Position numbers and translations under genes: made by a program. The notes beneath the pieces were generated by a model. That model was not told the origin of the DNA. It did no database searches and saw nothing but the letters and a program-made list of their open reading frames with translations. This document shows, piece after piece, positions 1-64,000 of a DNA stretch of 64,000 nt. The stretch's first letter is position 1. Every line of letters starts with the position of its first letter. Where the stretch lies: NCBI RefSeq assembly GCF_040412085.2, contig NZ_CP115921.1, positions 310,001 to 374,000 on the forward strand, read 5' to 3'. The DNA comes from Vibrio sp. CB1-14. Its GTDB lineage: Bacteria > Pseudomonadota > Gammaproteobacteria > Enterobacterales > Vibrionaceae.

Positions 1-606
1 AGCGAGTGTGCGGATGAACGCCTTGTCATCCTTCGCTTTAGTACCTGTCCAAAATTCGGTATAAACACCTTGAGTAATATAAAAACCTTTCCATTTCACC
101 CCAGCAGGGCGGGCGAAAAAGTTTTGTTTATTTACCTGAGACTGATCGAACGATTTAAACAAGCTGTCTGGTTGACTCTCTTTAAGCTGAATCGCGATAT
201 CATTGTCGCCACGCCATCCATCTTTACCGATGTCCTCTTCTGACATACCTATGGTTCGTTCAAGTTCTTTCCAATCTTCATCGGTTGCGACACGCCAACC
301 TTCTGGACAAAGATTGCGTTCATCTGCAACATCGTGCCAATCGTAAAGGCGCCCATATTTGAGTAGGTTTGAGTCATCATCTTTAGGGATTGCTGCGGTC
401 TTTATCTTTGAGCCGTCTTGATACTTAGTGCTTCTCAAGTTTTCAGCCATCCAAACCTGATCGCCAATCTGAACCGTTCGATAAACATTACCTTCATTGT
501 CTTGAACGTTACCTTCTAACGTGTTTAACGCAGAGTTAATGTCATTCGCGGATGATGTTGCAGCAAGAACCATAGTGACTCCTATAGATAAAAATAGCTT
601 CTTCAC
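1..606 (-). CDS. FISUMP-domain secreted protein, partial (C-terminus outside window)
   Basis: The frame is open from a GTG at 606 to the left edge (202 codons, no stop), so the C-terminus lies outside. The N-terminus (VKKLFLSIGVTMVLAATSSA) is a typical signal peptide. The GTG is preceded by AAGGT at 8 bases, which makes it a better start than the internal ATG at 573, which would cut the signal peptide. The mature part contains VQIGDQVWMAENLR, then YGRLYDWHDV and LCPEGWRVATDEDW, the hallmark order of the Fibrobacter succinogenes major paralogous (FISUMP) domain. This is a surface or secreted domain of unknown biochemical role, often annotated only by that name. An inverted repeat at 665-693 sits in its presumed promoter. 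Confidence 0.8.
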   Translation of the reverse strand, partial: MKKLFLSIGVTMVLAATSSANDINSALNTLEGNVQDNEGNVYRTVQIGDQVWMAENLRSTKYQDGSKIKTAAIPKDDDSNLLKYGRLYDWHDVADERNLCPEGWRVATDEDWKELERTIGMSEEDIGKDGWRGDNDIAIQLKESQPDSLFKSFDQSQVNKQNFFARPAGVKWKGFYITQGVYTEFWTGTKAKDDKAFIRTLA

Positions 607-664
607 GACGAGTTACCTTCGTTGTTGGTCTATCTTTACTTTATCTCTCAAACTGACTGCAAAC

Positions 665-693
665 TAGGCAATATAATCTCCATTACTTGCCTA
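665..693. promoter_or_regulatory. TAGGCAA inverted repeat upstream of the FISUMP gene
   Basis: TAGGCAA (665-671) and TTGCCTA (687-693) form a 7-bp perfect inverted repeat with a 15-base spacer. It lies 59-87 bases upstream of the GTG at 606. The same core occurs in the inverted repeat at 1645-1677 on the other side of the araC-type gene, which suggests a shared regulator. Binding is inference. Confidence 0.4.
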
Positions 694-722
694 TTTGTAT
701 CAAGTAAGAGTTTAAGACGACT

Positions 723-1616
723 CTAGGCAATGTTCTTGGGTAGGTCTTGAGATTGGCTCCACTGCTTTGCCGATACACCATAAAGACGTTTAAACTCTCG
801 GCTAAACTGAGAAGAACTCACATAGCCCACAGCCATTGCAGCCTTACTGACATTCATACCTGCTGCGATCTTCATTGCTGCGTTGTTGAGACGCATCGAT
901 TTCATGAATTGGATCGGTGACATTCGAGTCGCTTGTTTGAATTTTCGGTGGAACACAGCCCTACTCATTCCAACTAATGACGCCAGTTCATCAATGGTGA
1001 CATTCTTACTGAGGTTAAGAGATAAGTGTTCTATCGAGCGCGCAATTTCATTTCCAACACCAAACGCTCTTCGAGCAGAGACCCCAGCCTCTCCTTTGAG
1101 CACGGCATAGTAGAGCTCACGCAATCGACTTTCACCAAGTATAGACACATCCGCTTTATCATCACCAAGCTGAAGCAGTCTCAACAAGGCATCACCAAAT
1201 GCATCGTCCCAGTCGGCGAGAGACATGCCCGGAGGCTGATTGCTGCTTTTTGGAAGCTTAACCGCACCCGCAGTGCTTTCCATTTCAATCGCCAGCTCCG
1301 TCATCAACTTGGTGTCGAGTGAAATATAAACACCGATCAGTGGCTCTTCAGGTGATGCTTCTGGAGTGCCTGCCTCAACGGGGATCGATACTGTACAACA
1401 CATGTACTGACTATTGTCGTAAACATAGCGAGCACCTTCGAGTATCGCTTCTTTCTTACCACTCAAAATAACGATAACCGTTGGCTCATAGACGGCAGGG
1501 ACACAAGGTACTGCTGTCGTGACCTTAAACAGCCGAACGCCTTGTATACCAGTATCAAGCATACCGTCTTCAGTGATTCGATCTTCTACAAGCTGTTTTA
1601 TCTGTTGCTTTATCAT
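723..1616 (-). CDS. AraC family transcriptional regulator (AraC_N type)
   Basis: A 297-residue regulator with an N-terminal cupin-like AraC_N sensor region (about residues 20-185) and a C-terminal double helix-turn-helix (about 195-290; VTIDELASLVGMSRAVFHRKF and VSKAAMAVGYVSSSQFSREF). The ATG at 1616 has AAGGTG six bases upstream. It is divergent from the short-chain dehydrogenase at 1796, an arrangement common for AraC_N regulators (YqhC-like) that activate a neighbouring oxidoreductase. Inverted repeats with a common TAGGC core flank the gene at 665-693 and 1645-1677. The ligand is unknown. Confidence 0.85.
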   Translation of the reverse strand: MIKQQIKQLVEDRITEDGMLDTGIQGVRLFKVTTAVPCVPAVYEPTVIVILSGKKEAILEGARYVYDNSQYMCCTVSIPVEAGTPEASPEEPLIGVYISLDTKLMTELAIEMESTAGAVKLPKSSNQPPGMSLADWDDAFGDALLRLLQLGDDKADVSILGESRLRELYYAVLKGEAGVSARRAFGVGNEIARSIEHLSLNLSKNVTIDELASLVGMSRAVFHRKFKQATRMSPIQFMKSMRLNNAAMKIAAGMNVSKAAMAVGYVSSSQFSREFKRLYGVSAKQWSQSQDLPKNIA

Positions 1617-1644
1617 TTCAACACCTTAAACCAAAAATGATACT

Positions 1645-1677
1645 AATAGGCAATTAATAGAGATTAATTCGCCTATT
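1645..1677. promoter_or_regulatory. Long AATAGGC inverted repeat between araC-type gene and SDR
   Basis: AATAGGCAATTAAT (1645-1658), spacer AGAG, then ATTAATT-C-GCCTATT (1663-1677). The arms pair over 14 bases with one extra base in the right arm. It lies in the divergent intergenic region 1617-1795, 29 bases upstream of the AraC start. It is a probable operator for the AraC-type regulator and/or covers both promoters. Confidence 0.5.
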
Positions 1678-1795
1678 TATCAACCATTGCGAGAGTTATA
1701 GTAGATTTCAGACAACGATACTACTGTTGAAAACGACAAGCAACTTGATTTGTCGCGTGACAAAAAAGCTCAGAAATTACACAAAGGTAAACACT

Positions 1796-2740
1796 ATGAC
1801 TGCTCAACTTTTCGGTAAAAACGGTTGGACTCCAGAACGTATAAGCTCTCTTGTAGGTAGAACTTATGTCATCACTGGTGCGAACAGTGGCGCTGGTTTT
1901 GAAGCCTCTCGAACTCTGCTTTCCAAAGGTGCTCGAGTTGTTATGTTGAACCGCAACCCAGCGAAATCTGAAACTGCCATCAATGAACTGAAGCAAACTT
2001 TGGGCAATGATATTGATGTCAGCTTTGTACAAATCGATCTTGGAAGTCTCGATTCGGTGCGTCAGGCAGCCGCAAAGCTCTTAGAAACTGTGACTTCTAT
2101 TGATGCATTGATCTGCAACGGCGCAATCGCTCAAGTTGCAACACAGCAGTTCACCGTTGATGGTTTTGAGAGTCAATTGGGCGTGAACCACTTTGGACAC
2201 TTTTTACTTTGTGGACTGTTGTTTGACCGAATTGAAGCTTCTCAAGGTCGCATTGTGATGGTTGGCAGCAACGCCTACAAGATGGGGCTAAAACGTATTA
2301 AGTTTGAAGATCTTAATTTTGATGACAACTACACAGCTTGGGATTCTTATGCTCAAAGCAAGCTCGCGCAGATCATGTTTGGCTTGGAGTTACAGCGTCG
2401 TATTGAAGCTGCGGGAAAAAATGTACAAGTTCATATTTGTCATCCAGGCGCATCACGCACCAACCTGCTAAAAGATACGGCAAGTACATTCAATAAAGTG
2501 CTGTGGGCAGTGATGTCTCGAGTGATTGCCCAATCTGCGGAGCGTGGCGCGTGGCCGGAAGTTATGTGTGCAACAGAGCAAGACCTTCAAACAGGCAAAC
2601 TTTATGGCCCAACCCAACGCGCTAATACTGTAGGCGCTGTGGGAGAAAACGAGCTTGATGCGATTGCCTTAGACAAAGAAATGGCAACGAAGCTGTGGGA
2701 CTTGTCGCTAGACAAAACCGCTATCAAATGGTCACTATAA
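1796..2740 (+). CDS. Short-chain dehydrogenase/reductase (SDR)
   Basis: A 314-residue SDR. The nucleotide-binding motif TGANSGAGF is near residue 27. CNGA is present in place of the usual NNAG, and the catalytic YAQSK motif is present, so it should be an active NAD(P)(H)-dependent oxidoreductase. It resembles the retinol-dehydrogenase/protochlorophyllide-reductase-like group in its ICHPGASRTNL segment. The reading frame is open upstream to an ATG at 1727, but the ATG at 1796 has AAAGGT upstream and fits family N-termini, so it was chosen. Its stop overlaps the next start (TAATG). Likely controlled by the divergent AraC regulator. Substrate not deducible. Confidence 0.85.
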   Translation: MTAQLFGKNGWTPERISSLVGRTYVITGANSGAGFEASRTLLSKGARVVMLNRNPAKSETAINELKQTLGNDIDVSFVQIDLGSLDSVRQAAAKLLETVTSIDALICNGAIAQVATQQFTVDGFESQLGVNHFGHFLLCGLLFDRIEASQGRIVMVGSNAYKMGLKRIKFEDLNFDDNYTAWDSYAQSKLAQIMFGLELQRRIEAAGKNVQVHICHPGASRTNLLKDTASTFNKVLWAVMSRVIAQSAERGAWPEVMCATEQDLQTGKLYGPTQRANTVGAVGENELDAIALDKEMATKLWDLSLDKTAIKWSL

Positions 2741-2965
2741 TGCTACGTAGAGCCAAGGCACTAAAGACTATATCCGTCGTGTTCGCCGCCACCGTTTTGG
2801 CGGCTTGCTCATCCCCCAACGTCGATGAAGACCTCAACTCGACGGAAACAAAGCCGACAGAAAAACACGAGCTTGGTGTCGCGTTTGGTGGGGGCGGAGT
2901 GCAGGGCTTCATGCACCGCTCTTTTGGATATCAAGCCTGCTATCTATAAAGAGAATAACCAGTAA
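2740..2965 (+). pseudogene. Remnant of a patatin-like lipoprotein gene (internally deleted)
   Basis: From the ATG at 2740 (overlapping the SDR stop) the frame gives a lipoprotein signal peptide (VVFAATVLAACSS) and the start of a patatin domain (LGVAFGGGGVQGFMH, the oxyanion-hole glycine motif). After that histidine the frame runs into RSFGYQACYL and stops at 2949. Reading one frame over from about 2920 gives TALLDIKPAIYKENNQ and a stop at 2963-2965, which looks like a natural protein C-terminus. The simplest reading is an internal deletion of most of the patatin domain, with its GxSxG serine, joining the ends out of frame. No phospholipase activity is expected. Confidence 0.6.
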
Positions 2966-3019
2966 ATAGATTGTGGCGATTAAGTGGAGATGACAGCTAA
3001 ATCGCCTCCAACGGTGCGA

Positions 3020-3514
3020 CTACCTACGAATAGAAAACGTGACTAAATCATCACTCTCATAGAGCGTCGCGGAAGACGGTGTCATTGCCAACTTTTGCAA
3101 AATACGAATAGAGGGAAGATTGTCGACAACAGCCACACCAAATACTTCTTCTACAAAGCGGTTTTCAAATACAAACTCTATTGAGGCGCGAGCCGCTTCC
3201 GTAGCAAAACCTAGCCCTTGGTAGCTAGGCAGAAAGCCATATCGAATATCGTGAAAGTGAGAATCGGGTAACTGCTCAATTCCGGCATAACCAACACAGA
3301 CCTCGGGGTGATTCTTTAGCGTGACGGTGAACGTACCAAAGCCCTTTTCCCAATGTGCCAACTTTTTAGATACGTAGTTCGCAATGTAATCACATGAGTA
3401 TGGCTCGCCACCGGGTAAATATCTGACGATATCGGGATCTTGAAATAGCGCACGATAGAGCTGTAGATCGTATTGTATTGTGGGTCGGAGTATCAATCTT
3501 TCAGTTTCAATCAT
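3020..3514 (-). CDS. GNAT family N-acetyltransferase (RimJ/RimL type)
   Basis: 164 residues beginning MIETERLILRP, the classic start of RimJ/RimL-like GNAT acetyltransferases (Acetyltransf_3). The acetyl-CoA pyrophosphate-binding motif appears as YQGLGFATEAARA, and VVDNLPSIRILQKLAM matches the usual conserved Asn/Ser segment. The open frame extends upstream to 3649, but the extra 45 residues are unlike the family, so the ATG at 3514 was chosen; its ribosome binding site is weak. It acetylates an unknown amine (protein N-terminus, amino acid or small molecule). It is monocistronic and convergent to the patatin remnant. Confidence 0.85.
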   Translation of the reverse strand: MIETERLILRPTIQYDLQLYRALFQDPDIVRYLPGGEPYSCDYIANYVSKKLAHWEKGFGTFTVTLKNHPEVCVGYAGIEQLPDSHFHDIRYGFLPSYQGLGFATEAARASIEFVFENRFVEEVFGVAVVDNLPSIRILQKLAMTPSSATLYESDDLVTFSIRR

Positions 3515-3919
3515 TTTAATTTCTACAACATTTGATGCTAATGAGTGACGATTAAGTGCCTTAATAGCGAACAAACTTATCCAAACAGCAGTGCTTTTAT
3601 CAAATAAATCGCCCAAATCTGCAGCGCCAGATACTCCAGCTTTATCCATAGTTCCATACTGTGTTCCAATCCTTCGGTTTTACGTCATTCCAAGTTAACA
3701 AGCGAAAGCAACGGATAACAGTGAGGATTTCTCAAGGTATCTTTCACCAGTTGAAGGTAAATCATGAAAGTAAGCCTGATGATAAGTAGAGCTAATGAGA
3801 CTAGTAAACAAAGGTGATTAGTCTGAAAAACAACAAGTTTCTACAATGCAGCTCATTCGACAAGGAGTGATCAATACGGCTAGGACGCTGTGATTTATAC
3901 ACAACAAGAGCACATTAAC

Positions 3920-4438
3920 ATGAAAAAGACACTCATCATCGCCACCATCTCAACGCTTTCATTTTGCGCCGTTGCCAACACGGATTTTCAAGGTCATCGC
4001 GTAGGCGCAGGTATTTCTGGTGTAACACTAAGCGAAGGTGGAGACGACTTAAAACTCGATTCAGGCTTTAAGCTCGAATACGGTTACGACATCAACCACA
4101 TCTTTGGTGTCAACGCGTCATACAGTATGAACAGCAAAAGCGCATTTGATCTCGACTACGATTTCAATACATTCAAAATCGATACTGATATTGGCTATGC
4201 GTTCGACGTTGGCCAGCTTTGGCTAAAACCCTATGGCGCAATCGGTCTTGCTTTTGCCAATGAAAAGATTTCTGATCGCCACGATAGCTTGTCTGCCAAC
4301 GATACCAGCTTAATGATCGGTATGGGTGTGAGAGCTCAAACGCAAATAGGCATCTACGCAGATCTTCGCTATGACATGAGTGGCTATGATGGTATTGATA
4401 CAGACTCAGTATCATTTACTGTTGGCTACCGCTTCTAG
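3920..4438 (+). CDS. Small outer-membrane beta-barrel protein
   Basis: 172 residues: signal peptide MKKTLIIATISTLSFCAVA, then alternating strands such as FKLEYGYDINHIFGVNASYS and a C-terminal VSFTVGYRF ending in Phe, the outer-membrane barrel signature. Length and strand pattern suggest an eight-stranded OmpA/OmpX/Ail-like barrel. The ATG at 3920 removes ten unlikely residues from the longer open frame and leaves a clean signal peptide. A similar protein is encoded at 26466-27095. Function (adhesion, stability, permeability) cannot be told. Confidence 0.75.
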   Translation: MKKTLIIATISTLSFCAVANTDFQGHRVGAGISGVTLSEGGDDLKLDSGFKLEYGYDINHIFGVNASYSMNSKSAFDLDYDFNTFKIDTDIGYAFDVGQLWLKPYGAIGLAFANEKISDRHDSLSANDTSLMIGMGVRAQTQIGIYADLRYDMSGYDGIDTDSVSFTVGYRF

Positions 4439-4534
4439 CACGTTCATAGTTGGTTACTATTTAGTTTCTGAGCCAACGGGCAATTTGTTGGCTCTATGAC
4501 ATTCTCCAAACACGCTATGCTAAGGTTCGCGTTT

Positions 4535-5488
4535 ATGTCACGAACAAGAGCAAGCATCTTGGCTAAAAATCGATTCAACAATCTCGACCTCAATTTACTT
4601 CGAGTGTTTAAAGTTCTGCTTGAAGAGAAAAACATGCGCAAAGCCGCTGAGCGTTTGTTTGTATCGCAACCCGCCGTTAGCCAATCGTTGCAAAAGCTCC
4701 GACATCATTTTGATGACTTACTGTTCGTCAAAGTGAAAACCGGACTTGAGCCAACCACGTTTTCCGAACAACTTGCCCGTGATCTATTGCCACTGATTCA
4801 TCAGCTTGAAAGTGTGGTCAACGCTAGCAGTCTGTTTGATCCGGCAGAGCTTGACGAAGAGATTACGATTGCGTTGTCGTCTCAGTTCGTTTTCTCTGTT
4901 TCTGGAGACATCTATCGTCACTTTAAAAAGCATGCACCGAACTTAAAAGTGCACATCACCTCATGGAACGATCACACGATTTCTGGGATAGAAAAGGGTG
5001 ACATCTTACTTGGCATAAACGCACCAATCACAGAGCGCTTACCGTTCTTAGTTGAGCAGGAGTTAGCTCAGCTCACCGCTAAAGTACTGTTAAGACGAGA
5101 CCACCCTATAGCAAACCAACCTATTACTACCGAAAATCTCGCCTCCTACCCCCTAGCAAGGCTTCTCGTCAGCGACTACAGCAAACTAAATAGCCCTACC
5201 GTTGAAACCTTTAAGCGTTTGGGTTTTGAACTTGAAGTAGGCTTTGCTTCTGAGTTTCCAGTCGTATTATTGGATGTGCTGCGTCACTCTGATATGTTTA
5301 TGGGAATAAACGACATTTTTTCTATTCAAGACTACCCTGATTTGGTGATGCTTGACCCTGAAGTATATGTGCCCGAAATTCACTATTTTGCAAATGGTTA
5401 CTTCCATTCTCGACACGCCAACAGTGAAATGATGAACTGGTATATCCAATCTTTAACTCATATTTTTGAGCGAAGTAAAAAGCACTAA
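4535..5488 (+). CDS. LysR family transcriptional regulator
   Basis: The N-terminal winged helix-turn-helix is clear (FNNLDLNLLRVFKVLLEE, then MRKAAERLFVSQPAVSQSLQKLR), followed by a LysR substrate-binding domain to the C-terminus. The open frame starts at 4496, but the ATG at 4535 has AAGG eight bases upstream and gives 317 residues, closer to family length. It lies 157 bases upstream of the RND efflux pair and in the same direction, so it may regulate that pair, but LysR genes usually sit divergent from their targets. Effector unknown. Confidence 0.85.
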   Translation: MSRTRASILAKNRFNNLDLNLLRVFKVLLEEKNMRKAAERLFVSQPAVSQSLQKLRHHFDDLLFVKVKTGLEPTTFSEQLARDLLPLIHQLESVVNASSLFDPAELDEEITIALSSQFVFSVSGDIYRHFKKHAPNLKVHITSWNDHTISGIEKGDILLGINAPITERLPFLVEQELAQLTAKVLLRRDHPIANQPITTENLASYPLARLLVSDYSKLNSPTVETFKRLGFELEVGFASEFPVVLLDVLRHSDMFMGINDIFSIQDYPDLVMLDPEVYVPEIHYFANGYFHSRHANSEMMNWYIQSLTHIFERSKKH

Positions 5489-5613
5489 AACTGAGCCGCC
5501 TTAATTCAAATACCTGCTCATTTTCCGATCAACCTCACACCCCGACCATCTTCTTGGTGTTTTACCTTTCATAAACATACCCAAGGTAGACAGCAGTGAA
5601 ACTCATTGATTAA

Positions 5614-5640
5614 CCTATACATTGCAGTTGGTTGTATAGG
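5614..5640. promoter_or_regulatory. Perfect inverted repeat overlapping the ribosome binding site of the RND operon
   Basis: CCTATACA (5614-5621) and TGTATAGG (5633-5640) are perfect 8-bp arms around an 11-base spacer. The right arm contains the AGG that acts as Shine-Dalgarno for the ATG at 5646. As DNA it looks like a repressor operator; as RNA the stem would hide the ribosome binding site. Either way it probably controls the efflux genes. Confidence 0.55.
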
Positions 5641-5645
5641 AATTA

Positions 5646-6728
5646 ATGATGCGCACTTCGAAAATACTAATTAAAGCATCAGTGTTAAGTGCTATAGCTC
5701 TAGTTTTAGGCTGTAGCGAGAAAAATGAAACAGACCTCATCGCTGTCGAGCCATTAACAGTCTCCACTACCGATGTCGAACTCACCCCTTCCTATCAAGT
5801 GAGGCGAGAATACGTAGGCACAGTCAAAGCCGGCCAACAAGCTAAACTTGGCTTTGAGCTAGCGGGTAAGATTGAGGTCATTTTGGTCGATGTTGGTGAT
5901 AGCGTTGCAAAAGGTACTGCTTTAGTGCGACTCAATACCGACCTTTTGAAAACGGAACTTGGTCAACTTAACGCCCAGGACAGAGAGGTGCGCGCGCAAT
6001 TAAAGCTCGTCAATGCCAACTTCAAACGTCAACAATCGCTAAAATCCAAAGGGTTTAGTGCGGATGCAGAAATCGATGCACTTACCAGCGAAAAAGGCGT
6101 CCTACAAGCGAATCTTGTCCGTTTGGAAGCGGCAATTCGCGCTAATAGACTGCGCATCGAGAAGTCGACTATTCTGGCTCCGTACGCGGGACGTATCGCT
6201 GAGCGTTACGTCTCGTTAGGTGACGTTGTCAATGTGGGTACCCCGACATTTGTACTGCTTGCAACAGAAGGGAAAGAGGCATTTATTGGCATCCCTGCTA
6301 AGCAGCTAAAGCGTGTTACCGCCCTCACCTCTCCTATCATCCGAGTCGATGACAACGACTATGCCGCAACACTGCTCAATCCGGGTGCGATGGTAGACAC
6401 CCAATCACGAAGCGTTGGGCTTAGATATCAATTACCCGAAAACCCCGACCTACTAGAAGGTCAACTGGCCTACCTTTCCTTTAATGAAACGGTGCAAGAC
6501 AGCGGTTACTGGGTTCCTCTTACTGCGCTTATCGATGGACTCCGTGGCGTCTGGAACGTATACGTGGTCGGAGAGGACAATAAAGTTGAAAGACGCAGCA
6601 TCAACGTGCTTTATGCTGATGGTCAGCGCGCATTTGTATCCGGGGCTATAGAAGATGGCGAAGCCATTATCGCCAGTGGATTGCATCGTGTAGTACCAGG
6701 GCAACCTGTTCAAATTGCGCAGCAATAA
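5646..6728 (+). CDS. RND efflux periplasmic adaptor (membrane fusion) lipoprotein
   Basis: A 360-residue HlyD/AcrA-type adaptor. The signal peptide ends in a lipobox (ALVLGCSE), so it is probably anchored in the inner membrane by lipid. The first half-lipoyl motif (GFELAGKIEVILVDVGDSVAKG), an alpha-helical hairpin (about residues 105-180) and the second lipoyl half (ILAPYAGRIAERYVSLGDVV) follow in the usual order. The gene is followed after eight bases by the RND transporter, with which it forms the inner-membrane part of a tripartite pump. No outer-membrane TolC-like gene is nearby, so TolC from elsewhere is presumably used. The inverted repeat at 5614-5640 covers its ribosome binding site. 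Confidence 0.9.
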   Translation: MMRTSKILIKASVLSAIALVLGCSEKNETDLIAVEPLTVSTTDVELTPSYQVRREYVGTVKAGQQAKLGFELAGKIEVILVDVGDSVAKGTALVRLNTDLLKTELGQLNAQDREVRAQLKLVNANFKRQQSLKSKGFSADAEIDALTSEKGVLQANLVRLEAAIRANRLRIEKSTILAPYAGRIAERYVSLGDVVNVGTPTFVLLATEGKEAFIGIPAKQLKRVTALTSPIIRVDDNDYAATLLNPGAMVDTQSRSVGLRYQLPENPDLLEGQLAYLSFNETVQDSGYWVPLTALIDGLRGVWNVYVVGEDNKVERRSINVLYADGQRAFVSGAIEDGEAIIASGLHRVVPGQPVQIAQQ

Positions 6729-6736
6729 GGATCATT

Positions 6737-9700
6737 ATGAAGCTTATTGATGCAATCACTAATACTCGTCTATTGCTACTGGTTACCGCACTATTGATCG
6801 TCAGCGGTCTGGCCGCGTTTACTTCATTGCCACGGGCAGAAGATCCCATCATTAGTAATCGCTTTGCCAACGTCACCACCAGTTTTCCTGGTGCGAGCGC
6901 CGATCGTGTGGAAACACTGGTCACTGAAGTCGTAGAAAACAAATTGCGCGAGCTAAGTGAAGTTAAGTTGCTCACATCCAGTTCGCGTCCTGGAGTTTCT
7001 ATCGTCACTATTGAGCTCAAAGACGAAGTGACAGAGCCAGAGCCTATCTGGTCAAAAGCCAGAGACAAACTTTCAGATGTTGAACCGTTACTTCCAGTTG
7101 GAACCGCACCACCCGATCTCGATAGCGATCATACCTATGCATTTACTGTCATCTCTTCACTGACTTGGGACGGTGCGGGCGAATCGGATATTTTGACACT
7201 AGGTCGTTATGGCAAGGAGCTAGCGAAGAGGCTACGCACTTTATCTGGCACCGAGTTTGTTGATGAATACGGCATGCCGAAAGAAGAGATCCAAGTAAAC
7301 CTACGAACCGCAGATACTGCAGCGTTTGGGGCATCGAGCATTCAAATAGGTGATAGCCTGCGTGGTGCTGATGCAAAGAACTCAGCAGGGCAACTAGTAA
7401 GCCAGTTCTCGCGATTCGGCTTGGAAATTGAATCTGAACTAGATTCGATTGAGCGAATCAAACAGGTGCCTCTTCTTGTCGCTAGGAACGGACATATCAT
7501 CCGTGTGGAAGACATTGCAACCGTCACTCGAAGCCAAAAAACACCAGAAAGTGAAGTGGCAATTATCGATGGCCATCCTGGTGTGATTATTGCTGCCCGC
7601 ATGGAGCCGGAACTTCGAGTTGATCAATGGACGGCACGAGCAAAAACGGTCATCAATCAGTTCGAACGCGACCTTCCAAGCAACATCAAAGTCACTCTGT
7701 TATTCGACCAACAAGGTTACACCACAACACGTTTGGTCGATTTAGGTAAAAGCCTGCTGATTGGCTTTTCTCTTATCCTCATCGTACTTTTTGTCACCCT
7801 TGGTGTACGCGCAGCCATACTCGTTGCGATAGCCCTGCCACTGACCTGTATGATCACCTTGTCATTGATGAAAATGACGGGTATTCCTATTAACCAAATG
7901 TCGGTAACCGGACTCATTGTCGCGCTGGGAATCATGGTCGATAACGCGGTGGTCATGGTGGATACAATTCAGAGCTATCGACTCAAAGGTCAAGCAAGGC
8001 TAGAAGCAACCATCAATGCTATCTCCCACTTATGGGTGCCGCTCCTTGGCTCCACACTGACCACCATTTTGGCATTTGCGCCTATCTTCTTAATGCCGGG
8101 CGCAACAGGAGAGTTTGTTGGCGCGATTGCCATTACCGTCTCGTTCTCGTTGGTTGGCTCTTATATTCTGTCGCATACCGTAATCGCAGGCTTTGCGACT
8201 ATGCTGCTGCCAAGCCATGCCACTGGCAACCATTGGTATAACAGCGGCCTACGCATTCCAGCGTTGACCCGTGGATTTAGCCAGTCAGTCAGACTAGCCA
8301 TCAAACATCCAGCTATTTCACTCGTCGCGGTTCTCGCCGTCCCGGTGACGGGCTATTGGAGTATATCTCAGCTAACCGAGCAATTCTTCCCACCCTCGGA
8401 TCGAGATATGTTTGAGGTTCAAGTATATCTGCCGCCACAAGCTAGCTTGTATGCGACGAAAGCGACGACTAAGGACGTCGATGCCATTATTCGCGACAAC
8501 CCGGGCGTTGAGCGTGTTGATTGGCTAGTGGGTGCTAACTTTCCTTCTTTCTATTACAACCTACAAGCAACGCAAAATAACGCACCGTATTTTTCACAGG
8601 CCATGGTTAAAATGGAAAACTTTCAGCAGGCTAATTCGCTAATACCGAATCTGCAAGCTCGCCTAAATCGCGAGCTTCCTGGAGCACAGATCTTAGTGAG
8701 AAAGCTCGAACAAGGCCCTCCGTTCCGCGCCCCTATTGAGCTTCGAGTCTATGGTAAAAACCTAAATACACTCAAAGCGATAGGTGAAGATATTCGTCTT
8801 ATTTTGGCTAATACACCTCACGTCACGCATACGCGAGAAACGCTTCAACCTGGCACGCCCAAAGTTTGGCTTAAAGTCGATGAAGACACCGCAAAGCTTA
8901 ATGGCATTTCACTCAATCAATTTGCCAATATGTTGCAGGCTACCATGGTAGGGCGAGAAACAGGCTCTGTGACGGAAGGCAGTGAGTCGATCCCAATACG
9001 TGTTCGAGTCGCCAATGAAGAGCGCGAAAATCTATCACACCTTGGTAACGTAAGATTGCCTATTGCTTCTGAGGTTTACACCACTGGCGTCAACGTATCG
9101 ACATTGGCCGAACTTGAGCTGACAACCAGCCGTGGTGCTATTACGCGTCGCAATGGTGAGCGGGTTAATACTATCGAAGGCTATATTCAAGCAGGCGTAT
9201 TACCACAAACAGTGTTAATCGACTTTCAACAAAGACTTGAATCTTATACTTTGCCCTCTGGCTACCACATCGATTTTGGTGGTGAATCCGCTGAGCGCGA
9301 TCGCTCGGTGGCATTGCTCATCTCCAATATCTCTGTCGTGGTGGTTTTGATGGTCTTAGTTGTGGTGATGTCGTTCAACTCATTTAGACTAAGCTCAATC
9401 ATTTTCATGGTGGCTGGCCTGGCCGGCGGTTTAGGTCTGTTGTCTGTGTGGATCTTTAACTACCCGTTTGGCTTTACCGTTATCATTGCGATGTTGGGTA
9501 TTATGGGACTCGCAATTAATGCCGCGATCGTCATACTCGCTGAGCTAAGAATGGATGAAAAAGCCGCCAGTGGTGATATCGACGCTTCTGTTGATGCCGT
9601 CATGTCGTGTACCCGTCACATTACCTCCACCACCATTACCACTGTGGGTGGCTTCATGCCTTTAATCATTGCAGGTGGTGGCTTTTGGCCACCTTTTGCA

Positions 9701-9796
9701 GTCGCCATTGCCGGTGGTACAGTACTGACAACACTATTATCGTTCTATTTTGTTCCTGTCATGTATCGCTTGATGGTGAAGAAAACAGCTAAGTAA
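6737..9796 (+). CDS. RND efflux transporter permease
   Basis: 1019 residues with the RND plan: one N-terminal transmembrane helix, a periplasmic loop, six helices, a second loop, and five more helices. It has AAGGA at a good distance. TM4 reads GIMVDNAVVMVD, so the second of the two AcrB proton-relay aspartates (407/408) is Asn (D402, N403 here), and the TM10 lysine region reads GLAINAAIVIL, without Lys. Such replacements occur in divergent RND subgroups, so activity is likely but substrates probably differ from AcrB. It forms an operon with the adaptor at 5646. Terminator-like hairpin at 9820-9846. Confidence 0.9.
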   Translation: MKLIDAITNTRLLLLVTALLIVSGLAAFTSLPRAEDPIISNRFANVTTSFPGASADRVETLVTEVVENKLRELSEVKLLTSSSRPGVSIVTIELKDEVTEPEPIWSKARDKLSDVEPLLPVGTAPPDLDSDHTYAFTVISSLTWDGAGESDILTLGRYGKELAKRLRTLSGTEFVDEYGMPKEEIQVNLRTADTAAFGASSIQIGDSLRGADAKNSAGQLVSQFSRFGLEIESELDSIERIKQVPLLVARNGHIIRVEDIATVTRSQKTPESEVAIIDGHPGVIIAARMEPELRVDQWTARAKTVINQFERDLPSNIKVTLLFDQQGYTTTRLVDLGKSLLIGFSLILIVLFVTLGVRAAILVAIALPLTCMITLSLMKMTGIPINQMSVTGLIVALGIMVDNAVVMVDTIQSYRLKGQARLEATINAISHLWVPLLGSTLTTILAFAPIFLMPGATGEFVGAIAITVSFSLVGSYILSHTVIAGFATMLLPSHATGNHWYNSGLRIPALTRGFSQSVRLAIKHPAISLVAVLAVPVTGYWSISQLTEQFFPPSDRDMFEVQVYLPPQASLYATKATTKDVDAIIRDNPGVERVDWLVGANFPSFYYNLQATQNNAPYFSQAMVKMENFQQANSLIPNLQARLNRELPGAQILVRKLEQGPPFRAPIELRVYGKNLNTLKAIGEDIRLILANTPHVTHTRETLQPGTPKVWLKVDEDTAKLNGISLNQFANMLQATMVGRETGSVTEGSESIPIRVRVANEERENLSHLGNVRLPIASEVYTTGVNVSTLAELELTTSRGAITRRNGERVNTIEGYIQAGVLPQTVLIDFQQRLESYTLPSGYHIDFGGESAERDRSVALLISNISVVVVLMVLVVVMSFNSFRLSSIIFMVAGLAGGLGLLSVWIFNYPFGFTVIIAMLGIMGLAINAAIVILAELRMDEKAASGDIDASVDAVMSCTRHITSTTITTVGGFMPLIIAGGGFWPPFAVAIAGGTVLTTLLSFYFVPVMYRLMVKKTAK

Positions 9797-9819
9797 ATTG
9801 AGTTATAAGTTCCTTCACA

Positions 9820-9846
9820 GCTCCCCTTGATTACATCGGGGGGAGC
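9820..9846 (+). terminator. Hairpin after the RND operon
   Basis: GCTCCCC (9820-9826) pairs with GGGGAGC (9840-9846), 24 bases after the RND stop. There is no strong U run, so termination may be inefficient. Confidence 0.45.
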
Positions 9847-10489
9847 CTCAAACGTGTACACCTACTATAAACAGTACAAAGCAACTGCCTGATTCACGTT
9901 AATACTGCTGCCCTTTAGTTACAAATTGTAGATATAGCGCGTATATAGCCAGACAGGACATTCCATACACTTCTATTGCTTCTGTCGGGTGACTTACTAT
10001 ATAACCCCAGATGTCGGTCAAATCGTTCATTTTCGCCTCTGATACTTAATTTAATTTTTAGGTACCAAATCCGTTTGCTGCCACTGCTCCATCCTACCCT
10101 TTAGAAATTGACATAATGAATCACTCGCGAGCGCCGCTCGGCAAAGCTCAATCAGAAATTCTTTGGTCATTTAAAGGGAGAGGTAATTTTATCAATGAAC
10201 TGCTCAGTTTTTGAACTAGCCAGAAGTTTCACTTATTGGTGAATCTTGCATGTTCTAACGGATTTCACAATGGATACAGTGCCCACGATGGAGATAAGGC
10301 TTGCGGAAAATTTTTTAAGGCTTACGCCAGTCTCATCGTACTCGCTCAATTATCTATTCGAATGACCAATACAAACTCAATTGGTATGAATCGCAATCAG
10401 CCCTAGCATCTACCACAAAGCTTGAGCAAACTAATACGTTGTTGGCTTGGCTATTCACTTCCCTAACACAAAGCACAAAGAGGAAAATA
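9847..10489. other. Intergenic stretch with no recognised gene
   Basis: About 640 bases without a frame I would call coding. It is AT-rich with scattered stops on both strands. The only structure noticed is a short palindrome (CGAGCG-C-CGCTCG, near 10130-10142). It may hold decayed sequence or an untranslated leader for the small gene at 10490. Confidence 0.4.
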
Positions 10490-10639
10490 ATGAAGTACTT
10501 TCTAATTCAGAATGGTGGGGCTCGTTTTATTCTGAATGTTCCCGAGTTTCGACAAATTACGGGCGTAGGCTGGCAGGTTGTTGAAGTCATTATTGCAAGT
10601 AGCAAGAGAGCCGCTTGGAAAAGTGTTACGAGACATTAG
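10490..10639 (+). CDS. Small hypothetical protein (49 residues)
   Basis: ATG at 10490 has a strong AGAGGA five bases upstream. The 49-residue product begins MKYFLIQNGGARFILNVPEF and ends in a basic tail (SSKRAAWKSVTRH). No signal peptide or transmembrane helix is obvious. The open frame extends upstream to 10439, but only this ATG has a ribosome binding site. A 13-bp hairpin follows five bases after the stop, consistent with a complete small transcription unit. I do not recognise the family. Confidence 0.5.
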   Translation: MKYFLIQNGGARFILNVPEFRQITGVGWQVVEVIIASSKRAAWKSVTRH

Positions 10640-10643
10640 TAAA

Positions 10644-10679
10644 AACAGCCCATCGCCTCTTTCGAAGCGATGGGCTGTT
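10644..10679. terminator. Strong hairpin after the 49-residue gene
   Basis: AACAGCCCATCGC (10644-10656) and GCGATGGGCTGTT (10667-10679) form a perfect 13-bp stem with a 10-base loop. The run of T is on the minus-strand side (TTTTT), so it would terminate leftward transcripts best; rightward it has only TTAAGG after the stem. Confidence 0.6.
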
Positions 10680-10874
10680 AAGGTGACTATAGATTAGCTA
10701 CGGTCTTCTGCAAACATAAATACCGCCACATTAGTAATACTCACCTTGTTGATTAGAAAAACTCGTGCTCGCGCCCCACATTCTCACCCAGCGATAAAAC
10801 ATGTAACAAATCTTGTCTGCTATCATAAGTTCGGACATTTAAACCGCTTAATAGCAATTATTAAGGACAAAGTT

Positions 10875-12359
10875 ATGTGGAATAAACTAAATAAATCCAT
10901 GATGTTCTGCCAAATGATGTTTGGATTATCATTTTACGGCGTCATGGTCATCTTAACTCGATTCTTCCTCGAGAACCTCGATTACAGCGAAGCGGACACC
11001 ATGATGGTCGTCGGTGCCTTCTCATCTATCGGCCCACTGTTCGCCATTGCAGGTGGCTTTATCGCCGACAAATTTCTAGGCGCGTTTCGGTCTTTAACCA
11101 TCGCCTACCTTGGTTTTACCTGTGGTTATGCTCTGCTAGTTCTGGGCGCATCAACCGTTAACATTCCAATAAGTCTCGCTGGTATCGCACTGGCAAGTTA
11201 CGCACGTGGCTTAATGTCCCCATCTTACCCAAGCCTTTATAAGCGCACGTTCAAAAGCCAAGAAGACTTTGAAAATGGTTACCCTGTTAACTATTCAGTG
11301 AACAACATTGGCGCCCTACTTGGCCAGTACCTATTCCCAATGTTTGTTTTGGTGATTGGCTTCTATGGCAGTTTTGCGCTTTCCGGAATTTTGGCGTTTA
11401 CGGCTTTGTTTATGCTGTTCACATTCAGAAAACAGCTGCAAGGTATCGGTGCAGATATTGATAAAGCGCCAGTCTCTAGCGCTAACTGGATCAAGTTTGC
11501 GATTACTTCAGTGGCCATGATCGGCATGGTGTTCTTTATGTTCTCGAACATGGACATCGGTAAAAACATCGTTTACGCCATTGGTTTGACTGCTATTGGT
11601 TATTTCATCTCACTGATGTTAAAAGCCGAAAAAGCCGATGCACTTCGCATGGGAACCATCATTATTGTTACCGTTCTAACGACAGCGTTTTTTGTCTATT
11701 ACGGACAAATGATGACATCAATGACTATGGTGACCATCAACACCATGCGTGGTGATTTGTTTGGCATCATTCCAATCGCACCTGAAGCGTCAATGTCGAT
11801 GAACCCACTTTGGTGTATTGTTGCAGGACCTGTGATTGCAGCGACTTTCTCTGGACTAGAAAAACGCAACATCCACTTTACGACCGCCACCAAGATTGGC
11901 TTTTCATTCATCATGACAGCGATTGCGTTTGGTATTTTGGCGTTTGCAGTGAAGAATGTTGGCGAAGATGTGATTATCCGCCCTGAGGTGTTCCTCGTGA
12001 TTCACTTCTTCCAAGCGTTTGCTGAAGTCATTGTTGGTTCATTAGTTGTCGCCTTCATTCTATCGGTGGCACCGAAACACATTGAGAACTTCTCGGTAAG
12101 CCTATTTTCAGTGGCAATCGCTTTGTCTGGTATTGTTGGCGCTGTGTTCTCTACTTCAATCGCAGCAGAGAAAGGCCAAGAAATCACTCAAGAGTTCGTG
12201 CAAACCGTTTATGGTGACTACTTTGGTTTATTAACGATGTTAGCCGTTGTAATGGTGCTCGTTGCTCTGCTCTCATCCATTGCAATTCGCAAGATGCTTG
12301 CCGCAGCGGATGCTCATCAACCGAAAGAGCAAGTGGAACTGACGGAAGCGGAAAGTTAA
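10875..12359 (+). CDS. POT-family proton-dependent peptide transporter
   Basis: 494 residues and about 12-14 transmembrane helices. Family-like elements are SFYGVMVILTRFF (position of the POT ExxERFxYY helix, here without the ExxER charges), GGFIADKFLGAFRSLTIAY (loop 2-3) and YPVNYSVNNIGALLGQYLFP (helix 5 region). The missing ExxER motif suggests a divergent POT member with altered proton coupling or substrate. The ATG at 10875 has AAGGA upstream; the 43 residues of extra open frame before it look random. A terminator follows at 12370. Confidence 0.8.
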   Translation: MWNKLNKSMMFCQMMFGLSFYGVMVILTRFFLENLDYSEADTMMVVGAFSSIGPLFAIAGGFIADKFLGAFRSLTIAYLGFTCGYALLVLGASTVNIPISLAGIALASYARGLMSPSYPSLYKRTFKSQEDFENGYPVNYSVNNIGALLGQYLFPMFVLVIGFYGSFALSGILAFTALFMLFTFRKQLQGIGADIDKAPVSSANWIKFAITSVAMIGMVFFMFSNMDIGKNIVYAIGLTAIGYFISLMLKAEKADALRMGTIIIVTVLTTAFFVYYGQMMTSMTMVTINTMRGDLFGIIPIAPEASMSMNPLWCIVAGPVIAATFSGLEKRNIHFTTATKIGFSFIMTAIAFGILAFAVKNVGEDVIIRPEVFLVIHFFQAFAEVIVGSLVVAFILSVAPKHIENFSVSLFSVAIALSGIVGAVFSTSIAAEKGQEITQEFVQTVYGDYFGLLTMLAVVMVLVALLSSIAIRKMLAAADAHQPKEQVELTEAES

Positions 12360-12369
12360 CCATAGAAAA

Positions 12370-12401
12370 GGCTCGCTATTTTAAATTTAGCGAGCCTTTT
12401 T
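12370..12401 (+). terminator. Rho-independent terminator after the POT gene
   Basis: GGCTCGCTA (12370-12378) pairs with TAGCGAGCC (12388-12396), followed by TTTTT and preceded by AAAA, so it can also stop the convergent cytochrome operon read-through. Confidence 0.85.
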
Positions 12402-12430
12402 CTTCCCATTAAACCCAGATCAAAACAGGC

Positions 12431-14587
12431 TTAGTTGACGTTAATGTTGCCATCACGCTGGTCATACATTTCAGGCGTAACGTGTAAACCTCCTGAGTAG
12501 CCTGCTTTTTCCAACATTTCCCTCACTTGTTTCACATCCTCTTCCGTGACTGGCACTTCACGTGCCCCCAAATGGAGTCGAACGAAGGTGATCAGCTCTG
12601 CCAGCTTTTTATCCGACAACACATCTTCAAAGCTCGCCATCGGCATAAAATTTCGCTCTTTGTCTAAATACGTAGGCTGGAGCCCGCGAATAGTTACAGC
12701 GATCGTATTGAACGGATCACTGTGCATGATAATGCCATTATCTAGCAAAGTTGGCGCAATGGGATCTCGTCCTTTACCGTCTGGCCCATGACATGCGCCA
12801 CAAGTTTGGTTGTAGGTGGCATAGATATCTTCTGCATACGAGACTTCATCAAACCCTTTGGGCTCTAATCGTACCGCGGCATCACTGATCATATTATTGG
12901 AGTCACCCGCCAATAGGTAATAAGACATGGATTCAATATCTTCTCTGGTCATCAAACTCAAGCTGTTCTTGATTACATCGGCCATACCAGCAAACGCACT
13001 GCCCTTATCAGAGTGACCTGTATGGAGGAAATCAGTTAAAGAAGTCAGATCCCAACCATCGATAAACAGCTCTTCTGCCGTGATGTCCGGCGCATGCCAT
13101 CCGTCGATTAAATTGCCTTGGAATATACGATCATTATCGAGCGCTTGAGCGATATTTCTTGGCGTATGGCATTCCGAGCAGTGACCCAATCCAGCAACCC
13201 AGTATTTACCGCGCTGCCACTTTTCTACATCCTCCACTTTATTCTGTAGTTCGGCAGGCACTTCGTATTCCATTGGTTTGCGATCGGCAAAAACAATGTC
13301 CCAGGCAAGGAGACCTAAGCGAATGTTCGACGGGAACATCATTTGATTGGCGTCATTTCGTCTTGATACAGCACCAATAGATTGCATGTATTCCCACATA
13401 TCGCGCAAATCTTGCTCAGTAACATGTTGGTAGGAAGTAAACGGCATTGCCGGATATAGATACCCATGTCTCCCTTTACCATCAACGAGAGCGGCTCTAA
13501 AGTCCTCGTAGTCATAACTACCAATACCTTCTGTGACATGAGGCGTTATGTTAGTTGAGTAAATGGTGCCAAATGGCGTGACAAACGGCAGGCCACCAGC
13601 AAACGGCTCTCCCCCCTCGGCGCTATGACAAGCCACACAGTCTCCTGCATGAGCCAGATACTCGCCGCGTTCAACCGCCTCTGCATCCAGTGACGCAAGT
13701 CGGTTATCGTTTTGCAAGCGAGCGTGGGTGATATAAGCACCAATCGCGAGGATTTCATTTTGAGAGAGCTGCTCACCAAAGGCAGGCATCACATTATTTA
13801 ACCCTGCACGTATGGTGTGTTGGATCTCTTCTATGCTGCCTCCATGAAGCCAAATGTTGTCGGATAGATCAGGTACGCCCGTTTCCATATTCACTAAGCG
13901 ACCGTCGCCATGGCAAGAAGAGCACGTTTTCACGAACAAGTCTTTACCAAGCTCCACCTTAACCTCTGGCACATCAGTATGGCGTTGGTTGAGTGATGCG
14001 AGGTAATAAGAAATTTTAGCGATTTCATCTGGCCTAAGCACATCTACCCACCCGGGCATCGCACCATTTCTACCGAGTTCGATGGAATGGATGATAGCCT
14101 CATCGGATCCACCGTACATCCATTCATTGTCGATAAGGTTTGGGAAATGCTTCGCTCCCTGCGCGTTGTCGCGATGGCAAGCAGCACAATGGGTTTGGAA
14201 TAACATTTGCCCTGAAGAGACTATCTCAGTGTTGTCCGCCAACGAGATGAGAGACTGGTCTTGTACCAGGGAAAACTGAGCATCAAGGCTTGTCGTCGGC
14301 GCGCTGAGCTTGTCGTCGGCCTGATCGTAATTAAGCAACCCTGACCAACCGCTGATCCCCGGATATAAGATTAGATAGCCAAATGAGATAACGAACGCAG
14401 CAAAATAGGAAACAAACAATATCTTTGGCGGCGGCGCATCTTTTTCTTCAATGCCATCGAACGTGTCGAGCACTTTGTCTTTGTCCGCTTGATGATTATT
14501 GCGCCAATACTTAACAATCACAGCGACCATTAGAACGAAGAATACAAGGGTGCCCACGGCAGCCCATAGAGTCCAGAAACTACTCAT
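12431..14587 (-). CDS. CcoP-like cytochrome c fused to a triheme dehydrogenase-type cytochrome c (five hemes)
   Basis: 718 residues, far longer than a usual CcoP (about 300). Two N-terminal membrane helices (about 5-27 and 55-77) match CcoP. Then five CxxCH heme sites follow: 134-138, 222-226, 317-321, 470-474 and 596-600. The first two with their surroundings are CcoP-like. The last three lie in segments such as CVACHSAEGGEPFAGGLPF, TPFGTIYSTNITP and LYPAMPFTSY, which are characteristic of the cytochrome subunit of membrane alcohol/gluconate dehydrogenases (AdhB type). The start overlaps the ccoO-like stop (ATGA). I infer a subunit that can pass electrons directly from a periplasmic donor into a cbb3-type oxidase. 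No partner dehydrogenase is in the window. Confidence 0.9.
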   Translation of the reverse strand: MSSFWTLWAAVGTLVFFVLMVAVIVKYWRNNHQADKDKVLDTFDGIEEKDAPPPKILFVSYFAAFVISFGYLILYPGISGWSGLLNYDQADDKLSAPTTSLDAQFSLVQDQSLISLADNTEIVSSGQMLFQTHCAACHRDNAQGAKHFPNLIDNEWMYGGSDEAIIHSIELGRNGAMPGWVDVLRPDEIAKISYYLASLNQRHTDVPEVKVELGKDLFVKTCSSCHGDGRLVNMETGVPDLSDNIWLHGGSIEEIQHTIRAGLNNVMPAFGEQLSQNEILAIGAYITHARLQNDNRLASLDAEAVERGEYLAHAGDCVACHSAEGGEPFAGGLPFVTPFGTIYSTNITPHVTEGIGSYDYEDFRAALVDGKGRHGYLYPAMPFTSYQHVTEQDLRDMWEYMQSIGAVSRRNDANQMMFPSNIRLGLLAWDIVFADRKPMEYEVPAELQNKVEDVEKWQRGKYWVAGLGHCSECHTPRNIAQALDNDRIFQGNLIDGWHAPDITAEELFIDGWDLTSLTDFLHTGHSDKGSAFAGMADVIKNSLSLMTREDIESMSYYLLAGDSNNMISDAAVRLEPKGFDEVSYAEDIYATYNQTCGACHGPDGKGRDPIAPTLLDNGIIMHSDPFNTIAVTIRGLQPTYLDKERNFMPMASFEDVLSDKKLAELITFVRLHLGAREVPVTEEDVKQVREMLEKAGYSGGLHVTPEMYDQRDGNINVN

Positions 14588-15195
14588 TGCACACTCTCCT
14601 CAGCTGTATCGACACCAAGACTTTGCAAGTAGCGGATCAGCGCTTCACCCTTGGTTTTTCCTCTAACTTCTAACCTTGCGTTGGCAATTTCATCCTCAGA
14701 GTAAGGCACACCTAGTGCTTTCAAAGTTTGCATCTTTCCGGTTATGGTATCGCCAGACAGAACTTGTTCGAACAACCAAGGATAGGCAGGCATGATGGAC
14801 GTTGGGACAACGCGGCGTGGATCAATCAGGTGAATGGCATGCCACTGATCTGAATACTTTCTGCCTAGATTGGTGAGATCAGGTCCTGTGCGCTTCGAGC
14901 CCCATAGATTCGGAAACTCATAAATATCATCAGACTCTTGATTGGCGCGGCCATTGCGTTTTATCTCAGGTTCAAGTGGACGAACCATTTGCGTGTGGCA
15001 CACATGGCACCCCTCACTGATATAAATATCTCGCCCGGCCACCTCTATCGCCGTGAGCGGCTTCGCTTGGCTTTGCTGAACGAGCTCTGGGGTACGTAAT
15101 AAATTTGGAAGCACCCATACTAAAATGGAGAAAGACGCCACCACAGCGGTCGATACGATCAATATCACCAAAGACTTAGTAAAATCAGCATTCAT
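14584..15195 (-). CDS. ccoO: cbb3-type cytochrome c oxidase subunit II (CcoO-like, monoheme)
   Basis: 203 residues with one N-terminal membrane helix (about 8-30) and one heme c site, CHVCHTQMVRPL, typical of CcoO/FixO. FPNLWGSKRTGPDLTNLGRKYSDQWHAIHL also matches the family closely. It overlaps the CcoN-like gene by four bases upstream and the CcoP fusion downstream, so the three are translationally coupled. It is the electron-entry subunit next to CcoN. The window lacks ccoQ and the ccoGHIS assembly genes, so those must be supplied from elsewhere. Confidence 0.9.
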   Translation of the reverse strand: MNADFTKSLVILIVSTAVVASFSILVWVLPNLLRTPELVQQSQAKPLTAIEVAGRDIYISEGCHVCHTQMVRPLEPEIKRNGRANQESDDIYEFPNLWGSKRTGPDLTNLGRKYSDQWHAIHLIDPRRVVPTSIMPAYPWLFEQVLSGDTITGKMQTLKALGVPYSEDEIANARLEVRGKTKGEALIRYLQSLGVDTAEESVQ

Positions 15196-16613
15196 GATAC
15201 GCCTCCTTCACTACTCACCCGACGAGTAAGCGGCGTGCGCACCGTGTTGTAGAGGTTCAAGACCATCAGGAATAAGCCAAGAACAAACAGCGCTCCGCCA
15301 AAGAAGCGTAAGAACAACCACGGTGCTTTGAAATTCATCGCTTCAACAAAACTGTACTGCAACTCGCCATTATCGCCTTGTGCAAGCCACATCACCCCTT
15401 CTCCGATACCCGCTACCCAAAGCGCAATGGCATATAAAGCAACACCAGCATGAGCAAGCCAAAAGTGCCACTTGAGCAACCTTGGTGACCAGAGCTCGTT
15501 TTTACCCCATAACTTAGGGATAAAGTAATAGAATACGGCAATCCCTGACATACCAACCCAACCTAAGGCGCCGGAATGGACATGTCCTATCACCCACTCA
15601 CTGTTGTGCGCAATCATATTGAACCAACGAATCGCAAGCAGCGGCCCTTCAAACGTGGCAAGACAGTAGTAGAGAATGGCAGAGAAGAAAAACAGCATGA
15701 TATAGTCGGTTTTCAGCTTCTGTTTGTTCTGAAGTAAGGTCATCGCACTGTTAAACGCCCCTGCCCAAGATGGGAGCCAAAGTATTAATGACATCACGAT
15801 ACCAATATTCTGCACCCACAGTGGAACCGAGCTGTAGATGAGATGATGTGTACCTGCCCAGGTATAAAAGCCCACCAAGCCCCAGAAGTGGATAATCGAA
15901 AGACGGTAAGAGTAGATAGGTCTGTCGGCAACTTTAGGTATGAAGTAGTAGTTCATACCAATGACCCCTGCGGTGAGTAGGAAACCGACGGCGTTGTGCC
16001 CCCACCACCACTGGACAATAGCATCCTGCGCTCCGGCATACACGGAGTATGACTTCATAAACGAAGCTGGCATAGCCAGGTTGTTAACGACAAATATCAT
16101 CGCAATCACGATGATAAACGCTGCAAAGAACCAATTGGCAACAAAGATGTGTTCGACTTTTCGCTTCGCTATCGTACCGAAAAACAGTACGCCATAAAGC
16201 ACCCAAACCAACACGATTAGTAAATCGATCGGCCATTCGAGCTCTGCGTACTCCTTCGATGTCGTGTAACCTAGCGGCAAAGAAATAAGTGCAAGAAGCA
16301 GCACCAACTGCCAGCCCCAAAATACCATCCAAGACAAGCTTTTATTGAACAGCGCGCATTGGCATGTGCGCTGAACAATATACAAGGAAGTCCCCATCAG
16401 TATGTTGACGACAAATCCGTATATCACGCCAGAGGTGTGAAGCGGTCTGAGCCGGCCGAATTGAAAGTACTCGGAGTTAAAGTTGAGCACAGGCCAGTAG
16501 AGCTGAGCAGCCAATATAACGCCGATCACCATGCCAGCAACTGCCCAGATGAGTGACGCTAAAATAAAGTAACGAACGACTTTTATGTCGTAGTGATTCG
16601 CCGTGATGTCCAT
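15192..16613 (-). CDS. ccoN: cbb3-type cytochrome c oxidase catalytic subunit I (CcoN-like)
   Basis: 473 residues, 12 membrane helices, heme-copper oxidase family. Likely metal ligands are visible: LRPLHTSGVIYGF (low-spin heme), WWWGHNAVGF with the conserved His-Asn, AGTHHLIYSSVPLW (CuB histidine pair) and HNSEWVIGHVHSGALGW (heme ligands). The ATG at 16613 has GGAG seven bases upstream. It reduces oxygen to water at the inner membrane and probably pumps protons. It lies 10 bases after the small cytochrome c gene in a four-gene operon, and the oxidase is probably a second, divergent cbb3 copy. Confidence 0.9.
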   Translation of the reverse strand: MDITANHYDIKVVRYFILASLIWAVAGMVIGVILAAQLYWPVLNFNSEYFQFGRLRPLHTSGVIYGFVVNILMGTSLYIVQRTCQCALFNKSLSWMVFWGWQLVLLLALISLPLGYTTSKEYAELEWPIDLLIVLVWVLYGVLFFGTIAKRKVEHIFVANWFFAAFIIVIAMIFVVNNLAMPASFMKSYSVYAGAQDAIVQWWWGHNAVGFLLTAGVIGMNYYFIPKVADRPIYSYRLSIIHFWGLVGFYTWAGTHHLIYSSVPLWVQNIGIVMSLILWLPSWAGAFNSAMTLLQNKQKLKTDYIMLFFFSAILYYCLATFEGPLLAIRWFNMIAHNSEWVIGHVHSGALGWVGMSGIAVFYYFIPKLWGKNELWSPRLLKWHFWLAHAGVALYAIALWVAGIGEGVMWLAQGDNGELQYSFVEAMNFKAPWLFLRFFGGALFVLGLFLMVLNLYNTVRTPLTRRVSSEGGVS

Positions 16614-16623
16614 AAAGGCTCCT

Positions 16624-16968
16624 TCACTGCTTGTTGGCGTCAGAGCCTAATTTGGAATAGTAGTACGCGATGTCAGCGATATCTTGATCACTCAATGCGT
16701 CAGCTTGTTGTTGCATCAGAACAGCAAGGCCGCTACTGCGTTCTCTGGTTTGATAACTTCGAAGAGCGGTCATCAGATATCCCATCTTTTGACCTTGTAG
16801 GTTGGGGTAGGACTCAATGCTGGAGATCCCTTCGTCACCGTGACAGGTGGCACAGGTTTTGGCTTTCTCCATACCCACTTTGAATCGCTCATCTGCGAGC
16901 GTCTGAAATGAAAACAAGAGTGTTCCAGTGAAAAGACCCAGAATCACCCCGGAGGTAAATTTACCCAT
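16624..16968 (-). CDS. Periplasmic monoheme cytochrome c (c553/c4-like)
   Basis: 114 residues: signal peptide (SGVILGLFTGTLLFSFQTLA), then KTCATCHGDEG near residue 40 and an axial methionine candidate in LQGQKMGYLMTALRSYQ. SDQDIADIAYYYSKL at the C-terminus is typical of the c4/c553 fold. It is the first gene of the oxidase operon, with a good AAGGAAG upstream of the ATG at 16968. It is probably a soluble electron carrier feeding the oxidase. Confidence 0.85.
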   Translation of the reverse strand: MGKFTSGVILGLFTGTLLFSFQTLADERFKVGMEKAKTCATCHGDEGISSIESYPNLQGQKMGYLMTALRSYQTRERSSGLAVLMQQQADALSDQDIADIAYYYSKLGSDANKQ

Positions 16969-17146
16969 GATGCGCTTCCTTGTTTGACGAAAGTCAGGAC
17001 TGCATACTTACTGACGTAACGTTTACCGTTCTTGATAAAGCTAACTTGATTAGAAAGCATAGTAACGGGTTACGTGGTCAGTCAAAAATCACCGGCGATT
17101 AATACGTGTTTTCTTTATTGAGGGTGATGTGCCCGTGTTCTAACAT

Positions 17147-17181
17147 CGCTAAGCCCTAACGATGATTGTTACGGGTTAGCG
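17147..17181. other. Imperfect long hairpin in the oxidase promoter region
   Basis: CGCTAAGCCC-TAAC (17147-17160), loop GATGATT, then GTTA-CGGG-TTAGCG (17168-17181) pairs with one or two bulges. It lies between the cytochrome operon start (16968) and the end of the GGDEF-EAL gene, and could be an operator or part of a 3' end. I did not find a convincing FNR box (TTGAT-N4-ATCAA) here. Confidence 0.35.
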
Positions 17182-17227
17182 ACAACAATAGTGCAAACAA
17201 AGGCGTATTTTCTTTAAGGATATACTT

Positions 17228-17262
17228 GGCAAACCTTACAAGTTAGAACGATAAGGTTTGCC
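17228..17262 (-). terminator. Hairpin after the GGDEF-EAL gene
   Basis: GGCAAACCTTA (17228-17238) and TAAGGTTTGCC (17252-17262) are perfect 11-bp arms, five bases beyond the stop of the minus-strand gene. There is no U run, so it may protect the mRNA 3' end as much as terminate. Confidence 0.6.
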
Positions 17263-17267
17263 GACAA

Positions 17268-19310
17268 TTACGAAGAAATTAAGGAAACGAAGTCTTTCTC
17301 TGTCAGTGGCTTAGCGAAGGCGTAGCCTTGACCAAACTGACAACCATGCTGGGTAAGAAAGTCGATCTGCTGTTCGGTTTCAATCCCCTCAGCGACTACA
17401 CGCAAGTCTAGAGCATTACCCATGGCGATAATCGCAAGTACTAGCGCGTTGCTATCACTTTGCTCTGGCACATCATTCACAAATGAGCGATCAATCTTTA
17501 GTTTGTTGATCGGCAGACCTTTCAAATAAGAAAGAGAAGAGTAGCCGGTACCAAAATCATCCAGCGAAACATCGACTCCTAGCTCACGTAACTCATTCAA
17601 TGTATTAAACGCATGCTGCTGATTATGAAGAAGAAAACTCTCGGTAATTTCAATTTCCAGTTGTTCTAAAGGAAACTTCGTTTGGTCGGTAATATCGGCC
17701 AACTGTTTTACAAATTCCGCTCTTTGTAGTTGTAAGGCTGACACATTCACCGCCAGTTTTCCAAAGGAAAGCCCCTGCTCTATCCACGCTCTTCCTTGCT
17801 GACACGCGGCTTTTAACACCCACTGTCCAATGTGTTGTATCAGCCCTGTTTTTTCTGCAATTGGGATAAAAAGACTCGGAGGAATAAAGCCCAGTTCTGG
17901 GTGTTCCCAGCGTAGCAGCACCTCTACGCCAACTAGAGCGTTATCTTCAAGGCGATATTGTGGCTGGTAAGCGAGCGAGAGCTGCTCTTTGTCGACAGCA
18001 TCGTGAAGGGCAGATTGAATACGTACATGCTGCACCGATCTGTCGGTTAAATCTGGGGAGTAGAAAGCGTAGCCACTACGGCCATTCTTTTTAGCCAGAT
18101 ACATGGCCGTATCGGCATTTTTGAGCAATGTTTCACTATCATAGCCGTCATTCGGATATCGTGCGACGCCAATACTACCCGACACTCGAAGATGCTCATT
18201 GTGCTCAAACACGAACGGTGTATTAAATACCCCTAAGGTCTGATCGATAATATCGAGCAGTGTCGCTTCACAATCATAATCGGTAAGAATAATAACAAAC
18301 TCATCACCACCAATTCGGCCTATTGTTGCATTCCCTGCTTGCATCGTTTGTAAACGCTCAGCAACTTGCGCTAAGAGTTGGTCACCAAACAAGTGCCCTT
18401 TGCTATCGTTGATGTGTTTAAAATGATCAAGATCGAGAAACAAAGTCGCAAATGGAGTATCACTCTTTTCGCCCAAAGCAATGCTTTGTTCCAATAAGTG
18501 GGTAAGGTGAACACGGTTAGGCAAATTGGTTAACGGATCAAAGAAGGCCATCCGGCGCAGCTTCTCTTCGTGCGCTTTGCGCAGTGAAATGTCCTCAAAT
18601 ACGCAAATATAGTGCAGGATCGCATCGCTTTCATCGGTAATAGCACTGATAGTCGCCAACTGAGGGTAAATACTGCCGCTCTTTTTACGGTTAATGAATT
18701 CCCCTTTCCACTGACCATACTCCCTTAACTGTTGCCACAGCTCAGTGTAAAAGTCGGGATGGTGCTGACCAGATTGAAGAAAGCTCGGGTTGCGCCCTAT
18801 CACTTCAGCTTCTTCATAACCAGTAAGGGCAGTGAATGCGTGGTTAACGTCCATGATGTTAGCATTGTGATCGGTGATCATCATGCCTTCTTGGAAATTG
18901 TTAAATATCTCTGAAGTAAGCGATAATCGAGCTTCTACTTGCTTTCTTCTTGTGGCGTTACGCGTCATGCCAATGATACCGACCAAGTCTCCGGCCTCAT
19001 CCTTTATCGGAGATTTTACTGTCTCTAGCCAAACTTCGTTGCCCTCTCTATCTAGCGCAGCGCACTCTTCAACCGTTCGCTGACCGCCATTAGCGATCAC
19101 TTTCTCATCGATATGTTTAAAATACTCAGCGCGTTCCGTACTAAACAATTGTTCGTCGGTCTTACCAAAGATATATTCGCGAGAATGACGCCAAGCGGTT
19201 TCGCTGGCTTCGTTGACAGCAACATACTGACCATCAGCATTCTTGACCCAAATATGGTCATCGAGCGCATCAATAAATTGCTGCAGCGTAGGAAGATTTT
19301 TTAAAGACAT
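17268..19310 (-). CDS. PAS-PAS-GGDEF-EAL cyclic-di-GMP turnover protein
   Basis: 680 residues with no transmembrane helix, so cytoplasmic. Two PAS/PAC sensor domains (about 8-125 and 130-245) precede a GGDEF domain (255-415; intact GGDEF at 334-338) and an EAL domain (430-680). The EAL signature reads EVL (463-465), with the catalytic Glu kept, and later catalytic segments (NVSALQL, EITES, DDFGTGYSSL, KIDRSFV, AEGIETEQQ) are present. Both synthase and phosphodiesterase activities are therefore possible. It is transcribed alone and followed by a hairpin. The PAS ligand is unknown. Confidence 0.9.
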   Translation of the reverse strand: MSLKNLPTLQQFIDALDDHIWVKNADGQYVAVNEASETAWRHSREYIFGKTDEQLFSTERAEYFKHIDEKVIANGGQRTVEECAALDREGNEVWLETVKSPIKDEAGDLVGIIGMTRNATRRKQVEARLSLTSEIFNNFQEGMMITDHNANIMDVNHAFTALTGYEEAEVIGRNPSFLQSGQHHPDFYTELWQQLREYGQWKGEFINRKKSGSIYPQLATISAITDESDAILHYICVFEDISLRKAHEEKLRRMAFFDPLTNLPNRVHLTHLLEQSIALGEKSDTPFATLFLDLDHFKHINDSKGHLFGDQLLAQVAERLQTMQAGNATIGRIGGDEFVIILTDYDCEATLLDIIDQTLGVFNTPFVFEHNEHLRVSGSIGVARYPNDGYDSETLLKNADTAMYLAKKNGRSGYAFYSPDLTDRSVQHVRIQSALHDAVDKEQLSLAYQPQYRLEDNALVGVEVLLRWEHPELGFIPPSLFIPIAEKTGLIQHIGQWVLKAACQQGRAWIEQGLSFGKLAVNVSALQLQRAEFVKQLADITDQTKFPLEQLEIEITESFLLHNQQHAFNTLNELRELGVDVSLDDFGTGYSSLSYLKGLPINKLKIDRSFVNDVPEQSDSNALVLAIIAMGNALDLRVVAEGIETEQQIDFLTQHGCQFGQGYAFAKPLTEKDFVSLISS

Positions 19311-19526
19311 GATACAGAAACTCAGAACTACTCATTCGTTCGGCTAGGCCAAAGTTCCCTCGGCCGAAGTTTCAACATATCGTACTAAATGCAGGTGAAG
19401 ATTTATACCGAACAAATGTTTGAATGTGAAGATAGTCAGTAACTCTAAAGGGGCAAAGTGCAAAGCTGAGTTTACAATTTCTCACAATTCACCCCAAAGT
19501 CGACTATGACTCGGAATATCCGAGGC

Positions 19527-20201
19527 TTATGCGAACAGCGTCATTCTAAGCTGTTCGAGGGAGTTCACTTCATAGTGTGGGTGAATACCCGCTGGCGTCT
19601 GAACACCTTGTGTGTTTAACCAACACGTTTCAATACCAAAGTTAATACCGCCAAGTACATCGGAATGAGGATTATCGCCCACCATCAAAATTTTAGTTTT
19701 GCATGGTAGCCCCATCAATTGATGAGCATGGTCAAAAATCCCGAGGTCCGGTTTTGCTACGCCCACTTCCTCAGAGATAACCACGTGCTCAAAGTAGTCG
19801 CTAAGCCCTGTACGCTCAAGACGAATCGCTTGCAACTCAGTAAAGCCATTGGTAATGATACCCAGTTTTGCATTGCCTGAAAGTGCGTCAAGCAACTCCT
19901 TTGCGCCGGGCAACAGTGTGCAGATATCCGCCATCGCCTCTAGAAATGCAGAATTTAACTCAAAAGGTGTGATACCAAGTTTCGTAGCCCAGCCTTCAAA
20001 ACGGATGATTTTAAGCTCATCAGCAGTGATTTTGCCATCTTGGTAGTCCACCCATAACGGCTTATTGACCAGTTGATACGCGTCATAGTCGTCACGCGTG
20101 AAATTAACGCCAAAACGCTCAAACATAAGCTTCATGCCACCAAATGAATCAAAGTGGAACAGCGTCTCGTCTGCGTCAAACAGAACCCAATCGTACTTCA
20201 T
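19527..20201 (-). CDS. yjjG: HAD-family pyrimidine 5'-nucleotidase YjjG
   Basis: 224 residues, HAD superfamily subfamily IA. Motif I FDADETLF (nucleophile Asp), motif II ITNG, and the Lys and motif IV in VGVAKPD and MVGDNPHSD are all present. It is closely similar along its length to E. coli YjjG as I remember it (FDADETLF-FDSF, NKPLWVDYQ-G-IT, GIITNGF--LQ--RLERTGL-DYF). YjjG dephosphorylates dUMP, dTMP and modified pyrimidine nucleotides and is thought to clean the nucleotide pool. It is a single-gene unit. Confidence 0.92.
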   Translation of the reverse strand: MKYDWVLFDADETLFHFDSFGGMKLMFERFGVNFTRDDYDAYQLVNKPLWVDYQDGKITADELKIIRFEGWATKLGITPFELNSAFLEAMADICTLLPGAKELLDALSGNAKLGIITNGFTELQAIRLERTGLSDYFEHVVISEEVGVAKPDLGIFDHAHQLMGLPCKTKILMVGDNPHSDVLGGINFGIETCWLNTQGVQTPAGIHPHYEVNSLEQLRMTLFA

Positions 20202-20283
20202 TATTGTTGTATCCCTAGTGATGAACGGCAGAATTATAACCGTTCAAATGGCGAATAGGTACTCAGTGAGAACGTTGATATTT

Positions 20284-20306
20284 ATGTATGCATTTTATGC
20301 ATACAT
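20284..20306. promoter_or_regulatory. Perfect ATGTATGCAT inverted repeat upstream of the MFS operon
   Basis: ATGTATGCAT (20284-20293), spacer TTT, ATGCATACAT (20297-20306). A perfect 10-bp inverted repeat with a short spacer between yjjG and the divergent small His-rich gene. It is the kind of site bound by dimeric repressors (TetR, GntR or MarR type); no such gene is adjacent. Confidence 0.5.
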
Positions 20307-20402
20307 TACTTCACTAAATGTCATTTGAGTCATACCCGGTAGATCATTACACTGCGCGCTCTTTTTTAACGCCACTTTTGCGCATCAACGCGAATTGAGT
20401 TT

Positions 20403-20585
20403 ATGTTCTCACAATCCATTTTTGCTCAGCTAATACGAATGTTGCTGCTTCTTGCCGTGGCATTGATGGCGGTGCACCACTCACCCACCTTGCTCGACCT
20501 TTTGGCCAAGCAAGCCATTAACAGTGGGTGTCACCAACAAAACCCATCTGATCCTATGGATCACTCACACCACCATCATCACTAG
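20403..20585 (+). CDS. Small membrane/exported protein with natural poly-histidine tail
   Basis: 60 residues: a hydrophobic segment (QLIRMLLLLAVALMAVHHSP, a signal anchor or signal peptide), then a short polar part and a C-terminus PMDHSHHHHH. The tail is encoded by mixed CAC/CAT codons. It ends 12 bases before the MFS transporter start, and the transporter lacks a strong ribosome binding site of its own, so coupling is likely. The histidine tail suggests metal binding in the periplasm or membrane surface. No family recognised. Confidence 0.55.
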   Translation: MFSQSIFAQLIRMLLLLAVALMAVHHSPTLLDLLAKQAINSGCHQQNPSDPMDHSHHHHH

Positions 20586-20597
20586 AGTGTTATTACA

Positions 20598-21818
20598 ATG
20601 AGTATTTTCCGCTTTCCAGCCCTAGTTTGGCTGGGTATTGGCATCCTTATCGTCAGCTTGGGCATTCGCCAGTCATTTGGCATTTTCATGATGCCAATTT
20701 CCGATCATTTCCAAACAGGGCGTGAATTCTTTAGCTTCGCCATTGCGCTGCAAAACTTACTGTTTGGTATGTTCCAACCCTTTGTTGGTATGGCTGCGGA
20801 CAAATGGGGATCAAAGCGCATCATTTTGATGGGCTCTATCGCCTATGCCGTGGGCTTGTATTTGACCTCTGTCACTACAGAAGCTTCAATGCTTTACTTC
20901 TCATTAGGTGCATTGGTTGGCTTAGGTCTTAGTGCCACCAGCTATGTCATCATTTTAGGTGCGGTAGCAAAAGTGGTACCAGCTGAGCATGCTGCTAAGG
21001 CATTTGGCCTGACTACCGCGGCCGGTTCATTTGGTATGTTCGCGATGATTCCTGGCGCTCAATTGATGCTAGAAGACATGGGCTGGCAGGGTGCACTGCA
21101 GGGCTTTGCTGTGCTTTGTACCATGATGATTGCTTTCTCACTGTTTATGAAGTCAGCCCGTCCAGCAAATAGTGCTAATGGTGCTGCTGAGGAAAACGAG
21201 TTAACACTAAAACAAGCGCTTAAAGAGGCCTTCAACCACAAAGGTTACTGGCTTATCCATGCAGGCTTTTTCGTGTGTGGCTTCCACGTAATGTTCATCG
21301 CAACACACTTACCAAGCTACTTAGCTGATAAAGACCTTCCTGCTAGTAGTGCAGCACTGGCTCTTGCCTACGTAGGTATCTTCAATATCTTTGGTTCGTA
21401 CTTCTGGGGTTTGATGGGCGATAAGTTCAGTAAACGCCATGTGATGTCGATGCTGTACTTATTTAGAACGGTTGTGATCGCTGCGTTTGTGACGATGCCT
21501 GTCACAGAGCACACCGCAGCGCTATTTGGTGGTGCCATCGGTTTTTGTTGGCTAGGTACAGTACCGCTGACGTCAGGCCTCGTTCGTCAGATCTTCGGCG
21601 CGCGTTACCTATCAACCTTGTACGGTTTGGTGTTCTTTACTCACCAAGTAGGCAGTTTCCTTGGTGCTTGGGCTGGCGGTAGGATCTACGATTACTACGG
21701 CTCTTACGAGCCTATCTGGTGGTCAACGGTTGTTCTTGCTTTTGCCGCCGCGCTGATTCATTTGCCAATCAATGATAAGCCGCTGCGCCCAATTGCAACG
21801 GCAACTGCAACCGCCTAG
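20598..21818 (+). CDS. MFS transporter (OFA/monocarboxylate-like)
   Basis: 406 residues, 12 predicted transmembrane helices. The N-terminus (LGIRQSFGIFMMPISDHF) and GMAADKWGSKRIILMG in loop 2-3 (MFS motif A) match major facilitator proteins of the oxalate/formate antiporter and monocarboxylate porter group. It shares an operon with the His-tailed small protein. Substrate is probably an organic anion, but a metal complex cannot be excluded given its partner. A terminator lies at 21841-21862. Confidence 0.8.
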   Translation: MSIFRFPALVWLGIGILIVSLGIRQSFGIFMMPISDHFQTGREFFSFAIALQNLLFGMFQPFVGMAADKWGSKRIILMGSIAYAVGLYLTSVTTEASMLYFSLGALVGLGLSATSYVIILGAVAKVVPAEHAAKAFGLTTAAGSFGMFAMIPGAQLMLEDMGWQGALQGFAVLCTMMIAFSLFMKSARPANSANGAAEENELTLKQALKEAFNHKGYWLIHAGFFVCGFHVMFIATHLPSYLADKDLPASSAALALAYVGIFNIFGSYFWGLMGDKFSKRHVMSMLYLFRTVVIAAFVTMPVTEHTAALFGGAIGFCWLGTVPLTSGLVRQIFGARYLSTLYGLVFFTHQVGSFLGAWAGGRIYDYYGSYEPIWWSTVVLAFAAALIHLPINDKPLRPIATATATA

Positions 21819-21840
21819 TTAACGCAACACAATCTCACTA

Positions 21841-21862
21841 AGCCAACGTTTATCCGTTGGCT
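21841..21862 (+). terminator. Terminator after the MFS gene
   Basis: AGCCAACG (21841-21848) pairs with CGTTGGCT (21855-21862), followed by a T-rich run (TTCTTCTATTTTT). Confidence 0.75.
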
Positions 21863-21989
21863 TTCTTCTATTTTTAAAAGGTCAGTGTGACTTCAATCGC
21901 TAACTTCGATAGTTGCGACTTTTCTCCTATGGCAAGAGAGTGAAAACTTTCCTAGCATTAGAGCATTCACTCATACTTGGAATTACATT

Positions 21990-22286
21990 GTGGAAATTGA
22001 TCAACAAAGTCCCGTAGAAGACTCGCAACTCGTCAAATGGCTAACGAATAAGCTCGGTGACCTTTCCCCAGCAGAAAATACAGGCGCTGAGGCATTAGAC
22101 CGCAGTGATATCTTTGAGCTGAGTAAAGTGATTTCTGACTTCTTCGCCCAAGAGCATGTCGCACACAACGACAAAAACTACGCCATTGTTTACGGATTGA
22201 TAACTGGCTACCTCACCGATCAGGCGGTATCTCATCAAGAGATGTTGGATTACCTCACCAGTTGCGTATTTCTATTCCAAAACTAG
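21990..22286 (+). CDS. Conserved-looking hypothetical protein, acidic
   Basis: 98 residues from a GTG start at 21990. The protein is acidic, mostly helical in appearance, with no signal peptide or membrane segment (DRSDIFELSKVISDFFAQEH, then YGLITGYLTDQAVSHQEMLDYL). A terminator follows 32 bases after the stop, supporting a real single-gene unit. I do not recognise the family. Confidence 0.65.
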   Translation: MEIDQQSPVEDSQLVKWLTNKLGDLSPAENTGAEALDRSDIFELSKVISDFFAQEHVAHNDKNYAIVYGLITGYLTDQAVSHQEMLDYLTSCVFLFQN

Positions 22287-22317
22287 CTCGCTATTACAAG
22301 CAACACGTACGACTAAC

Positions 22318-22347
22318 GTCAAACCTTTAGCGAGGTTTGACGTTTTT
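22318..22347 (+). terminator. Terminator after the 98-residue gene
   Basis: GTCAAACCT (22318-22326), loop TTAGCG, AGGTTTGAC (22333-22341), then G and TTTTT. Confidence 0.85.
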
Positions 22348-22398
22348 GTTTGTATTTTTCAACAGCGAAACTATCAACAAGCTCACTTTTTACAGGCG

Positions 22399-22424
22399 AA
22401 AAAAAGCCCTTCACAAGGAAGGGC
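22399..22424 (-). terminator. Terminator of the pst operon
   Basis: GCCCTTC (22406-22412) and GAAGGGC (22418-22424) with a 5-base loop; on the minus strand the stem is followed by seven U. It lies about 130 bases beyond the pstB stop. Confidence 0.8.
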
Positions 22425-22552
22425 AATAGTACCATCGCTTATAGTTATAGTGATATGCCAGTAAATTCTGTCATTCGCTAATGCTGTGATTCAAAACGAA
22501 TCGTGCGATAAATGGAAATTGTGTTCAAACAATTGCAAGCCTTACGCTGCCA

Positions 22553-23302
22553 TTAACCAAAGTCACCGTTTACGTAACCTTGAGTACGGTCATCACTTGG
22601 GTTAGAGAAAATAACCTGAGTGTCGTTGTGCTCAACCAGTTCGCCCATTAGGAAGAACGCAGTACGGTCTGAAATACGACGCGCTTGCTGCATTGAGTGA
22701 GTAACGATAACGATGGTGTAGTCTTTTTTAAGCTCTTCCATCAACTCTTCGATTTTGTGTGTCGCAATTGGGTCAAGTGCAGACGTTGGCTCATCCATTA
22801 GGATAACGTCAGGCTGCATGGCAATTGTACGAGCGATACATAAACGCTGCTGCTGACCACCAGACAAACCAAACGCATGTGACTTCAAACGATCTTTAAC
22901 TTCGTCCCAAAGTGCTGCGCGGCGAAGCGAGCTCTCTACCACTTCGTCAATGTGCTTTTTGTCTTTGATACCTTGCGCACGAAGACCGTAAGCAACGTTC
23001 TCGTAGATGCTCATTGGGAATGGGTTTGGCTTCTGGAATACCATACCTACTTTGATACGTAGGTCTGCAACATCGATGTTGCCGTAGATGTCCGTGCCAT
23101 CCATTTCTAGCAAACCGGTAATTTTAACGCCTTCGATAAGGTCGTTCATGCGGTTCAAACAGCGAAGCAGTGTTGACTTACCACAACCTGACGGACCAAT
23201 TAACGCTGTTACTTGGCGAGTTGGGATCGGTAGGTTGATCGCTTTAAGTGCTTGGTTTTCACCGTAGAAAAGGTCTAGGTTTTCAATGTTAAACTTGTTC
23301 AT
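22553..23302 (-). CDS. pstB: Phosphate ABC transporter ATP-binding protein PstB
   Basis: 249 residues. Walker [10 protein letters not shown], signature motif LSGGQQQR, Walker [14 protein letters not shown] and the switch His in [13 protein letters not shown] are intact. Together with the Pst-specific [14 protein letters not shown] start these identify PstB. It energises high-affinity phosphate uptake with PstC and PstA. It is the last gene of pstS-C-A-B; no phoU follows, the next gene downstream being unrelated. A 97-base gap separates it from pstA. Confidence 0.96.
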
Positions 23303-23399
23303 GTCTCTATTCTCTAAATTCTTTGTCGTGTTAATTCGTGTAAATTTGATGGCTTGGCTCTTTATGGTCTGGCCTCACCATCAGTCGAATTGTTCTCAA

Positions 23400-24263
23400 T
23401 TAGTACGTTGCTGTGTTAAAGCGGCTAGCGATAAACTTCGTTAGCGTGTTGATAAGTAGGACGACCACAATCAGTACAGTCGCTGTACCGTATGCTTGGT
23501 TCCACTCATCCATGGTAAACAGCTCCGTTGTGAGTTTGTACAGGTGAACCGTTAGGGTACGACCTGAATCTAGCAGTGAGTCTGGTACACGTGCCACCAT
23601 ACCTGCAGTTAGGAATACCGGTGCAGATTCACCGATAACACGACCAATACTTAGAATGACCGAAGTAAGAATACCTGGGGTTGCACTTGGCAGAATAAGA
23701 CGCCAAATGGTGTAGATTTTCGATGCGCCCAAACCGTAAGAACCTTCACGGTAAGTTTGCGGTACCGCCATTAAGGCTTCTTCTGTCGTACGGATAATAA
23801 CCGGTAGAATCAAGATACTTAGAGTAAGTGCACCCGATAGAATCGAGAAGCCAAAGCCCATGATTACTACGAAGAACGTCATACCGAACAGACCGAAGAT
23901 GATCGATGGAATACCTGCCAACGACTCAGTACAGAAACGAATAACCTTAACCAGCTTACTGCCTACCTTAGCGTATTCGGTTAGGTAGATAGCCGTCATG
24001 ATGCCTAAAGGCGCTGCAACTGCAATCGATGCGATAACCATGTAAACGGTCGAGATGATCATCGGGAAGATGCCCTTCTCTTCACCCGTTGCCGTGTAGT
24101 TATCAGTGATAAAGTTCCAATCTACGTGCTGAAGACCATTGGATAGGATGTACCAAATGATCCAGAACAAGAAGCCTACGGTCATTGCCGCTGCTGCCCA
24201 AACAAAGGCATTGAGAATCGCGTCTTTTTGAACACGCGCTTTCTTTAGTTTTACTGTATCCAT
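23400..24263 (-). CDS. pstA: Phosphate ABC transporter permease PstA
   Basis: 287 residues with six membrane helices and the binding-protein-dependent transport motif EALMAVPQTYREGSYGLGASKIYTIWRLILPSA. TAIYLTEYAK and SLAGIPSIIFGLFG are typical of PstA. It forms the inner-membrane channel with PstC. It starts five bases after the pstC stop. Confidence 0.96.
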   Translation of the reverse strand: MDTVKLKKARVQKDAILNAFVWAAAAMTVGFLFWIIWYILSNGLQHVDWNFITDNYTATGEEKGIFPMIISTVYMVIASIAVAAPLGIMTAIYLTEYAKVGSKLVKVIRFCTESLAGIPSIIFGLFGMTFFVVIMGFGFSILSGALTLSILILPVIIRTTEEALMAVPQTYREGSYGLGASKIYTIWRLILPSATPGILTSVILSIGRVIGESAPVFLTAGMVARVPDSLLDSGRTLTVHLYKLTTELFTMDEWNQAYGTATVLIVVVLLINTLTKFIASRFNTATY

Positions 24264-24268
24264 AATAA

Positions 24269-25201
24269 TTACTTCGCTTTCTCGCGGTTCAAGTAAAGGA
24301 GAGCTGAGTTGAGCATCATGATAAATACCAGAAGCACAACACCGGTCGCGTATAGAGCATTTGCGTGAACGCCACTTGCATAGGACATTTCAATTGCGAT
24401 GTTTGCTGTTAGCGTACGGGCTGATTCCAAAATACTGCCAGGCATTGCAGGCGCATTACCCATTACCATGATGATTGCCATAGTTTCACCTAGAGCACGA
24501 CCAATACCCAAAATTACGCCAGTCATAATGCCTGAACGAGCCGCTGGAACGAGAAGTTTAAAAATGGTGTAAATCTTTGATGCACCTAGAGCCAGTGAGC
24601 CTTCTTTGTAGGTGCGTGGCACAGCGCGAATCGATGTCTCTGAAACGGTAATTACCGTTGGAAGAATCATCACGCCTAATACGATGATACCCGCAAGAAT
24701 CGTGTTGCCCGCTGGTACATTAAATACTTGTTGGATAAGCGGTACGATGATAATCAAACCAAAGAAGCCATAAACCACCGATGGGATACCCGCCAGTAGT
24801 TCAACCGCTGGACGAATAATATCCGCAAGGCGCTTTGGTGCGATTTCTGCGATAAAGATAGCCGTTAGAACACCAATTGGAACACCAACGACGACAGCGC
24901 CAAGCGTAGAGACAATCGATGCCACGATCATAGTTGCAACACCGTAAAGCGCAGGTGGTAACCAATGCTGACCTAATACGATGCCACTCACACCCACTTC
25001 TTGGAATGCCGGGATACTTTCTTTAACGATGAAGTAAGCAATAATGGCAAGAGAAACGATGCCGATTACTGCACTGGTAAGAAATAGTCCGTGGAAGAAT
25101 CTCTCTTTCCAATCAACTCGTGTTTGAGCCTTAAGGCGGCGAGCTTCAGACTGAGTCGCTTCATTGTTCATAAGCTTCTCACTATTTGTTGCGATGGTCA
25201 T
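24269..25201 (-). CDS. pstC: Phosphate ABC transporter permease PstC
   Basis: 310 residues, six membrane helices after a 35-residue polar N-terminus. ELLAGIPSVVYGFFGL and the EAA-like loop ETSIRAVPRTYKEGSLALGASKIYTIFKL are PstC hallmarks. The ATG at 25201 has only a weak ribosome binding site; an internal ATG ten codons in is an alternative. It follows pstS after a 93-base gap that holds a strong hairpin. Confidence 0.95.
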   Translation of the reverse strand: MTIATNSEKLMNNEATQSEARRLKAQTRVDWKERFFHGLFLTSAVIGIVSLAIIAYFIVKESIPAFQEVGVSGIVLGQHWLPPALYGVATMIVASIVSTLGAVVVGVPIGVLTAIFIAEIAPKRLADIIRPAVELLAGIPSVVYGFFGLIIIVPLIQQVFNVPAGNTILAGIIVLGVMILPTVITVSETSIRAVPRTYKEGSLALGASKIYTIFKLLVPAARSGIMTGVILGIGRALGETMAIIMVMGNAPAMPGSILESARTLTANIAIEMSYASGVHANALYATGVVLLVFIMMLNSALLYLNREKAK

Positions 25202-25244
25202 AATTCTGCTTCTATGTTTAATTACTTCGATAGACGCGCAAAAG

Positions 25245-25270
25245 GCTCAGCCCGAAAAGGTGGGCTGAGC
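25245..25270 (-). terminator. Hairpin between pstS and pstC (probable partial terminator)
   Basis: GCTCAGCCC (25245-25253) and GGGCTGAGC (25262-25270) make a perfect 9-bp stem; on the minus strand it is followed by CTTTT. It sits inside the operon, so it should reduce read-through and leave more pstS than pstCAB mRNA. Confidence 0.7.
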
Positions 25271-25294
25271 AACTTAAATATTTACTGGTGTTGC

Positions 25295-26116
25295 TTAGTT
25301 AACAGTGATGTAACCTTTCTTACCTGAGATAGCTTGAGCTTCTTCGCCAACCATCCAGTCTAGGAACTGCTGAGTTTCAGCAGAAGGTTTGCCATCTTTG
25401 TAAAGAACAAGGAATGGACGAGCAACTTTATAAGAACCGTTCTTCACGTTATCTACTGTTGCTGCAGCACCGTCAATTTTTAGAGGCTGAACTGTATTGT
25501 CTACTGTACCTAGAGAGATGAAGCCAATAGCGTATGGGTTGCTTGCTACAGATACCTTCAGTGCACCGTTACCGTTAGCAACTTGAGCACGTTGAGAGAT
25601 AGCCGATACTTTCTTACCGCTGATCTTCATTTTTAGTTTCATGATGTCTTCGAATGCACCACGAGTACCTGAAGCCGTATCACGAGTGATAGCAACGATT
25701 GGCTTGTTTTGACCGCCAACTTGGCTCCAGTTAGTAATTTCGCCTTTGTAGATGCTTGTGATTTGCTCTGACGTTAGCTCTTTTACGCTGTTGTTTGGGT
25801 TCACTACAACTGCGATACCGTCACGAGCAATAACTAGCTCTTTAAGGTCTGCTGATTTTTCTTCTGCTTTAAGGTCACGAGAAGAGATACCTAGGTCTGC
25901 GCTGCCATCCTTCGCTGCACGAATACCTGCTGAAGAACCTGGTGCTTGGATTTCGATAAACACTGGTTCGCCTTTGTTCATGTAAGTTTCTGCAAAAACT
26001 TCAACCAGTGGAGAAGCACTATTAGAACCTACTACAGAGATAGTTTCTTTTGCTGAAGCTGATGTCACTGTTAGTGCGCCTAGTAGAGCGATTGCACCGA
26101 TAACTGTCTTTTTCAT
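25295..26116 (-). CDS. pstS: Periplasmic phosphate-binding protein PstS
   Basis: 273 residues: signal peptide (MKKTVIGAIALLGALTVTSASA), then the PstS fold with phosphate-contact segments VVGSNSASPLVEVFAE and TRDTASGTRGAFEDIM. The ATG at 26116 has AAAGGA upstream and begins the signal peptide exactly; a longer frame to 26167 is unlikely. It delivers phosphate to PstCAB. Pho-box-like sites lie upstream at 26182-26313. Confidence 0.95.
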   Translation of the reverse strand: MKKTVIGAIALLGALTVTSASAKETISVVGSNSASPLVEVFAETYMNKGEPVFIEIQAPGSSAGIRAAKDGSADLGISSRDLKAEEKSADLKELVIARDGIAVVVNPNNSVKELTSEQITSIYKGEITNWSQVGGQNKPIVAITRDTASGTRGAFEDIMKLKMKISGKKVSAISQRAQVANGNGALKVSVASNPYAIGFISLGTVDNTVQPLKIDGAAATVDNVKNGSYKVARPFLVLYKDGKPSAETQQFLDWMVGEEAQAISGKKGYITVN

Positions 26117-26204
26117 CACAATTTCCTTTAGTGGCTTGATTGCCTTGTTTCGTTTGAACGCTGACAAGATTAGAGGTCGAATATGACAGTTGTGTTTCAG
26201 TTCC

Positions 26205-26222
26205 TTGAAAGGTCTATGACAA
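26205..26222 (-). promoter_or_regulatory. Pho box upstream of pstS
   Basis: On the minus strand TTGTCATAGACCTTTCAA matches the 18-base PhoB consensus (CTGTCAT-A-A-CTGTCA-) at most conserved positions. Two further TGTCATA half-sites in the same orientation lie at 26182-26188 and 26307-26313. The position, about 90 bases upstream of the pstS start, fits PhoB activation under phosphate starvation. Nothing else was found in 26117-26440. Confidence 0.75.
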
Positions 26223-26440
26223 ATGAGAATTTTGAAGATGGGGGTTTATGGGAGAAGATCACTTAAAATCAGTACTTTATCATGGGTAATTGAGTATAGA
26301 CCCCAATATGACAGTCAAAAATTGTACTGTAATCTTTGTCATAAAGTGGTTTGTTTGCACAAAAGTTCGTCAATTTCAGCCTTTCTAAACGCTAAATTAA
26401 CTCTAAAACACGTACTCTTTTGTCGCCGAATGGCAAAAAA

Positions 26441-26463
26441 CCAGAGGAAGACCTCTGGTTTTT
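26441..26463. terminator. Bidirectional terminator beside the barrel gene
   Basis: CCAGAGG (26441-26447) and CCTCTGG (26452-26458), with TTTTT to the right and AAAAAA to the left, so it works on both strands. It ends the minus-strand barrel gene at 26466. Confidence 0.85.
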
Positions 26464-26465
26464 GG

Positions 26466-27095
26466 TTAAAATTTGTACCCGAGAGAAAGACTGCCCTGCG
26501 TTTGATCCTTGATAATGCCGCGACTTCTAAATGGCGCCCGCTCCAATCGAGTATCAACATAAATCCCCAAAGCAGTGTTCACTCGCGCACCAATCGCAGC
26601 CGTCACTGTAGAGCCGCTCAATTTTTCAGATCCTAAGGTATCCAAGTTATCTGATGGCATCGTATTGCTCATATGATTAACTTCAAAATCGCCACCTTGA
26701 GTCGCGACGCCCACAGCGACGTAAGGCTTTATATCTACCACCCCAAGGTCAAACGCATAACCTACCTCAGCTTCGATACCTGCTCGCCAACCGTCGACTT
26801 CTGCTTCTGCTGCCCCAACCACCGGCGGTAGTACTTGTCCCATGTATGGTTCAGCTGCATCAAAGGCATATTCCCCTTGAGTTTTCCCTTTGAGCCCTTG
26901 AACATAGCCATTCACTGAAAATACACGGTTAACATCGTAGCCAAGCTCTAATCTCGGTTGAGCACCTAAACCACCAAGTTCTGTCGCTTGCCCCATGGTC
27001 GCTCCCGGACCAACACGAAAACCAGAGTATTCCGTATCTGCCATCGCGATTGAAGACATGCCTGCAACACACATTACTATTAACGCCTTTTTCAT
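26466..27095 (-). CDS. Outer-membrane beta-barrel protein
   Basis: 209 residues: signal peptide MKKALIVMCVAGMSSIAMA, then TEYSGFRVGPGATMGQATEL, repeated amphipathic strands and a terminal SLSLGYKF with Phe at the end. It resembles the barrel at 3920-4438 in plan (both start the mature part with xF-GFRVG-like or GHRVGAG) and is likely a paralogue. The ATG at 27095 follows AGAGGTG at seven bases; the GTG three codons earlier lies inside that ribosome binding site. Role unknown. Confidence 0.8.
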   Translation of the reverse strand: MKKALIVMCVAGMSSIAMADTEYSGFRVGPGATMGQATELGGLGAQPRLELGYDVNRVFSVNGYVQGLKGKTQGEYAFDAAEPYMGQVLPPVVGAAEAEVDGWRAGIEAEVGYAFDLGVVDIKPYVAVGVATQGGDFEVNHMSNTMPSDNLDTLGSEKLSGSTVTAAIGARVNTALGIYVDTRLERAPFRSRGIIKDQTQGSLSLGYKF

Positions 27096-27182
27096 TTTAT
27101 TCACCTCTAAGTTAATTCGGAATTAAACAAATGTTTACAACCCCTCAACCCCGCACGAAGGCGGGGGGAGTGAAAAGTGACG

Positions 27183-27479
27183 TTATTGATGTCTGCTCTT
27201 TGAGCGGAAAAGGCATTTAAGCTTTGAGCGAATAAGACTCACTAAAGTTTTTCCCAAAATGGCTATTGAACCAAATAGAATCACCTCGTTAATAACAAAC
27301 CCAATTCCTACCACCGATACCGTTTCTGCTGCCGGCCAGTCCATGGCGGAACCCAGCGCCCCCAAGCCGGCCGGTACGGCAAACATACCAATATTGGTGA
27401 GAATAAAGGTGACCAGCGCCAACTTCTTTAGTGGAGTATCAGCCAACGAATACAGGTTTAAATCAGATTGATTTGACAT
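27183..27479 (-). CDS. Small membrane protein (transporter-suffix-like)
   Basis: 98 residues with two or more hydrophobic helices (LALVTFILTNIGMFAVPAG and FVINEVILFGSIAILGKTLV). It looks like the family annotated as transporter suffix domain-containing protein, whose function is not known to me. The start at 27479 was preferred to the longer frame because an AGAGG lies upstream. It follows a 41-residue small gene by ten bases and is probably co-translated with it. Confidence 0.65.
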   Translation of the reverse strand: MSNQSDLNLYSLADTPLKKLALVTFILTNIGMFAVPAGLGALGSAMDWPAAETVSVVGIGFVINEVILFGSIAILGKTLVSLIRSKLKCLFRSKSRHQ

Positions 27480-27489
27480 GGAGACCTCT

Positions 27490-27615
27490 TTACTTGACAG
27501 CGTTATTTTTAGTCGCAAAACGCGAATAGAAAGCCAAATTTAGCGAGACTTTGCGTTCATAAGATTTTGCTGGGTCTATGTCTTTGTTGTTGGTTGATTT
27601 GATGTCAGTAGTCAT
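27490..27615 (-). CDS. 41-residue small protein upstream of the transporter-suffix-like gene
   Basis: ATG at 27615 has AAGG eight bases upstream. The product starts MTTDIKSTNNKDIDPAKSYE and ends in a mixed aromatic/basic tail (LNLAFYSRFATKNNAVK). The stop (27490-27492) lies just before the ribosome binding site of the next gene, so the pair forms a tight operon. It has no membrane segment. It could be a real small protein or a leader peptide coupling translation. Family not recognised. Confidence 0.5.
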   Translation of the reverse strand: MTTDIKSTNNKDIDPAKSYERKVSLNLAFYSRFATKNNAVK

Positions 27616-27866
27616 GGTCTTTACCTTCTTTATGTCTAATAAAGCGCATCCATTCCACTATGTTGTCAAAACGATTGGTCTCGTTTCCCCTCTGACACCG
27701 CTTATATTAGTCATCTTTACTGAAATACAAATTCATTAAACCTTAAGAATAATTGACAGGTTGTGTTTTTATTCCTCCTTGAATAATCATCTTGCAAACA
27801 TCACTCACTTAACTAACCTTAAGGAATACAAACATAAAGACCATTAAAGGTGTAAGCTAAACTGAT

Positions 27867-28727
27867 ATGTTAACCGTGAATTTGCTACAACTTCAGGCCT
27901 TCGTTCTCTCGGCTGAAACCGGTTCTTTTTCTGCTGCTGCCAGAAAAATGAAGAAAACGCACTCTGCAATTAGCATGACGGTCTCTAATCTAGAGCTCGA
28001 CGTGAACCAAGAGCTATTCGATCGTTCTACGCGCAACCCCACGCTGACGCCCGCTGGCGAAGTACTGCTAAAGGAAGCCAAGCTTATCTTGGCACAGTGT
28101 GAACACTTTGAGCGTCTCGCAAATGAGTTGGAGCCTGAAGAAGAGACAGAGTTCATATTGGCCGTTGATAACGTCTATAGCGTCCCGAATGAGAAAGACA
28201 TCCTCCATTTGCTAGCAAAGGATTTTCCGAGGCTCAAGTTAAAGCTCCGAGAGATGCCATCCTCAGAGGTTGTTTCCGCGGTTGTTAAAGGAGAAGCCCA
28301 CATAGGATTTACGCTGTTGGAGCAGCCTATTTTCAGTAATCTCGGCGCAATTTCACTCCCAAGTGCGGAGCTGCTCTATATTGCTAGCCCCGAGCATCCA
28401 CTAGCTAAACTCGATACTGTCTCTTTGGTGGATCTACAACGTTACAGGCAAGCTTATCTGTCACATAATCGCAAAGCCTCAGACACGGCAATCTCACCCA
28501 ATATCTGGGAATGTGAATCTATTTCAGCGGCGAAAACCGCCATTGGTTACGGACTGTGCTGGGGAATCGCGGTCGAACCTTTTATTCGTCCGCAAATAGA
28601 GTCAGGTCAGATTGTGAAGTTGAATGTGGAGCCATCATTGAGAAAAGCAATCCCAGCGGCGCTCATTTGGAAGATAGGAAGTGAGTCTGGAAAAGTGCAT
28701 AAAGCAATACGAGCGTTATATAGCTAA
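27867..28727 (+). CDS. LysR family transcriptional regulator
   Basis: 286 residues: N-terminal helix-turn-helix (LLQLQAFVLSAETGSFSAAA, then HSAISMTVSNLELDV) and a LysR effector domain. It is divergent from the 41-residue/transporter-suffix-like pair, the usual placement for a LysR target, with a 251-base shared intergenic region. A hairpin terminator follows at 28745. Confidence 0.88.
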   Translation: MLTVNLLQLQAFVLSAETGSFSAAARKMKKTHSAISMTVSNLELDVNQELFDRSTRNPTLTPAGEVLLKEAKLILAQCEHFERLANELEPEEETEFILAVDNVYSVPNEKDILHLLAKDFPRLKLKLREMPSSEVVSAVVKGEAHIGFTLLEQPIFSNLGAISLPSAELLYIASPEHPLAKLDTVSLVDLQRYRQAYLSHNRKASDTAISPNIWECESISAAKTAIGYGLCWGIAVEPFIRPQIESGQIVKLNVEPSLRKAIPAALIWKIGSESGKVHKAIRALYS

Positions 28728-28744
28728 CGCCTTAAAACAAAAAA

Positions 28745-28769
28745 GGCCTCACCAATATATGGTAAGGCC
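28745..28769. terminator. Hairpin between convergent LysR and helicase genes
   Basis: GGCCTCACC (28745-28753) and GGTAAGGCC (28761-28769) pair with one mismatch; an A run on the left serves the minus-strand helicase gene as its U tract. Confidence 0.7.
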
Positions 28770-28776
28770 GATTACT

Positions 28777-30108
28777 TTATTCACTGTCTGCAGCTGGCTT
28801 AGGCTTTTTCTTCGGAATGAATACCGAATCACCCACAGCCACATTTTTATAAAAGGTTTTATCGCGATTCGCTGGTTTCTTAGGCGTCGCTTTCTTCTGC
28901 TGTGCTTTACCTTTAGCAGCCTGTGCTTTCTTATTAACGGCTGGTTTCTTAGGACGGAAGCCTTTGAATTTACCTTTCAGTCCTTCTAGTACCGAGAAGC
29001 CAATATCTTGCTGAAGGAAAGCCTCAACACGTTTAAAACTATCCCAGTCCTTTGGACCAACCAAAGAAATTGCATCACCTTTGTTACCTGCACGGCCGGT
29101 ACGGCCTACACGGTGTACGTATTCCTCGGTGTGCTTTGGCATATCGAAGTTAATTACGTGAGTAACCGTTGCGATATCTATGCCTCGAGAAGCTACATCT
29201 GTGGTCACCAGGATCTTAAATACATGACGTTCAAACTGACTCATAATGGTGTTGCGCTGAGTCTGGTTTAAATTACCGCTTAACGCGATAGCCTTAAGCT
29301 GCTTTTCATTCAGCCATTTAGTCAAACGATCGGTATCAACTCGAGTTGCAGTAAAGATGATCACCTGCTTGTACTCGGCTTCTTCGAGGATACGCTCTAG
29401 TAAAGCTTCTTTATGATCTAGATGGTCACAAAGGTAGAATTTCTGAGTGATGTCTTTGTGTTCTTCGTTAGAGACACCAATTGAGATACGTTTTGGCGCA
29501 TCCAGCATCTCTGCTGCAATGTCATTGACTTCAGCGTGATCAAGCGTCGCAGAAAACATCAGCGTTTGACGGCGGCGGTGTTTCGCAGCGTTGTGGATGC
29601 GGCGAAGCTCTGGAGCAAAACCGAGATCCAACATACGGTCAGCTTCATCAAGAACCAAAGTTTCCAAACCGTCGAGAAATGTTGAGCGATGCTCTAAATG
29701 GTCAGCTAGGCGTCCTGGAGTCGCTACAATAAACTTAGGATAGCGGCGCAGCGCTTTCACTTGGTCGTTAAAGTTCTCACCACCTAGAATGAGCGCAGCC
29801 TCATAAGACAGACCACCCAACATAGATTTAAGCTCACCGTACACCTGCTTCGCTAGTTCACGCGTTGGTGCCAGAATCACACCACGTGGATCTTTTGCAG
29901 AGAATGCTTTGTTCTTAAGAGATTTATGCAGCATCGGCAATACAAATGCCAAAGTCTTGCCAGAACCCGTTTTTGAAGACGCCAGCAAATCCTTACCAGC
30001 AATCGCGACCGGAATAGCTTGCTTCTGGATGTCGGTCGCTTTTTTAAAGTCGTAGTGACTTAAGTTCTTCAATAGTCGGTTATCTAGGCCAAGTTCTTTA
30101 AATTGCAA
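28777..30108 (-). CDS. DEAD-box ATP-dependent RNA helicase
   Basis: 443 residues. Q motif (DFKKATDIQKQAIPVAI), Walker A ASSKTGSGKT, PTRELA, TPGR, DEAD, SAT, and the second-domain motifs ARGID-like ASRGIDI and HRVGRTGRAG are intact. A lysine/alanine-rich tail (about 370-443) probably binds RNA. It belongs to the RhlE/SrmB-like bacterial group; I cannot assign it further. The start is a TTG at 30108 with GGAG nine bases upstream. It is likely involved in ribosome assembly or mRNA turnover, often cold-responsive. Confidence 0.9.
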   Translation of the reverse strand: MQFKELGLDNRLLKNLSHYDFKKATDIQKQAIPVAIAGKDLLASSKTGSGKTLAFVLPMLHKSLKNKAFSAKDPRGVILAPTRELAKQVYGELKSMLGGLSYEAALILGGENFNDQVKALRRYPKFIVATPGRLADHLEHRSTFLDGLETLVLDEADRMLDLGFAPELRRIHNAAKHRRRQTLMFSATLDHAEVNDIAAEMLDAPKRISIGVSNEEHKDITQKFYLCDHLDHKEALLERILEEAEYKQVIIFTATRVDTDRLTKWLNEKQLKAIALSGNLNQTQRNTIMSQFERHVFKILVTTDVASRGIDIATVTHVINFDMPKHTEEYVHRVGRTGRAGNKGDAISLVGPKDWDSFKRVEAFLQQDIGFSVLEGLKGKFKGFRPKKPAVNKKAQAAKGKAQQKKATPKKPANRDKTFYKNVAVGDSVFIPKKKPKPAADSE

Positions 30109-30313
30109 TGCAAGTTCTCCTCAGACGGTTGCAGGCTAAAAATGAGGGCGCATGATACCCGATAATTCTCCTTGCCACCAGCGAACAATCGAGGTGAAAA
30201 ACAAGGCATCTAGACACATTGTAGGAGAAGTCTGAACCAAAACCGCTCATTTCTTGACCTGAAAAAAATAAAATCAGCGGTTACAGAGACTTATAATGAG
30301 ATGATTCCATCTA

Positions 30314-30329
30314 CGTGACATAGATCACA
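30314..30329. promoter_or_regulatory. CRP-like binding site upstream of lpp
   Basis: CGTGA-CATAGA-TCACA matches the CRP consensus TGTGA-N6-TCACA at nine of ten positions. It lies in the 411-base gap between the helicase (minus) and lpp (plus), 191 bases from the lpp start and 206 from the helicase start. The rest of the gap has nothing else I can name apart from AT-rich promoter-like sequence. Confidence 0.6.
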
Positions 30330-30519
30330 TTAATCCTGCTGAGGTTAATCTCATAATTAAGACAAAGGAAGATTAACCCCAAAATGGCGTAATTTTTTGG
30401 TTTTTCTGACTTTTAAATAATTTGCGTTCTTAAAATTAGGCACTAAACTCAGAAATAGCCTTTATGCGAACATTCACGTTGCAGGGCTGTTCTAAATACT
30501 AATCCTGAAGGAGCTTATA

Positions 30520-30768
30520 ATGAAGAAAGTTTTAATTGCAGCTGCAGCATCGTCAGTTTTACTACTTGCAGGTTGTGCGTCTGGTCCAGATGAAGCAACA
30601 ACAGCAAAAATGGATGACCTAAGCAACCAAGTTAGCCAGCTAAGTGCAGACGTTCAAGCGCTTAAAAACGAAGTACAAGCAGGCAACAAGAATGCAATGG
30701 CAGCTCAAGAAGAAGCTGAACGTGCAAACGAGCGTATCGACAACATCGCTCAATCTTACACTAAGTAA
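30520..30768 (+). CDS. lpp: Major outer-membrane lipoprotein Lpp (Braun lipoprotein)
   Basis: 82 residues. Signal peptide with lipobox LLLAGCAS, then heptad repeats (MDDLSNQVSQLSADVQALKN) forming a trimeric coiled coil, ending in SYTK, where the C-terminal Lys is the residue linked to peptidoglycan in Braun's lipoprotein. It has a strong AAGGAG. It anchors the outer membrane to the cell wall. The convergent neighbour at 30869 encodes an L,D-transpeptidase, the enzyme class that makes this link. Confidence 0.93.
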   Translation: MKKVLIAAAASSVLLLAGCASGPDEATTAKMDDLSNQVSQLSADVQALKNEVQAGNKNAMAAQEEAERANERIDNIAQSYTK

Positions 30769-30792
30769 GATGCTAGCTTAAGACAATGAAAA

Positions 30793-30818
30793 ACGCCCAC
30801 GATATCGTGGGCGTTTTA
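30793..30818 (+). terminator. Terminator of lpp
   Basis: ACGCCCACGAT/ATCGTGGGCGT (30793-30814) is a perfect palindrome with A and T runs on either side, so it may work in both directions between the convergent lpp and L,D-transpeptidase genes. Confidence 0.88.
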
Positions 30819-30868
30819 TATCTGCTTTACAGTGAGCAACCGCATTATATCGGTCGCTCAAGATACCG

Positions 30869-31780
30869 TTACTCTAGGTCATCCATCGCTGGCACCACCT
30901 CAATAGGCACGCCGTTCTGAGCCAATACCGCCGCACGAGCAATTTGATCTCGGATCCCGTACTCTTCTAGCCACCATGTTAGCTCTTGAGGAAGTTCCAT
31001 CGCTTTTTTGGTGCCGTCGCTACGGGTAAGTGGTTCATGAGCCTCGATAAAGACGCTTCTATCCGGCTCAAGCGCTATTTTGATTGGCTCGTCAATCACT
31101 TGAACTTTAGTGCCAAGCTTCACTTGATAGAACAGCCAATCGATATCTTTAGGATCCATTCGAATACAGCCAGCACTCACACGAAGTCCAATGCCGAAGT
31201 CTTTGTTGGTACCGTGAATCAAATAACTACCTGTACCGTAGGCAAGGCGCATTGCGTAATCACCAAGCGGATTTTCGGGACCTGCCGGCACAACATCCGG
31301 AAGTTCAATCCCTTTAGCTAAATAGTCTTTACGGATAGAAGTGGGTGGTGTCCAGGTTGGGTTCTCACGCAATTGACTGATCGTAGTGGTCATTTCAGGG
31401 GTGTCTTGACCTATACGCCCAATACCCACAGGGAAAATGTGCACCAAATTCTTGTCCGGCTCAAAGTAATACAGACGTAATTCAGCCAAATTGATCACGA
31501 TACCTTCGTAATCCACCTCAGGCAGAATGGCCTGAGACGGTATCGTCAATACGTAGCCTTCGGATGGCAAAAATGGGTCGACGCCTTTGTTGGCGGCCAT
31601 CAGTGACAAAAAGCCTACATCGTAACGCTTGGCAATGTCAGACATGGTCTCGCCCGCTTCAACACTGTGGTACTGGAGTGTTCCAACCATATTACTACCA
31701 TCGGTTGGAAGCTCAAAAGTCGCTGCACTTAACCACTGAGAAAATCCTAAGCAAGCTGCCAGTAAGGTCTTACGTAACAT
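30869..31780 (-). CDS. L,D-transpeptidase (ErfK/YbiS/YcfS family)
   Basis: 303 residues: signal peptide (MLRKTLLAACLGFSQWLSAA), a LysM peptidoglycan-binding domain (about 37-81) and a YkuD catalytic domain (about 92-230) with the active-site motif HGTN near 189 and SAGCIRM with catalytic Cys205. This class cross-links peptidoglycan or attaches Lpp to it. The ATG at 31780 overlaps the photolyase stop (TGATG), so it is the last gene of a coupled operon. Its convergent neighbour is lpp, its probable substrate. Confidence 0.92.
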   Translation of the reverse strand: MLRKTLLAACLGFSQWLSAATFELPTDGSNMVGTLQYHSVEAGETMSDIAKRYDVGFLSLMAANKGVDPFLPSEGYVLTIPSQAILPEVDYEGIVINLAELRLYYFEPDKNLVHIFPVGIGRIGQDTPEMTTTISQLRENPTWTPPTSIRKDYLAKGIELPDVVPAGPENPLGDYAMRLAYGTGSYLIHGTNKDFGIGLRVSAGCIRMDPKDIDWLFYQVKLGTKVQVIDEPIKIALEPDRSVFIEAHEPLTRSDGTKKAMELPQELTWWLEEYGIRDQIARAAVLAQNGVPIEVVPAMDDLE

Positions 31781-33186
31781 CAATATTGATCCTTAGCTTC
31801 TTTGTATAGTGCTAAGGTTATCTCTCTTTGCGTCTTATGATCAACTATTGGTGCCGGATATGCCACTCCATCGAAGTGCGGCCACATCCATGGTTTATGA
31901 ATAAATTTATTAGGAACATCGCTAAGCTCAGGCAACCAAGTGCGAATAAACTCCCCTTGGGCATCGAATCGCTCACCCTGAGTGATGGGATTAAAAATCC
32001 TAAAATAGGGCTGTCCATCACACCCTGTCGACGCACACCACTGCCAACCGCCATTATTGGCTGCAAAGTCGCCATCCACCAATTTACTCATAAAGTAACG
32101 CTCCCCGCGACGCCAATCGATGTTGAGGTCTTTGGTCAAGAAACTCGCTACAATCATCCGCAGTCTGTTGTGCATCCAACCTGTTTGGTTAAGCTGCTGC
32201 ATCGCCGCATCTACAATCGGATAGCCTGTTTTTCCTTCACACCAACGCTCAAACCACACATCCTCTCCAGGCCAGCGCAGCCCCTTCTCCCACTCTAGAT
32301 AGCCTTTGTGCTTCGAGAGCTTCGGTTCAAAGTGGATGAGATGCTGGTAGAACTCTCGCCAAATAAGCTCACTAAGCCATACTTGCGCCCCTTCAGACAA
32401 AGGCTCACCTTCAGCATCATAGTAAAGACGAGCTATGCATTGACGAACGGACAGGGCGCCAATCGCTAAATAGGGGCTTAATTGACTCGTACCATCAATC
32501 GCCGGTATATCACGTTCATTGTGATAATTGCGTACTGATTCGTCAGAAAACTGCCTTAAACGGGTCAATATTGAATCTGTCGATACGTGGTATTGACTGC
32601 TATCTTGCCTTGGATAAGTAAAACATTCCTCTAAAGAATGTAAACCTTGGAAGTCGGAAATGCATGGTGCAGATGCTGGTGGCTTAACAACTTCAGCCTT
32701 TGAAAACTGATTTTGCCATGCCTTTCGAAATGGCGTGAAAACTTTAAAGTAACCGCCTTGTTTGTTGAGAACGCTACCAGGCAACAACATACACTTATCG
32801 TCAAAGGCATGCACATTTACGCCATTTTTAGCCGCCAGTGCCTCTAATTGCTCTACTCGCTGACGTTCATTGAACTCGTAATCTCGGTTTAGGTAGATAT
32901 CACCGACATCATGTTTCGCGCAGAATTCTACGAGCCATTGATTGGCTCCATCGAAGTTATCTGTACTCGCCACTATCAAAGGTATGTTCAGCGCACTAAG
33001 CTCGTTTTCAAGCTCTCTCAAACGTCTAAATATCAGATCGGCTTGGATAGGAGCAAGGTCATGCTCAGCCCATTGCTGCGGCGTAACGATAAAACAGGCA
33101 ACCACAGGTGTGACACCATCAATAGCAGCGATGAGCGCTGTATTATCAATGGTTCTAAGATCACGATTAAACAGCATTAGTTTCAT
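31780..33186 (-). CDS. phrB: Deoxyribodipyrimidine (CPD) photolyase
   Basis: 468 residues. N-terminal antenna-binding Rossmann domain begins MKLMLFNRDLRTIDNTAL; the FAD domain contains WLSELIWREFYQHL, the catalytic-core GYPIVDAAMQQLNQTGWMHNRLRM and DGDFAANNGGWQWCASTGCD, matching class I CPD photolyases. It repairs cyclobutane pyrimidine dimers with blue or near-UV light. It overlaps the MerR gene by four bases upstream and the L,D-transpeptidase by one base downstream. Confidence 0.94.
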   Translation of the reverse strand: MKLMLFNRDLRTIDNTALIAAIDGVTPVVACFIVTPQQWAEHDLAPIQADLIFRRLRELENELSALNIPLIVASTDNFDGANQWLVEFCAKHDVGDIYLNRDYEFNERQRVEQLEALAAKNGVNVHAFDDKCMLLPGSVLNKQGGYFKVFTPFRKAWQNQFSKAEVVKPPASAPCISDFQGLHSLEECFTYPRQDSSQYHVSTDSILTRLRQFSDESVRNYHNERDIPAIDGTSQLSPYLAIGALSVRQCIARLYYDAEGEPLSEGAQVWLSELIWREFYQHLIHFEPKLSKHKGYLEWEKGLRWPGEDVWFERWCEGKTGYPIVDAAMQQLNQTGWMHNRLRMIVASFLTKDLNIDWRRGERYFMSKLVDGDFAANNGGWQWCASTGCDGQPYFRIFNPITQGERFDAQGEFIRTWLPELSDVPNKFIHKPWMWPHFDGVAYPAPIVDHKTQREITLALYKEAKDQY

Positions 33187-33971
33187 GACAGCTTACCCGC
33201 ATTGTTACTGATTAAGTGCTCAACGACTGGAGACAGTAACCAAGCCGGTTTATCCTGCTCGCGCTGCACTCGAATTGCATCAAGTTGTTTTTCAGACAAG
33301 GATTTCTCCGCAAAGAGATGTACCGAGTCGAAATTCACTGAATCCAGCTGAAGCGCCGACACATCTTCGACCCCATCAATGAAGGTGACGTTGACGCCCT
33401 GTTCAGACAACCGTGCATAATTCAGCCAGGCAAATAGATTGCCGGTGACATCCATACTCACCAGCAAAGTGGATGTTGAGCGTTTTCGTTTGCGCTCTAC
33501 ATTAGCCATGATGGCAAGCTTTTGAATCATCGCTGTTTTAAACAGTGACTGCTGTATCGCTTTGGGGCTTAGTTTCAAGTAGTCCGTTGCGTTAAGGACT
33601 GGGATAACAAACTTCATCTCCACCACATCTAAAGGATACTCTTTCAACACAGTATCAATAATGACGTCGACTTTGTTACTGCTTAAAGCGCCAAGGGCAT
33701 CCAGTAACGTCGTAACTTCTTCCAACTGCTCGGTTTCAACATCGGTTTGAGACAATGTATCAGAATCAATGAGCGCCTTAACTTTACCTATGGAGACTCC
33801 TTTACTGAGCCAGCTTTGGATATTGTTAATACGCTCAACGTCTTTCTCTGTATAGAGACGATGCCCTTTGTCAGTTCGCTGTGGTTGAATCAAGTTGTAC
33901 CGTCGTTGCCAAGCCCGAAGCGTAACGGGCTTAACGCCCGTAATATCCGCCACTTCACGGATCGCGTACAT
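33183..33971 (-). CDS. MerR family transcriptional regulator (photolyase operon)
   Basis: 262 residues from the ATG at 33971 (a longer start at 34001 would overlap the previous gene by 11 bases). N-terminal MerR helix-turn-helix: YAIREVADITGVKPVTLRAWQRRY, with RTDKGHRLYTEKDVERI. The C-terminal 180 residues resemble the B12-binding region of LitR/CarH-type light sensors in length, but I see no clear DxHxxG cobalamin motif. Linked to a photolyase, it probably controls light- or stress-dependent expression. Palindromes at 34974-35044 are candidate operators. Confidence 0.82.
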   Translation of the reverse strand: MYAIREVADITGVKPVTLRAWQRRYNLIQPQRTDKGHRLYTEKDVERINNIQSWLSKGVSIGKVKALIDSDTLSQTDVETEQLEEVTTLLDALGALSSNKVDVIIDTVLKEYPLDVVEMKFVIPVLNATDYLKLSPKAIQQSLFKTAMIQKLAIMANVERKRKRSTSTLLVSMDVTGNLFAWLNYARLSEQGVNVTFIDGVEDVSALQLDSVNFDSVHLFAEKSLSEKQLDAIRVQREQDKPAWLLSPVVEHLISNNAGKLS

Positions 33972-33990
33972 GGTATTACTCAAGGTATTA

Positions 33991-34941
33991 CTACAAGCCA
34001 TATCTTAAACGCATCTCCTCTGGGTGAGGCTGCAAAAACTGCTGATGTGACAAGTAGTCATCTGGGTAAGCATTGAGGTAATGTTTAAGCAGCGTCAATG
34101 GCGCTAATATCGGTAGCAGTCCTGTACGGTAGTCGTCGATGACATGAGCCAACTCCGCTTTCTCGTCTTTATTGAGCGAGCGCTTGAAGTACCCTTGAAT
34201 GTGCATGAGCACGTTGGTCACATTTTTTCGGCTTGCGCGGTTTTTCAATCCTTCCATCAACCCTAGGCGATAGGCTTGATAAAATTCGTCTGGCTGGTAG
34301 TCGGCCTGGTTTGCAACTAAACGTCCAAGACTCTTATAAGACTGTGGATCGTGTGCCATGAGCGTCAACTTGTAGCGAGAATGGAAAGCGACGATTTTAC
34401 CTGGCGTTGGCTCTCCACCCATTGACGCATAAAAATCCTTTAAGCTGTAAACACGCGCTACAAAGTTCTCTTTCAATACAGGATCGTTAAGTCGCCCATC
34501 TTCCTCAACTGGCAGCCAAGGCATTTTTTTCATTAAGTGCTCGGTATATAAGCCAACACCATCGGTTCGAGCATGACCACGAGTGTAAACCTTCACACGC
34601 TCCATTCCACAACTTGGAGATTTGGCACAAACGATATAGCCACACATTTCTGTATCTTTTAGCTCGGCGACTTTTTCTCGAGTAAAATGCATCATGCCAT
34701 CTGTGTGATCATTTGATGCATCTTTGGTATCCACAAGTGCAATACGCTCTTCGTTGCTCATCAATCGAATCGTCGGTCTTGGTACAGGTAAGCCCATCCC
34801 TACTTCAGGGCAAACAGAAACAAAGTCAAAGTAGTCTCTTAGTTCTTTGTTGACGTACGTGCTCTGCTTATGACCAGAATCGAAACGCACTTTTTCGCCT
34901 AATAGGCAGGAACTGATCCCTACGGTAATTTTCTCGCTCAT
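33991..34941 (-). CDS. ybgA: YbgA/TudS-like protein (DUF523-DUF1722), probable thiouracil/s4U desulfidase
   Basis: 316 residues in two domains. DUF523 (about 5-155) has the conserved cysteines in ISSCLLG, CPEVGMGLPVPRP and CAKSPSCGMERVK; DUF1722 (about 195-310) follows. DUF523 proteins of the TudS group use a [4Fe-4S] cluster to remove sulfur from thiouracil, and DUF523-DUF1722 fusions have been linked to thiouridine in RNA. E. coli ybgA is likewise next to the photolyase gene. It is first in the ybgA-merR-phr-L,D-transpeptidase operon. Since s4U in tRNA is the near-UV sensor, a role in light stress is a reasonable inference. Confidence 0.85.
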   Translation of the reverse strand: MSEKITVGISSCLLGEKVRFDSGHKQSTYVNKELRDYFDFVSVCPEVGMGLPVPRPTIRLMSNEERIALVDTKDASNDHTDGMMHFTREKVAELKDTEMCGYIVCAKSPSCGMERVKVYTRGHARTDGVGLYTEHLMKKMPWLPVEEDGRLNDPVLKENFVARVYSLKDFYASMGGEPTPGKIVAFHSRYKLTLMAHDPQSYKSLGRLVANQADYQPDEFYQAYRLGLMEGLKNRASRKNVTNVLMHIQGYFKRSLNKDEKAELAHVIDDYRTGLLPILAPLTLLKHYLNAYPDDYLSHQQFLQPHPEEMRLRYGL

Positions 34942-34973
34942 CGTCCTTTCCTCACACCTTGCCGTCGCTTACA

Positions 34974-35044
34974 TTGTACAAAATACGCTTATGTATAAGT
35001 TTTAGATCACTTTGTTGAGTGATACAAAATTTTCTTTTGTACAA
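34974..35044. promoter_or_regulatory. Palindrome-rich divergent promoter region (photolyase operon / deoD)
   Basis: Two identical TTGTACAA palindromes (34974-34981 and 35037-35044) flank a perfect inverted repeat ATCACT-N6-AGTGAT (35006-35023) and a near-palindrome CTTATGTATAAG (34988-34999). The region lies 33-103 bases upstream of the ybgA-like start and in the 347-base gap to deoD. TTGTACAA is a plausible recognition core for the MerR-type regulator in the operon. The rest of the gap holds no gene I can support. Confidence 0.5.
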
Positions 35045-35288
35045 TTGTATGGTTGTCGCAGACAAATGGTTCACTCACGAGACAAATATTTCCCCCACTT
35101 TCAATCATCGATAAAATCGATTGCCCAGCCACTTTCAACAAAATTAGTTATCATCAAGCGAATTTCTGTTCGTTACCGACAAATTTGTGACTAAACTCTC
35201 ATAGAGCCCTTGCTGGGCGCGTTAAAATCCTCATCAACAACGAACATAGCGTTCAACATAATTAGTTAAAACTTTAGGAGCGACCCCC

Positions 35289-35999
35289 ATGGCAACCCCT
35301 CATATCAATGCAAAACCAGGTGATTTCGCAGAGACAGTACTAATGCCAGGCGATCCACTTCGCGCACAATACATCGCAGAAACTTTCTTAGAAGACGTAG
35401 AGAAAGTGTGTGACGTTCGCAACATGTTTGGCTACACAGGTACCTATAAAGGCAAGCGAGTGTCAGTGATGGGTCACGGTATGGGCATCCCTTCTTGCTG
35501 TATCTACGTTCACGAACTTATCAAAGATTACGGCGTTAAAAACGTAATTCGCGTAGGTAGCTGTGGTGCGGTACGTGACGACGTAAACCTAATGGATGTT
35601 GTGATCGGTATGGGCGCGTCAACAGACTCTAAAGTGAACCGTATTCGATTCAATGACCACGATTTTGCTGCGATTGCTGACTTCGGTCTTCTAGAAGAAG
35701 CCGTGAAGCAAGCACGCATTAAAGAAGTACCGGTTAAAGTAGGTAACATCTTCTCGGCAGACCTGTTCTACACTCCAGAAGCAGATATCTTCGACAAAAT
35801 GAAGCACCTTGGCATCCTAGGTGTCGATATGGAAGCGGCGGGTATCTACGGCGTTGCTGCAGATCTTGGCGCAAAAGCTCTGACGGTACTGACGGTATCT
35901 GACCACATCATCCGTGGTGAGAAACTAAGCTCAGAAGATCGCCAAAAATCGTTCAACGATATGATGGTCGTTGCGCTAGAAACAGCGATCAACCTATAA
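35289..35999 (+). CDS. deoD: Purine-nucleoside phosphorylase (DeoD type)
   Basis: 236 residues, the hexameric bacterial PNP. Key segments: [46 protein letters not shown], the substrate motif [13 protein letters not shown] and the general acid in TVSDHI. It cleaves purine (deoxy)nucleosides with phosphate in the cytoplasm, for salvage and catabolism. AGGAG lies upstream of the ATG. It is a single-gene unit with a strong terminator; Vibrio usually carry another deoD on chromosome I. Confidence 0.96.
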
Positions 36000-36007
36000 A
36001 ACAAGAA

Positions 36008-36041
36008 AGCCAGCTCAAGCCTGAAGTGAGCTGGCTTTTTT
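36008..36041 (+). terminator. Terminator of deoD
   Basis: AGCCAGCTCA (36008-36017) and TGAGCTGGCT (36027-36036) followed by TTTTT. Confidence 0.9.
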
Positions 36042-36148
36042 CTAACTGAATCGCTTTCTAGCTGAATAGTTTTCTAACGAATTAAACACTTCATCGAGCC
36101 CTATAACAATATTCAAGGCTTGATGTCACCAAACCATAGGGGGTGAAC

Positions 36149-37636
36149 GTGTCAGAAGGCAAACTGCCGATGGCCGCGGACGGGTTACAGCTCAATTTTT
36201 GTAAAACATTGGCGTGTGACAATTTTGGACAAAGTGATGCAAACCTCTATATCCTGCAGCACCGTAACCCCAAACGGCCAGCGATGGTATGCCGCGAATG
36301 TGGCGCGTTTCCCCCCCTACTTAACAATCGAGAAGTCCTCAATGAACTGACTCGATTGAAGCAGCATCATCACGAAGGGCTCCCTTCGTGTAAAGATCCG
36401 CAATGCGAACACTTTGGCCTATCGGTACATACTCACAAAGATCGTTATCACTCTTTTGGGTTTAGTGGCGATCGCCAGCGGTATCGCTGTAAATCTTGCC
36501 AAGGTACCTTTGTCGATAAATGGTCGGGCAGTAATAAGAAACTAAGCTTCCAAGAATCGTTACTTGGGCTTCTGTTTACCGGATACTCGGTGCGCGAGAT
36601 CTGTCGAAAGCTGAAAATCAATCCAAAAACCTTCTACGATCATATCGATCAAATTGCCAGTCGCTGCCGTCGTAAATTAGCGGATATTGATGGTCGTTGG
36701 ATAAAACACACTGATACTTTTCATTTAGCCTCACACTATCGACCATTGCAGCCACAAAGCCACAACGGCGTATTTTGGTTTGCAACCTGCGATGCCGATT
36801 CGGGTTATGTGTTGTGCCAACATACTAACTACAGCTCAGCCGATGCTGAAAATACGCTAGAAGATCACGATGCCTACGTAGCGGGTACGCAAGTACTCCC
36901 GAAAAACTACAGTGCGGAGACCAATCATGAGATCAATACCACCGCGACCGATTTAAAAGGACAAATTGATATTACCTATCAAAACATCCTTGCGCGCAGT
37001 AACGTCGAAGATCCTCTAGGTAACTTTGCCAAGTTTCATTACCCTGCCGTAGGCTCGTTGATTAGAGCCCCCTACACGTCTTATGCTCACTACTTATCGA
37101 TTCTAGAATCACTAAGCTGCGAGTCTGGAGAAAACAGCAAGCGTGTGACGGTATACATGCCACAAGATCCCGTACTGCGCTCTGCCGCGCTTACTGTTTT
37201 TCTGGGTGAAATCCAACACGGTAACGTGGAGCTAATGTACGTAGAACAAGATGAACATTGGCAAGATGCACAGTCATCCGAGCTTATTGACGTGGTACTG
37301 ATGGGATGGTGGCGCGATCGCTGGGCGGTCACTCATCAACCTTCAGGGGCAAGCAAAGGAGTGTGTTACCTAGCGGGCAATAACCCGAATGTCTCTTATT
37401 GGCTACAAACCGCCTCAACCAAGCAAGTCACCTTTTATCAAGACCGTTTCCACTTGCTGTTTGAAAGCTTTGTGAATGAACCAAGACGAAAGTTAAGACC
37501 TGCGGGGATCCACCCACTGCTAGATATTTTCCGTGCTTGGCACAACCTGTGTTATCAAGACAAGCAAGGTCAAACAGCCGCTCAAAGATTAGGGGTCACC
37601 GAGGCACCGATGACCCTTCGCTGCTTACTTGAGTGA
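36149..37636 (+). CDS. Transposase-like protein with duplicated zinc-ribbon domains
   Basis: About 495 residues from a GTG at 36149 with AGGGGGT upstream. Two similar N-terminal zinc units follow each other: Cys at about 18/23/48/51 and 81/86/114/117, each CX4C then CX2C, both with a DNFG or EHFG segment after the first pair. A helix-turn-helix (VREICRKLKINPKTFYDHI) follows. The rest looks like a degenerate transposase core (FWFATCDADSGYVL). No terminal inverted repeats are visible, and the gene sits in a normal operon setting, so it may be a domesticated transposase acting as a DNA-binding protein. Exact role unknown. Confidence 0.7.
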   Translation: MSEGKLPMAADGLQLNFCKTLACDNFGQSDANLYILQHRNPKRPAMVCRECGAFPPLLNNREVLNELTRLKQHHHEGLPSCKDPQCEHFGLSVHTHKDRYHSFGFSGDRQRYRCKSCQGTFVDKWSGSNKKLSFQESLLGLLFTGYSVREICRKLKINPKTFYDHIDQIASRCRRKLADIDGRWIKHTDTFHLASHYRPLQPQSHNGVFWFATCDADSGYVLCQHTNYSSADAENTLEDHDAYVAGTQVLPKNYSAETNHEINTTATDLKGQIDITYQNILARSNVEDPLGNFAKFHYPAVGSLIRAPYTSYAHYLSILESLSCESGENSKRVTVYMPQDPVLRSAALTVFLGEIQHGNVELMYVEQDEHWQDAQSSELIDVVLMGWWRDRWAVTHQPSGASKGVCYLAGNNPNVSYWLQTASTKQVTFYQDRFHLLFESFVNEPRRKLRPAGIHPLLDIFRAWHNLCYQDKQGQTAAQRLGVTEAPMTLRCLLE

Positions 37637-37670
37637 GCAATTCGATACAAGCAAGTATTACTACCAAGCG

Positions 37671-38561
37671 CTACAAAAAGAACAGCGAAATCCCAGCGAG
37701 CGCAAATAGAGTACCGACAACACTGCGACGTGAAATTGGCTCACCACGGATGGCATAGATAATCAGAATGAACAATGGACTGGTGGCAATCAAAGTTTGT
37801 GCGATAGCGGGATTAGCATGTTTAAGCGCAACCTGTTGTAGCCAGAGGGCAAGGAAGGTACCCACAAAAATCGCCGCCAGTAACCAGCACCAGTTTTTCT
37901 GATTCATACCTTTGCTCTGCTCAACCATCTTTCGGTACGGTTTTTTCTCAACAAAACCAATCAATAGCACCACCGCTGCGACACCAATAGTGAGACGAAT
38001 CAAAGCGCCCAATAACGGTGGTAAGTCTCCTTGCACCAACGCAAAATGGGAAATGACAACACCACTTGCCTGGCACACGCTGGCCAGCAATCCAAATCCA
38101 ATGCCTGACAAACTCGCCTTTTGATTGTGCTCATCGGCAGGTTGAAACACGACTGTGGTCACCGCAATGGTGGTAATAATAACGCCTAACCAACTCTGAA
38201 ACCCCAACGCCGTGCCAAGCGCCACCAATGCGAGAACACCTGATAGCGGCGGTGCTAATGATTCAAGCAATAGCGTTTTGCTGGCACCAATCCGTTTCAG
38301 TGAAGCAAAGTAGGCACTGTCACCAATCGCGATGCCTATGATGCCAGATATGCCGAGTATCCAGACATAGCTCGCCTCTAATTGCACATCCGGCATTGGA
38401 ACGAAAGGCATCACCAGTAGCATCATTACCGATGCCAAAATACCCTTAATGATATTTAGCTGCATCGCAGAGAAATGATGACTGAACTGACTGTATATCC
38501 ATGTGGCGACTGCCCACACAATTGCAGCACCAATGGCTGCAAATTCACCAATAAATTGCAC
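37671..38561 (-). CDS. DMT superfamily (EamA) transporter
   Basis: 296 residues with ten hydrophobic helices in two EamA repeats (AAIGAAIVWAVATWIYSQF at the start and LASVCQASGVVISHFALVQG for the second half). It probably exports an amino acid or other small metabolite. It is convergent to the transposase-like gene, with only a 34-base gap. Substrate not predictable. Confidence 0.85.
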   Translation of the reverse strand: MQFIGEFAAIGAAIVWAVATWIYSQFSHHFSAMQLNIIKGILASVMMLLVMPFVPMPDVQLEASYVWILGISGIIGIAIGDSAYFASLKRIGASKTLLLESLAPPLSGVLALVALGTALGFQSWLGVIITTIAVTTVVFQPADEHNQKASLSGIGFGLLASVCQASGVVISHFALVQGDLPPLLGALIRLTIGVAAVVLLIGFVEKKPYRKMVEQSKGMNQKNWCWLLAAIFVGTFLALWLQQVALKHANPAIAQTLIATSPLFILIIYAIRGEPISRRSVVGTLFALAGISLFFL

Positions 38562-38671
38562 TCAACCCTCTAATATTTATCAGTTTGCTATTGCATAATA
38601 CATAATTACAACAAATACTTAACCAGCGTAAATTGATTACGCGATTCAATACTCTTCACCAAGGATGCATT

Positions 38672-39055
38672 ATGTTTTTGGATTATTTTGCTTTAGGGCT
38701 ACTGGTATTCGTTGCCCTGATTCTGTTTTACGGAATCATCGTCATTCACGACATCCCCTATGAGATCGCTAAAGAGCGAGATCATCCTCATCAGGATGCC
38801 ATACATGTTGCAGGATGGGTAAGCTTATTTACGCTACACGCCATTTGGCCATTTTTGTGGATCTGGGCAACCCTATGGCGCAATGAGCGTGGCTGGGGCT
38901 TCCATAAACTCGAAGAAGAGCAGCACGATTTGCATCACCGTTTAGAAAAGCTCATTGACCAAGTCGATGAACTCAAGAATGAAGTAAGCTACCTCAAGGG
39001 TAAGCAGGCTCAAGAGAAAGCGGCGGCCACTCAAGTCCAGGCAGAGGAGAAGTAA
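38672..39055 (+). CDS. DUF3302 small inner-membrane protein (YiaW-like)
   Basis: 127 residues: two membrane helices (FALGLLVFVALILFYGIIVI and AGWVSLFTLHAIWPFLWIWA) and a C-terminal coiled coil (HRLEKLIDQVDELKNEVSYL). It matches the DUF3302 family (E. coli YiaW). The ATG at 38672 has AAGGA upstream; the longer frame to 38633 is less likely. It is three bases upstream of a HlyD-type adaptor, reproducing the E. coli yiaW-yiaV pair. Confidence 0.85.
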   Translation: MFLDYFALGLLVFVALILFYGIIVIHDIPYEIAKERDHPHQDAIHVAGWVSLFTLHAIWPFLWIWATLWRNERGWGFHKLEEEQHDLHHRLEKLIDQVDELKNEVSYLKGKQAQEKAAATQVQAEEK

Positions 39056-39058
39056 CCT

Positions 39059-40189
39059 ATGGATCTATTATTGGTATTAACCTACGCCGCACTATGTATC
39101 GCTATCTTTAAGATCTTCAAGATCCCTCTCAACAAATGGACAGTACCGACTGCCGTGTTAGGTGGCGTGGTTCTAGTTGGGACATTGATTTTATTAATGA
39201 ACTACAACCACCCGTTTAGCCAAATTGGCGGCCAGTTCTATTCCACTACGCCTATTGTTTCGAGCGTACGCGGTAAAGTCGTCGAGGTTGACGTCGAAGC
39301 TAACCAAAAACTTAACAAAGGCGACGTACTGTTTCGTATCGACCCTATCCCTTTTGAAGCAGAAGTGATTCGAGCTAAAGCCGCCCTAGCCGATGCCGAG
39401 CAGGATGTACTGCAGCTAGAAAGCAACTATAAAGCGTCTCAATCAGAGACCATTAAAGCGCTTGCCGAACGTGATAAAGCTGAAAGAGAGTACAATCGAT
39501 ATCAACAAGGCTTCAAAAAAGGTGCATTCACTGAGCAACAAGTCGATACTCGCCTACAAACCTTCAAAGCGAACCAAGCTGCACTTGAAGCGGCACAAGC
39601 ACAAGAAGAGAGCGCTCGACTTGCATTTGAATCGCAAATTTTCGGTGAGAACACCATGGTTGCTCAGCTGAAAGCTCAACTGATTCAAGCCGAGTTTAAT
39701 CTGCGAGAAACCACCGTTGTTGCTCCGACCGATGGCTACGTAACTCAACTAGCTCTTAGACCGGGTATGATGGCGGTACCGCTGCCACTGGCACCACTTA
39801 TGACCTTTGTTCACACTGAGCAAGACTTTTATGTGGGCGCTTTCAGACAAAACTCACTGCAACGTCTTAAATCAGGTTTTGAAGCGGAGTTTCTGTTTAG
39901 AGCACTGCCGGGCAAAGTCTTTAAAGGAAAAGTTGTCGAGGTTCTGCCCACCATCCCTGAAGGCCAAATTCAAGCAAGCGGTACGTTAAGAACCACTCAA
40001 ACATTCAATACTTCTGGTCGCGCTATGGTTAAGCTAGTGATTGAAGATGATATGAGTGAGTACGTACTACCAACAGGCTCTAACGCAGAAATTGCGGTGT
40101 ATTCTGATAGTTTCACCCACGTATCTATCATGCGTAAGGTACTGATCCGAATGAAGAGCTGGCAAAACTACCTCTACCTGGATCACTAA
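39059..40189 (+). CDS. HlyD-family membrane fusion protein (YiaV-like)
   Basis: 376 residues: two N-terminal membrane helices, a lipoyl half-motif (VRGKVVEVDVEANQKLNKGD), a long alpha-helical hairpin (about 110-210), then the second lipoyl half (VVAPTDGYVTQLALRPG) and a beta-barrel region. It matches YiaV/EmrA-like adaptors. It forms an operon with the DUF3302 protein, and no transporter or outer-membrane factor is adjacent. Export substrate unknown. Confidence 0.88.
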   Translation: MDLLLVLTYAALCIAIFKIFKIPLNKWTVPTAVLGGVVLVGTLILLMNYNHPFSQIGGQFYSTTPIVSSVRGKVVEVDVEANQKLNKGDVLFRIDPIPFEAEVIRAKAALADAEQDVLQLESNYKASQSETIKALAERDKAEREYNRYQQGFKKGAFTEQQVDTRLQTFKANQAALEAAQAQEESARLAFESQIFGENTMVAQLKAQLIQAEFNLRETTVVAPTDGYVTQLALRPGMMAVPLPLAPLMTFVHTEQDFYVGAFRQNSLQRLKSGFEAEFLFRALPGKVFKGKVVEVLPTIPEGQIQASGTLRTTQTFNTSGRAMVKLVIEDDMSEYVLPTGSNAEIAVYSDSFTHVSIMRKVLIRMKSWQNYLYLDH

Positions 40190-40201
40190 GTTAGCACCAT
40201 C

Positions 40202-40232
40202 AAAAACGGCAACCGAATCGGTTGCCGTTTTT
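40202..40232. terminator. Bidirectional terminator
   Basis: AAAAACGGCAACCG / CGGTTGCCGTTTTT with a 3-base loop between the convergent HlyD and glutathione-peroxidase genes; works on both strands. Confidence 0.9.
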
Positions 40233-40247
40233 CTATCGAATTAGTCG

Positions 40248-40796
40248 TCATAAGTATTGTTTGATCATAGTGGTGATTTTGTCATCCGTTGGAGAAGTGC
40301 CTGTCGAAAACACACCGACGACATTGCCATCTCGCCCTACTAGGTATTTATAAAAATTCCATTTCGGAGTAATACCGCTTTGCTTGGCGATTTCAGAGAA
40401 AACTGGATTGACGTCAGTACCTTTTACTGAGCTACGCGCCATCATTGGAAACGTCACGCCATAATCGAGATAACATACTTTGGCGGTATTCTCTTCGCTA
40501 CCTCTATCTTGATTGAAGTCGTTGGAAGGAAAACCAACGACACTAAACCCCTGATCTTTAAACTGATTATGCAGGTTTTCTAACTGTTCGAATTGGCCGG
40601 TAAAACCACATTGGCTGGCCGTATTCACTACCAACAACACTTTGCCTTGATATTCGTCACATAGGCTCACTGTATCGGCCGAGTTTAGTTTTCGCTGAGT
40701 AGAATCTAGGAGGGTTGGACAACTACTCGCCAGTGTTTCCTTGGCGAAAAGGCCAAATAACAGTCCGAGTATAAGTGCTTTAAAAACCATGCTCAT
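40248..40796 (-). CDS. Exported glutathione peroxidase-like protein
   Basis: 182 residues: signal peptide (VFKALILGLLFGLFAKETLA), then the GPx fold with the peroxidatic Cys63 in VVNTASQCGFTGQFEQLEN, the FPSNDF segment with the Gln/Asn region, and PKWNFYKYLVGRDG with the conserved Trp-Asn. It reduces hydroperoxides, probably in the periplasm and probably using thioredoxin-like donors. The ATG at 40796 has GGAGG five bases upstream; the GTG at 40802 overlaps that site and was rejected. Confidence 0.9.
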   Translation of the reverse strand: MSMVFKALILGLLFGLFAKETLASSCPTLLDSTQRKLNSADTVSLCDEYQGKVLLVVNTASQCGFTGQFEQLENLHNQFKDQGFSVVGFPSNDFNQDRGSEENTAKVCYLDYGVTFPMMARSSVKGTDVNPVFSEIAKQSGITPKWNFYKYLVGRDGNVVGVFSTGTSPTDDKITTMIKQYL

Positions 40797-40921
40797 TGCC
40801 ACCTCCTTATTGCGAACATTTTCTTACGGGTAAACTTAAGAATAGTTCAAACCCCAAAAGGGCGCTATTTAGAAGCCTGTTTGGTCTCTAGTCGTAGACT
40901 AGGTATTATCGCATAGAAAGC

Positions 40922-40949
40922 AAAACAGCCACGGTATCGTGGCTGTTTT
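40922..40949. terminator. Hairpin after the CbpA-like gene
   Basis: AAAACAGCCACG (40922-40933) and CGTGGCTGTTTT (40938-40949), 21 bases beyond the minus-strand stop; works on both strands. Confidence 0.88.
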
Positions 40950-40970
40950 GAATCCTGCGAAACATTTTCG

Positions 40971-41894
40971 TTATGCAAGCGTTGCTTTGAACTGCTCAAG
41001 CAGTTCACGTTGCTTATCAGTAAGATTCGTCGGAGTGTCTACCTGAATTTTTACCAATAGGTCACCCGTTTCACCTTTACGACTCGTCACGCCACGGCCG
41101 GTCATTTTGAATTTTCGACCTGATTGCGTTCCAGCAGGAATTTTGAGTTTAAAGCGGCTATCCAACACATTGACTTCCACTTCACCGCCCAAAGCTGCCG
41201 TGACCATAGAAACTTTGGTCAAACAGATAAGGTCATTGCCATCACGCTCAAGAAAAGCATGAGAACGAGTCGCGATGGTCAATAGCAAATCACCAGCTGG
41301 GCCACCATTGATACCTGGGCGACCTTTTCCAGAGAAGCGGATCTTCTCTCCGTCTTTAATGCCAACCGGAACTTTTACATTGATCTTTTTGCTCTCACCG
41401 TTGATTGGCAGTTCAACTACCTTTTCGGCACCTTGAATCGCATCGACAAAATCAACGGTTAACGTGTATTCCTGATCTTGACCTTTTTCTGCTCTGGGGC
41501 GGCCACGTCCGCCACGAGCTTGAGAGAAAATGTCCTCAAAACCACCAAAGCCACCGCCGCCAAATCCGCCACCGCCGAATCCGCCGCCACGCTGTCTAAA
41601 TGCATCACCGAAAATATCATCAAAGCCACCACCACCGCTGTGACCGCCGTGACCACCAAAACCGCCACCTTCAAACGCCGCATGCCCAAACTGGTCATAC
41701 TGACGACGTTTATTAGTATCCGTTAGCACCTCGTAAGCTTCTTTTACTTCTTTAAAGCTCGCTTCTGCTGCAGTGTCTCCAGGATTTTTATCAGGATGGT
41801 ATTTCATCGCCAAGCGCTTGTAGGCCTTTTTGATGTCCTTTTCTGAGGCTCCTTTCGAGACACCTAGCACGCTGTAATAATCTCTTTTCGACAT
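40971..41894 (-). CDS. cbpA: DnaJ-class co-chaperone (CbpA-like)
   Basis: 307 residues: J domain (1-70) with HPD at 33-35, a Gly/Phe-rich linker (about 75-125, many GGGFGG repeats), and the two beta-barrel C-terminal substrate-binding domains ([17 protein letters not shown] and [17 protein letters not shown]). The CxxCxGxG zinc-finger repeats of true DnaJ are absent, so it is CbpA-type. It stimulates DnaK ATPase. No cbpM-like inhibitor gene is adjacent. Confidence 0.88.
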
Positions 41895-42480
41895 GCTAAA
41901 ACCTCACTCACTCTCTTACTCAAACATAAAAAGGGCGTTCGAGTTTCCGCGACGCCCTGAATTCCGATAAGTTTATGTATTTATGCCCATAACTCAACTT
42001 TTTCTTAAATCTCTTACTCACCGCAGAGCCAACCAATATTCAAACAACCAAGATTCTCAGTCAGCAATAAAGCCAGATGCATGACCATGCATAAACCACT
42101 ATCATGCACAGCGCTGTTTCAAACAGCCCCACATCGAGGCTAAATCTGTCACCGTGATGTCACACAATGTGTTTAGTTTTACTAGTTCACTTATTCAACG
42201 CAGAACGGAACTGGCGTTTGAATCCTACCCCATTTTCTAGATAACCTAGTTCTCAATTACATCTCATCCCCAATGGAGTGTGATTGAACATCAAGATTAT
42301 CTCTTTTGATCAAACTTTAGGTTTTATGGGCTAGATTGCATAGTAAAGTTCTGTTCTGATAGTAAATGATTTAACGACGTCTTTGAGTGTATTGGTCATA
42401 GAGAGCTTATCCATAGAAGGTTTGCCACACATCACACTCCCCCAAAACGTCTTTTGTGCTGTTATATAAGGAGTTATACA
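41895..42480. other. Long intergenic region between cbpA-like gene and glgC
   Basis: About 585 bases without a coding frame. A GGGCGT...ACGCCC hairpin (41933-41957) lies in the leader of the CbpA-like gene, and GCTGTTT-C-AAACAGC (42113-42127) is a perfect 7-bp inverted repeat that may be an operator. The rest is AT-rich with likely divergent promoters. Confidence 0.4.
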
Positions 42481-43788
42481 ATGCCGAAGGAAAACCAATA
42501 TTCCCACATTTCTAGTAATGCGCGTTTGCGTAATACCACCGCGATGATTTTAGCGGGTGGGAAAGGCACTAGACTAAAAGAACTCACCTCAAATATCGCA
42601 AAACCTGCGGTATCCTTTGGCGGGAAGTTCAAAATCATCGATTTTACACTCTCCAACTGCATCAACTCGGGTATTCGTCGAGTTGGCGTGCTTACCCAAT
42701 ATATGGCGCACGATCTAATAAGCCACATCCAATCTGGCTGGCAGTCGTCTTATTCTGCGCTAGGTGAAGGGGTCTACATTATCCCTGCTCAGCAACGTGT
42801 TGGGGAAAACTGGTATCGCGGTACGGCCGATGCGTTGTACCAAAACCTCGACCTCATCAAACGTGTCGACCACACTGAACGTGTGTTGATCTTGGGCGGT
42901 GACCACATCTACAAAATGGACTACTCGCGCATGATCAACTTCCATGTTGAAAGCGGTGCGGATGTCACTGTTGCCTGTATCCAGAAACCAATTGAGCAGG
43001 CGTCAGAATTCGGCGTAATGGGTCTTAATGAAGATGGTGACATCATCAACTTTGTAGAAAAACCAGCCAACCCAACTCCAATGCCAAACAATAAAGATAA
43101 GGCGCTCATCTCAATGGGTATTTATATCTTTAATGTAGACGTGTTGGATGCCGAGCTTAGACAAGCCTTAGATGATCCAAACTATAAACACGACTTTGGA
43201 CACAACATTATCCCTAGCCTTATTGGCCGCAAGAAGGTCAAAGGTTACGTGTTCACCGAGCGTGGTCATCCTGGTGCCAACGGCTATTGGCGCGATGTGG
43301 GTCATGTAGACGAGTACTACGCTGCAACAATGGACTTGCTTGCACCGACACCAGAACTTGATCTTTACGATACCAGCTGGCCTATCATGACCAACCAAGT
43401 GCAACGACCTGGGGTGAAGTTCTTATTCAATGACCCACAACGCCGAGGTTTCGCTGTTGACTCAGTCCTTTGCGCAGGTGCTATCATCTCCGGTGGTCAG
43501 GTTGACCATAGCTTGGTTTCCTCGGACGTTCGCGTCGAAGACTTTGCGGAAGTGAAAGACAGCATCTTGTTGCCGCGAGCCGTAGTTGGCAGTAGCTGTA
43601 AGCTAAAGAAAGTGATTGTTGCAGAAGGGTGTGTCGTCCCTGATGGTACTGTGATCGGCTATGATCTTGAAGAAGACCAAAAACGTTACACCGTCACCGA
43701 AAGTGGTGTGGTGTTGGTTTGCTCTGAGATGTTTGAAACAAGCAATACCGCTTCTCACCAAGAAAACCCTGAAGCGATTATTTCGTAA
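42481..43788 (+). CDS. glgC: Glucose-1-phosphate adenylyltransferase
   Basis: 435 residues. Nucleotidyl-transferase start AMILAGGKGTRLKELT, GTADALYQN, the ADP-glucose site FVEKP and the C-terminal left-handed beta-helix (about 320-430) identify bacterial GlgC. It makes ADP-glucose from glucose-1-phosphate and ATP, the committed step of glycogen synthesis. The ATG at 42481 has AAGGAG. No other glg gene is in the window, so it may be the second Vibrio copy (glgC2). A strong terminator follows at 43861. Confidence 0.95.
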   Translation: MPKENQYSHISSNARLRNTTAMILAGGKGTRLKELTSNIAKPAVSFGGKFKIIDFTLSNCINSGIRRVGVLTQYMAHDLISHIQSGWQSSYSALGEGVYIIPAQQRVGENWYRGTADALYQNLDLIKRVDHTERVLILGGDHIYKMDYSRMINFHVESGADVTVACIQKPIEQASEFGVMGLNEDGDIINFVEKPANPTPMPNNKDKALISMGIYIFNVDVLDAELRQALDDPNYKHDFGHNIIPSLIGRKKVKGYVFTERGHPGANGYWRDVGHVDEYYAATMDLLAPTPELDLYDTSWPIMTNQVQRPGVKFLFNDPQRRGFAVDSVLCAGAIISGGQVDHSLVSSDVRVEDFAEVKDSILLPRAVVGSSCKLKKVIVAEGCVVPDGTVIGYDLEEDQKRYTVTESGVVLVCSEMFETSNTASHQENPEAIIS

Positions 43789-43860
43789 AAACACCGACTC
43801 TGAGTGGCTCCTTCCCTCAGCTAGTTAGCTGGTAACTAGGGAATCAGACAACAACCATTA

Positions 43861-43896
43861 GAAGCAAGTACCAGTAGCAGTACTTGCTTCTTTTTT
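43861..43896 (+). terminator. Terminator after glgC
   Basis: GAAGCAAGTAC (43861-43871) and GTACTTGCTTC (43880-43890) followed by TTTTTT; the converging MarR gene ends two bases beyond. Confidence 0.9.
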
Positions 43897-43898
43897 AC

Positions 43899-44366
43899 TC
43901 AACAAGCACTCTTATAGAGCTTGAGCGCATCATAAAATGCCGCCATAGTGGTGTTGTGAGCTTCAAACAACTCATCGGCATTGACGCGGCCACGAACCGC
44001 CGTCAGATACTGCTCGGCAATCGCATCGGTTTTCGCTCGATGTATCTCTATCAACTTTTTACCCGGCGGGGTGACAGCAAGTATCTTTTTGATTCGACCA
44101 CTCTGCTTGATCTTGGTAGCTGTCAGAAGTTCCGCAGACTCTAGTTCACGTACCGCTTTGTTCACTTTAGAGGTATCAGCAAGAAAAGCTTGGCTAATCA
44201 TATATTGAGTGCATTCGGTCGAGTCTTGCTCTGAACATTTGTCGACATACTGAAGGACAAAAAAATTGAACAGCGACAGTTTAATGTTGGTTGATTCCGA
44301 GAGGATCTTCTTGAGGTGTTCCGTCACCAAATAGCAAATATATCCATCACTGGGTAGCGGGCTCAT
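43899..44366 (-). CDS. MarR family transcriptional regulator
   Basis: 155 residues with a winged helix-turn-helix in the MarR arrangement (DTSKVNKAVRELESAELLTATKIKQ, followed by the IKKILAVTPPGKKLIEIHRAKTD wing/helix). It is a dimeric repressor of unknown ligand. It lies upstream of, and divergent from, the candidate RNA and yghU region, so it could control yghU. Confidence 0.85.
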   Translation of the reverse strand: MSPLPSDGYICYLVTEHLKKILSESTNIKLSLFNFFVLQYVDKCSEQDSTECTQYMISQAFLADTSKVNKAVRELESAELLTATKIKQSGRIKKILAVTPPGKKLIEIHRAKTDAIAEQYLTAVRGRVNADELFEAHNTTMAAFYDALKLYKSAC

Positions 44367-44555
44367 AATGTGTCAGCTCCAGAGAAGTAAATGGTGCGCC
44401 CAATATAACAGCCGGTAAGTGCTTAGATAAACAATAATGTTTTGTTACACCAATAATGTGACTTGGCCATATTTTTGACACTATTTGCCATTTATGTACT
44501 ACAAATGACTGATTTTTTCAGTTATAGAAAATTACGCTCATATCGTCATAATAGA

Positions 44556-44720
44556 CTTACCGCGTCGATAGTATAGCTTGGCGATGGCCGTCACAGCCGA
44601 ACCAAGCGTTCTCTCTCTTGATGCGATTAACCCTTTGAAGAGGAAATGCCTCTTCGGATTGTATTACGGAATTTAATTTATTGAATAACGTTTTGGCGGG
44701 CGACAATGCCCGCTTTTTTT
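44556..44720 (+). ncRNA. Candidate structured RNA (small RNA or attenuator) upstream of yghU
   Basis: Three stem-loops follow each other on the plus strand: GCTTGG...CCAAGC (44576-44607, with an inner GGC/GCC pair), GAAGAGG/CCTCTTC (44637-44655) and the terminator GCGGGC-GACAAT-GCCCGC with seven U (44696-44720). A -10-like CATAAT lies at 44547-44552. There is no coding frame. The arrangement fits an independent small RNA of about 165 bases or a terminator-controlled leader 160 bases before yghU. No known RNA family recognised. Confidence 0.5.
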
Positions 44721-44881
44721 ACGCCTTCTGCACGCCACTCTTCAACCTCCCTCAAATGTCACATAGTCATAAGATATAATTTAAGTTTTACTCAATAATA
44801 TTGAAGACTTGCACTAATCCAGCTAGGATTTTCAATCAGCACGATGGCGTGTTTTGCAATAATATGATGGAGAGCAAAGGC

Positions 44882-45742
44882 ATGACGAATCAATATGTTC
44901 CACCTAAAGTTTGGACGCACGATAGCGAAAGTGGTGGTCAGTGGGCTAGTATCAACCGACCTGATTCAGGAGCAAGACACGAACAGCCGCTTCCCTCTGG
45001 CGAGCATGCGCTACAGCTCTATTCGTTAGCAACACCCAACGGTCAAAAAGTCACTATCATGCTTGAAGAACTACTTGCACTTGGTAAGACAGAGGCGGAA
45101 TACGACGCTTACACCATCAAAATCGGTGATGGCGACCAATTTGGCTCTGGCTTTGTAGCCGTGAACCCAAACTCAAAAATTCCAGCTTTACTGGATCGCA
45201 CTGGCGACGAGCCAGTTCGCGTTTTTGAGTCGGGGAATATTCTGCTTTATCTCGCTGAAAAATTTGATGCGCTGTTACCTAAAACAGCTAACAAGCGCGT
45301 GGAAGCGATGAACTGGTTATTCTGGCTGCAAGGTTCAGCGCCTTATTTGGGAGGCGGTTTCGGCCACTTCTATGCTTATGCACCAGAAAAATTCGAATAC
45401 CCAATCAATCGCTTCACAATGGAAACTAAACGCCAACTTCACCTTCTTGATGCGCGCCTAGCTGAGAATCAGTTCCTTGCGGGAGACGAGTACACGATTG
45501 CAGATATTGCTACCTGGCCATGGTATGGCAACTTAGTAATCAACAATCAGTACGACGCTGCCCAGTTCCTAGATGTTGAAAGTTACCCTAACCTAATACG
45601 CTGGGCAAAAGATATTGCAGAACGTCCAGCGGTGAAGCGAGGCCGTATTGTTAACCGTGTGTGGGGAGAAAAATGGGAAACGTTAGCCGAGCGCCACAGT
45701 GCATCCGATATTGACGAAGTCCTCGCCAAACAGCCTAAATAA
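44882..45742 (+). CDS. yghU: Glutathione S-transferase YghU (disulfide-bond reductase type)
   Basis: 286 residues. It follows E. coli YghU closely from memory: PPKVWTHDSESGG, INRP-SG--HE--LP-GEH-LQLYSL, TPNGQKVTIMLEELLALG, the glutathione-site FESGNILLYLAEKF, WLFWLQGSAP-LGGGFGHF and KRGRIVNRVWG. YghU is a nu-class GST with disulfide reductase and peroxidase activity toward glutathione adducts. The ATG at 44882 has AAAGG upstream and matches the YghU start; the longer frame to 44801 is unlikely. Double hairpin and terminator follow. Confidence 0.93.
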   Translation: MTNQYVPPKVWTHDSESGGQWASINRPDSGARHEQPLPSGEHALQLYSLATPNGQKVTIMLEELLALGKTEAEYDAYTIKIGDGDQFGSGFVAVNPNSKIPALLDRTGDEPVRVFESGNILLYLAEKFDALLPKTANKRVEAMNWLFWLQGSAPYLGGGFGHFYAYAPEKFEYPINRFTMETKRQLHLLDARLAENQFLAGDEYTIADIATWPWYGNLVINNQYDAAQFLDVESYPNLIRWAKDIAERPAVKRGRIVNRVWGEKWETLAERHSASDIDEVLAKQPK

Positions 45743-45775
45743 AATAATACTGACATTGCAACAAGGTGCACAAAA

Positions 45776-45862
45776 GGAGCCTACCCTTAGAGAAAGCCCT
45801 CATTTTGTGTGATAGGCTCCACAGAAATAGCGGTGTTGAATATCGGCACACCGCTATTTTTT
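45776..45862 (+). terminator. Stem-loop plus terminator after yghU
   Basis: GGAGCCTA (45776-45783) and TAGGCTCC (45813-45820) bracket a 29-base loop; then AAATAGCGGTGT (45825-45836) and ACACCGCTATTT (45848-45859) with a T run make a clear terminator. Confidence 0.85.
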
Positions 45863-45893
45863 ACAAGGAGTGTGACAAGGAACGTTGATATAA

Positions 45894-46721
45894 ATGTCTA
45901 AAGAAGAATTCTGTCATCTGGCAAGCTTTGAGGCATTCAATGGAATGGATGTCATCAACGCACAGTTTATCGATACCACATTTGGCAAACACGCACATGG
46001 TGAGTTTGTGATTACGCTTGTTGATGCAGGTGTTCAGCAATTCTTTCATAAAGGTGCTACTCACAATGCCATCAGTGGCGATATTTGTGTTATCAGTCCA
46101 GACGAGATCCATACCGGCAGCAAAGGTTGTGAGCAAGGGTGGCGATATCGCGGTATCTACCCAAGTGAACAGCAAGTGCGCGATATCTATAAAGAGATGT
46201 ACTCGAAAGATGGGTTGCCATCATTTCGTGAAAGCATCATCTCTGATGACCGGTTAAAACGGCAAATGCACCTACTGCTTTCTACTATTCATAGTGGTGG
46301 AGAGCAACTTGAAGTCGAGAGTCACTTAGAGCTGTTACTAGTAAAAATCATCTTGCAATACGGCTCATCTAGACTCGCGAATACTAATGGTTTGGATGCC
46401 AAATCCAACATCATTATTGCCCGTGATTATCTTGCTGACAATTGCACCAATAAGGTTTCACTCGATGAGCTGGCGCATTTAACCGGTGTAAGTAAATATC
46501 ATTTGATCCATGAGTTTAAACGACATTTAGGCGTTACTCCTCACCAATTTCAAGTCCAACAAAGAGTCAGCTATTCTAAATCCTTATTAAAGGCAGGACA
46601 CAAGCCCATTGATGTCGCAGTAGCCTGTGGTTTCCATGACCAAAGTCACTTTCACAAAACCTTCGTCAGCGCCATGGGGATCAACCCAAAGACCTACCAA
46701 CAACAATTTTTTACAAGATAA
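45894..46721 (+). CDS. AraC family transcriptional regulator
   Basis: 275 residues: an N-terminal cupin-like AraC_binding domain (about 15-150; HAHGEFVITLVDAG and SPDEIHTG) and a C-terminal AraC DNA-binding domain (VSLDELAHLTGVSKYHLIHEF and PIDVAVACGFHDQSHFHKTF). It is followed in the same direction by a methyltransferase and a LysE exporter. AraC regulators often sit next to the LysE exporter they control, so this cluster may be one regulon. Confidence 0.87.
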   Translation: MSKEEFCHLASFEAFNGMDVINAQFIDTTFGKHAHGEFVITLVDAGVQQFFHKGATHNAISGDICVISPDEIHTGSKGCEQGWRYRGIYPSEQQVRDIYKEMYSKDGLPSFRESIISDDRLKRQMHLLLSTIHSGGEQLEVESHLELLLVKIILQYGSSRLANTNGLDAKSNIIIARDYLADNCTNKVSLDELAHLTGVSKYHLIHEFKRHLGVTPHQFQVQQRVSYSKSLLKAGHKPIDVAVACGFHDQSHFHKTFVSAMGINPKTYQQQFFTR

Positions 46722-46807
46722 CTGACCCCAGACTCATTAGAGTAGCGACTGAATAAACAAATAAAATAACAACGTCAGTAGCTAGGTTAGTTGGAGTAAA
46801 AAACAAA

Positions 46808-47581
46808 ATGGAGTTACATCAAGTCGAGTTCTCGACAGAACGATCTCGTTCGTACAAATTGGCTTTGAATCAATTTCCTGAGTGTTGGAAAGAAGACACG
46901 TTAATGATGTATGACTTTCTTTCCCCTCAATACGGTGAGTCAATACTAGAAATTGGAGCGGGAAGTGGCTTTTTCTCATTCGATATTTCTACCGCTATTG
47001 GTCCTGAAGGACGACTATTTGTTGTCGACCCTTCTCCAGACCAATTAAGACCCATTTACGAACGAGCAGATGAAAATATCACCATCATGCAAAGGCCTGC
47101 AGAAGATATTTCTCTTTCTGAAGGGGTTCAGCTCGATGCTATATGGTCACGCGGCGCTTTCCACCATGTAAAGAGTAAAGAGGCCGTCTTGAGCAACTTG
47201 GCGCAGTTTGCTAAGCCCGGCGCACGACTGGTGATTTGTGACATTTTCAGTGGCACTAAGCTATCAGACTATTTTGATGAGCATGTGGCTATTTCATGCA
47301 CTACGGGCCACGAAGTCAGCTTTTTGAGCAAACCTTACGCCAAAAGTTTGTGCAAACTTACTGGGTGGAGCGAGCCTAAGTTCACTGATCTTGCACTACA
47401 GTGGCATTTTGAGCGAAAAGAAGATATCGGTGTCTTCCTGTCACTCCTTCATTCCAATAAGCCTGAGTATTCTCACAAACACAGTTTGGATGATGCAGAG
47501 CGACTACTTGGCATTCGCCGCACACCAACGGGGTGGGCACTCAATTGGCCAATGACAGTGATGACGGCCATTAAGGAATAA
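46808..47581 (+). CDS. SAM-dependent methyltransferase (class I)
   Basis: 257 residues with a class I Rossmann methyltransferase core: motif I ESILEIGAGSGFFSFDIS, acidic VVDPS after it, and a C-terminal segment with IRRTPTGWALNWP. The conserved set suggests methylation of a small molecule or lipid-like substrate. The ATG at 46808 is 11 bases from a GGAG. Its stop is one base before the LysE start. Substrate unknown. Confidence 0.8.
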   Translation: MELHQVEFSTERSRSYKLALNQFPECWKEDTLMMYDFLSPQYGESILEIGAGSGFFSFDISTAIGPEGRLFVVDPSPDQLRPIYERADENITIMQRPAEDISLSEGVQLDAIWSRGAFHHVKSKEAVLSNLAQFAKPGARLVICDIFSGTKLSDYFDEHVAISCTTGHEVSFLSKPYAKSLCKLTGWSEPKFTDLALQWHFERKEDIGVFLSLLHSNKPEYSHKHSLDDAERLLGIRRTPTGWALNWPMTVMTAIKE

Positions 47582-47582
47582 G

Positions 47583-48173
47583 ATGGAAAGTCAGCTAGCG
47601 TTTATCACCATTTGCATAGCTTCAGCCTCATCTCCGGGACCGGGGATGCTGGCGGTATTGAGCAACAGTTTAAACCAGAATATGCAACGGACGATTCCGG
47701 TTATACTCGGTATTTCTACCGGGCTATTGCTGGCATCAATACTGTCTAACTCTTGGCTGTTGACCCTAGTTCATACGAACGCTCTTGCCTACCAAGTCAT
47801 GACCGGATTATGTAGCAGCTACATTATCTACCTAGGCTGCCGTGCGATTTACTATTCAACAAGCCAGGCGCTGATTGAATCACGCTCCTATGGGTATAAG
47901 AGTGGCGTGCTGATCTCGTTGCTAAATCCAAAAACCATTGTCTTCTTTGGTGCGCTGTTTCCACTTTTCGTGAAAAGCGAGCAGTACTTTGCCTTGCAAG
48001 CCGCGCTGCTAACTCTAGAGCTCGTGGTGATTACGCTGTCAATACACCTGTTACTGTCGCTCGCAACGGAAAAAGTAGCTCGGTTTCTTAAACGATATGT
48101 CGTGACAATAAATCGACTAACAGGGCTGTTGTTTATTGCACTTGGGTTGAGCGGATTGATGCTTCAAGTATAA
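47583..48173 (+). CDS. LysE family translocator (RhtB-like)
   Basis: 196 residues with about six membrane helices. FITICIASASSPGPGMLAVL is the LysE/RhtB N-terminal signature (Pro-Gly-Pro) and SYGYKSGVLISLLNPKTIVF the central motif. It exports an amino acid or related amine. Its start overlaps the methyltransferase stop region, so the two genes are co-expressed with the AraC regulator. Terminator at 48174-48201. Confidence 0.9.
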   Translation: MESQLAFITICIASASSPGPGMLAVLSNSLNQNMQRTIPVILGISTGLLLASILSNSWLLTLVHTNALAYQVMTGLCSSYIIYLGCRAIYYSTSQALIESRSYGYKSGVLISLLNPKTIVFFGALFPLFVKSEQYFALQAALLTLELVVITLSIHLLLSLATEKVARFLKRYVVTINRLTGLLFIALGLSGLMLQV

Positions 48174-48201
48174 AAAAACGGCCAAATTAGTGGCCGTTTT
48201 T
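48174..48201. terminator. Bidirectional terminator between LysE and nitroreductase genes
   Basis: AAAAACGGCCA (48174-48184), loop AATTAG, TGGCCGTTTTT (48191-48201). Confidence 0.9.
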
Positions 48202-48219
48202 CAATTGCATCGATTGCGC

Positions 48220-48879
48220 TTATAGAACCGTAATAATATCTTCTTGAGCTAGACGAGACTTAGGTAGACCGTAGTTATAGTCTTCACCGTCTTTGTGGTA
48301 GCCAAGTGCAAGTGCAAAATCACACACATAACCGCCTAGTTCATCTTTAAAGAGCTCACCAATCATTTCTGGATCCACACCTTCCATTGGAGTCGATGCA
48401 ATACCCATACGAGCAAGCGTGTGAAGTACGTTGCCAAGCGCAATGTAGGTTTGTGCTTTTGTCCACTGACCGTTGAAGCCACTTTCATCCGTGTTTAGCT
48501 CTGCAAAGCCAAACGCACCGTTCAACATTTGATCGTACATATCTGCTGGCAAATGACCCGATGTCACCTCAACATCAACCACTTTTTTGTAGTCGTCTTT
48601 AGTAAAGTGCGGGTTATGTGCAAACAGAATCGTGTGAGACGCTTCTTTCGCATGTGGTTGGTTGAACTGGTGCATATTCGCAAAAGTGTCGTGGAAACGC
48701 TGCTTCGCTTCATCACTTTCGATCACAATAAACTTCCACGGCTGCGAGTTGATTGAAGACGCAGATAGACGAATAGCCTCTTTGATCACGTCCATGTCTT
48801 CTGCAGAAATACGTTTTGTTGCATCGTATTTTTTCGCGGTATAACGAGTATTCAGATCTTTGATAATTTGATGAGTCAC
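48220..48879 (-). CDS. Nitroreductase family NAD(P)H oxidoreductase (NfsB-like)
   Basis: 219 residues, FMN-dependent nitroreductase fold. RYTAKKYDATKRIS, ASSINSQPWKFIVIES (FMN phosphate contacts) and the C-terminal FALALGYHKDGEDYNYG are NfsB/FRase I-like. It likely reduces nitro compounds, quinones or flavin with NAD(P)H in the cytoplasm. The start at 48879 is supported by an upstream AGAGTG. Single-gene unit. Confidence 0.9.
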   Translation of the reverse strand: MTHQIIKDLNTRYTAKKYDATKRISAEDMDVIKEAIRLSASSINSQPWKFIVIESDEAKQRFHDTFANMHQFNQPHAKEASHTILFAHNPHFTKDDYKKVVDVEVTSGHLPADMYDQMLNGAFGFAELNTDESGFNGQWTKAQTYIALGNVLHTLARMGIASTPMEGVDPEMIGELFKDELGGYVCDFALALGYHKDGEDYNYGLPKSRLAQEDIITVL

Positions 48880-49207
48880 TTTGCACTCTCCACTCTATAT
48901 TCTGTAATGACTATTTCTTAAACGACTTAGCTAGTTCGCACTCTTTCCGACAGTGACATAAGAGTCAATGCGGCGGTGCTTAACCGAGTGCCAACATTGG
49001 CGATGAGGGTAGATTAAAGCCAAAGCTCCATCAGAAAAATAGACAAATCATCCAGACATTATGGACAAAACCACCCACAATGAACCAAGAAAAGGGGAAC
49101 TCATTGTGCCTTTGATTAATTTATCGCCGAACCGCGATCCCATCGACAAAAAAATACGCCACGAAACGCTATGCTTTAAGTAGGTTTAGCAGCAAGAGAG
49201 TATGGTC
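48880..49207. other. Divergent intergenic region, nitroreductase / universal stress protein
   Basis: 328 bases with promoters for two divergent genes. A 40-codon frame from 49061 to 49183 has no ribosome binding site and I do not call it a gene. Nothing else seen. Confidence 0.4.
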
Positions 49208-49633
49208 ATGAAATATAAACATATCCTTGTCGCACTGGAGCTTTCCGACGAGAGCAAAGTGTTGATTGATAGAGCCGTTTTTCTAGCAGAACTGTTGGAC
49301 GCAGATGTGTCATTCATCCATATCGATGGTACACATGGTGAAATTTATCACGAGCTGGTTGATTTAGTCACCGCTCCCGAACAAAGACCCTTGACTGTCG
49401 AAGCGACAGAGCAATTACACGGCTTCGCCGAGTATGCTAAGTGCACTTTGAAGCATTTCATCGTTGGAACTGGCGATCTTGGCGACAAAGTAAAAGTTGC
49501 TATTGCAGAAAATGACTTTGATCTTCTTATCTGTGGTCACCACCACGACTTCTGGAGCAAGCTGATATCCGCATCTCGCCAAGTCATTAATAGCTCTCCA
49601 GTGGACGTGCTTGTTGTTCCTATGGAAGATTGA
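49208..49633 (+). CDS. Universal stress protein UspA family
   Basis: 141 residues from the ATG at 49208 (AAGAGAG seven bases upstream; the ATG at 49202 is too close). KYKHILVALELSDESKVLID is the family start. The end, GHHHDFWSKLISASRQVINSSPVDVLVVP, has the UspA-type ending. The ATP-binding G-2xG-9xG motif is not clear, so it is probably UspA-like and non-ATP-binding. It protects against starvation and oxidative stress in a general way. Confidence 0.87.
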   Translation: MKYKHILVALELSDESKVLIDRAVFLAELLDADVSFIHIDGTHGEIYHELVDLVTAPEQRPLTVEATEQLHGFAEYAKCTLKHFIVGTGDLGDKVKVAIAENDFDLLICGHHHDFWSKLISASRQVINSSPVDVLVVPMED

Positions 49634-49765
49634 AACACAACACCATTCAAGCCCAAAGCTTGTTGCTCGGTGCTAAAGATTGAGCACTCCAGTGTTTGGG
49701 CTTGCATTAAGTATGCTCTGCTTCCATAAATAGACATTGCTTTGACGGCGGTGACGTTGGAGCTG

Positions 49766-50395
49766 TTATTTATTTAAAGTCAGCATTATGCGAACAAAGC
49801 TATCGTCTTCGTATTGGATCTGGTAAGCAAAGATTTCGTTGGCGTAAATGGCTCCGAGGAATAGATGTTTCTCACGAATAGTACCGCGAAACAGAATCGA
49901 AACATCCGCAATCATTTGATTCTTGCTGCCGAAGTGGGCATTAAGATCGTTAGACAGTACACAAAGCAAGCAGCCATTTTCATCGTGGCTTAAATCGACC
50001 TTTTCCGGCGTTGATAATAGCGCTGTCGTACCCAGCTTTTTCTCCAGTTCACGTATCAATAGCAGATAGCTATCAAGGTGAGGCTGCAAAGCTTCTGGTT
50101 TGGCTTCTATACCTGTTAGCAGTACGTCTTCTAAATCGACTTGAGATTTCTTAGCTTGTAAGCTCATTGTTTTCAGTTGCTTACGTATCGATTTGTACTT
50201 GTTACTTTTAAGTTTCGGTTTCAGCCAGCGAACCAAGAGTTCATTCTTTTTCTCACGATCAAAGACCTGTGATTTGCGATCAAGTTTGTGAAACTCTAGA
50301 AATAACAGGGCGTGCAGAGACACCTCGGTCAAAAGCTGGATTGATTCCGAGTTAGACGTACTCATTTGCTTTGAACTGGATCCTTTGTTCTGCAT
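49766..50395 (-). CDS. Hypothetical cytoplasmic protein
   Basis: 209 residues from the ATG at 50395 (MQNKGSSSKQMSTSNSESIQ). The longer open frame to 50458 runs into the tRNA gene and its MRVRVPLSAP part is the translated tRNA 3' end, so it was rejected. The protein is charged, mainly helical in the first half (KKNELLVRWLKPKLKSN), with a beta-rich C-terminus; no signal peptide. It is co-transcribed downstream of tRNA-Leu. I do not recognise the family. Confidence 0.65.
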   Translation of the reverse strand: MQNKGSSSKQMSTSNSESIQLLTEVSLHALLFLEFHKLDRKSQVFDREKKNELLVRWLKPKLKSNKYKSIRKQLKTMSLQAKKSQVDLEDVLLTGIEAKPEALQPHLDSYLLLIRELEKKLGTTALLSTPEKVDLSHDENGCLLCVLSNDLNAHFGSKNQMIADVSILFRGTIREKHLFLGAIYANEIFAYQIQYEDDSFVRIMLTLNK

Positions 50396-50428
50396 CGTAG
50401 TCTGTAGGTAATATAAGGAAAGGAGTAA

Positions 50429-50512
50429 TGGTGCCGAGAGAGGGACTCGAACCCTCACACCAAAGGCACTAGCACCTCATGCTAGCGTGTCTACCAATTT
50501 CACCATCTCGGC
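50429..50512 (-). tRNA. tRNA-Leu (anticodon GAG)
   Basis: On the minus strand GCCGAGA (5' acceptor) pairs with TCTCGGC at the 3' end, followed by discriminator A and an encoded CCA. The anticodon arm CTAGC-ATGAGGT-GCTAG gives anticodon GAG, reading CUC/CUU. A variable arm (TGCCTTTGGTG) and T arm GAGGG-TTCGAGT-CCCTC are present, the class II layout of tRNA-Leu. The gene ends 33 bases upstream of the hypothetical gene at 50395. Confidence 0.95.
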
Positions 50513-50712
50513 ATCGATGATACGTTGCTTGCCGTATCCATTGACGTCCACTTAATTAGCGGATGTTGAAATATTAACTGACGATTTTCTGCTTGTATAG
50601 CGTTTGCTTGGATAAATGCAGTAAAATCAGTTTGTTCGGTGAATAATTCATCAGTTTGAATATTTGACATCCACTGGTCTATTCCCATCAGCATAGTTTC
50701 CTGTAAGCCCAT
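50500..50712 (-). CDS. Possible small protein overlapping the 5' end of tRNA-Leu
   Basis: 70-residue open frame (MLMGIDQWMSNIQTDELFTE is its clearest part). Its stop lies 13 bases inside the tRNA gene on the same strand, which is unusual for a real gene, and the ribosome binding site is weak. The composition looks protein-like. It may be a true small gene transcribed with the tRNA or an accidental frame. Tandem AAATAGGTTT repeats lie just upstream (about 50717-50750). Confidence 0.3.
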   Translation of the reverse strand: MGLQETMLMGIDQWMSNIQTDELFTEQTDFTAFIQANAIQAENRQLIFQHPLIKWTSMDTASNVSSMPRW

Positions 50713-50932
50713 TTTCTATAAACCTATTTTTCTACAAACCTATTTCCCCACAAACATAGTGCAGATTCGCCCAAAGCCAATCATTGACGTTGCCATCGGC
50801 TAACACATAACTGGCGTTTATATTTGAACTCAATTTTGCGTTATGTATCCAAAGGAAACCCTTGGTTACACTCTCTTTATCCAAATCCCAATCACCCAAA
50901 TCGCTACGGATAGCCTGAATCAGGGAACAAAC

Positions 50933-51391
50933 ATGTTCAGACTAATAAAAAGAGCGTTACATTTTAGTACTAAGTCCGCTGTCATCATCGGCGGTTTTCT
51001 CTCTCTGAGTTATATGTTTGCTCAGCTCTCTACGGTTCATGGTAAATCACTGCCTGCCGACTATTTCTCACAAGACTTGCCTAGCATTCTTGGTCTGTTG
51101 AATTCTGAATTCTTTATGGGCGTGATTTTTGTTATCACCCTGTCCATCATTACCTATGTGCTCTATCTGCTGTGGCAATTGCACGAAGTTGCGGTACACC
51201 GCAGTCAATACATGCAAAGCGCACATGCTAATCTAGTATTCGCTCTGTCTTTATGTGGCCTGTTCATCGACAAACTTTGGTGGGTACTGGCCATTATTAT
51301 TGCCTTTACCAACTGGGATGCAGTCGCAAGCGCTGTGAGTAAAGTAATTCACAGTGGCATCCATGGTAATAAAAAGTCGGAGGACGCGTAA
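50933..51391 (+). CDS. Small inner-membrane protein paired with HlyD adaptor
   Basis: 152 residues with hydrophobic segments at about 10-35 (SAVIIGGFLSLSYMFAQL), 55-80 (FMGVIFVITLSIITYVLYLLW) and 100-125 (LVFALSLCGLFIDKLWWVLA). The ATG at 50933 has AGGGAA upstream; the longer frame to 50843 is unlikely. Its stop overlaps the HlyD start (TAATG). It plays the same part as the DUF3302 protein at 38672 beside another HlyD gene, though I see no close sequence similarity. Confidence 0.75.
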   Translation: MFRLIKRALHFSTKSAVIIGGFLSLSYMFAQLSTVHGKSLPADYFSQDLPSILGLLNSEFFMGVIFVITLSIITYVLYLLWQLHEVAVHRSQYMQSAHANLVFALSLCGLFIDKLWWVLAIIIAFTNWDAVASAVSKVIHSGIHGNKKSEDA

Positions 51392-52422
51392 TGAAAGAAA
51401 TCATGCTTCCTTATGTGCTGATTATTTGGCTGCTGGTCAAACTTGGCGTTATTAAATGGACACTGCGTAATGCGGTTATTAGTGTCGGGTTTGGTGTGTT
51501 CCTCGCATTCATGCTGTTTACCGCGCACCGCTTTTGGTCACCGGCAGATTTGACCGATAGCACCACAGTCAAAGCGCCGCATGCGGTGTTGAGCCCGTTA
51601 TTTGGCCAACAGGTGAAAAAGATCTACGTCACCCACAACCAAGAAGTGAAAAAAGGCGATTTGCTGTACACCTTGGAATCGGAAGATACGGATCATGAAC
51701 TAAAAAGTTTACAATCGAGTTTAGTGGCAGCGGAACATCGAATTACCAGCATTGAAGAGCAGATTGCTATCGATGAAAAAAACCATCGCCGCTTAATCAA
51801 TCTCGACGAGTTTAGCTCCGAGCAAGAGCGCGATGAACTGCATACCCAAATTCAGCAAGGTCATGCGGATCTCATGGCTGCCAAATCGGATATGGATGGC
51901 ATCAGCGCGCAAATCAGTCAGAAGCAGTGGCTGAACGACCGAAATCAGGTTCGTGCACCATTCGACGGAATTGTAGGCGTTATAAACATTGCTGAAGGCT
52001 CTAGAACTGGCAACTTGCATCTGTTCGATACCAACCGAAAGTTTGTTGAAATGCGCGTTAGCGATCAAACCTATCGCTATATTGAGCAAGGGCAATTTGC
52101 AGAGTTTTTTGTTAACTCTCACCCTGGCGAAGTGTTTCGAGGCCGAGTGCACAGCATTACGAGCAATACTGGTGAAGCCACCGTCTCTGCACAAGGTTCC
52201 ACGCAGCATGTAAGACAGCACGTTGGCAATAACACGAGCAGCCATGGTCGTACAGTCATCATCGAGTTTAACGAACCAGAAGGCTACAACGTACCACTTG
52301 GTGCAACTGGCTCTGGCTGGATATCTGCCAACAAGCCGTCACCTAAACTCGGTTTTATGGACATCATCGGTGGTGCAACTGTTCGACTGAAGGCGCTAAA
52401 GGCCTACTTGAACGCGCTATAA
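51391..52422 (+). CDS. HlyD-family membrane fusion protein
   Basis: 343 residues: membrane helices at the N-terminus, lipoyl half-motif VLSPLFGQQVKKIYVTHNQEVKKGD, alpha-helical hairpin (about 105-175), second half VRAPFDGIVGVINIAEGS and a beta-barrel. It would bridge an inner-membrane transporter and an outer-membrane channel, but neither is encoded here. It is translationally coupled to the preceding small membrane protein. The product is shorter than the YiaV-like protein at 39059. Confidence 0.88.
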   Translation: MKEIMLPYVLIIWLLVKLGVIKWTLRNAVISVGFGVFLAFMLFTAHRFWSPADLTDSTTVKAPHAVLSPLFGQQVKKIYVTHNQEVKKGDLLYTLESEDTDHELKSLQSSLVAAEHRITSIEEQIAIDEKNHRRLINLDEFSSEQERDELHTQIQQGHADLMAAKSDMDGISAQISQKQWLNDRNQVRAPFDGIVGVINIAEGSRTGNLHLFDTNRKFVEMRVSDQTYRYIEQGQFAEFFVNSHPGEVFRGRVHSITSNTGEATVSAQGSTQHVRQHVGNNTSSHGRTVIIEFNEPEGYNVPLGATGSGWISANKPSPKLGFMDIIGGATVRLKALKAYLNAL

Positions 52423-52502
52423 CAGAGTTTGGCATTAGCCCTTTGAGACCCGAACGTTATTGGAACTCTGATTGGAACTTGGAATGGAAAATTGGGTCTA
52501 CC

Positions 52503-52530
52503 GCACCTCAACATTGTTGAGGTGCTTTTT
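52503..52530 (+). terminator. Terminator after the second HlyD gene
   Basis: GCACCTCAAC (52503-52512), loop ATT, GTTGAGGTGC (52516-52525), TTTTT. Confidence 0.9.
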
Positions 52531-52539
52531 GCATTGAAT

Positions 52540-52833
52540 CTAGTAATTTAACGCCTCTGCGACAATTTTTTCTTGCCGCTTTTGATACTCTATGGCTTTT
52601 TTCTGACTACCAAAGCACCCTTTTTCATAAGGATTAAGTTCTCTTTTTGTCAGCTCTCCATAGACACTATCCATCGTCACTTCCTCACCATTAATCATGG
52701 TGCTGTTTTCCGCCACACTCCCCTTTTGCAATGCACTACACAGATCATCACTCGCAACACCTGACACTTGATCTATCGGTGCACTGCAAGCGGTCAATAG
52801 AATGAGAGTAGATAGTGTTACGGTTGGCTTCAT
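52540..52833 (-). CDS. Small lipoprotein, hypothetical
   Basis: 97 residues with signal peptide and lipobox STLILLTACSA. The mature part has two further Cys (DLCSAL, YEKGCFGS) and a basic/helical end (GSQKKAIEYQKRQEKIVAEAL). It is anchored in the outer or inner membrane by lipid. No family recognised. The IS element lies just upstream, 175 bases from its start. Confidence 0.7.
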   Translation of the reverse strand: MKPTVTLSTLILLTACSAPIDQVSGVASDDLCSALQKGSVAENSTMINGEEVTMDSVYGELTKRELNPYEKGCFGSQKKAIEYQKRQEKIVAEALNY

Positions 52834-53074
52834 CGGTATTCTCCATGTTTTGATATAACGCTTAAGGGTATGGTGTCGCTTAGCTCCTAAAGCGATGTTT
52901 TATTGCGTGTTTCATTTTTAAGTTTAGGTGAGAGAGGTTTAGAGTGATACTTTGAATCTATCGTAAATCTATTAGCCTTGCGCATTTACCCCCTCTAACT
53001 CCCCCTTTGTAGTGGTTTAATGATCCCGGACACCAAATTAGGTGGTAAAGTCTCCACCGTAAATGAGGTGTTCA

Positions 53075-53386
53075 ATGACAAAACGACAACGACGTACATT
53101 TTCTCCTGAGTTCAAAGTAGATGCCGCAAGCTTGGTTCTTGATCAAGGTTACTCAATATCTGAGGCGGCACGATCCTTAGATATCGGCGATACAGCCTTA
53201 CGACGCTGGGTAGATCAACTAAAGATTGAGCGCGGCGGAGAAACGCCAGCGGTTAAAGCTCTAACGCCAGAACAGCAGAAGATCCAAGAGTTAGAAGCTA
53301 GGATTAATCGCTTGGAAAGAGAAAAATCCATACTAAAAAAGGCCACAGCTCTCTTAATGTCGGACGAACTCGAACGTTCTCGCTAA
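53075..53386 (+). CDS. IS3 family transposase OrfA
   Basis: 103 residues, HTH_8/Tnp1-type DNA-binding protein. RTFSPEFKVDAASLVLDQGY and SISEAARSLDIGDTALRRWVDQLK make the helix-turn-helix; a leucine zipper (IQELEARINRLEREKSILKK) follows. It recognises the IS ends and is fused by frameshifting to OrfB. The ATG at 53075 has GAGGTG upstream. Confidence 0.9.
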   Translation: MTKRQRRTFSPEFKVDAASLVLDQGYSISEAARSLDIGDTALRRWVDQLKIERGGETPAVKALTPEQQKIQELEARINRLEREKSILKKATALLMSDELERSR

Positions 53387-53394
53387 TTGACCAG

Positions 53395-54234
<840 letters not shown>

Positions 54235-54366
54235 CCACTACACTTATAAAAGGGGAGAAATACAGGCTCGCTCCTATCGTCACATCGCTTAAGTTAAATA
54301 GCGATGCGTAGTGAGCCAGTAGCTCCTCCCCTTAATAAGGGGAGGCAGGGAGGGTTGCTCTTCCAA

Positions 54367-54390
54367 CAACCAATCAACCAATCAACCAAT
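54367..54390. repeat. Short tandem repeat (CAACCAAT)3
   Basis: Three exact copies of CAACCAAT plus a partial fourth, about 100 bases upstream of the KdgM-like porin gene. It could affect promoter spacing if it varies in copy number. Confidence 0.7.
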
Positions 54391-54491
54391 CAAAATACCG
54401 AATACTTCCTAATTTAGTCACATTTCATTTTTTAGGTACCTTTGTGCCGCTCCAATTACAGGGGCAAAACAATAATATAGGTAATAACGAA

Positions 54492-55172
54492 ATGAAAAAA
54501 ACAGCAATCATTCTCGCAATCACATCTGCATTCTCTGCAGGTGCAATGGCAGAAGGTGTAACTGGTGGTATTGAACTCGATGCTAAATTTGTTGATGGCA
54601 AAACAGAATACGTAACCTCTAACGGTTCTGGAATCAAAGCATTCATCGGTTATGAAGGATTTGGTCTTTCAGCTAAACGCAAAGCAAACTTTGAGAACGA
54701 GTACAACGTTAACTACATGCACGAATTCGAAAGCTTTTGGTTAAAAGGTGAGTACGAGTTTGTTGATAAGAAAAGTCGCCAACAACCAGCTAATGATCAA
54801 AACAAGTTTGGTGTAACAGTAGGCGGTAACGTTGCTGATATGTTTGATACATCATTCCGCTTGCGTAAAGATATCGACCTTAACTCAAACAATGGCACTG
54901 CTCGCGGCGACATCACTCGCTTTGACCTAGCTGCTGGAAAGCAACTGACAGAACGCATGTATCTAAACGCTAAAGTGGTAGGCCAGAAGCAACACGAAAA
55001 GAAAGTAATTTCTGGCGACCAAAGCAAAGACATGACCTACAACGTTGAACTGCGTGCGACATTTACTGCTATCGACAACATGATCCCATACGTTGAGATT
55101 GGTAACGAAGGTAAACACGGTGATGACAAGCGTAACACCTATGGCAAAGTAGGCATTGTCTTCCCGTTCTAA
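54492..55172 (+). CDS. KdgM-like outer-membrane porin
   Basis: 226 residues: signal peptide MKKTAIILAITSAFSAGAMA, mature part rich in Tyr/Asn/Lys strands, ending GKVGIVFPF with terminal Phe. Length, strand layout and charge resemble the oligogalacturonate-specific monomeric porins (KdgM family, 12 strands). Pectin-derived oligosaccharides are a family substrate; no uptake or degradation genes are nearby, so the substrate here is open. The ATG at 54492 begins the signal peptide exactly. Confidence 0.65.
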   Translation: MKKTAIILAITSAFSAGAMAEGVTGGIELDAKFVDGKTEYVTSNGSGIKAFIGYEGFGLSAKRKANFENEYNVNYMHEFESFWLKGEYEFVDKKSRQQPANDQNKFGVTVGGNVADMFDTSFRLRKDIDLNSNNGTARGDITRFDLAAGKQLTERMYLNAKVVGQKQHEKKVISGDQSKDMTYNVELRATFTAIDNMIPYVEIGNEGKHGDDKRNTYGKVGIVFPF

Positions 55173-55276
55173 TCTCCACTAATTCCCAATAAATCAAAGG
55201 TATTCGAGGGAATGAATATCTTCTCTCCTTTCTTGATTAGAGCGTCCCTGCTCAATGAAACTCTTATACCACACAA

Positions 55277-56095
55277 TTAGAACTGGTAGTTAAATTCCAC
55301 TCTTTGGTCACCATCAAAGTAATTTTGCTCCTGCGTCCAATTAGCAAAGTAGCGCACGTTAAAGCGCGGCGTAAACTGGTAAGACACCGCAAACTCGTTG
55401 GTAAAGATAGAGTCCATACCCGGTCCATACGCATTCTCAACATACGATTTTGAGCCTGAAATGGTCGTCAACCACATTGGGTTATAGTTAAGCCACAGCT
55501 TATCGGTAATCGCATACTTGGTGTAAGCACCTACAACTGCATACGTGCCTGGAATGGTATAGCCAATGTTTTGCTTCTCAACTGGGCAATCAACATTTGG
55601 CATATTTTCACAGCCTTGAAACTCGCCATTTCTCACATTGACGCCTAGACCGGCTAGCGGATAGAGATTTAGGTTACCCAGCTTTGGTAGCGCTTGAATG
55701 AAGCTGTAGGAGGCGTTTAAGCTCTCCTGCTCCACGTTGTAGTTCAAATCAACCTGAGAGCCTCGGCCATTCGTCGTGTTTACACTGAAGTTACGAAAAC
55801 GAACACTATCAATGGAATTATCACGATGGCTTGAACCTGACCAGCCTAAGTACTCACCAACCACGCCTTTAACCTCGATGATATTCATCGCCATGGTCTC
55901 TGGGTTACCCGTGTCATAGGTACGGCCTACTTTAAAGTTCAGACCTTTATCAGAAGCACCAGCACCGGCTTGGGTGTAAACCGCCAGAGGGTCTGACATG
56001 TCCTGAACCTGTGTATCCGAGTCGTTAGCAGCATAAGAAGAAAAAGAGAAGCACGCAGCCACAGCTGCGCTTAAAAGGGTAATGCTCGCGCGCAT
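55277..56095 (-). CDS. Outer-membrane beta-barrel protein, hypothetical
   Basis: 272 residues: signal peptide MRASITLLSAAVAACFSFSSYA, alternating strands and a final FDGDQRVEFNYQF with terminal Phe. Two Cys (GCENMPNVDCPVE) may form a loop disulfide. The ATG at 56095 has AGGA nine bases upstream and begins the signal peptide, so the longer frame to 56155 was rejected. No family recognised. A perfect inverted repeat lies upstream at 56188-56216. Confidence 0.7.
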   Translation of the reverse strand: MRASITLLSAAVAACFSFSSYAANDSDTQVQDMSDPLAVYTQAGAGASDKGLNFKVGRTYDTGNPETMAMNIIEVKGVVGEYLGWSGSSHRDNSIDSVRFRNFSVNTTNGRGSQVDLNYNVEQESLNASYSFIQALPKLGNLNLYPLAGLGVNVRNGEFQGCENMPNVDCPVEKQNIGYTIPGTYAVVGAYTKYAITDKLWLNYNPMWLTTISGSKSYVENAYGPGMDSIFTNEFAVSYQFTPRFNVRYFANWTQEQNYFDGDQRVEFNYQF

Positions 56096-56187
56096 GAAAC
56101 TAATCCTAGAAATAAATGACGCGAGCAGACTAAGGGTCGAGAGGGGATAGAACAATTAACCCAAGGTTATAGCATTTATTACGCTAG

Positions 56188-56216
56188 CTCTATTGACCTT
56201 TATATTATCAATAGAG
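56188..56216. promoter_or_regulatory. Perfect CTCTATTGA inverted repeat
   Basis: CTCTATTGA (56188-56196) and TCAATAGAG (56208-56216), 11-base spacer, between two minus-strand genes. It lies 93 bases upstream of the barrel start at 56095 and 61 bases beyond the stop of the glycine-zipper gene. It may be an operator for the barrel gene or a weak 3' hairpin. Confidence 0.45.
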
Positions 56217-56276
56217 TTCAGGGAGTTATGGTCAGTTATACCGACAAAAGAATTGACGAAAACCTCGACCTGATCA

Positions 56277-56597
56277 CTACCATCCTTCGTCTAGCGCGCT
56301 GTCAATTATGACTTCGTCGACGACTCGGTCTTCATAATCCGCAACGTTCACCTCGTCAACAATCGCCTCATCCACTAACGCATCACATTCTGCTTCGTCG
56401 TATGCGCCATCAACGATGCCAGCTGCACCACCAATCATCGCTCCTGTTTTGGCATCACCAGCCATCGCACCAACCACACCACCAACGACAGCTCCCTCTA
56501 CCGCATCAGTAACCGCATTGCCAGGATCACATGGGTGATAAGCAAGTGCAGGGGTCACGCCGACAAGCATCATGGTCGTTACTAACAGTTTTTTCAT
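56277..56597 (-). CDS. Glycine-zipper protein, exported
   Basis: 106 residues: signal peptide MKKLLVTTMMLVGVTPALA, then a glycine zipper (VEGAVVGGVVGAMAGDAKTG and GAMIGGAAGIVDGAYDEAEC) typical of membrane-spanning or outer-membrane-associated small proteins (YMGG/Gly-zipper family), then an acidic tail. The ATG at 56597 begins the signal peptide. Function unknown. Confidence 0.7.
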   Translation of the reverse strand: MKKLLVTTMMLVGVTPALAYHPCDPGNAVTDAVEGAVVGGVVGAMAGDAKTGAMIGGAAGIVDGAYDEAECDALVDEAIVDEVNVADYEDRVVDEVIIDSALDEGW

Positions 56598-56849
56598 TCG
56601 AGTTTCATCCAATTAATTTTAGAAAGGAGTGCCACTGTAGCGACAATAAAACTCACGGGAAAAATAGCTCCTATTTCATCAGCAAATACATAGTCACTAA
56701 ATTAGCTCCTCAGACACGATGTCAAACCTTGCTATTCGAACCTCAAATATTTGCTATTTAGTTTGCTGATAGAACAGTCAGCCGATCAATTGTGATTAAA
56801 AATACCCAGGCGTAAACTCGGAACAATTATTCACCAATGGGTAGCTAAC

Positions 56850-59800
56850 ATGTTTAAAATGTTCATAGAACGGCCTAAGTTTGCAATTGTTATTGCGCTT
56901 TTAATCTCTCTTATTGGAGCTATCGCTGCCGCCAACTCCCCAATAGGAAGGTACCCCGATGTTGCGCCGGTGACCGTAGAAGTCACCACGTTTATGGACG
57001 GTGCTAGTGCTGATGTTATGGCGAAATCTGTCGCTCCTGAAATTGAAAAACAGGTAAATGGAGTCGCTGGAATGGAGTATATGAAGTCCACCAGCGGTGC
57101 AGACGGCACCTATACACTGGAAGTCGTTTTTGAAAGTGGTACTGATTCAGACAAAGCCGTTAACTTGGTACAAAATCGCATCAATCTTGCCCTTCCGGAG
57201 CTACCCGGCGATGTGATGCGAAATGGCGTTAAAGTGGAGAAGCTCTCTAATGGCTTAATGCTCGGCATCTCAATTACTGACCCGTCTGGCGACGCATCGG
57301 CTATCGAGATCAGCGCGTTTGCAGGCGGCCCGCTAAAAGAGAGAATTCAGCGTATCAACGGCGTGTCAAAAGTCGATGTACTTGGTGAAAAGAAATACTC
57401 GATTCGTGTTTGGCTCAACCCGAACAAAATGAAGCATTACTCGATCAATGTCGATGAAATCAATAATGCTATCGCCACCCAAAATAAGATTGCCTCCGCA
57501 GGCAGCGTGGTCAACGATAAGTTTGAATTCCCAATTACCGTCGAGGGTGGCTTATCCTCCCCGGAAGAGTTCGGCAACATCGTCGTTCGCTCAGACGAGC
57601 TGGGAAAAACCATCTTCTTAAGAGACATCGCAGAAATCGAGCTAGGCAGCGAAATCTATACCGCCAATGCTTATGGTGAAAACGCTAACGGTGCAGTGCT
57701 GTTCATCTACAAGACTCCAGAAGCCAACGCAATGGATGTAGCCTCCGGCATTAAATCCCTTCTACAACAGCCTAGCGATTACCAAATCAAAACCGTCTAC
57801 GATGCTACCACCTTTATTGATGGCGCCATTTATAGCGTTGTAGAAACCTTAGTCCTCGCGGTTGCCATTGTTTCCTTGGTCACGCTCCTTTTTATGCAAA
57901 ATTTTCGATTGACCTTGATTACAGTAACAGCGATTCCAGTTTCTCTTATTGGCACGTTTGCGGTCATGAGCGGACTTGGTATTCAAATCAACATCATCTC
58001 CATGTTTGGTCTGGTGATGGCGATTGGTATTGTTGTGGATGCCGCTATTATCGTTATTGAAAACGCCGAACACCAACTCCACGAACATCCAGAGATGACG
58101 GTTAAGCAGGCAATATCTAAAGCATTAGATATCACCTTCTCTCCGATTGTCGCTTCTATGCTCGTGTTGCTCGCCGTTTTTACTCCTTCACTATTTATTC
58201 CAGGCATGGCCGGCACTATCTATTCTGAGTTTGGCATCGTCCTATGTGCCTCTGTGGTAGTTTCAACCTTAGTGGCGCTGACATTGACTCCCGCGCTTTG
58301 TGCACTGTTTATGAAGCCGCCGAAGAAAAATGCCATCGCAAAGTCCGTTGAATGGGTTATTACACAGAAAATCCGAGCGTTTACCGGTCTAGCATGGACC
58401 GCAACTCGCTTACCAATACTGACCATCGCGCTGCTAGTTGGTGGCCTCTATCTATCGGTAGAGCGAGGCGCGAGCTTACCAACCGGTCTCCTACCAGAAG
58501 AAGATACTAGCGCTATCTTTGTGGTTGGAAGCTTCCCACAAGGCACGGCATTGACACAAACCGACCAATATCTAGCCAATCTGACCAAGCAGCTCAATGC
58601 GCTACCTGGCGTTTCCACCAGTGTTGAGGCATCTGGATTTAATCTGTTAACTGGAACGGCAGAAATGAGCAGTTTCATGATGTTAGTGTCGCTTGATGAT
58701 ATGCAAAGCCGAACGGCTACAGACGTCGCTATCACAGACCAAGTGAATGCCGTTTTAGCTGAAAATACCGAGATCCAAGCCTTTGCTTTTAAACCACCTG
58801 TCATTCCTGAGCTAGGTATGGTCGATGGCGTAAACTTCGTTTTGCTTGCACCGGAATTAACACCCAGTGAACTTTACAAGCTCACAATGGACTTTAACAC
58901 ACGCTTAATGGAAGATAAGCGAATTGGCCTAGCGATGGCTCAGTTCGAAGTGACAAAACCTTCCATGAAACTCAATATCAAGCGTGACGACTTGCTAAAA
59001 TATGGTGTTACGTTCTCGGATGTGGTCGAAGGCATGCAAACCCACTTTGGCGGTATGTACATCAACACATTCAATATGGGTGGACGAAACTACAAGGTGA
59101 TGGTGCAAAATGACCCCAATTATCGATTGGACCCGAAGGCACTGAAACAAACAGGGCTGTCTAAACCAAATGGCAAACGTATCACCTACGACAAGCTCTT
59201 CGATGTAGAACAAATCAAAGTCCCTAATTTCATTACTCGTTATAACGCTGAGCAAGGGGTATTCATCGACGTCATTCCAACCGTCGCTACGGGTCAAGCT
59301 ATCCAGGCGATACAAGAGCTTGCTGAAGAGTTTGGTTATCGTGTTGAGTTCACCGGCGCAGCAAAAGAAGAAGTCAATGCGGGCAATACGGTTGCCCTAG
59401 TCATGGGGCTTGCTCTGCTAGTCACCTTCTTAGTGTTAGTCGCGCAGTATGAGTCTTGGCTGATCCCTCTCGCGATTATGTTGACCGTTCCAACAGCGGT
59501 TATCGGTATCGTTGAAGGCGTGATTCATATTGGTGGCAACATCAACATTCTTACCCAGCTATCGGCCATCTTGCTGATAGGTATGACGGTTCGAAACGCG
59601 ATTCTTATTGTCGAGTTCGCTAAAACGCTGCGCGATGACGGTGAACTAACGATTAAGCAAGCGGCGGTTCAAGCACTCCGCTTGCGTGCTCGCGCAGTGT
59701 TTATGACCGCGTTCTCGTTCGGGGTTGGATTGATACCCTTAATGCTGGCGAACGCTGTCGGCTCTGGCGGCCAAAAAGCTCTTGGTTGGGCGTCATTTGG

Positions 59801-59909
59801 TGGCATAGTCACCGCTACTTTTATTGGGTGTATTATGGCAAGTGTATTTTTTGTGGTAATTCAACAAACTCGAGAACTTTTCAAACCTGCTACCACAGCC
59901 CAAGTATAA
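56850..59909 (+). CDS. Orphan RND-family transporter with altered proton-relay residues
   Basis: 1019 residues with the full RND plan. The first helix starts FIERPKFAIVIALLISLIGAIA, as in AcrB-like HAE1 pumps. In TM4 the aspartate pair reads GIVVDAAIIVIE (D397 and A398), where AcrB has Asp-Asp; in TM10 GMTVRNAILIVEFAK carries Arg915 in place of Lys940. No adaptor or outer-membrane channel gene is adjacent, and the ribosome binding site is weak (GGTAG). It may work with an adaptor encoded elsewhere, or with different ion coupling. Terminator at 59920. Confidence 0.9.
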   Translation: MFKMFIERPKFAIVIALLISLIGAIAAANSPIGRYPDVAPVTVEVTTFMDGASADVMAKSVAPEIEKQVNGVAGMEYMKSTSGADGTYTLEVVFESGTDSDKAVNLVQNRINLALPELPGDVMRNGVKVEKLSNGLMLGISITDPSGDASAIEISAFAGGPLKERIQRINGVSKVDVLGEKKYSIRVWLNPNKMKHYSINVDEINNAIATQNKIASAGSVVNDKFEFPITVEGGLSSPEEFGNIVVRSDELGKTIFLRDIAEIELGSEIYTANAYGENANGAVLFIYKTPEANAMDVASGIKSLLQQPSDYQIKTVYDATTFIDGAIYSVVETLVLAVAIVSLVTLLFMQNFRLTLITVTAIPVSLIGTFAVMSGLGIQINIISMFGLVMAIGIVVDAAIIVIENAEHQLHEHPEMTVKQAISKALDITFSPIVASMLVLLAVFTPSLFIPGMAGTIYSEFGIVLCASVVVSTLVALTLTPALCALFMKPPKKNAIAKSVEWVITQKIRAFTGLAWTATRLPILTIALLVGGLYLSVERGASLPTGLLPEEDTSAIFVVGSFPQGTALTQTDQYLANLTKQLNALPGVSTSVEASGFNLLTGTAEMSSFMMLVSLDDMQSRTATDVAITDQVNAVLAENTEIQAFAFKPPVIPELGMVDGVNFVLLAPELTPSELYKLTMDFNTRLMEDKRIGLAMAQFEVTKPSMKLNIKRDDLLKYGVTFSDVVEGMQTHFGGMYINTFNMGGRNYKVMVQNDPNYRLDPKALKQTGLSKPNGKRITYDKLFDVEQIKVPNFITRYNAEQGVFIDVIPTVATGQAIQAIQELAEEFGYRVEFTGAAKEEVNAGNTVALVMGLALLVTFLVLVAQYESWLIPLAIMLTVPTAVIGIVEGVIHIGGNINILTQLSAILLIGMTVRNAILIVEFAKTLRDDGELTIKQAAVQALRLRARAVFMTAFSFGVGLIPLMLANAVGSGGQKALGWASFGGIVTATFIGCIMASVFFVVIQQTRELFKPATTAQV

Positions 59910-59919
59910 ACACCCCAAA

Positions 59920-59951
59920 GACTTGCCACTGTCTAAATTAGGTGGCAAGTC
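59920..59951. terminator. Hairpin between RND and EamA genes
   Basis: GACTTGCCAC (59920-59929) and GTGGCAAGTC (59942-59951) are perfect 10-bp arms between two converging genes; no long U run. Confidence 0.65.
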
Positions 59952-59966
59952 GACCTCATTCCAACC

Positions 59967-60851
59967 TTACCGGGCTCGGACTTTCCTAAATGATGATAAA
60001 GAGAATCCCGTCACAAGCATCGTGCCACTAATAACCAATATCGTTCCGACTACAGTGTTTATGCCGATAGGTTCTCCCAAAAACAAATTGCCCCATAGTA
60101 TTCCAAACATCGGAATTAGAAAGGTGACCGACAACGCGGAAGACGGCCCAATATCGGTAACCAAACGAAAATAGAGCAAATATGCCGCCCCAGTACAGAC
60201 AACGCCCAGCAATACTACCGCTAGCCAGACCTCTTGAGTCGGCGACTCTCTCATCGGTACAAAAGGTATCAACGGCAACACGATCAAACAGGCTGCCCAC
60301 ATGCTGCCATGCGCATTATTAAATGCCGGTACGGAAGGCGCATTCTTTGCGTAATTGGTCGCAATGCCATAACAACACGCAGCCATCACCCCTGCAATAA
60401 TCGGTAACGTCGCCTCTTCACCTATCCGTACCGCATCCCAACCAACTAACACAGCAACACCAATAATACCTATCAATAATCCAAGCGCCCCACGCTTTGT
60501 TAGCGGTGTTTTGGTCCAGAAAACACCTATCACCGCCCCCCAAATGGCAGCGGTTGAATTGAGAATCGACAATGTGGAGGCATTCAACGTTTGCGCGGCA
60601 TAAGCAAACAATAGAAATGGCAGCGCAGTATTGAACAGTCCAATGATAAAAAAGTGTCGAGTATGCTTGCTGAACTCTAGTTTCTTCTTTAGATAAATAC
60701 TAACGACCAACAGAGCAATGGCCGCAAAAAATACTCTCGCTTCAATCAGTACCGCTGGCCCCATTACGTTGGCCGCTATGCGCATAAATAAAAAGGAGCC
60801 GCCCCATATTGAGGCAAGAAGAATCAACCTTAGAAAACTCGCTAAATCCAT
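59967..60851 (-). CDS. DMT superfamily (EamA) transporter
   Basis: 294 residues, two EamA repeats, ten hydrophobic helices (ASIWGGSFLFMRIAANVMGP near the start; LGEPIGINTVVGTILVISG near the end). It is a likely drug/metabolite exporter of unknown substrate. It is convergent to the orphan RND gene. It shares the family but not close sequence with the EamA protein at 37671. Confidence 0.88.
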   Translation of the reverse strand: MDLASFLRLILLASIWGGSFLFMRIAANVMGPAVLIEARVFFAAIALLVVSIYLKKKLEFSKHTRHFFIIGLFNTALPFLLFAYAAQTLNASTLSILNSTAAIWGAVIGVFWTKTPLTKRGALGLLIGIIGVAVLVGWDAVRIGEEATLPIIAGVMAACCYGIATNYAKNAPSVPAFNNAHGSMWAACLIVLPLIPFVPMRESPTQEVWLAVVLLGVVCTGAAYLLYFRLVTDIGPSSALSVTFLIPMFGILWGNLFLGEPIGINTVVGTILVISGTMLVTGFSLSSFRKVRAR

Positions 60852-60950
60852 CTGTCTATCTTTGTATCAATAATTTTCCCTTACTTTGCGCCATGGATAT
60901 TGAAACCACAACTCCCACTTAGGTCTAATCCAGATTGCGATTCCGAAAGT

Positions 60951-60979
60951 AGCCAGTTTCGCGTAATGCTAAACTGGCT
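60951..60979. terminator. Hairpin after the 85-residue secreted gene
   Basis: AGCCAGTTT (60951-60959) and AAACTGGCT (60971-60979) with an 11-base loop, just past the stop of the minus-strand gene at 60989; ACTTTC follows, so a modest terminator. Confidence 0.55.
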
Positions 60980-60988
60980 TGCATTAAG

Positions 60989-61246
60989 TTAGAAATCGGA
61001 AGGTGCGATTATTCGTACCTCGCGACTTAGTCCAGGAATACTATTTGGCATTAAGATGTTAAGGCAGCCCGCTTTTTTCTCCGTCGCATTGTCATCGAGC
61101 TTTACACCGACTCGATTCATTACGTTATTAGTCAATTCGTTATAGAGGCCTGTCGCTTCAGTGGTGAGCAAGTCGTTGCTCGCGAATCCACTATTACCAT
61201 GAAAGGAGACATCGCTGAAATAGATGAAAGCAAAAATGAGGAGCAA
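60989..61246 (-). CDS. Small secreted hypothetical protein
   Basis: 85-residue frame, start uncertain: a TTG at 61246 begins LLLIFAFIYFSDVSFHGNSG, which looks like part of a signal peptide. A GTG start near 61266 is in another frame (VKAAFLI), and its in-phase joining by a single-base change would complete a better signal peptide, so a frameshift is possible. The mature part (LLTTEATGLYNELTNNVMNR) is soluble with one Cys. It is the last of a run of minus-strand exported genes. Family not recognised. Confidence 0.45.
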   Translation of the reverse strand: MLLIFAFIYFSDVSFHGNSGFASNDLLTTEATGLYNELTNNVMNRVGVKLDDNATEKKAGCLNILMPNSIPGLSREVRIIAPSDF

Positions 61247-61310
61247 TGAGGAAAGCGGCTTTCACTCCTTAATCACCGCTCAATCGTGAATAGGCCATTC
61301 GGTAAAAACA

Positions 61311-61760
61311 CTATGCTTGAGGCTTTTCTAACGAGTTCTCGCTACCTGACGACTTAATATGGCGATTGAAATCTCGATCGGCCAATTCCTGCTCGTCATA
61401 AAGATCTTCTAGGACAACCTGATCCATCGCCATCACATCAAAAAACTGCTCTTTACAATAGTCACTCGTCCACTTGGGTAGCATTTCAGAATCATTCGCA
61501 ATCTCCTTTACATGATCCGCGGCAAAGTGAGCGTAGTGTTCAAACAACTCCTCGTCCTTGCCGTTTGCTACCCACGCCAATTTTTTAAACCACACCGCTG
61601 ATTGTTCTTCCGATATATGCTCATTCACTTTACAAACCGACATTGCAACTAGTGACTCCGTGTAGTTTTCATAGTGCGGTAACGTGTTATGGACGTGAGC
61701 ACCACAAGCAAGAGCCAAAGTTGGAATCATTGCTACCAAGCTAAGTACGATTTTTTTCAT
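61311..61760 (-). CDS. Secreted/periplasmic hypothetical protein (Cys-containing)
   Basis: 149 residues: signal peptide MKKIVLSLVAMIPTLALA followed by CGAHVHN. Two more Cys lie later (VCKVNE, YCKEQF). The mature part is helical and acidic (DELFEHYAHFAADHVKEIAN-like), with many His. The ATG at 61760 overlaps the stop of the next gene upstream (ATGA), so the two are translationally coupled. No family recognised. Confidence 0.7.
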   Translation of the reverse strand: MKKIVLSLVAMIPTLALACGAHVHNTLPHYENYTESLVAMSVCKVNEHISEEQSAVWFKKLAWVANGKDEELFEHYAHFAADHVKEIANDSEMLPKWTSDYCKEQFFDVMAMDQVVLEDLYDEQELADRDFNRHIKSSGSENSLEKPQA

Positions 61761-62134
61761 AACGTTGTCTCCTCTGGTTGAACGCACATTTGGTTCACGT
61801 GCCCTTTATGTTCAGCTTCCTGAATCAATTTTTTGCCAAGAGCGACACCTTGTAGATATATTTCATCGTCTTCGCTGAAGGTATAGGCCTCGTGTAATAC
61901 TTCACTTGATAACCCTTCGATAGTTTCTCGAATCATGGTGGCATTTTTAGTTGAGTATTCGGAGGTCATCGAACCAAGCTCAACGCAGTAGGTATTTACT
62001 GTCTCTACAGCGGCAGCGGCCATAACGGCATTGTCGCGGCTAAAGAGCGTGTCATGATCATGTTGTGCTGCATATACTGCTGTTCCTGTCAGGCTCATAG
62101 TTATTAATGTGAAAGTGGTCAATCGTCTAAACAT
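61757..62134 (-). CDS. Secreted/periplasmic hypothetical protein, partner of the 61311 gene
   Basis: 125 residues: signal peptide MFRRLTTFTLITMSLTGTAVYA, then AQHDHDTLF, helical body (AVETVNTYCVELGSMTSEYS) and a second Cys near the end (VNQMCVQPEE), so one disulfide is possible. It overlaps the 61311-61760 gene by four bases and lies 63 bases downstream of the MBL-fold hydrolase. No family recognised. Confidence 0.7.
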   Translation of the reverse strand: MFRRLTTFTLITMSLTGTAVYAAQHDHDTLFSRDNAVMAAAAVETVNTYCVELGSMTSEYSTKNATMIRETIEGLSSEVLHEAYTFSEDDEIYLQGVALGKKLIQEAEHKGHVNQMCVQPEETTL

Positions 62135-62197
62135 AATGTGGTCTCGATAAAAAGCGGTTGGAGCGCGGGCATCGTATGTAATACCCGCTAGTAAGGG

Positions 62198-63820
62198 TTA
62201 TTGTTCTTTGGTGTTGTCTTCGCGAGTATCACGATATGGATCTGAAGACGACTTTCTATGGACTGAACGAGGCTCTAGGCCATGGGCTTTACGCATTTCA
62301 TCCACCATTCTTTGCTTCTCACCCATGCCGCGTTTCATGCTCTCTGGCAACACTTCGGTCGGTACGATCAAATCACGATCCAATGGCCATTCTTTAAGCA
62401 GTTCAGGGTGATACCCCTCTGGGTAATACAATGACTCATCGATTTCTAGGTCTCGAATCTCTTGCTCTTGAATATCGGCTCTCGAATTTTTAGGCACTGG
62501 TACTCGGAACACTTCGCCGTCGTTTAAGTTGAATTGAGGTGCTCGGTTATTCGGAAAATCTGGAATAATCCCCTCTCGCACCCACGCTTTGTCCGGAGTA
62601 ATGTTGGCGACGATCATGTCTGGAGCTCCGAAATGGTATGGCCCTTTCCAATGTTCACGAACCTGGGCTACCGTCTCGTTGTTGTAATAAGGGTCAAATT
62701 CCATGTGTGTCGTCATGAACAGCCTTGGCTGTACCTGATTTGCAAGCCAACCTGCCGCGTAGCCAGAGGTGTGGTGCGTATCGATGGTGTAGCGCGTCAA
62801 GAAGGCAGGCACCCCCTGTACGATAGAAGCAAGCCCTACTAACTCGGTTTGTACTTCGGTGACAAACAAATCACAGCCTTTGCCATATTCAATATCAAGC
62901 TCAGTTGGTCGGCCATCGCCTGTCCATACAAAACATAACGATTCTTCTTCATTGATCGTCCAATCCAGCCTGTACGCAGATGCGCCATCTTTAGCGTGTG
63001 AACGACGCCAGTGAGACACTTTTACGCCATCAACGTCGTAAATCACACCGCCATCATCTTTGAAGTCGTATTCCACCACCTCTATATCGTTACCAGATGG
63101 AAACACATCGAAGGCATCTTGGTGCCACGAAAGCATCTGCAGCATGCCTTCAACCATATGGCGCGTACCATCTTCTGGGTTACGACCAGAAGGACCATAA
63201 ATCGTCAGCGGCTTTTCCCAGCGACCGTTCCAACCACCAAACTGATACAAGTAAGGTAGTGAGCCAAAATGGTCGACATGTAAGTGAGTGATGAACACCT
63301 TATCGAGTTCGTTCAAAGCGACACCGGCGCCAATGTAGTTGGCAATGGACGCTTCACCCAGGTCAAACACAAAATTATCGCCATTGCCAAGCTCTACATA
63401 GATTGACGTATTGGCCTGCCCTGGTCGAATCATGGGAGAAGTACCCATGAAGGTCACTCGCATTTCATTGTGCTGAACCTCTTCCGTTCTTGGGAACCAG
63501 TTAGCAGCGGTAACCATATGATCCATCGGCTCAATACCGTCAAACATCAGACCTTCTTTCCAAAGCTCTTCTCCCGTTTGAATGTCGGTCTTGAGACCAC
63601 CTTGTAAGATGGCGTGGATTTCCTCAGGAGAGGAGTAAATCTTACCGCCTTGCTTCATCAGCTCGTCCGTACTGACATTTTGTTCGTAGTTGTAGTGTTT
63701 GTAGCCTGAAAAACTGGCTGAGTTTTCTGATTGATAGTGCTCAAACGGATTCTGCGCGAGTACCGCACTCGACATGAGGATCGCGCCAGTCATAACGCTT
63801 AATTGGTGAATTTTTCGCAT
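62198..63820 (-). CDS. Exported metallo-beta-lactamase-fold hydrolase
   Basis: 540 residues: signal peptide MRKIHQLSVMTGAILMSSAVLA; MBL domain with the metal motif HLHVDH (179-184), a downstream TTHMEFDP and a WTGDG region for the further ligands. N-terminal (22-115) and C-terminal (about 400-540, charged, ending TREDNTKEQ) extensions are extra. It resembles RNase Z-like/arylsulfatase-like exported MBL enzymes, such as the guanitoxin-cluster GntH group as I recall. Probably binds two zinc ions and hydrolyses an ester, lactone or phosphodiester in the periplasm. Substrate unknown. Confidence 0.8.
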   Translation of the reverse strand: MRKIHQLSVMTGAILMSSAVLAQNPFEHYQSENSASFSGYKHYNYEQNVSTDELMKQGGKIYSSPEEIHAILQGGLKTDIQTGEELWKEGLMFDGIEPMDHMVTAANWFPRTEEVQHNEMRVTFMGTSPMIRPGQANTSIYVELGNGDNFVFDLGEASIANYIGAGVALNELDKVFITHLHVDHFGSLPYLYQFGGWNGRWEKPLTIYGPSGRNPEDGTRHMVEGMLQMLSWHQDAFDVFPSGNDIEVVEYDFKDDGGVIYDVDGVKVSHWRRSHAKDGASAYRLDWTINEEESLCFVWTGDGRPTELDIEYGKGCDLFVTEVQTELVGLASIVQGVPAFLTRYTIDTHHTSGYAAGWLANQVQPRLFMTTHMEFDPYYNNETVAQVREHWKGPYHFGAPDMIVANITPDKAWVREGIIPDFPNNRAPQFNLNDGEVFRVPVPKNSRADIQEQEIRDLEIDESLYYPEGYHPELLKEWPLDRDLIVPTEVLPESMKRGMGEKQRMVDEMRKAHGLEPRSVHRKSSSDPYRDTREDNTKEQ

Positions 63821-63912
63821 AGTGATCTCTCCACACCCACAATGTAGGGTTGGTGATTAAAAAGTTAGTATTAAGGGGCGAGCACGCTCGCTAGATTTGG
63901 TTAAAATAGACG

Positions 63913-64000
63913 CTATAAGGGCAGTCGAAAACCGACTAGGAACGTATTTTCAGGTAAGAAACGGGCGTCGGTGTGTGAAGTGTGAATGTCGGTTTTAAAC
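63913..64000 (-). CDS. C-terminal end of a probable outer-membrane barrel protein (cut by window edge)
   Basis: Reading minus from 63999 gives HTSHTDARFLPENTFLVGFR-LPL then TAG at 63913. The FLPxNTFLVGFRLPL-like end resembles the last strand of TonB-dependent or other outer-membrane receptors, though it does not end in Phe. The short gap to the MBL gene (92 bases, with a GCGAGC/GCTCGC hairpin at 63878-63891) fits the same transcript. The start of this gene is outside the window. Confidence 0.45.
   Translation of the reverse strand, partial: FKTDIHTSHTDARFLPENTFLVGFRLPL

Follow-up and report, generated by a model that had tools for sequence, protein, structure and literature searches.

What feeds electrons to a cbb3 oxidase whose CcoP subunit runs on into a dehydrogenase-type cytochrome? 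A gene of this kind lies within a 64,000-nucleotide stretch of Vibrio sp. CB1-14 DNA (hereafter the window). An earlier note had read it as a CcoP-like subunit fused to a triheme dehydrogenase cytochrome, and had proposed that it could couple a periplasmic dehydrogenase, the known donors of such cytochromes being quinoproteins or flavoproteins, directly to oxygen reduction, bypassing the quinone pool and the bc1 complex. The fusion and its operon with ccoN and ccoO are upheld by the analysis reported here; the bc1-bypassing coupling to those two dehydrogenase types is not.

A pentaheme CcoP fusion

The gene is a single 718-residue frame with an ATG start, and all five of its CxxCH motifs lie exactly where the earlier note had placed them (Table 1). 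The two N-terminal membrane helices claimed there were also recovered, at residues 2-31 and 55-74 in the better of two structure models. In an NCBIfam profile search, residues 42-287 exceed the ccoP cut-off (TIGR00782, 196.7 bits against 179.95), and comparison with the PDB matched this half to the solved CcoP chains 8smr_G, 8snh_G, and 3mk7_C (E 6e-44 to 4e-40), in agreement with a CcoP-like reading of the first two heme domains. Residues 300-689 match solved triheme dehydrogenase cytochromes, namely those of glucose dehydrogenase (8hdd_B, E 3e-59), alcohol dehydrogenase (8gy2_B), fructose dehydrogenase (7w2j_C), and aldehyde dehydrogenase (8gy3_A), and carry three CxxCH motifs with distal Met partners in the order and fold of the family. 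The last three hemes are thus AdhB-like, and a C-terminal half made of repeated CcoP, the outcome that the note had named as fatal to its reading, is ruled out.

Table 1. Window coordinates of the cassette genes and of regions within the fusion protein
Feature	Position	Strand	Evidence or detail
Small monoheme cytochrome c, c554/c4 family, 114 aa, first cassette gene	16624..16968	(-)	PDB match to 2zzs
ccoN, cbb3-type oxidase catalytic subunit I, 473 aa	15192..16613	(-)	TIGR00780
ccoO, 203-aa monoheme subunit II; single CxxCH, residue 63	14584..15195	(-)	PF02433
ccoP::adhB fusion, pentaheme subunit, 718 aa	12431..14587	(-)	ORF with ATG start; profile and structure-database matches
CcoP diheme region, residues 113-292; CxxCH 134, 222; Met 177, 267	13712..14251	(-)	
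Junction between halves, residues 276-314	13646..13762	(-)	Helices 276-298 and 302-314; block mean pLDDT 92-98
Triheme AdhB-like cytochrome domain, residues 300-690; CxxCH 317, 470, 596; Met 381, 535, 650	12518..13690	(-)	

Conservation extends over both halves. Among 26 aligned members, the His and Met ligands of all five hemes are invariant, as is Met 648, and mean identity to the window copy is 0.74 for the AdhB half versus 0.57-0.71 for the CcoP half. Because the AdhB half is conserved no less than the CcoP half, it is not a relic. AdhB-type cytochromes have their own export signal and C-terminal anchors, as the title of 9jqa partly suggests. The AdhB half of the fusion begins within CcoP and has no export signal of its own; no C-terminal membrane anchor was found, and a sequence scan detected no hydrophobic stretch at the C-terminus or elsewhere apart from the two N-terminal helices.

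The first of the two structure models, built from 18 sequences, was of poor quality, with a mean pLDDT of 58.7. The second, from 135 sequences, was good, with the reservation that the 41 CcoP rows of its alignment are placed over AdhB hemes two and three. Compared with solved structures, the second model matched CcoP and AdhB-type folds. It predicts that the two halves meet at a rigid junction without a long flexible linker, and its tail past about residue 695 is of low confidence.

A second cbb3 oxidase

On the minus strand, the small c554/c4-like cytochrome is followed by ccoN, ccoO, and finally the fusion. Overlaps of 4 bases join ccoN to ccoO and ccoO to the fusion, and the small cytochrome gene stops 10 bases ahead of ccoN, a spacing that makes the four genes look like one operon. 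The ccoO/fusion overlap leaves no space for ccoQ, which is usual between ccoO and ccoP, though not defining for cbb3 oxidases, and is absent here. CcoN scores 594.8 bits against the TIGR00780 cut-off of 583.15 and keeps all eight checked P. stutzeri residues (ligands of heme b, heme b3, and CuB, together with a Tyr and a Glu), their positions given in what we take to be P. stutzeri CcoN numbering. CcoO matches FixO (PF02433, 7.9e-60) and lies above the NF011055 cut-off (228.6 versus 218) and just under that of TIGR00781 (196.0 versus 200.65).

The small cytochrome has a signal-like N-terminal stretch, read by eye. Its closest solved relative is cytochrome c554 (2zzs, E 4e-24), presumably from V. 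parahaemolyticus, followed by c552 (1cno) and cytochromes c4; these relatives include the cytochrome c4 of 8smr and 8snh, entries for the P. aeruginosa bc1-cbb3 supercomplex. Cytochrome c4 of V. cholerae is said to be a natural cbb3 donor. A tblastn search placed the small cytochrome upstream of ccoN at all 52 loci, although several of these represent one genome counted twice.

Elsewhere in the window genome, a canonical cco cluster with ccoN, ccoO, a diheme ccoP, and further genes lies on the other large contig (G000:C1), which makes the fusion locus a second cbb3 oxidase. A CtaD-type oxidase is also encoded (G000:C2), with a heme-c-bearing gene directly before it. On its gene content and ligand positions, the locus is a second, self-contained C-type (cbb3) heme-copper oxidase whose activity is predicted.

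The two nearest neighbors of the window cassette have no relation to it; they encode a PAS-GGDEF-EAL protein and a transporter of the peptide-permease kind. Across the window, FNR-type boxes did not exceed chance (2 found, 4.0 expected), and patterns for FNR, ArcA, CRP, and Fur were absent from 43 distinct regions upstream of the cassette. A GTAAC dyad occurs in the window copy only, and no 5-base dyad recurred in more than 3 of these 43 regions. Between positions 12000 and 17600, promoter-like matches were fewer than in shuffles (2 versus 7.2) and terminator-like matches more numerous (11 versus 5.4), every one of the latter being intragenic; the interpretation draws on neither set. Two plus-strand frames of equal length (1019 aa) occur elsewhere in the window, at 6737-9796 and 56850-59909; the former looks RND efflux pump-like by eye and adjoins a membrane fusion protein at 5646-6728.

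Distribution and genomic surroundings

How often the fusion occurs in other Vibrio had been posed as a check by the earlier note; of the 197 Vibrionaceae genomes sampled, 61 have it. The match is uninterrupted, with no stop reported inside, in 58 of the 61; a single TGA falls inside the matched region or at its end in G030 and in one piece of G060, and the match in G115 is split over frames. Nearly all of the 120 best listed homologues are full-length (~718 aa), which together with the count among Vibrionaceae genomes rules out a chimera or assembly artefact. Within a thin class-wide sample of 369 genomes, only the window genome gave a match across both halves among the matches listed. Named loci numbered at least 31, from Vibrio, Photobacterium, Aliivibrio, Shewanella, and one Microbulbifer (one genome per species; best 80 matches), and Psychromonas was among the homologues in a database search listing. 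The closest named copy among the matches listed, from Vibrio maritimus JCM 19240, is 97% identical and split: the fusion lies in two frames of 180 and 536 aa (L102:10001-12153) beside a CcoN of 400 aa, reflecting either draft errors or decay. Databases call the homologues "c-type cytochrome," "putative diheme cytochrome c-553," or "cbb3-type cytochrome c oxidase subunit III," and, twice among the matches listed, "thiosulfate dehydrogenase."

A second, canonical CcoN was found in 48 of the 61 fusion genomes, and the CcoN of the cassette was the sole CcoN found in the other 13. CtaD was found in 12 of these 13; G029 yielded neither. The earlier note had held that its reading would fail if the fusion were common in ordinary cbb3 operons. 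It is common in Vibrionaceae, but it sits in a cbb3 operon apart from the ordinary ccoNOQP one. G110 has a further compact set of ccoN and ccoO, whose CcoP is tetraheme and 484 aa long (L030:15597-19066), at ~8 kb from its pentaheme cassette, and G011 has a ccoN that scores like the one in this tetraheme set.

The surroundings of the cassette vary widely between loci. Across the window with 20 fetched loci and the 31 named loci (partly the same genomes), clustering of neighbors and comparison with a few reference enzymes revealed no dehydrogenase gene conserved beside the cassette; no reductase gene was conserved there either. In one Photobacterium group (L106, L107, L112, L042, and L043), transporter-like (531-534 aa) and glyoxalase-like (146-152 aa) genes come after the cassette on its strand, and ABC-transporter-like genes lie upstream; names assigned by eye include no dehydrogenase.

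Ancestry of the triheme arm

The origin of the triheme arm was approached through a tree of 83 AdhB-type sequences taken from similarity searches, with molybdenum-type and GMC partners assigned by gene neighborhood alone. A branch with support of 100/99 places the AdhB halves of the fusions (15 rows plus the split copy) together with 11 cytochromes from molybdenum-hydroxylase operons; cytochromes beside GMC flavoproteins, beside the other molybdenum type, and without an assigned partner fall on the opposite side. The tree is midpoint-rooted, some of its long branches meet, and the molybdenum group is weakly resolved (66/56). Signature columns are mixed, the fusion keeping 9 of the 17 molybdenum-type columns and 7 of the 11 GMC-type ones while 27 are specific to it, so the columns do not settle the ancestry, for which the tree, within the limits just given, is the basis. 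These comparisons are best explained if the arm arose from the subunit that transfers electrons in a molybdenum hydroxylase of the periplasmic type.

The molybdenum hydroxylases of the grouped operons are 937-964 aa long. In G131, one such operon (L041:11885-17586) is divergent from the pentaheme cassette and encodes a molybdenum subunit, a 2Fe-2S subunit, a triheme cytochrome, and an XdhC-like protein. Its molybdenum subunit has a Tat-like signal at the N-terminus (by eye) and matches PF02738 and PF20256, with PDB matches to 4-hydroxybenzoyl-CoA reductase and to aldehyde and xanthine oxidoreductases. At each of the nine Vibrionaceae loci read, the molybdenum enzyme comes with an AdhB-type cytochrome of its own.

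Triheme cytochromes of the AdhB type are also encoded by stand-alone genes near genes for heme-copper oxidase subunit I (PF00115) in Roseateles, Neorhizobium, and Massilia (L153:9674-14366; L129 and L123, around 12000-13600). The subunit I in L153 has a ba3-type enzyme as its best PDB match, and a diheme cytochrome c gene then follows. These loci tie the AdhB-type cytochromes to terminal oxidases a second time.

Candidate electron donors

The dehydrogenases that classically pair with AdhB-type cytochromes are mostly missing from fusion genomes. PF13618, which marks the flavin dehydrogenases, was found in 0 of 61 by a profile search that detected the known positive G157, ruling out this type as a general partner. 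The 950-aa molybdenum hydroxylase (E <= 1e-60) is present in 9 of 61 fusion genomes versus 6 of 136 others (p 0.018, kinship ignored); with this reach, it too is ruled out as a general partner. Matches to PF20256 were absent from 26 fusion genomes, single and of xanthine-dehydrogenase size in 20, and at least two in 15. The window genome, the one in which the neighbors of such a single match were read, contains one MoCoBD_2 protein, within an XdhABC-like cluster without an export signal, and one GMC protein, which is betA-like, lacks an export signal (by eye), and is followed by a betaine-type binding protein. No PQQ (quinoprotein) alcohol dehydrogenase scored above the cut-off in that genome; two sub-threshold matches fall in one 386-aa frame, which we take to be BamB. 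Regarding the co-occurring dehydrogenases that the earlier note had suggested looking for, then, none is conserved beside the cassette in the loci compared.

The bc1 complex gives the opposite picture. Its Rieske marker, TIGR01416, was detected in 61 of 61 fusion genomes and in 190 of 197 overall, and all 7 Rieske-less genomes lack the fusion (p 0.10). Because bc1 is near-universal in Vibrionaceae, its presence says little about how the fusion is fed. The direct quinoprotein or flavoprotein coupling of the earlier note is not supported in that form: PF13618 is missing throughout, the Rieske marker is always present, and the nearest stand-alone kin of the arm with a known neighborhood lie in molybdenum-hydroxylase operons.

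Function of the extra hemes

The likeliest reading is an oxidase that draws on the periplasmic cytochrome pool and has the arm as one more inlet. CcoN with its binuclear site, the monoheme CcoO, the pentaheme CcoP, and the c554/c4-like cytochrome of the cassette would form one oxidase, in which rigid joining of the triheme half to CcoP would create a single chain of five low-spin hemes. Electrons would enter at the triheme arm, at CcoP, or at both, and would then pass through CcoO to heme b and the heme b3-CuB site, where O2 would be reduced. We tentatively take the main donor of this five-heme CcoP oxidase to be the periplasmic c-type cytochrome pool, and not a dedicated dehydrogenase, by a route that may run from bc1 through the cassette cytochrome to the arm. 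This reading draws on the small cytochrome, which stays with ccoN at all 52 loci while the flanks vary, on the Rieske distribution, and on the scarcity of classical partners. It also draws on the genomes in which the cassette CcoN is the sole CcoN and on G029, where CtaD is missing as well. We dropped these 13 genomes as proof of feeding by bc1 since CtaD in 12 of them leaves the argument on G029, a draft genome of 160 contigs.

Several points weigh against a pool-fed oxidase. CtaD provides another exit for bc1 electrons in those 12 genomes, and the molybdenum hydroxylase is over-represented among fusion genomes and adjoins the cassette in L041. Furthermore, a monoheme donor can dock on a plain diheme CcoP, so pool feeding by itself leaves the strong conservation of the arm unexplained.

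The arm may instead dock a periplasmic dehydrogenase, of an unrecognized class or encoded at a distance, that sends electrons to O2 without quinone or bc1. We consider this dedicated inlet the less likely alternative, although the arm is strongly conserved, is homologous over its full length to electron-transfer subunits of such enzymes, and has its kin in the operons of a molybdenum hydroxylase that is enriched among fusion genomes and once lies beside the cassette. Opposing it are the lack, in the loci compared, of a conserved dehydrogenase next to the cassette and the absence of the molybdenum hydroxylase from 52, of PF20256 from 26, and of PF13618 from all 61 fusion genomes. The window genome yields none of the three classes in exported form, and the molybdenum enzyme already has an AdhB-type cytochrome of its own in the nine Vibrionaceae loci. 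In its fullest version, a dehydrogenase-to-oxygen wire in about one-third of sampled Vibrionaceae species would join a donor class new to AdhB-type cytochromes to a high-affinity cbb3 site, skipping the quinone pool and bc1, which we judge slightly more doubtful still.

That the extra hemes form an outlet, through which CcoP would supply a reductase in the periplasm, is improbable. By analogy, the third heme of neisserial CcoP passes electrons to the nitrite reductase NirK, a direct precedent (PMC2924362) and a warning that hemes added to CcoP may serve as an outlet. Against this, the loci compared share no reductase gene next to the cassette, and the homologues of the arm are proteins that accept electrons from dehydrogenases, unlike the c5-derived Neisseria domain described in that paper. 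Similarly improbable is an arm that only helps structure or docking and has no essential part in redox chemistry; it would fit a donor that has so far escaped identification, but the three heme sites of the arm and their Met partners are invariant in all 26 aligned members. Least probable is a quinol oxidase independent of bc1, its arm taking electrons from membrane ubiquinol as AdhB-type cytochromes exchange them with ubiquinone in acetic acid bacteria, given the Rieske marker in every fusion genome, the low-confidence tail, and the want of a hydrophobic stretch outside the two N-terminal helices.

Relation to known systems

With canonical cbb3 CcoNO(Q)P oxidases (3mk7, 8smr, 8snh, and 6xkw), the cassette shares the CcoN ligand positions, CcoO, FixP_N, and a diheme CcoP; it differs in the three extra CcoP hemes, the missing ccoQ, and a c554/c4-like cytochrome of its own as first gene. 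The arm has the full-length fold and the three CxxCH motifs with Met partners of AdhB-type subunits from alcohol (8gy2_B), aldehyde (8gy3_A), fructose (7w2j_C and 8jej_C), and glucose (8hdd_B) dehydrogenases, but has CcoP at its N-terminus and no conserved catalytic dehydrogenase subunit nearby. As that defining partner was looked for and not found, we class the locus as a cbb3 variant and leave it outside the dehydrogenase-cytochrome family.

Three other CcoP proteins have C-terminal cytochrome extensions. The neisserial tri-heme CcoP likewise adds heme at the C-terminus of a cbb3 CcoP; as described for it (PMC2924362), this is a single c5-derived heme on a low-complexity linker that serves nitrite reduction, whereas the present extension is a 390-residue AdhB-type domain, not c5-derived, with three hemes and a predicted rigid junction. 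An engineered R. capsulatus bc1-CcoP-cy fusion carries a carrier cytochrome at the CcoP C-terminus in an active complex, which indicates that such an attachment is compatible with activity; unlike the natural fusion, it has one cytochrome domain on a 69-residue linker (PMC7876108). The tetraheme CcoP of L030 (17612-19066, 484 aa) is also a natural C-terminal extension in a compact ccoN-ccoO-ccoP set, with two c4/PdsA-like hemes in place of AdhB-type ones. No description of a CcoP-AdhB fusion was found in titles and abstract openings of the open-licence literature.

Natural additions to cbb3 oxidases reveal the donors that feed them, and here a dehydrogenase cytochrome has been made a permanent part of the oxidase. 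The proximity of AdhB-type cytochrome and ba3-type oxidase genes in Roseateles, Massilia, and Neorhizobium makes the question wider than Vibrio. A dehydrogenase donor would make the fusion a new respiratory shortcut; with the cytochrome pool as donor, a dehydrogenase subunit would have been recruited as an antenna for the oxidase.
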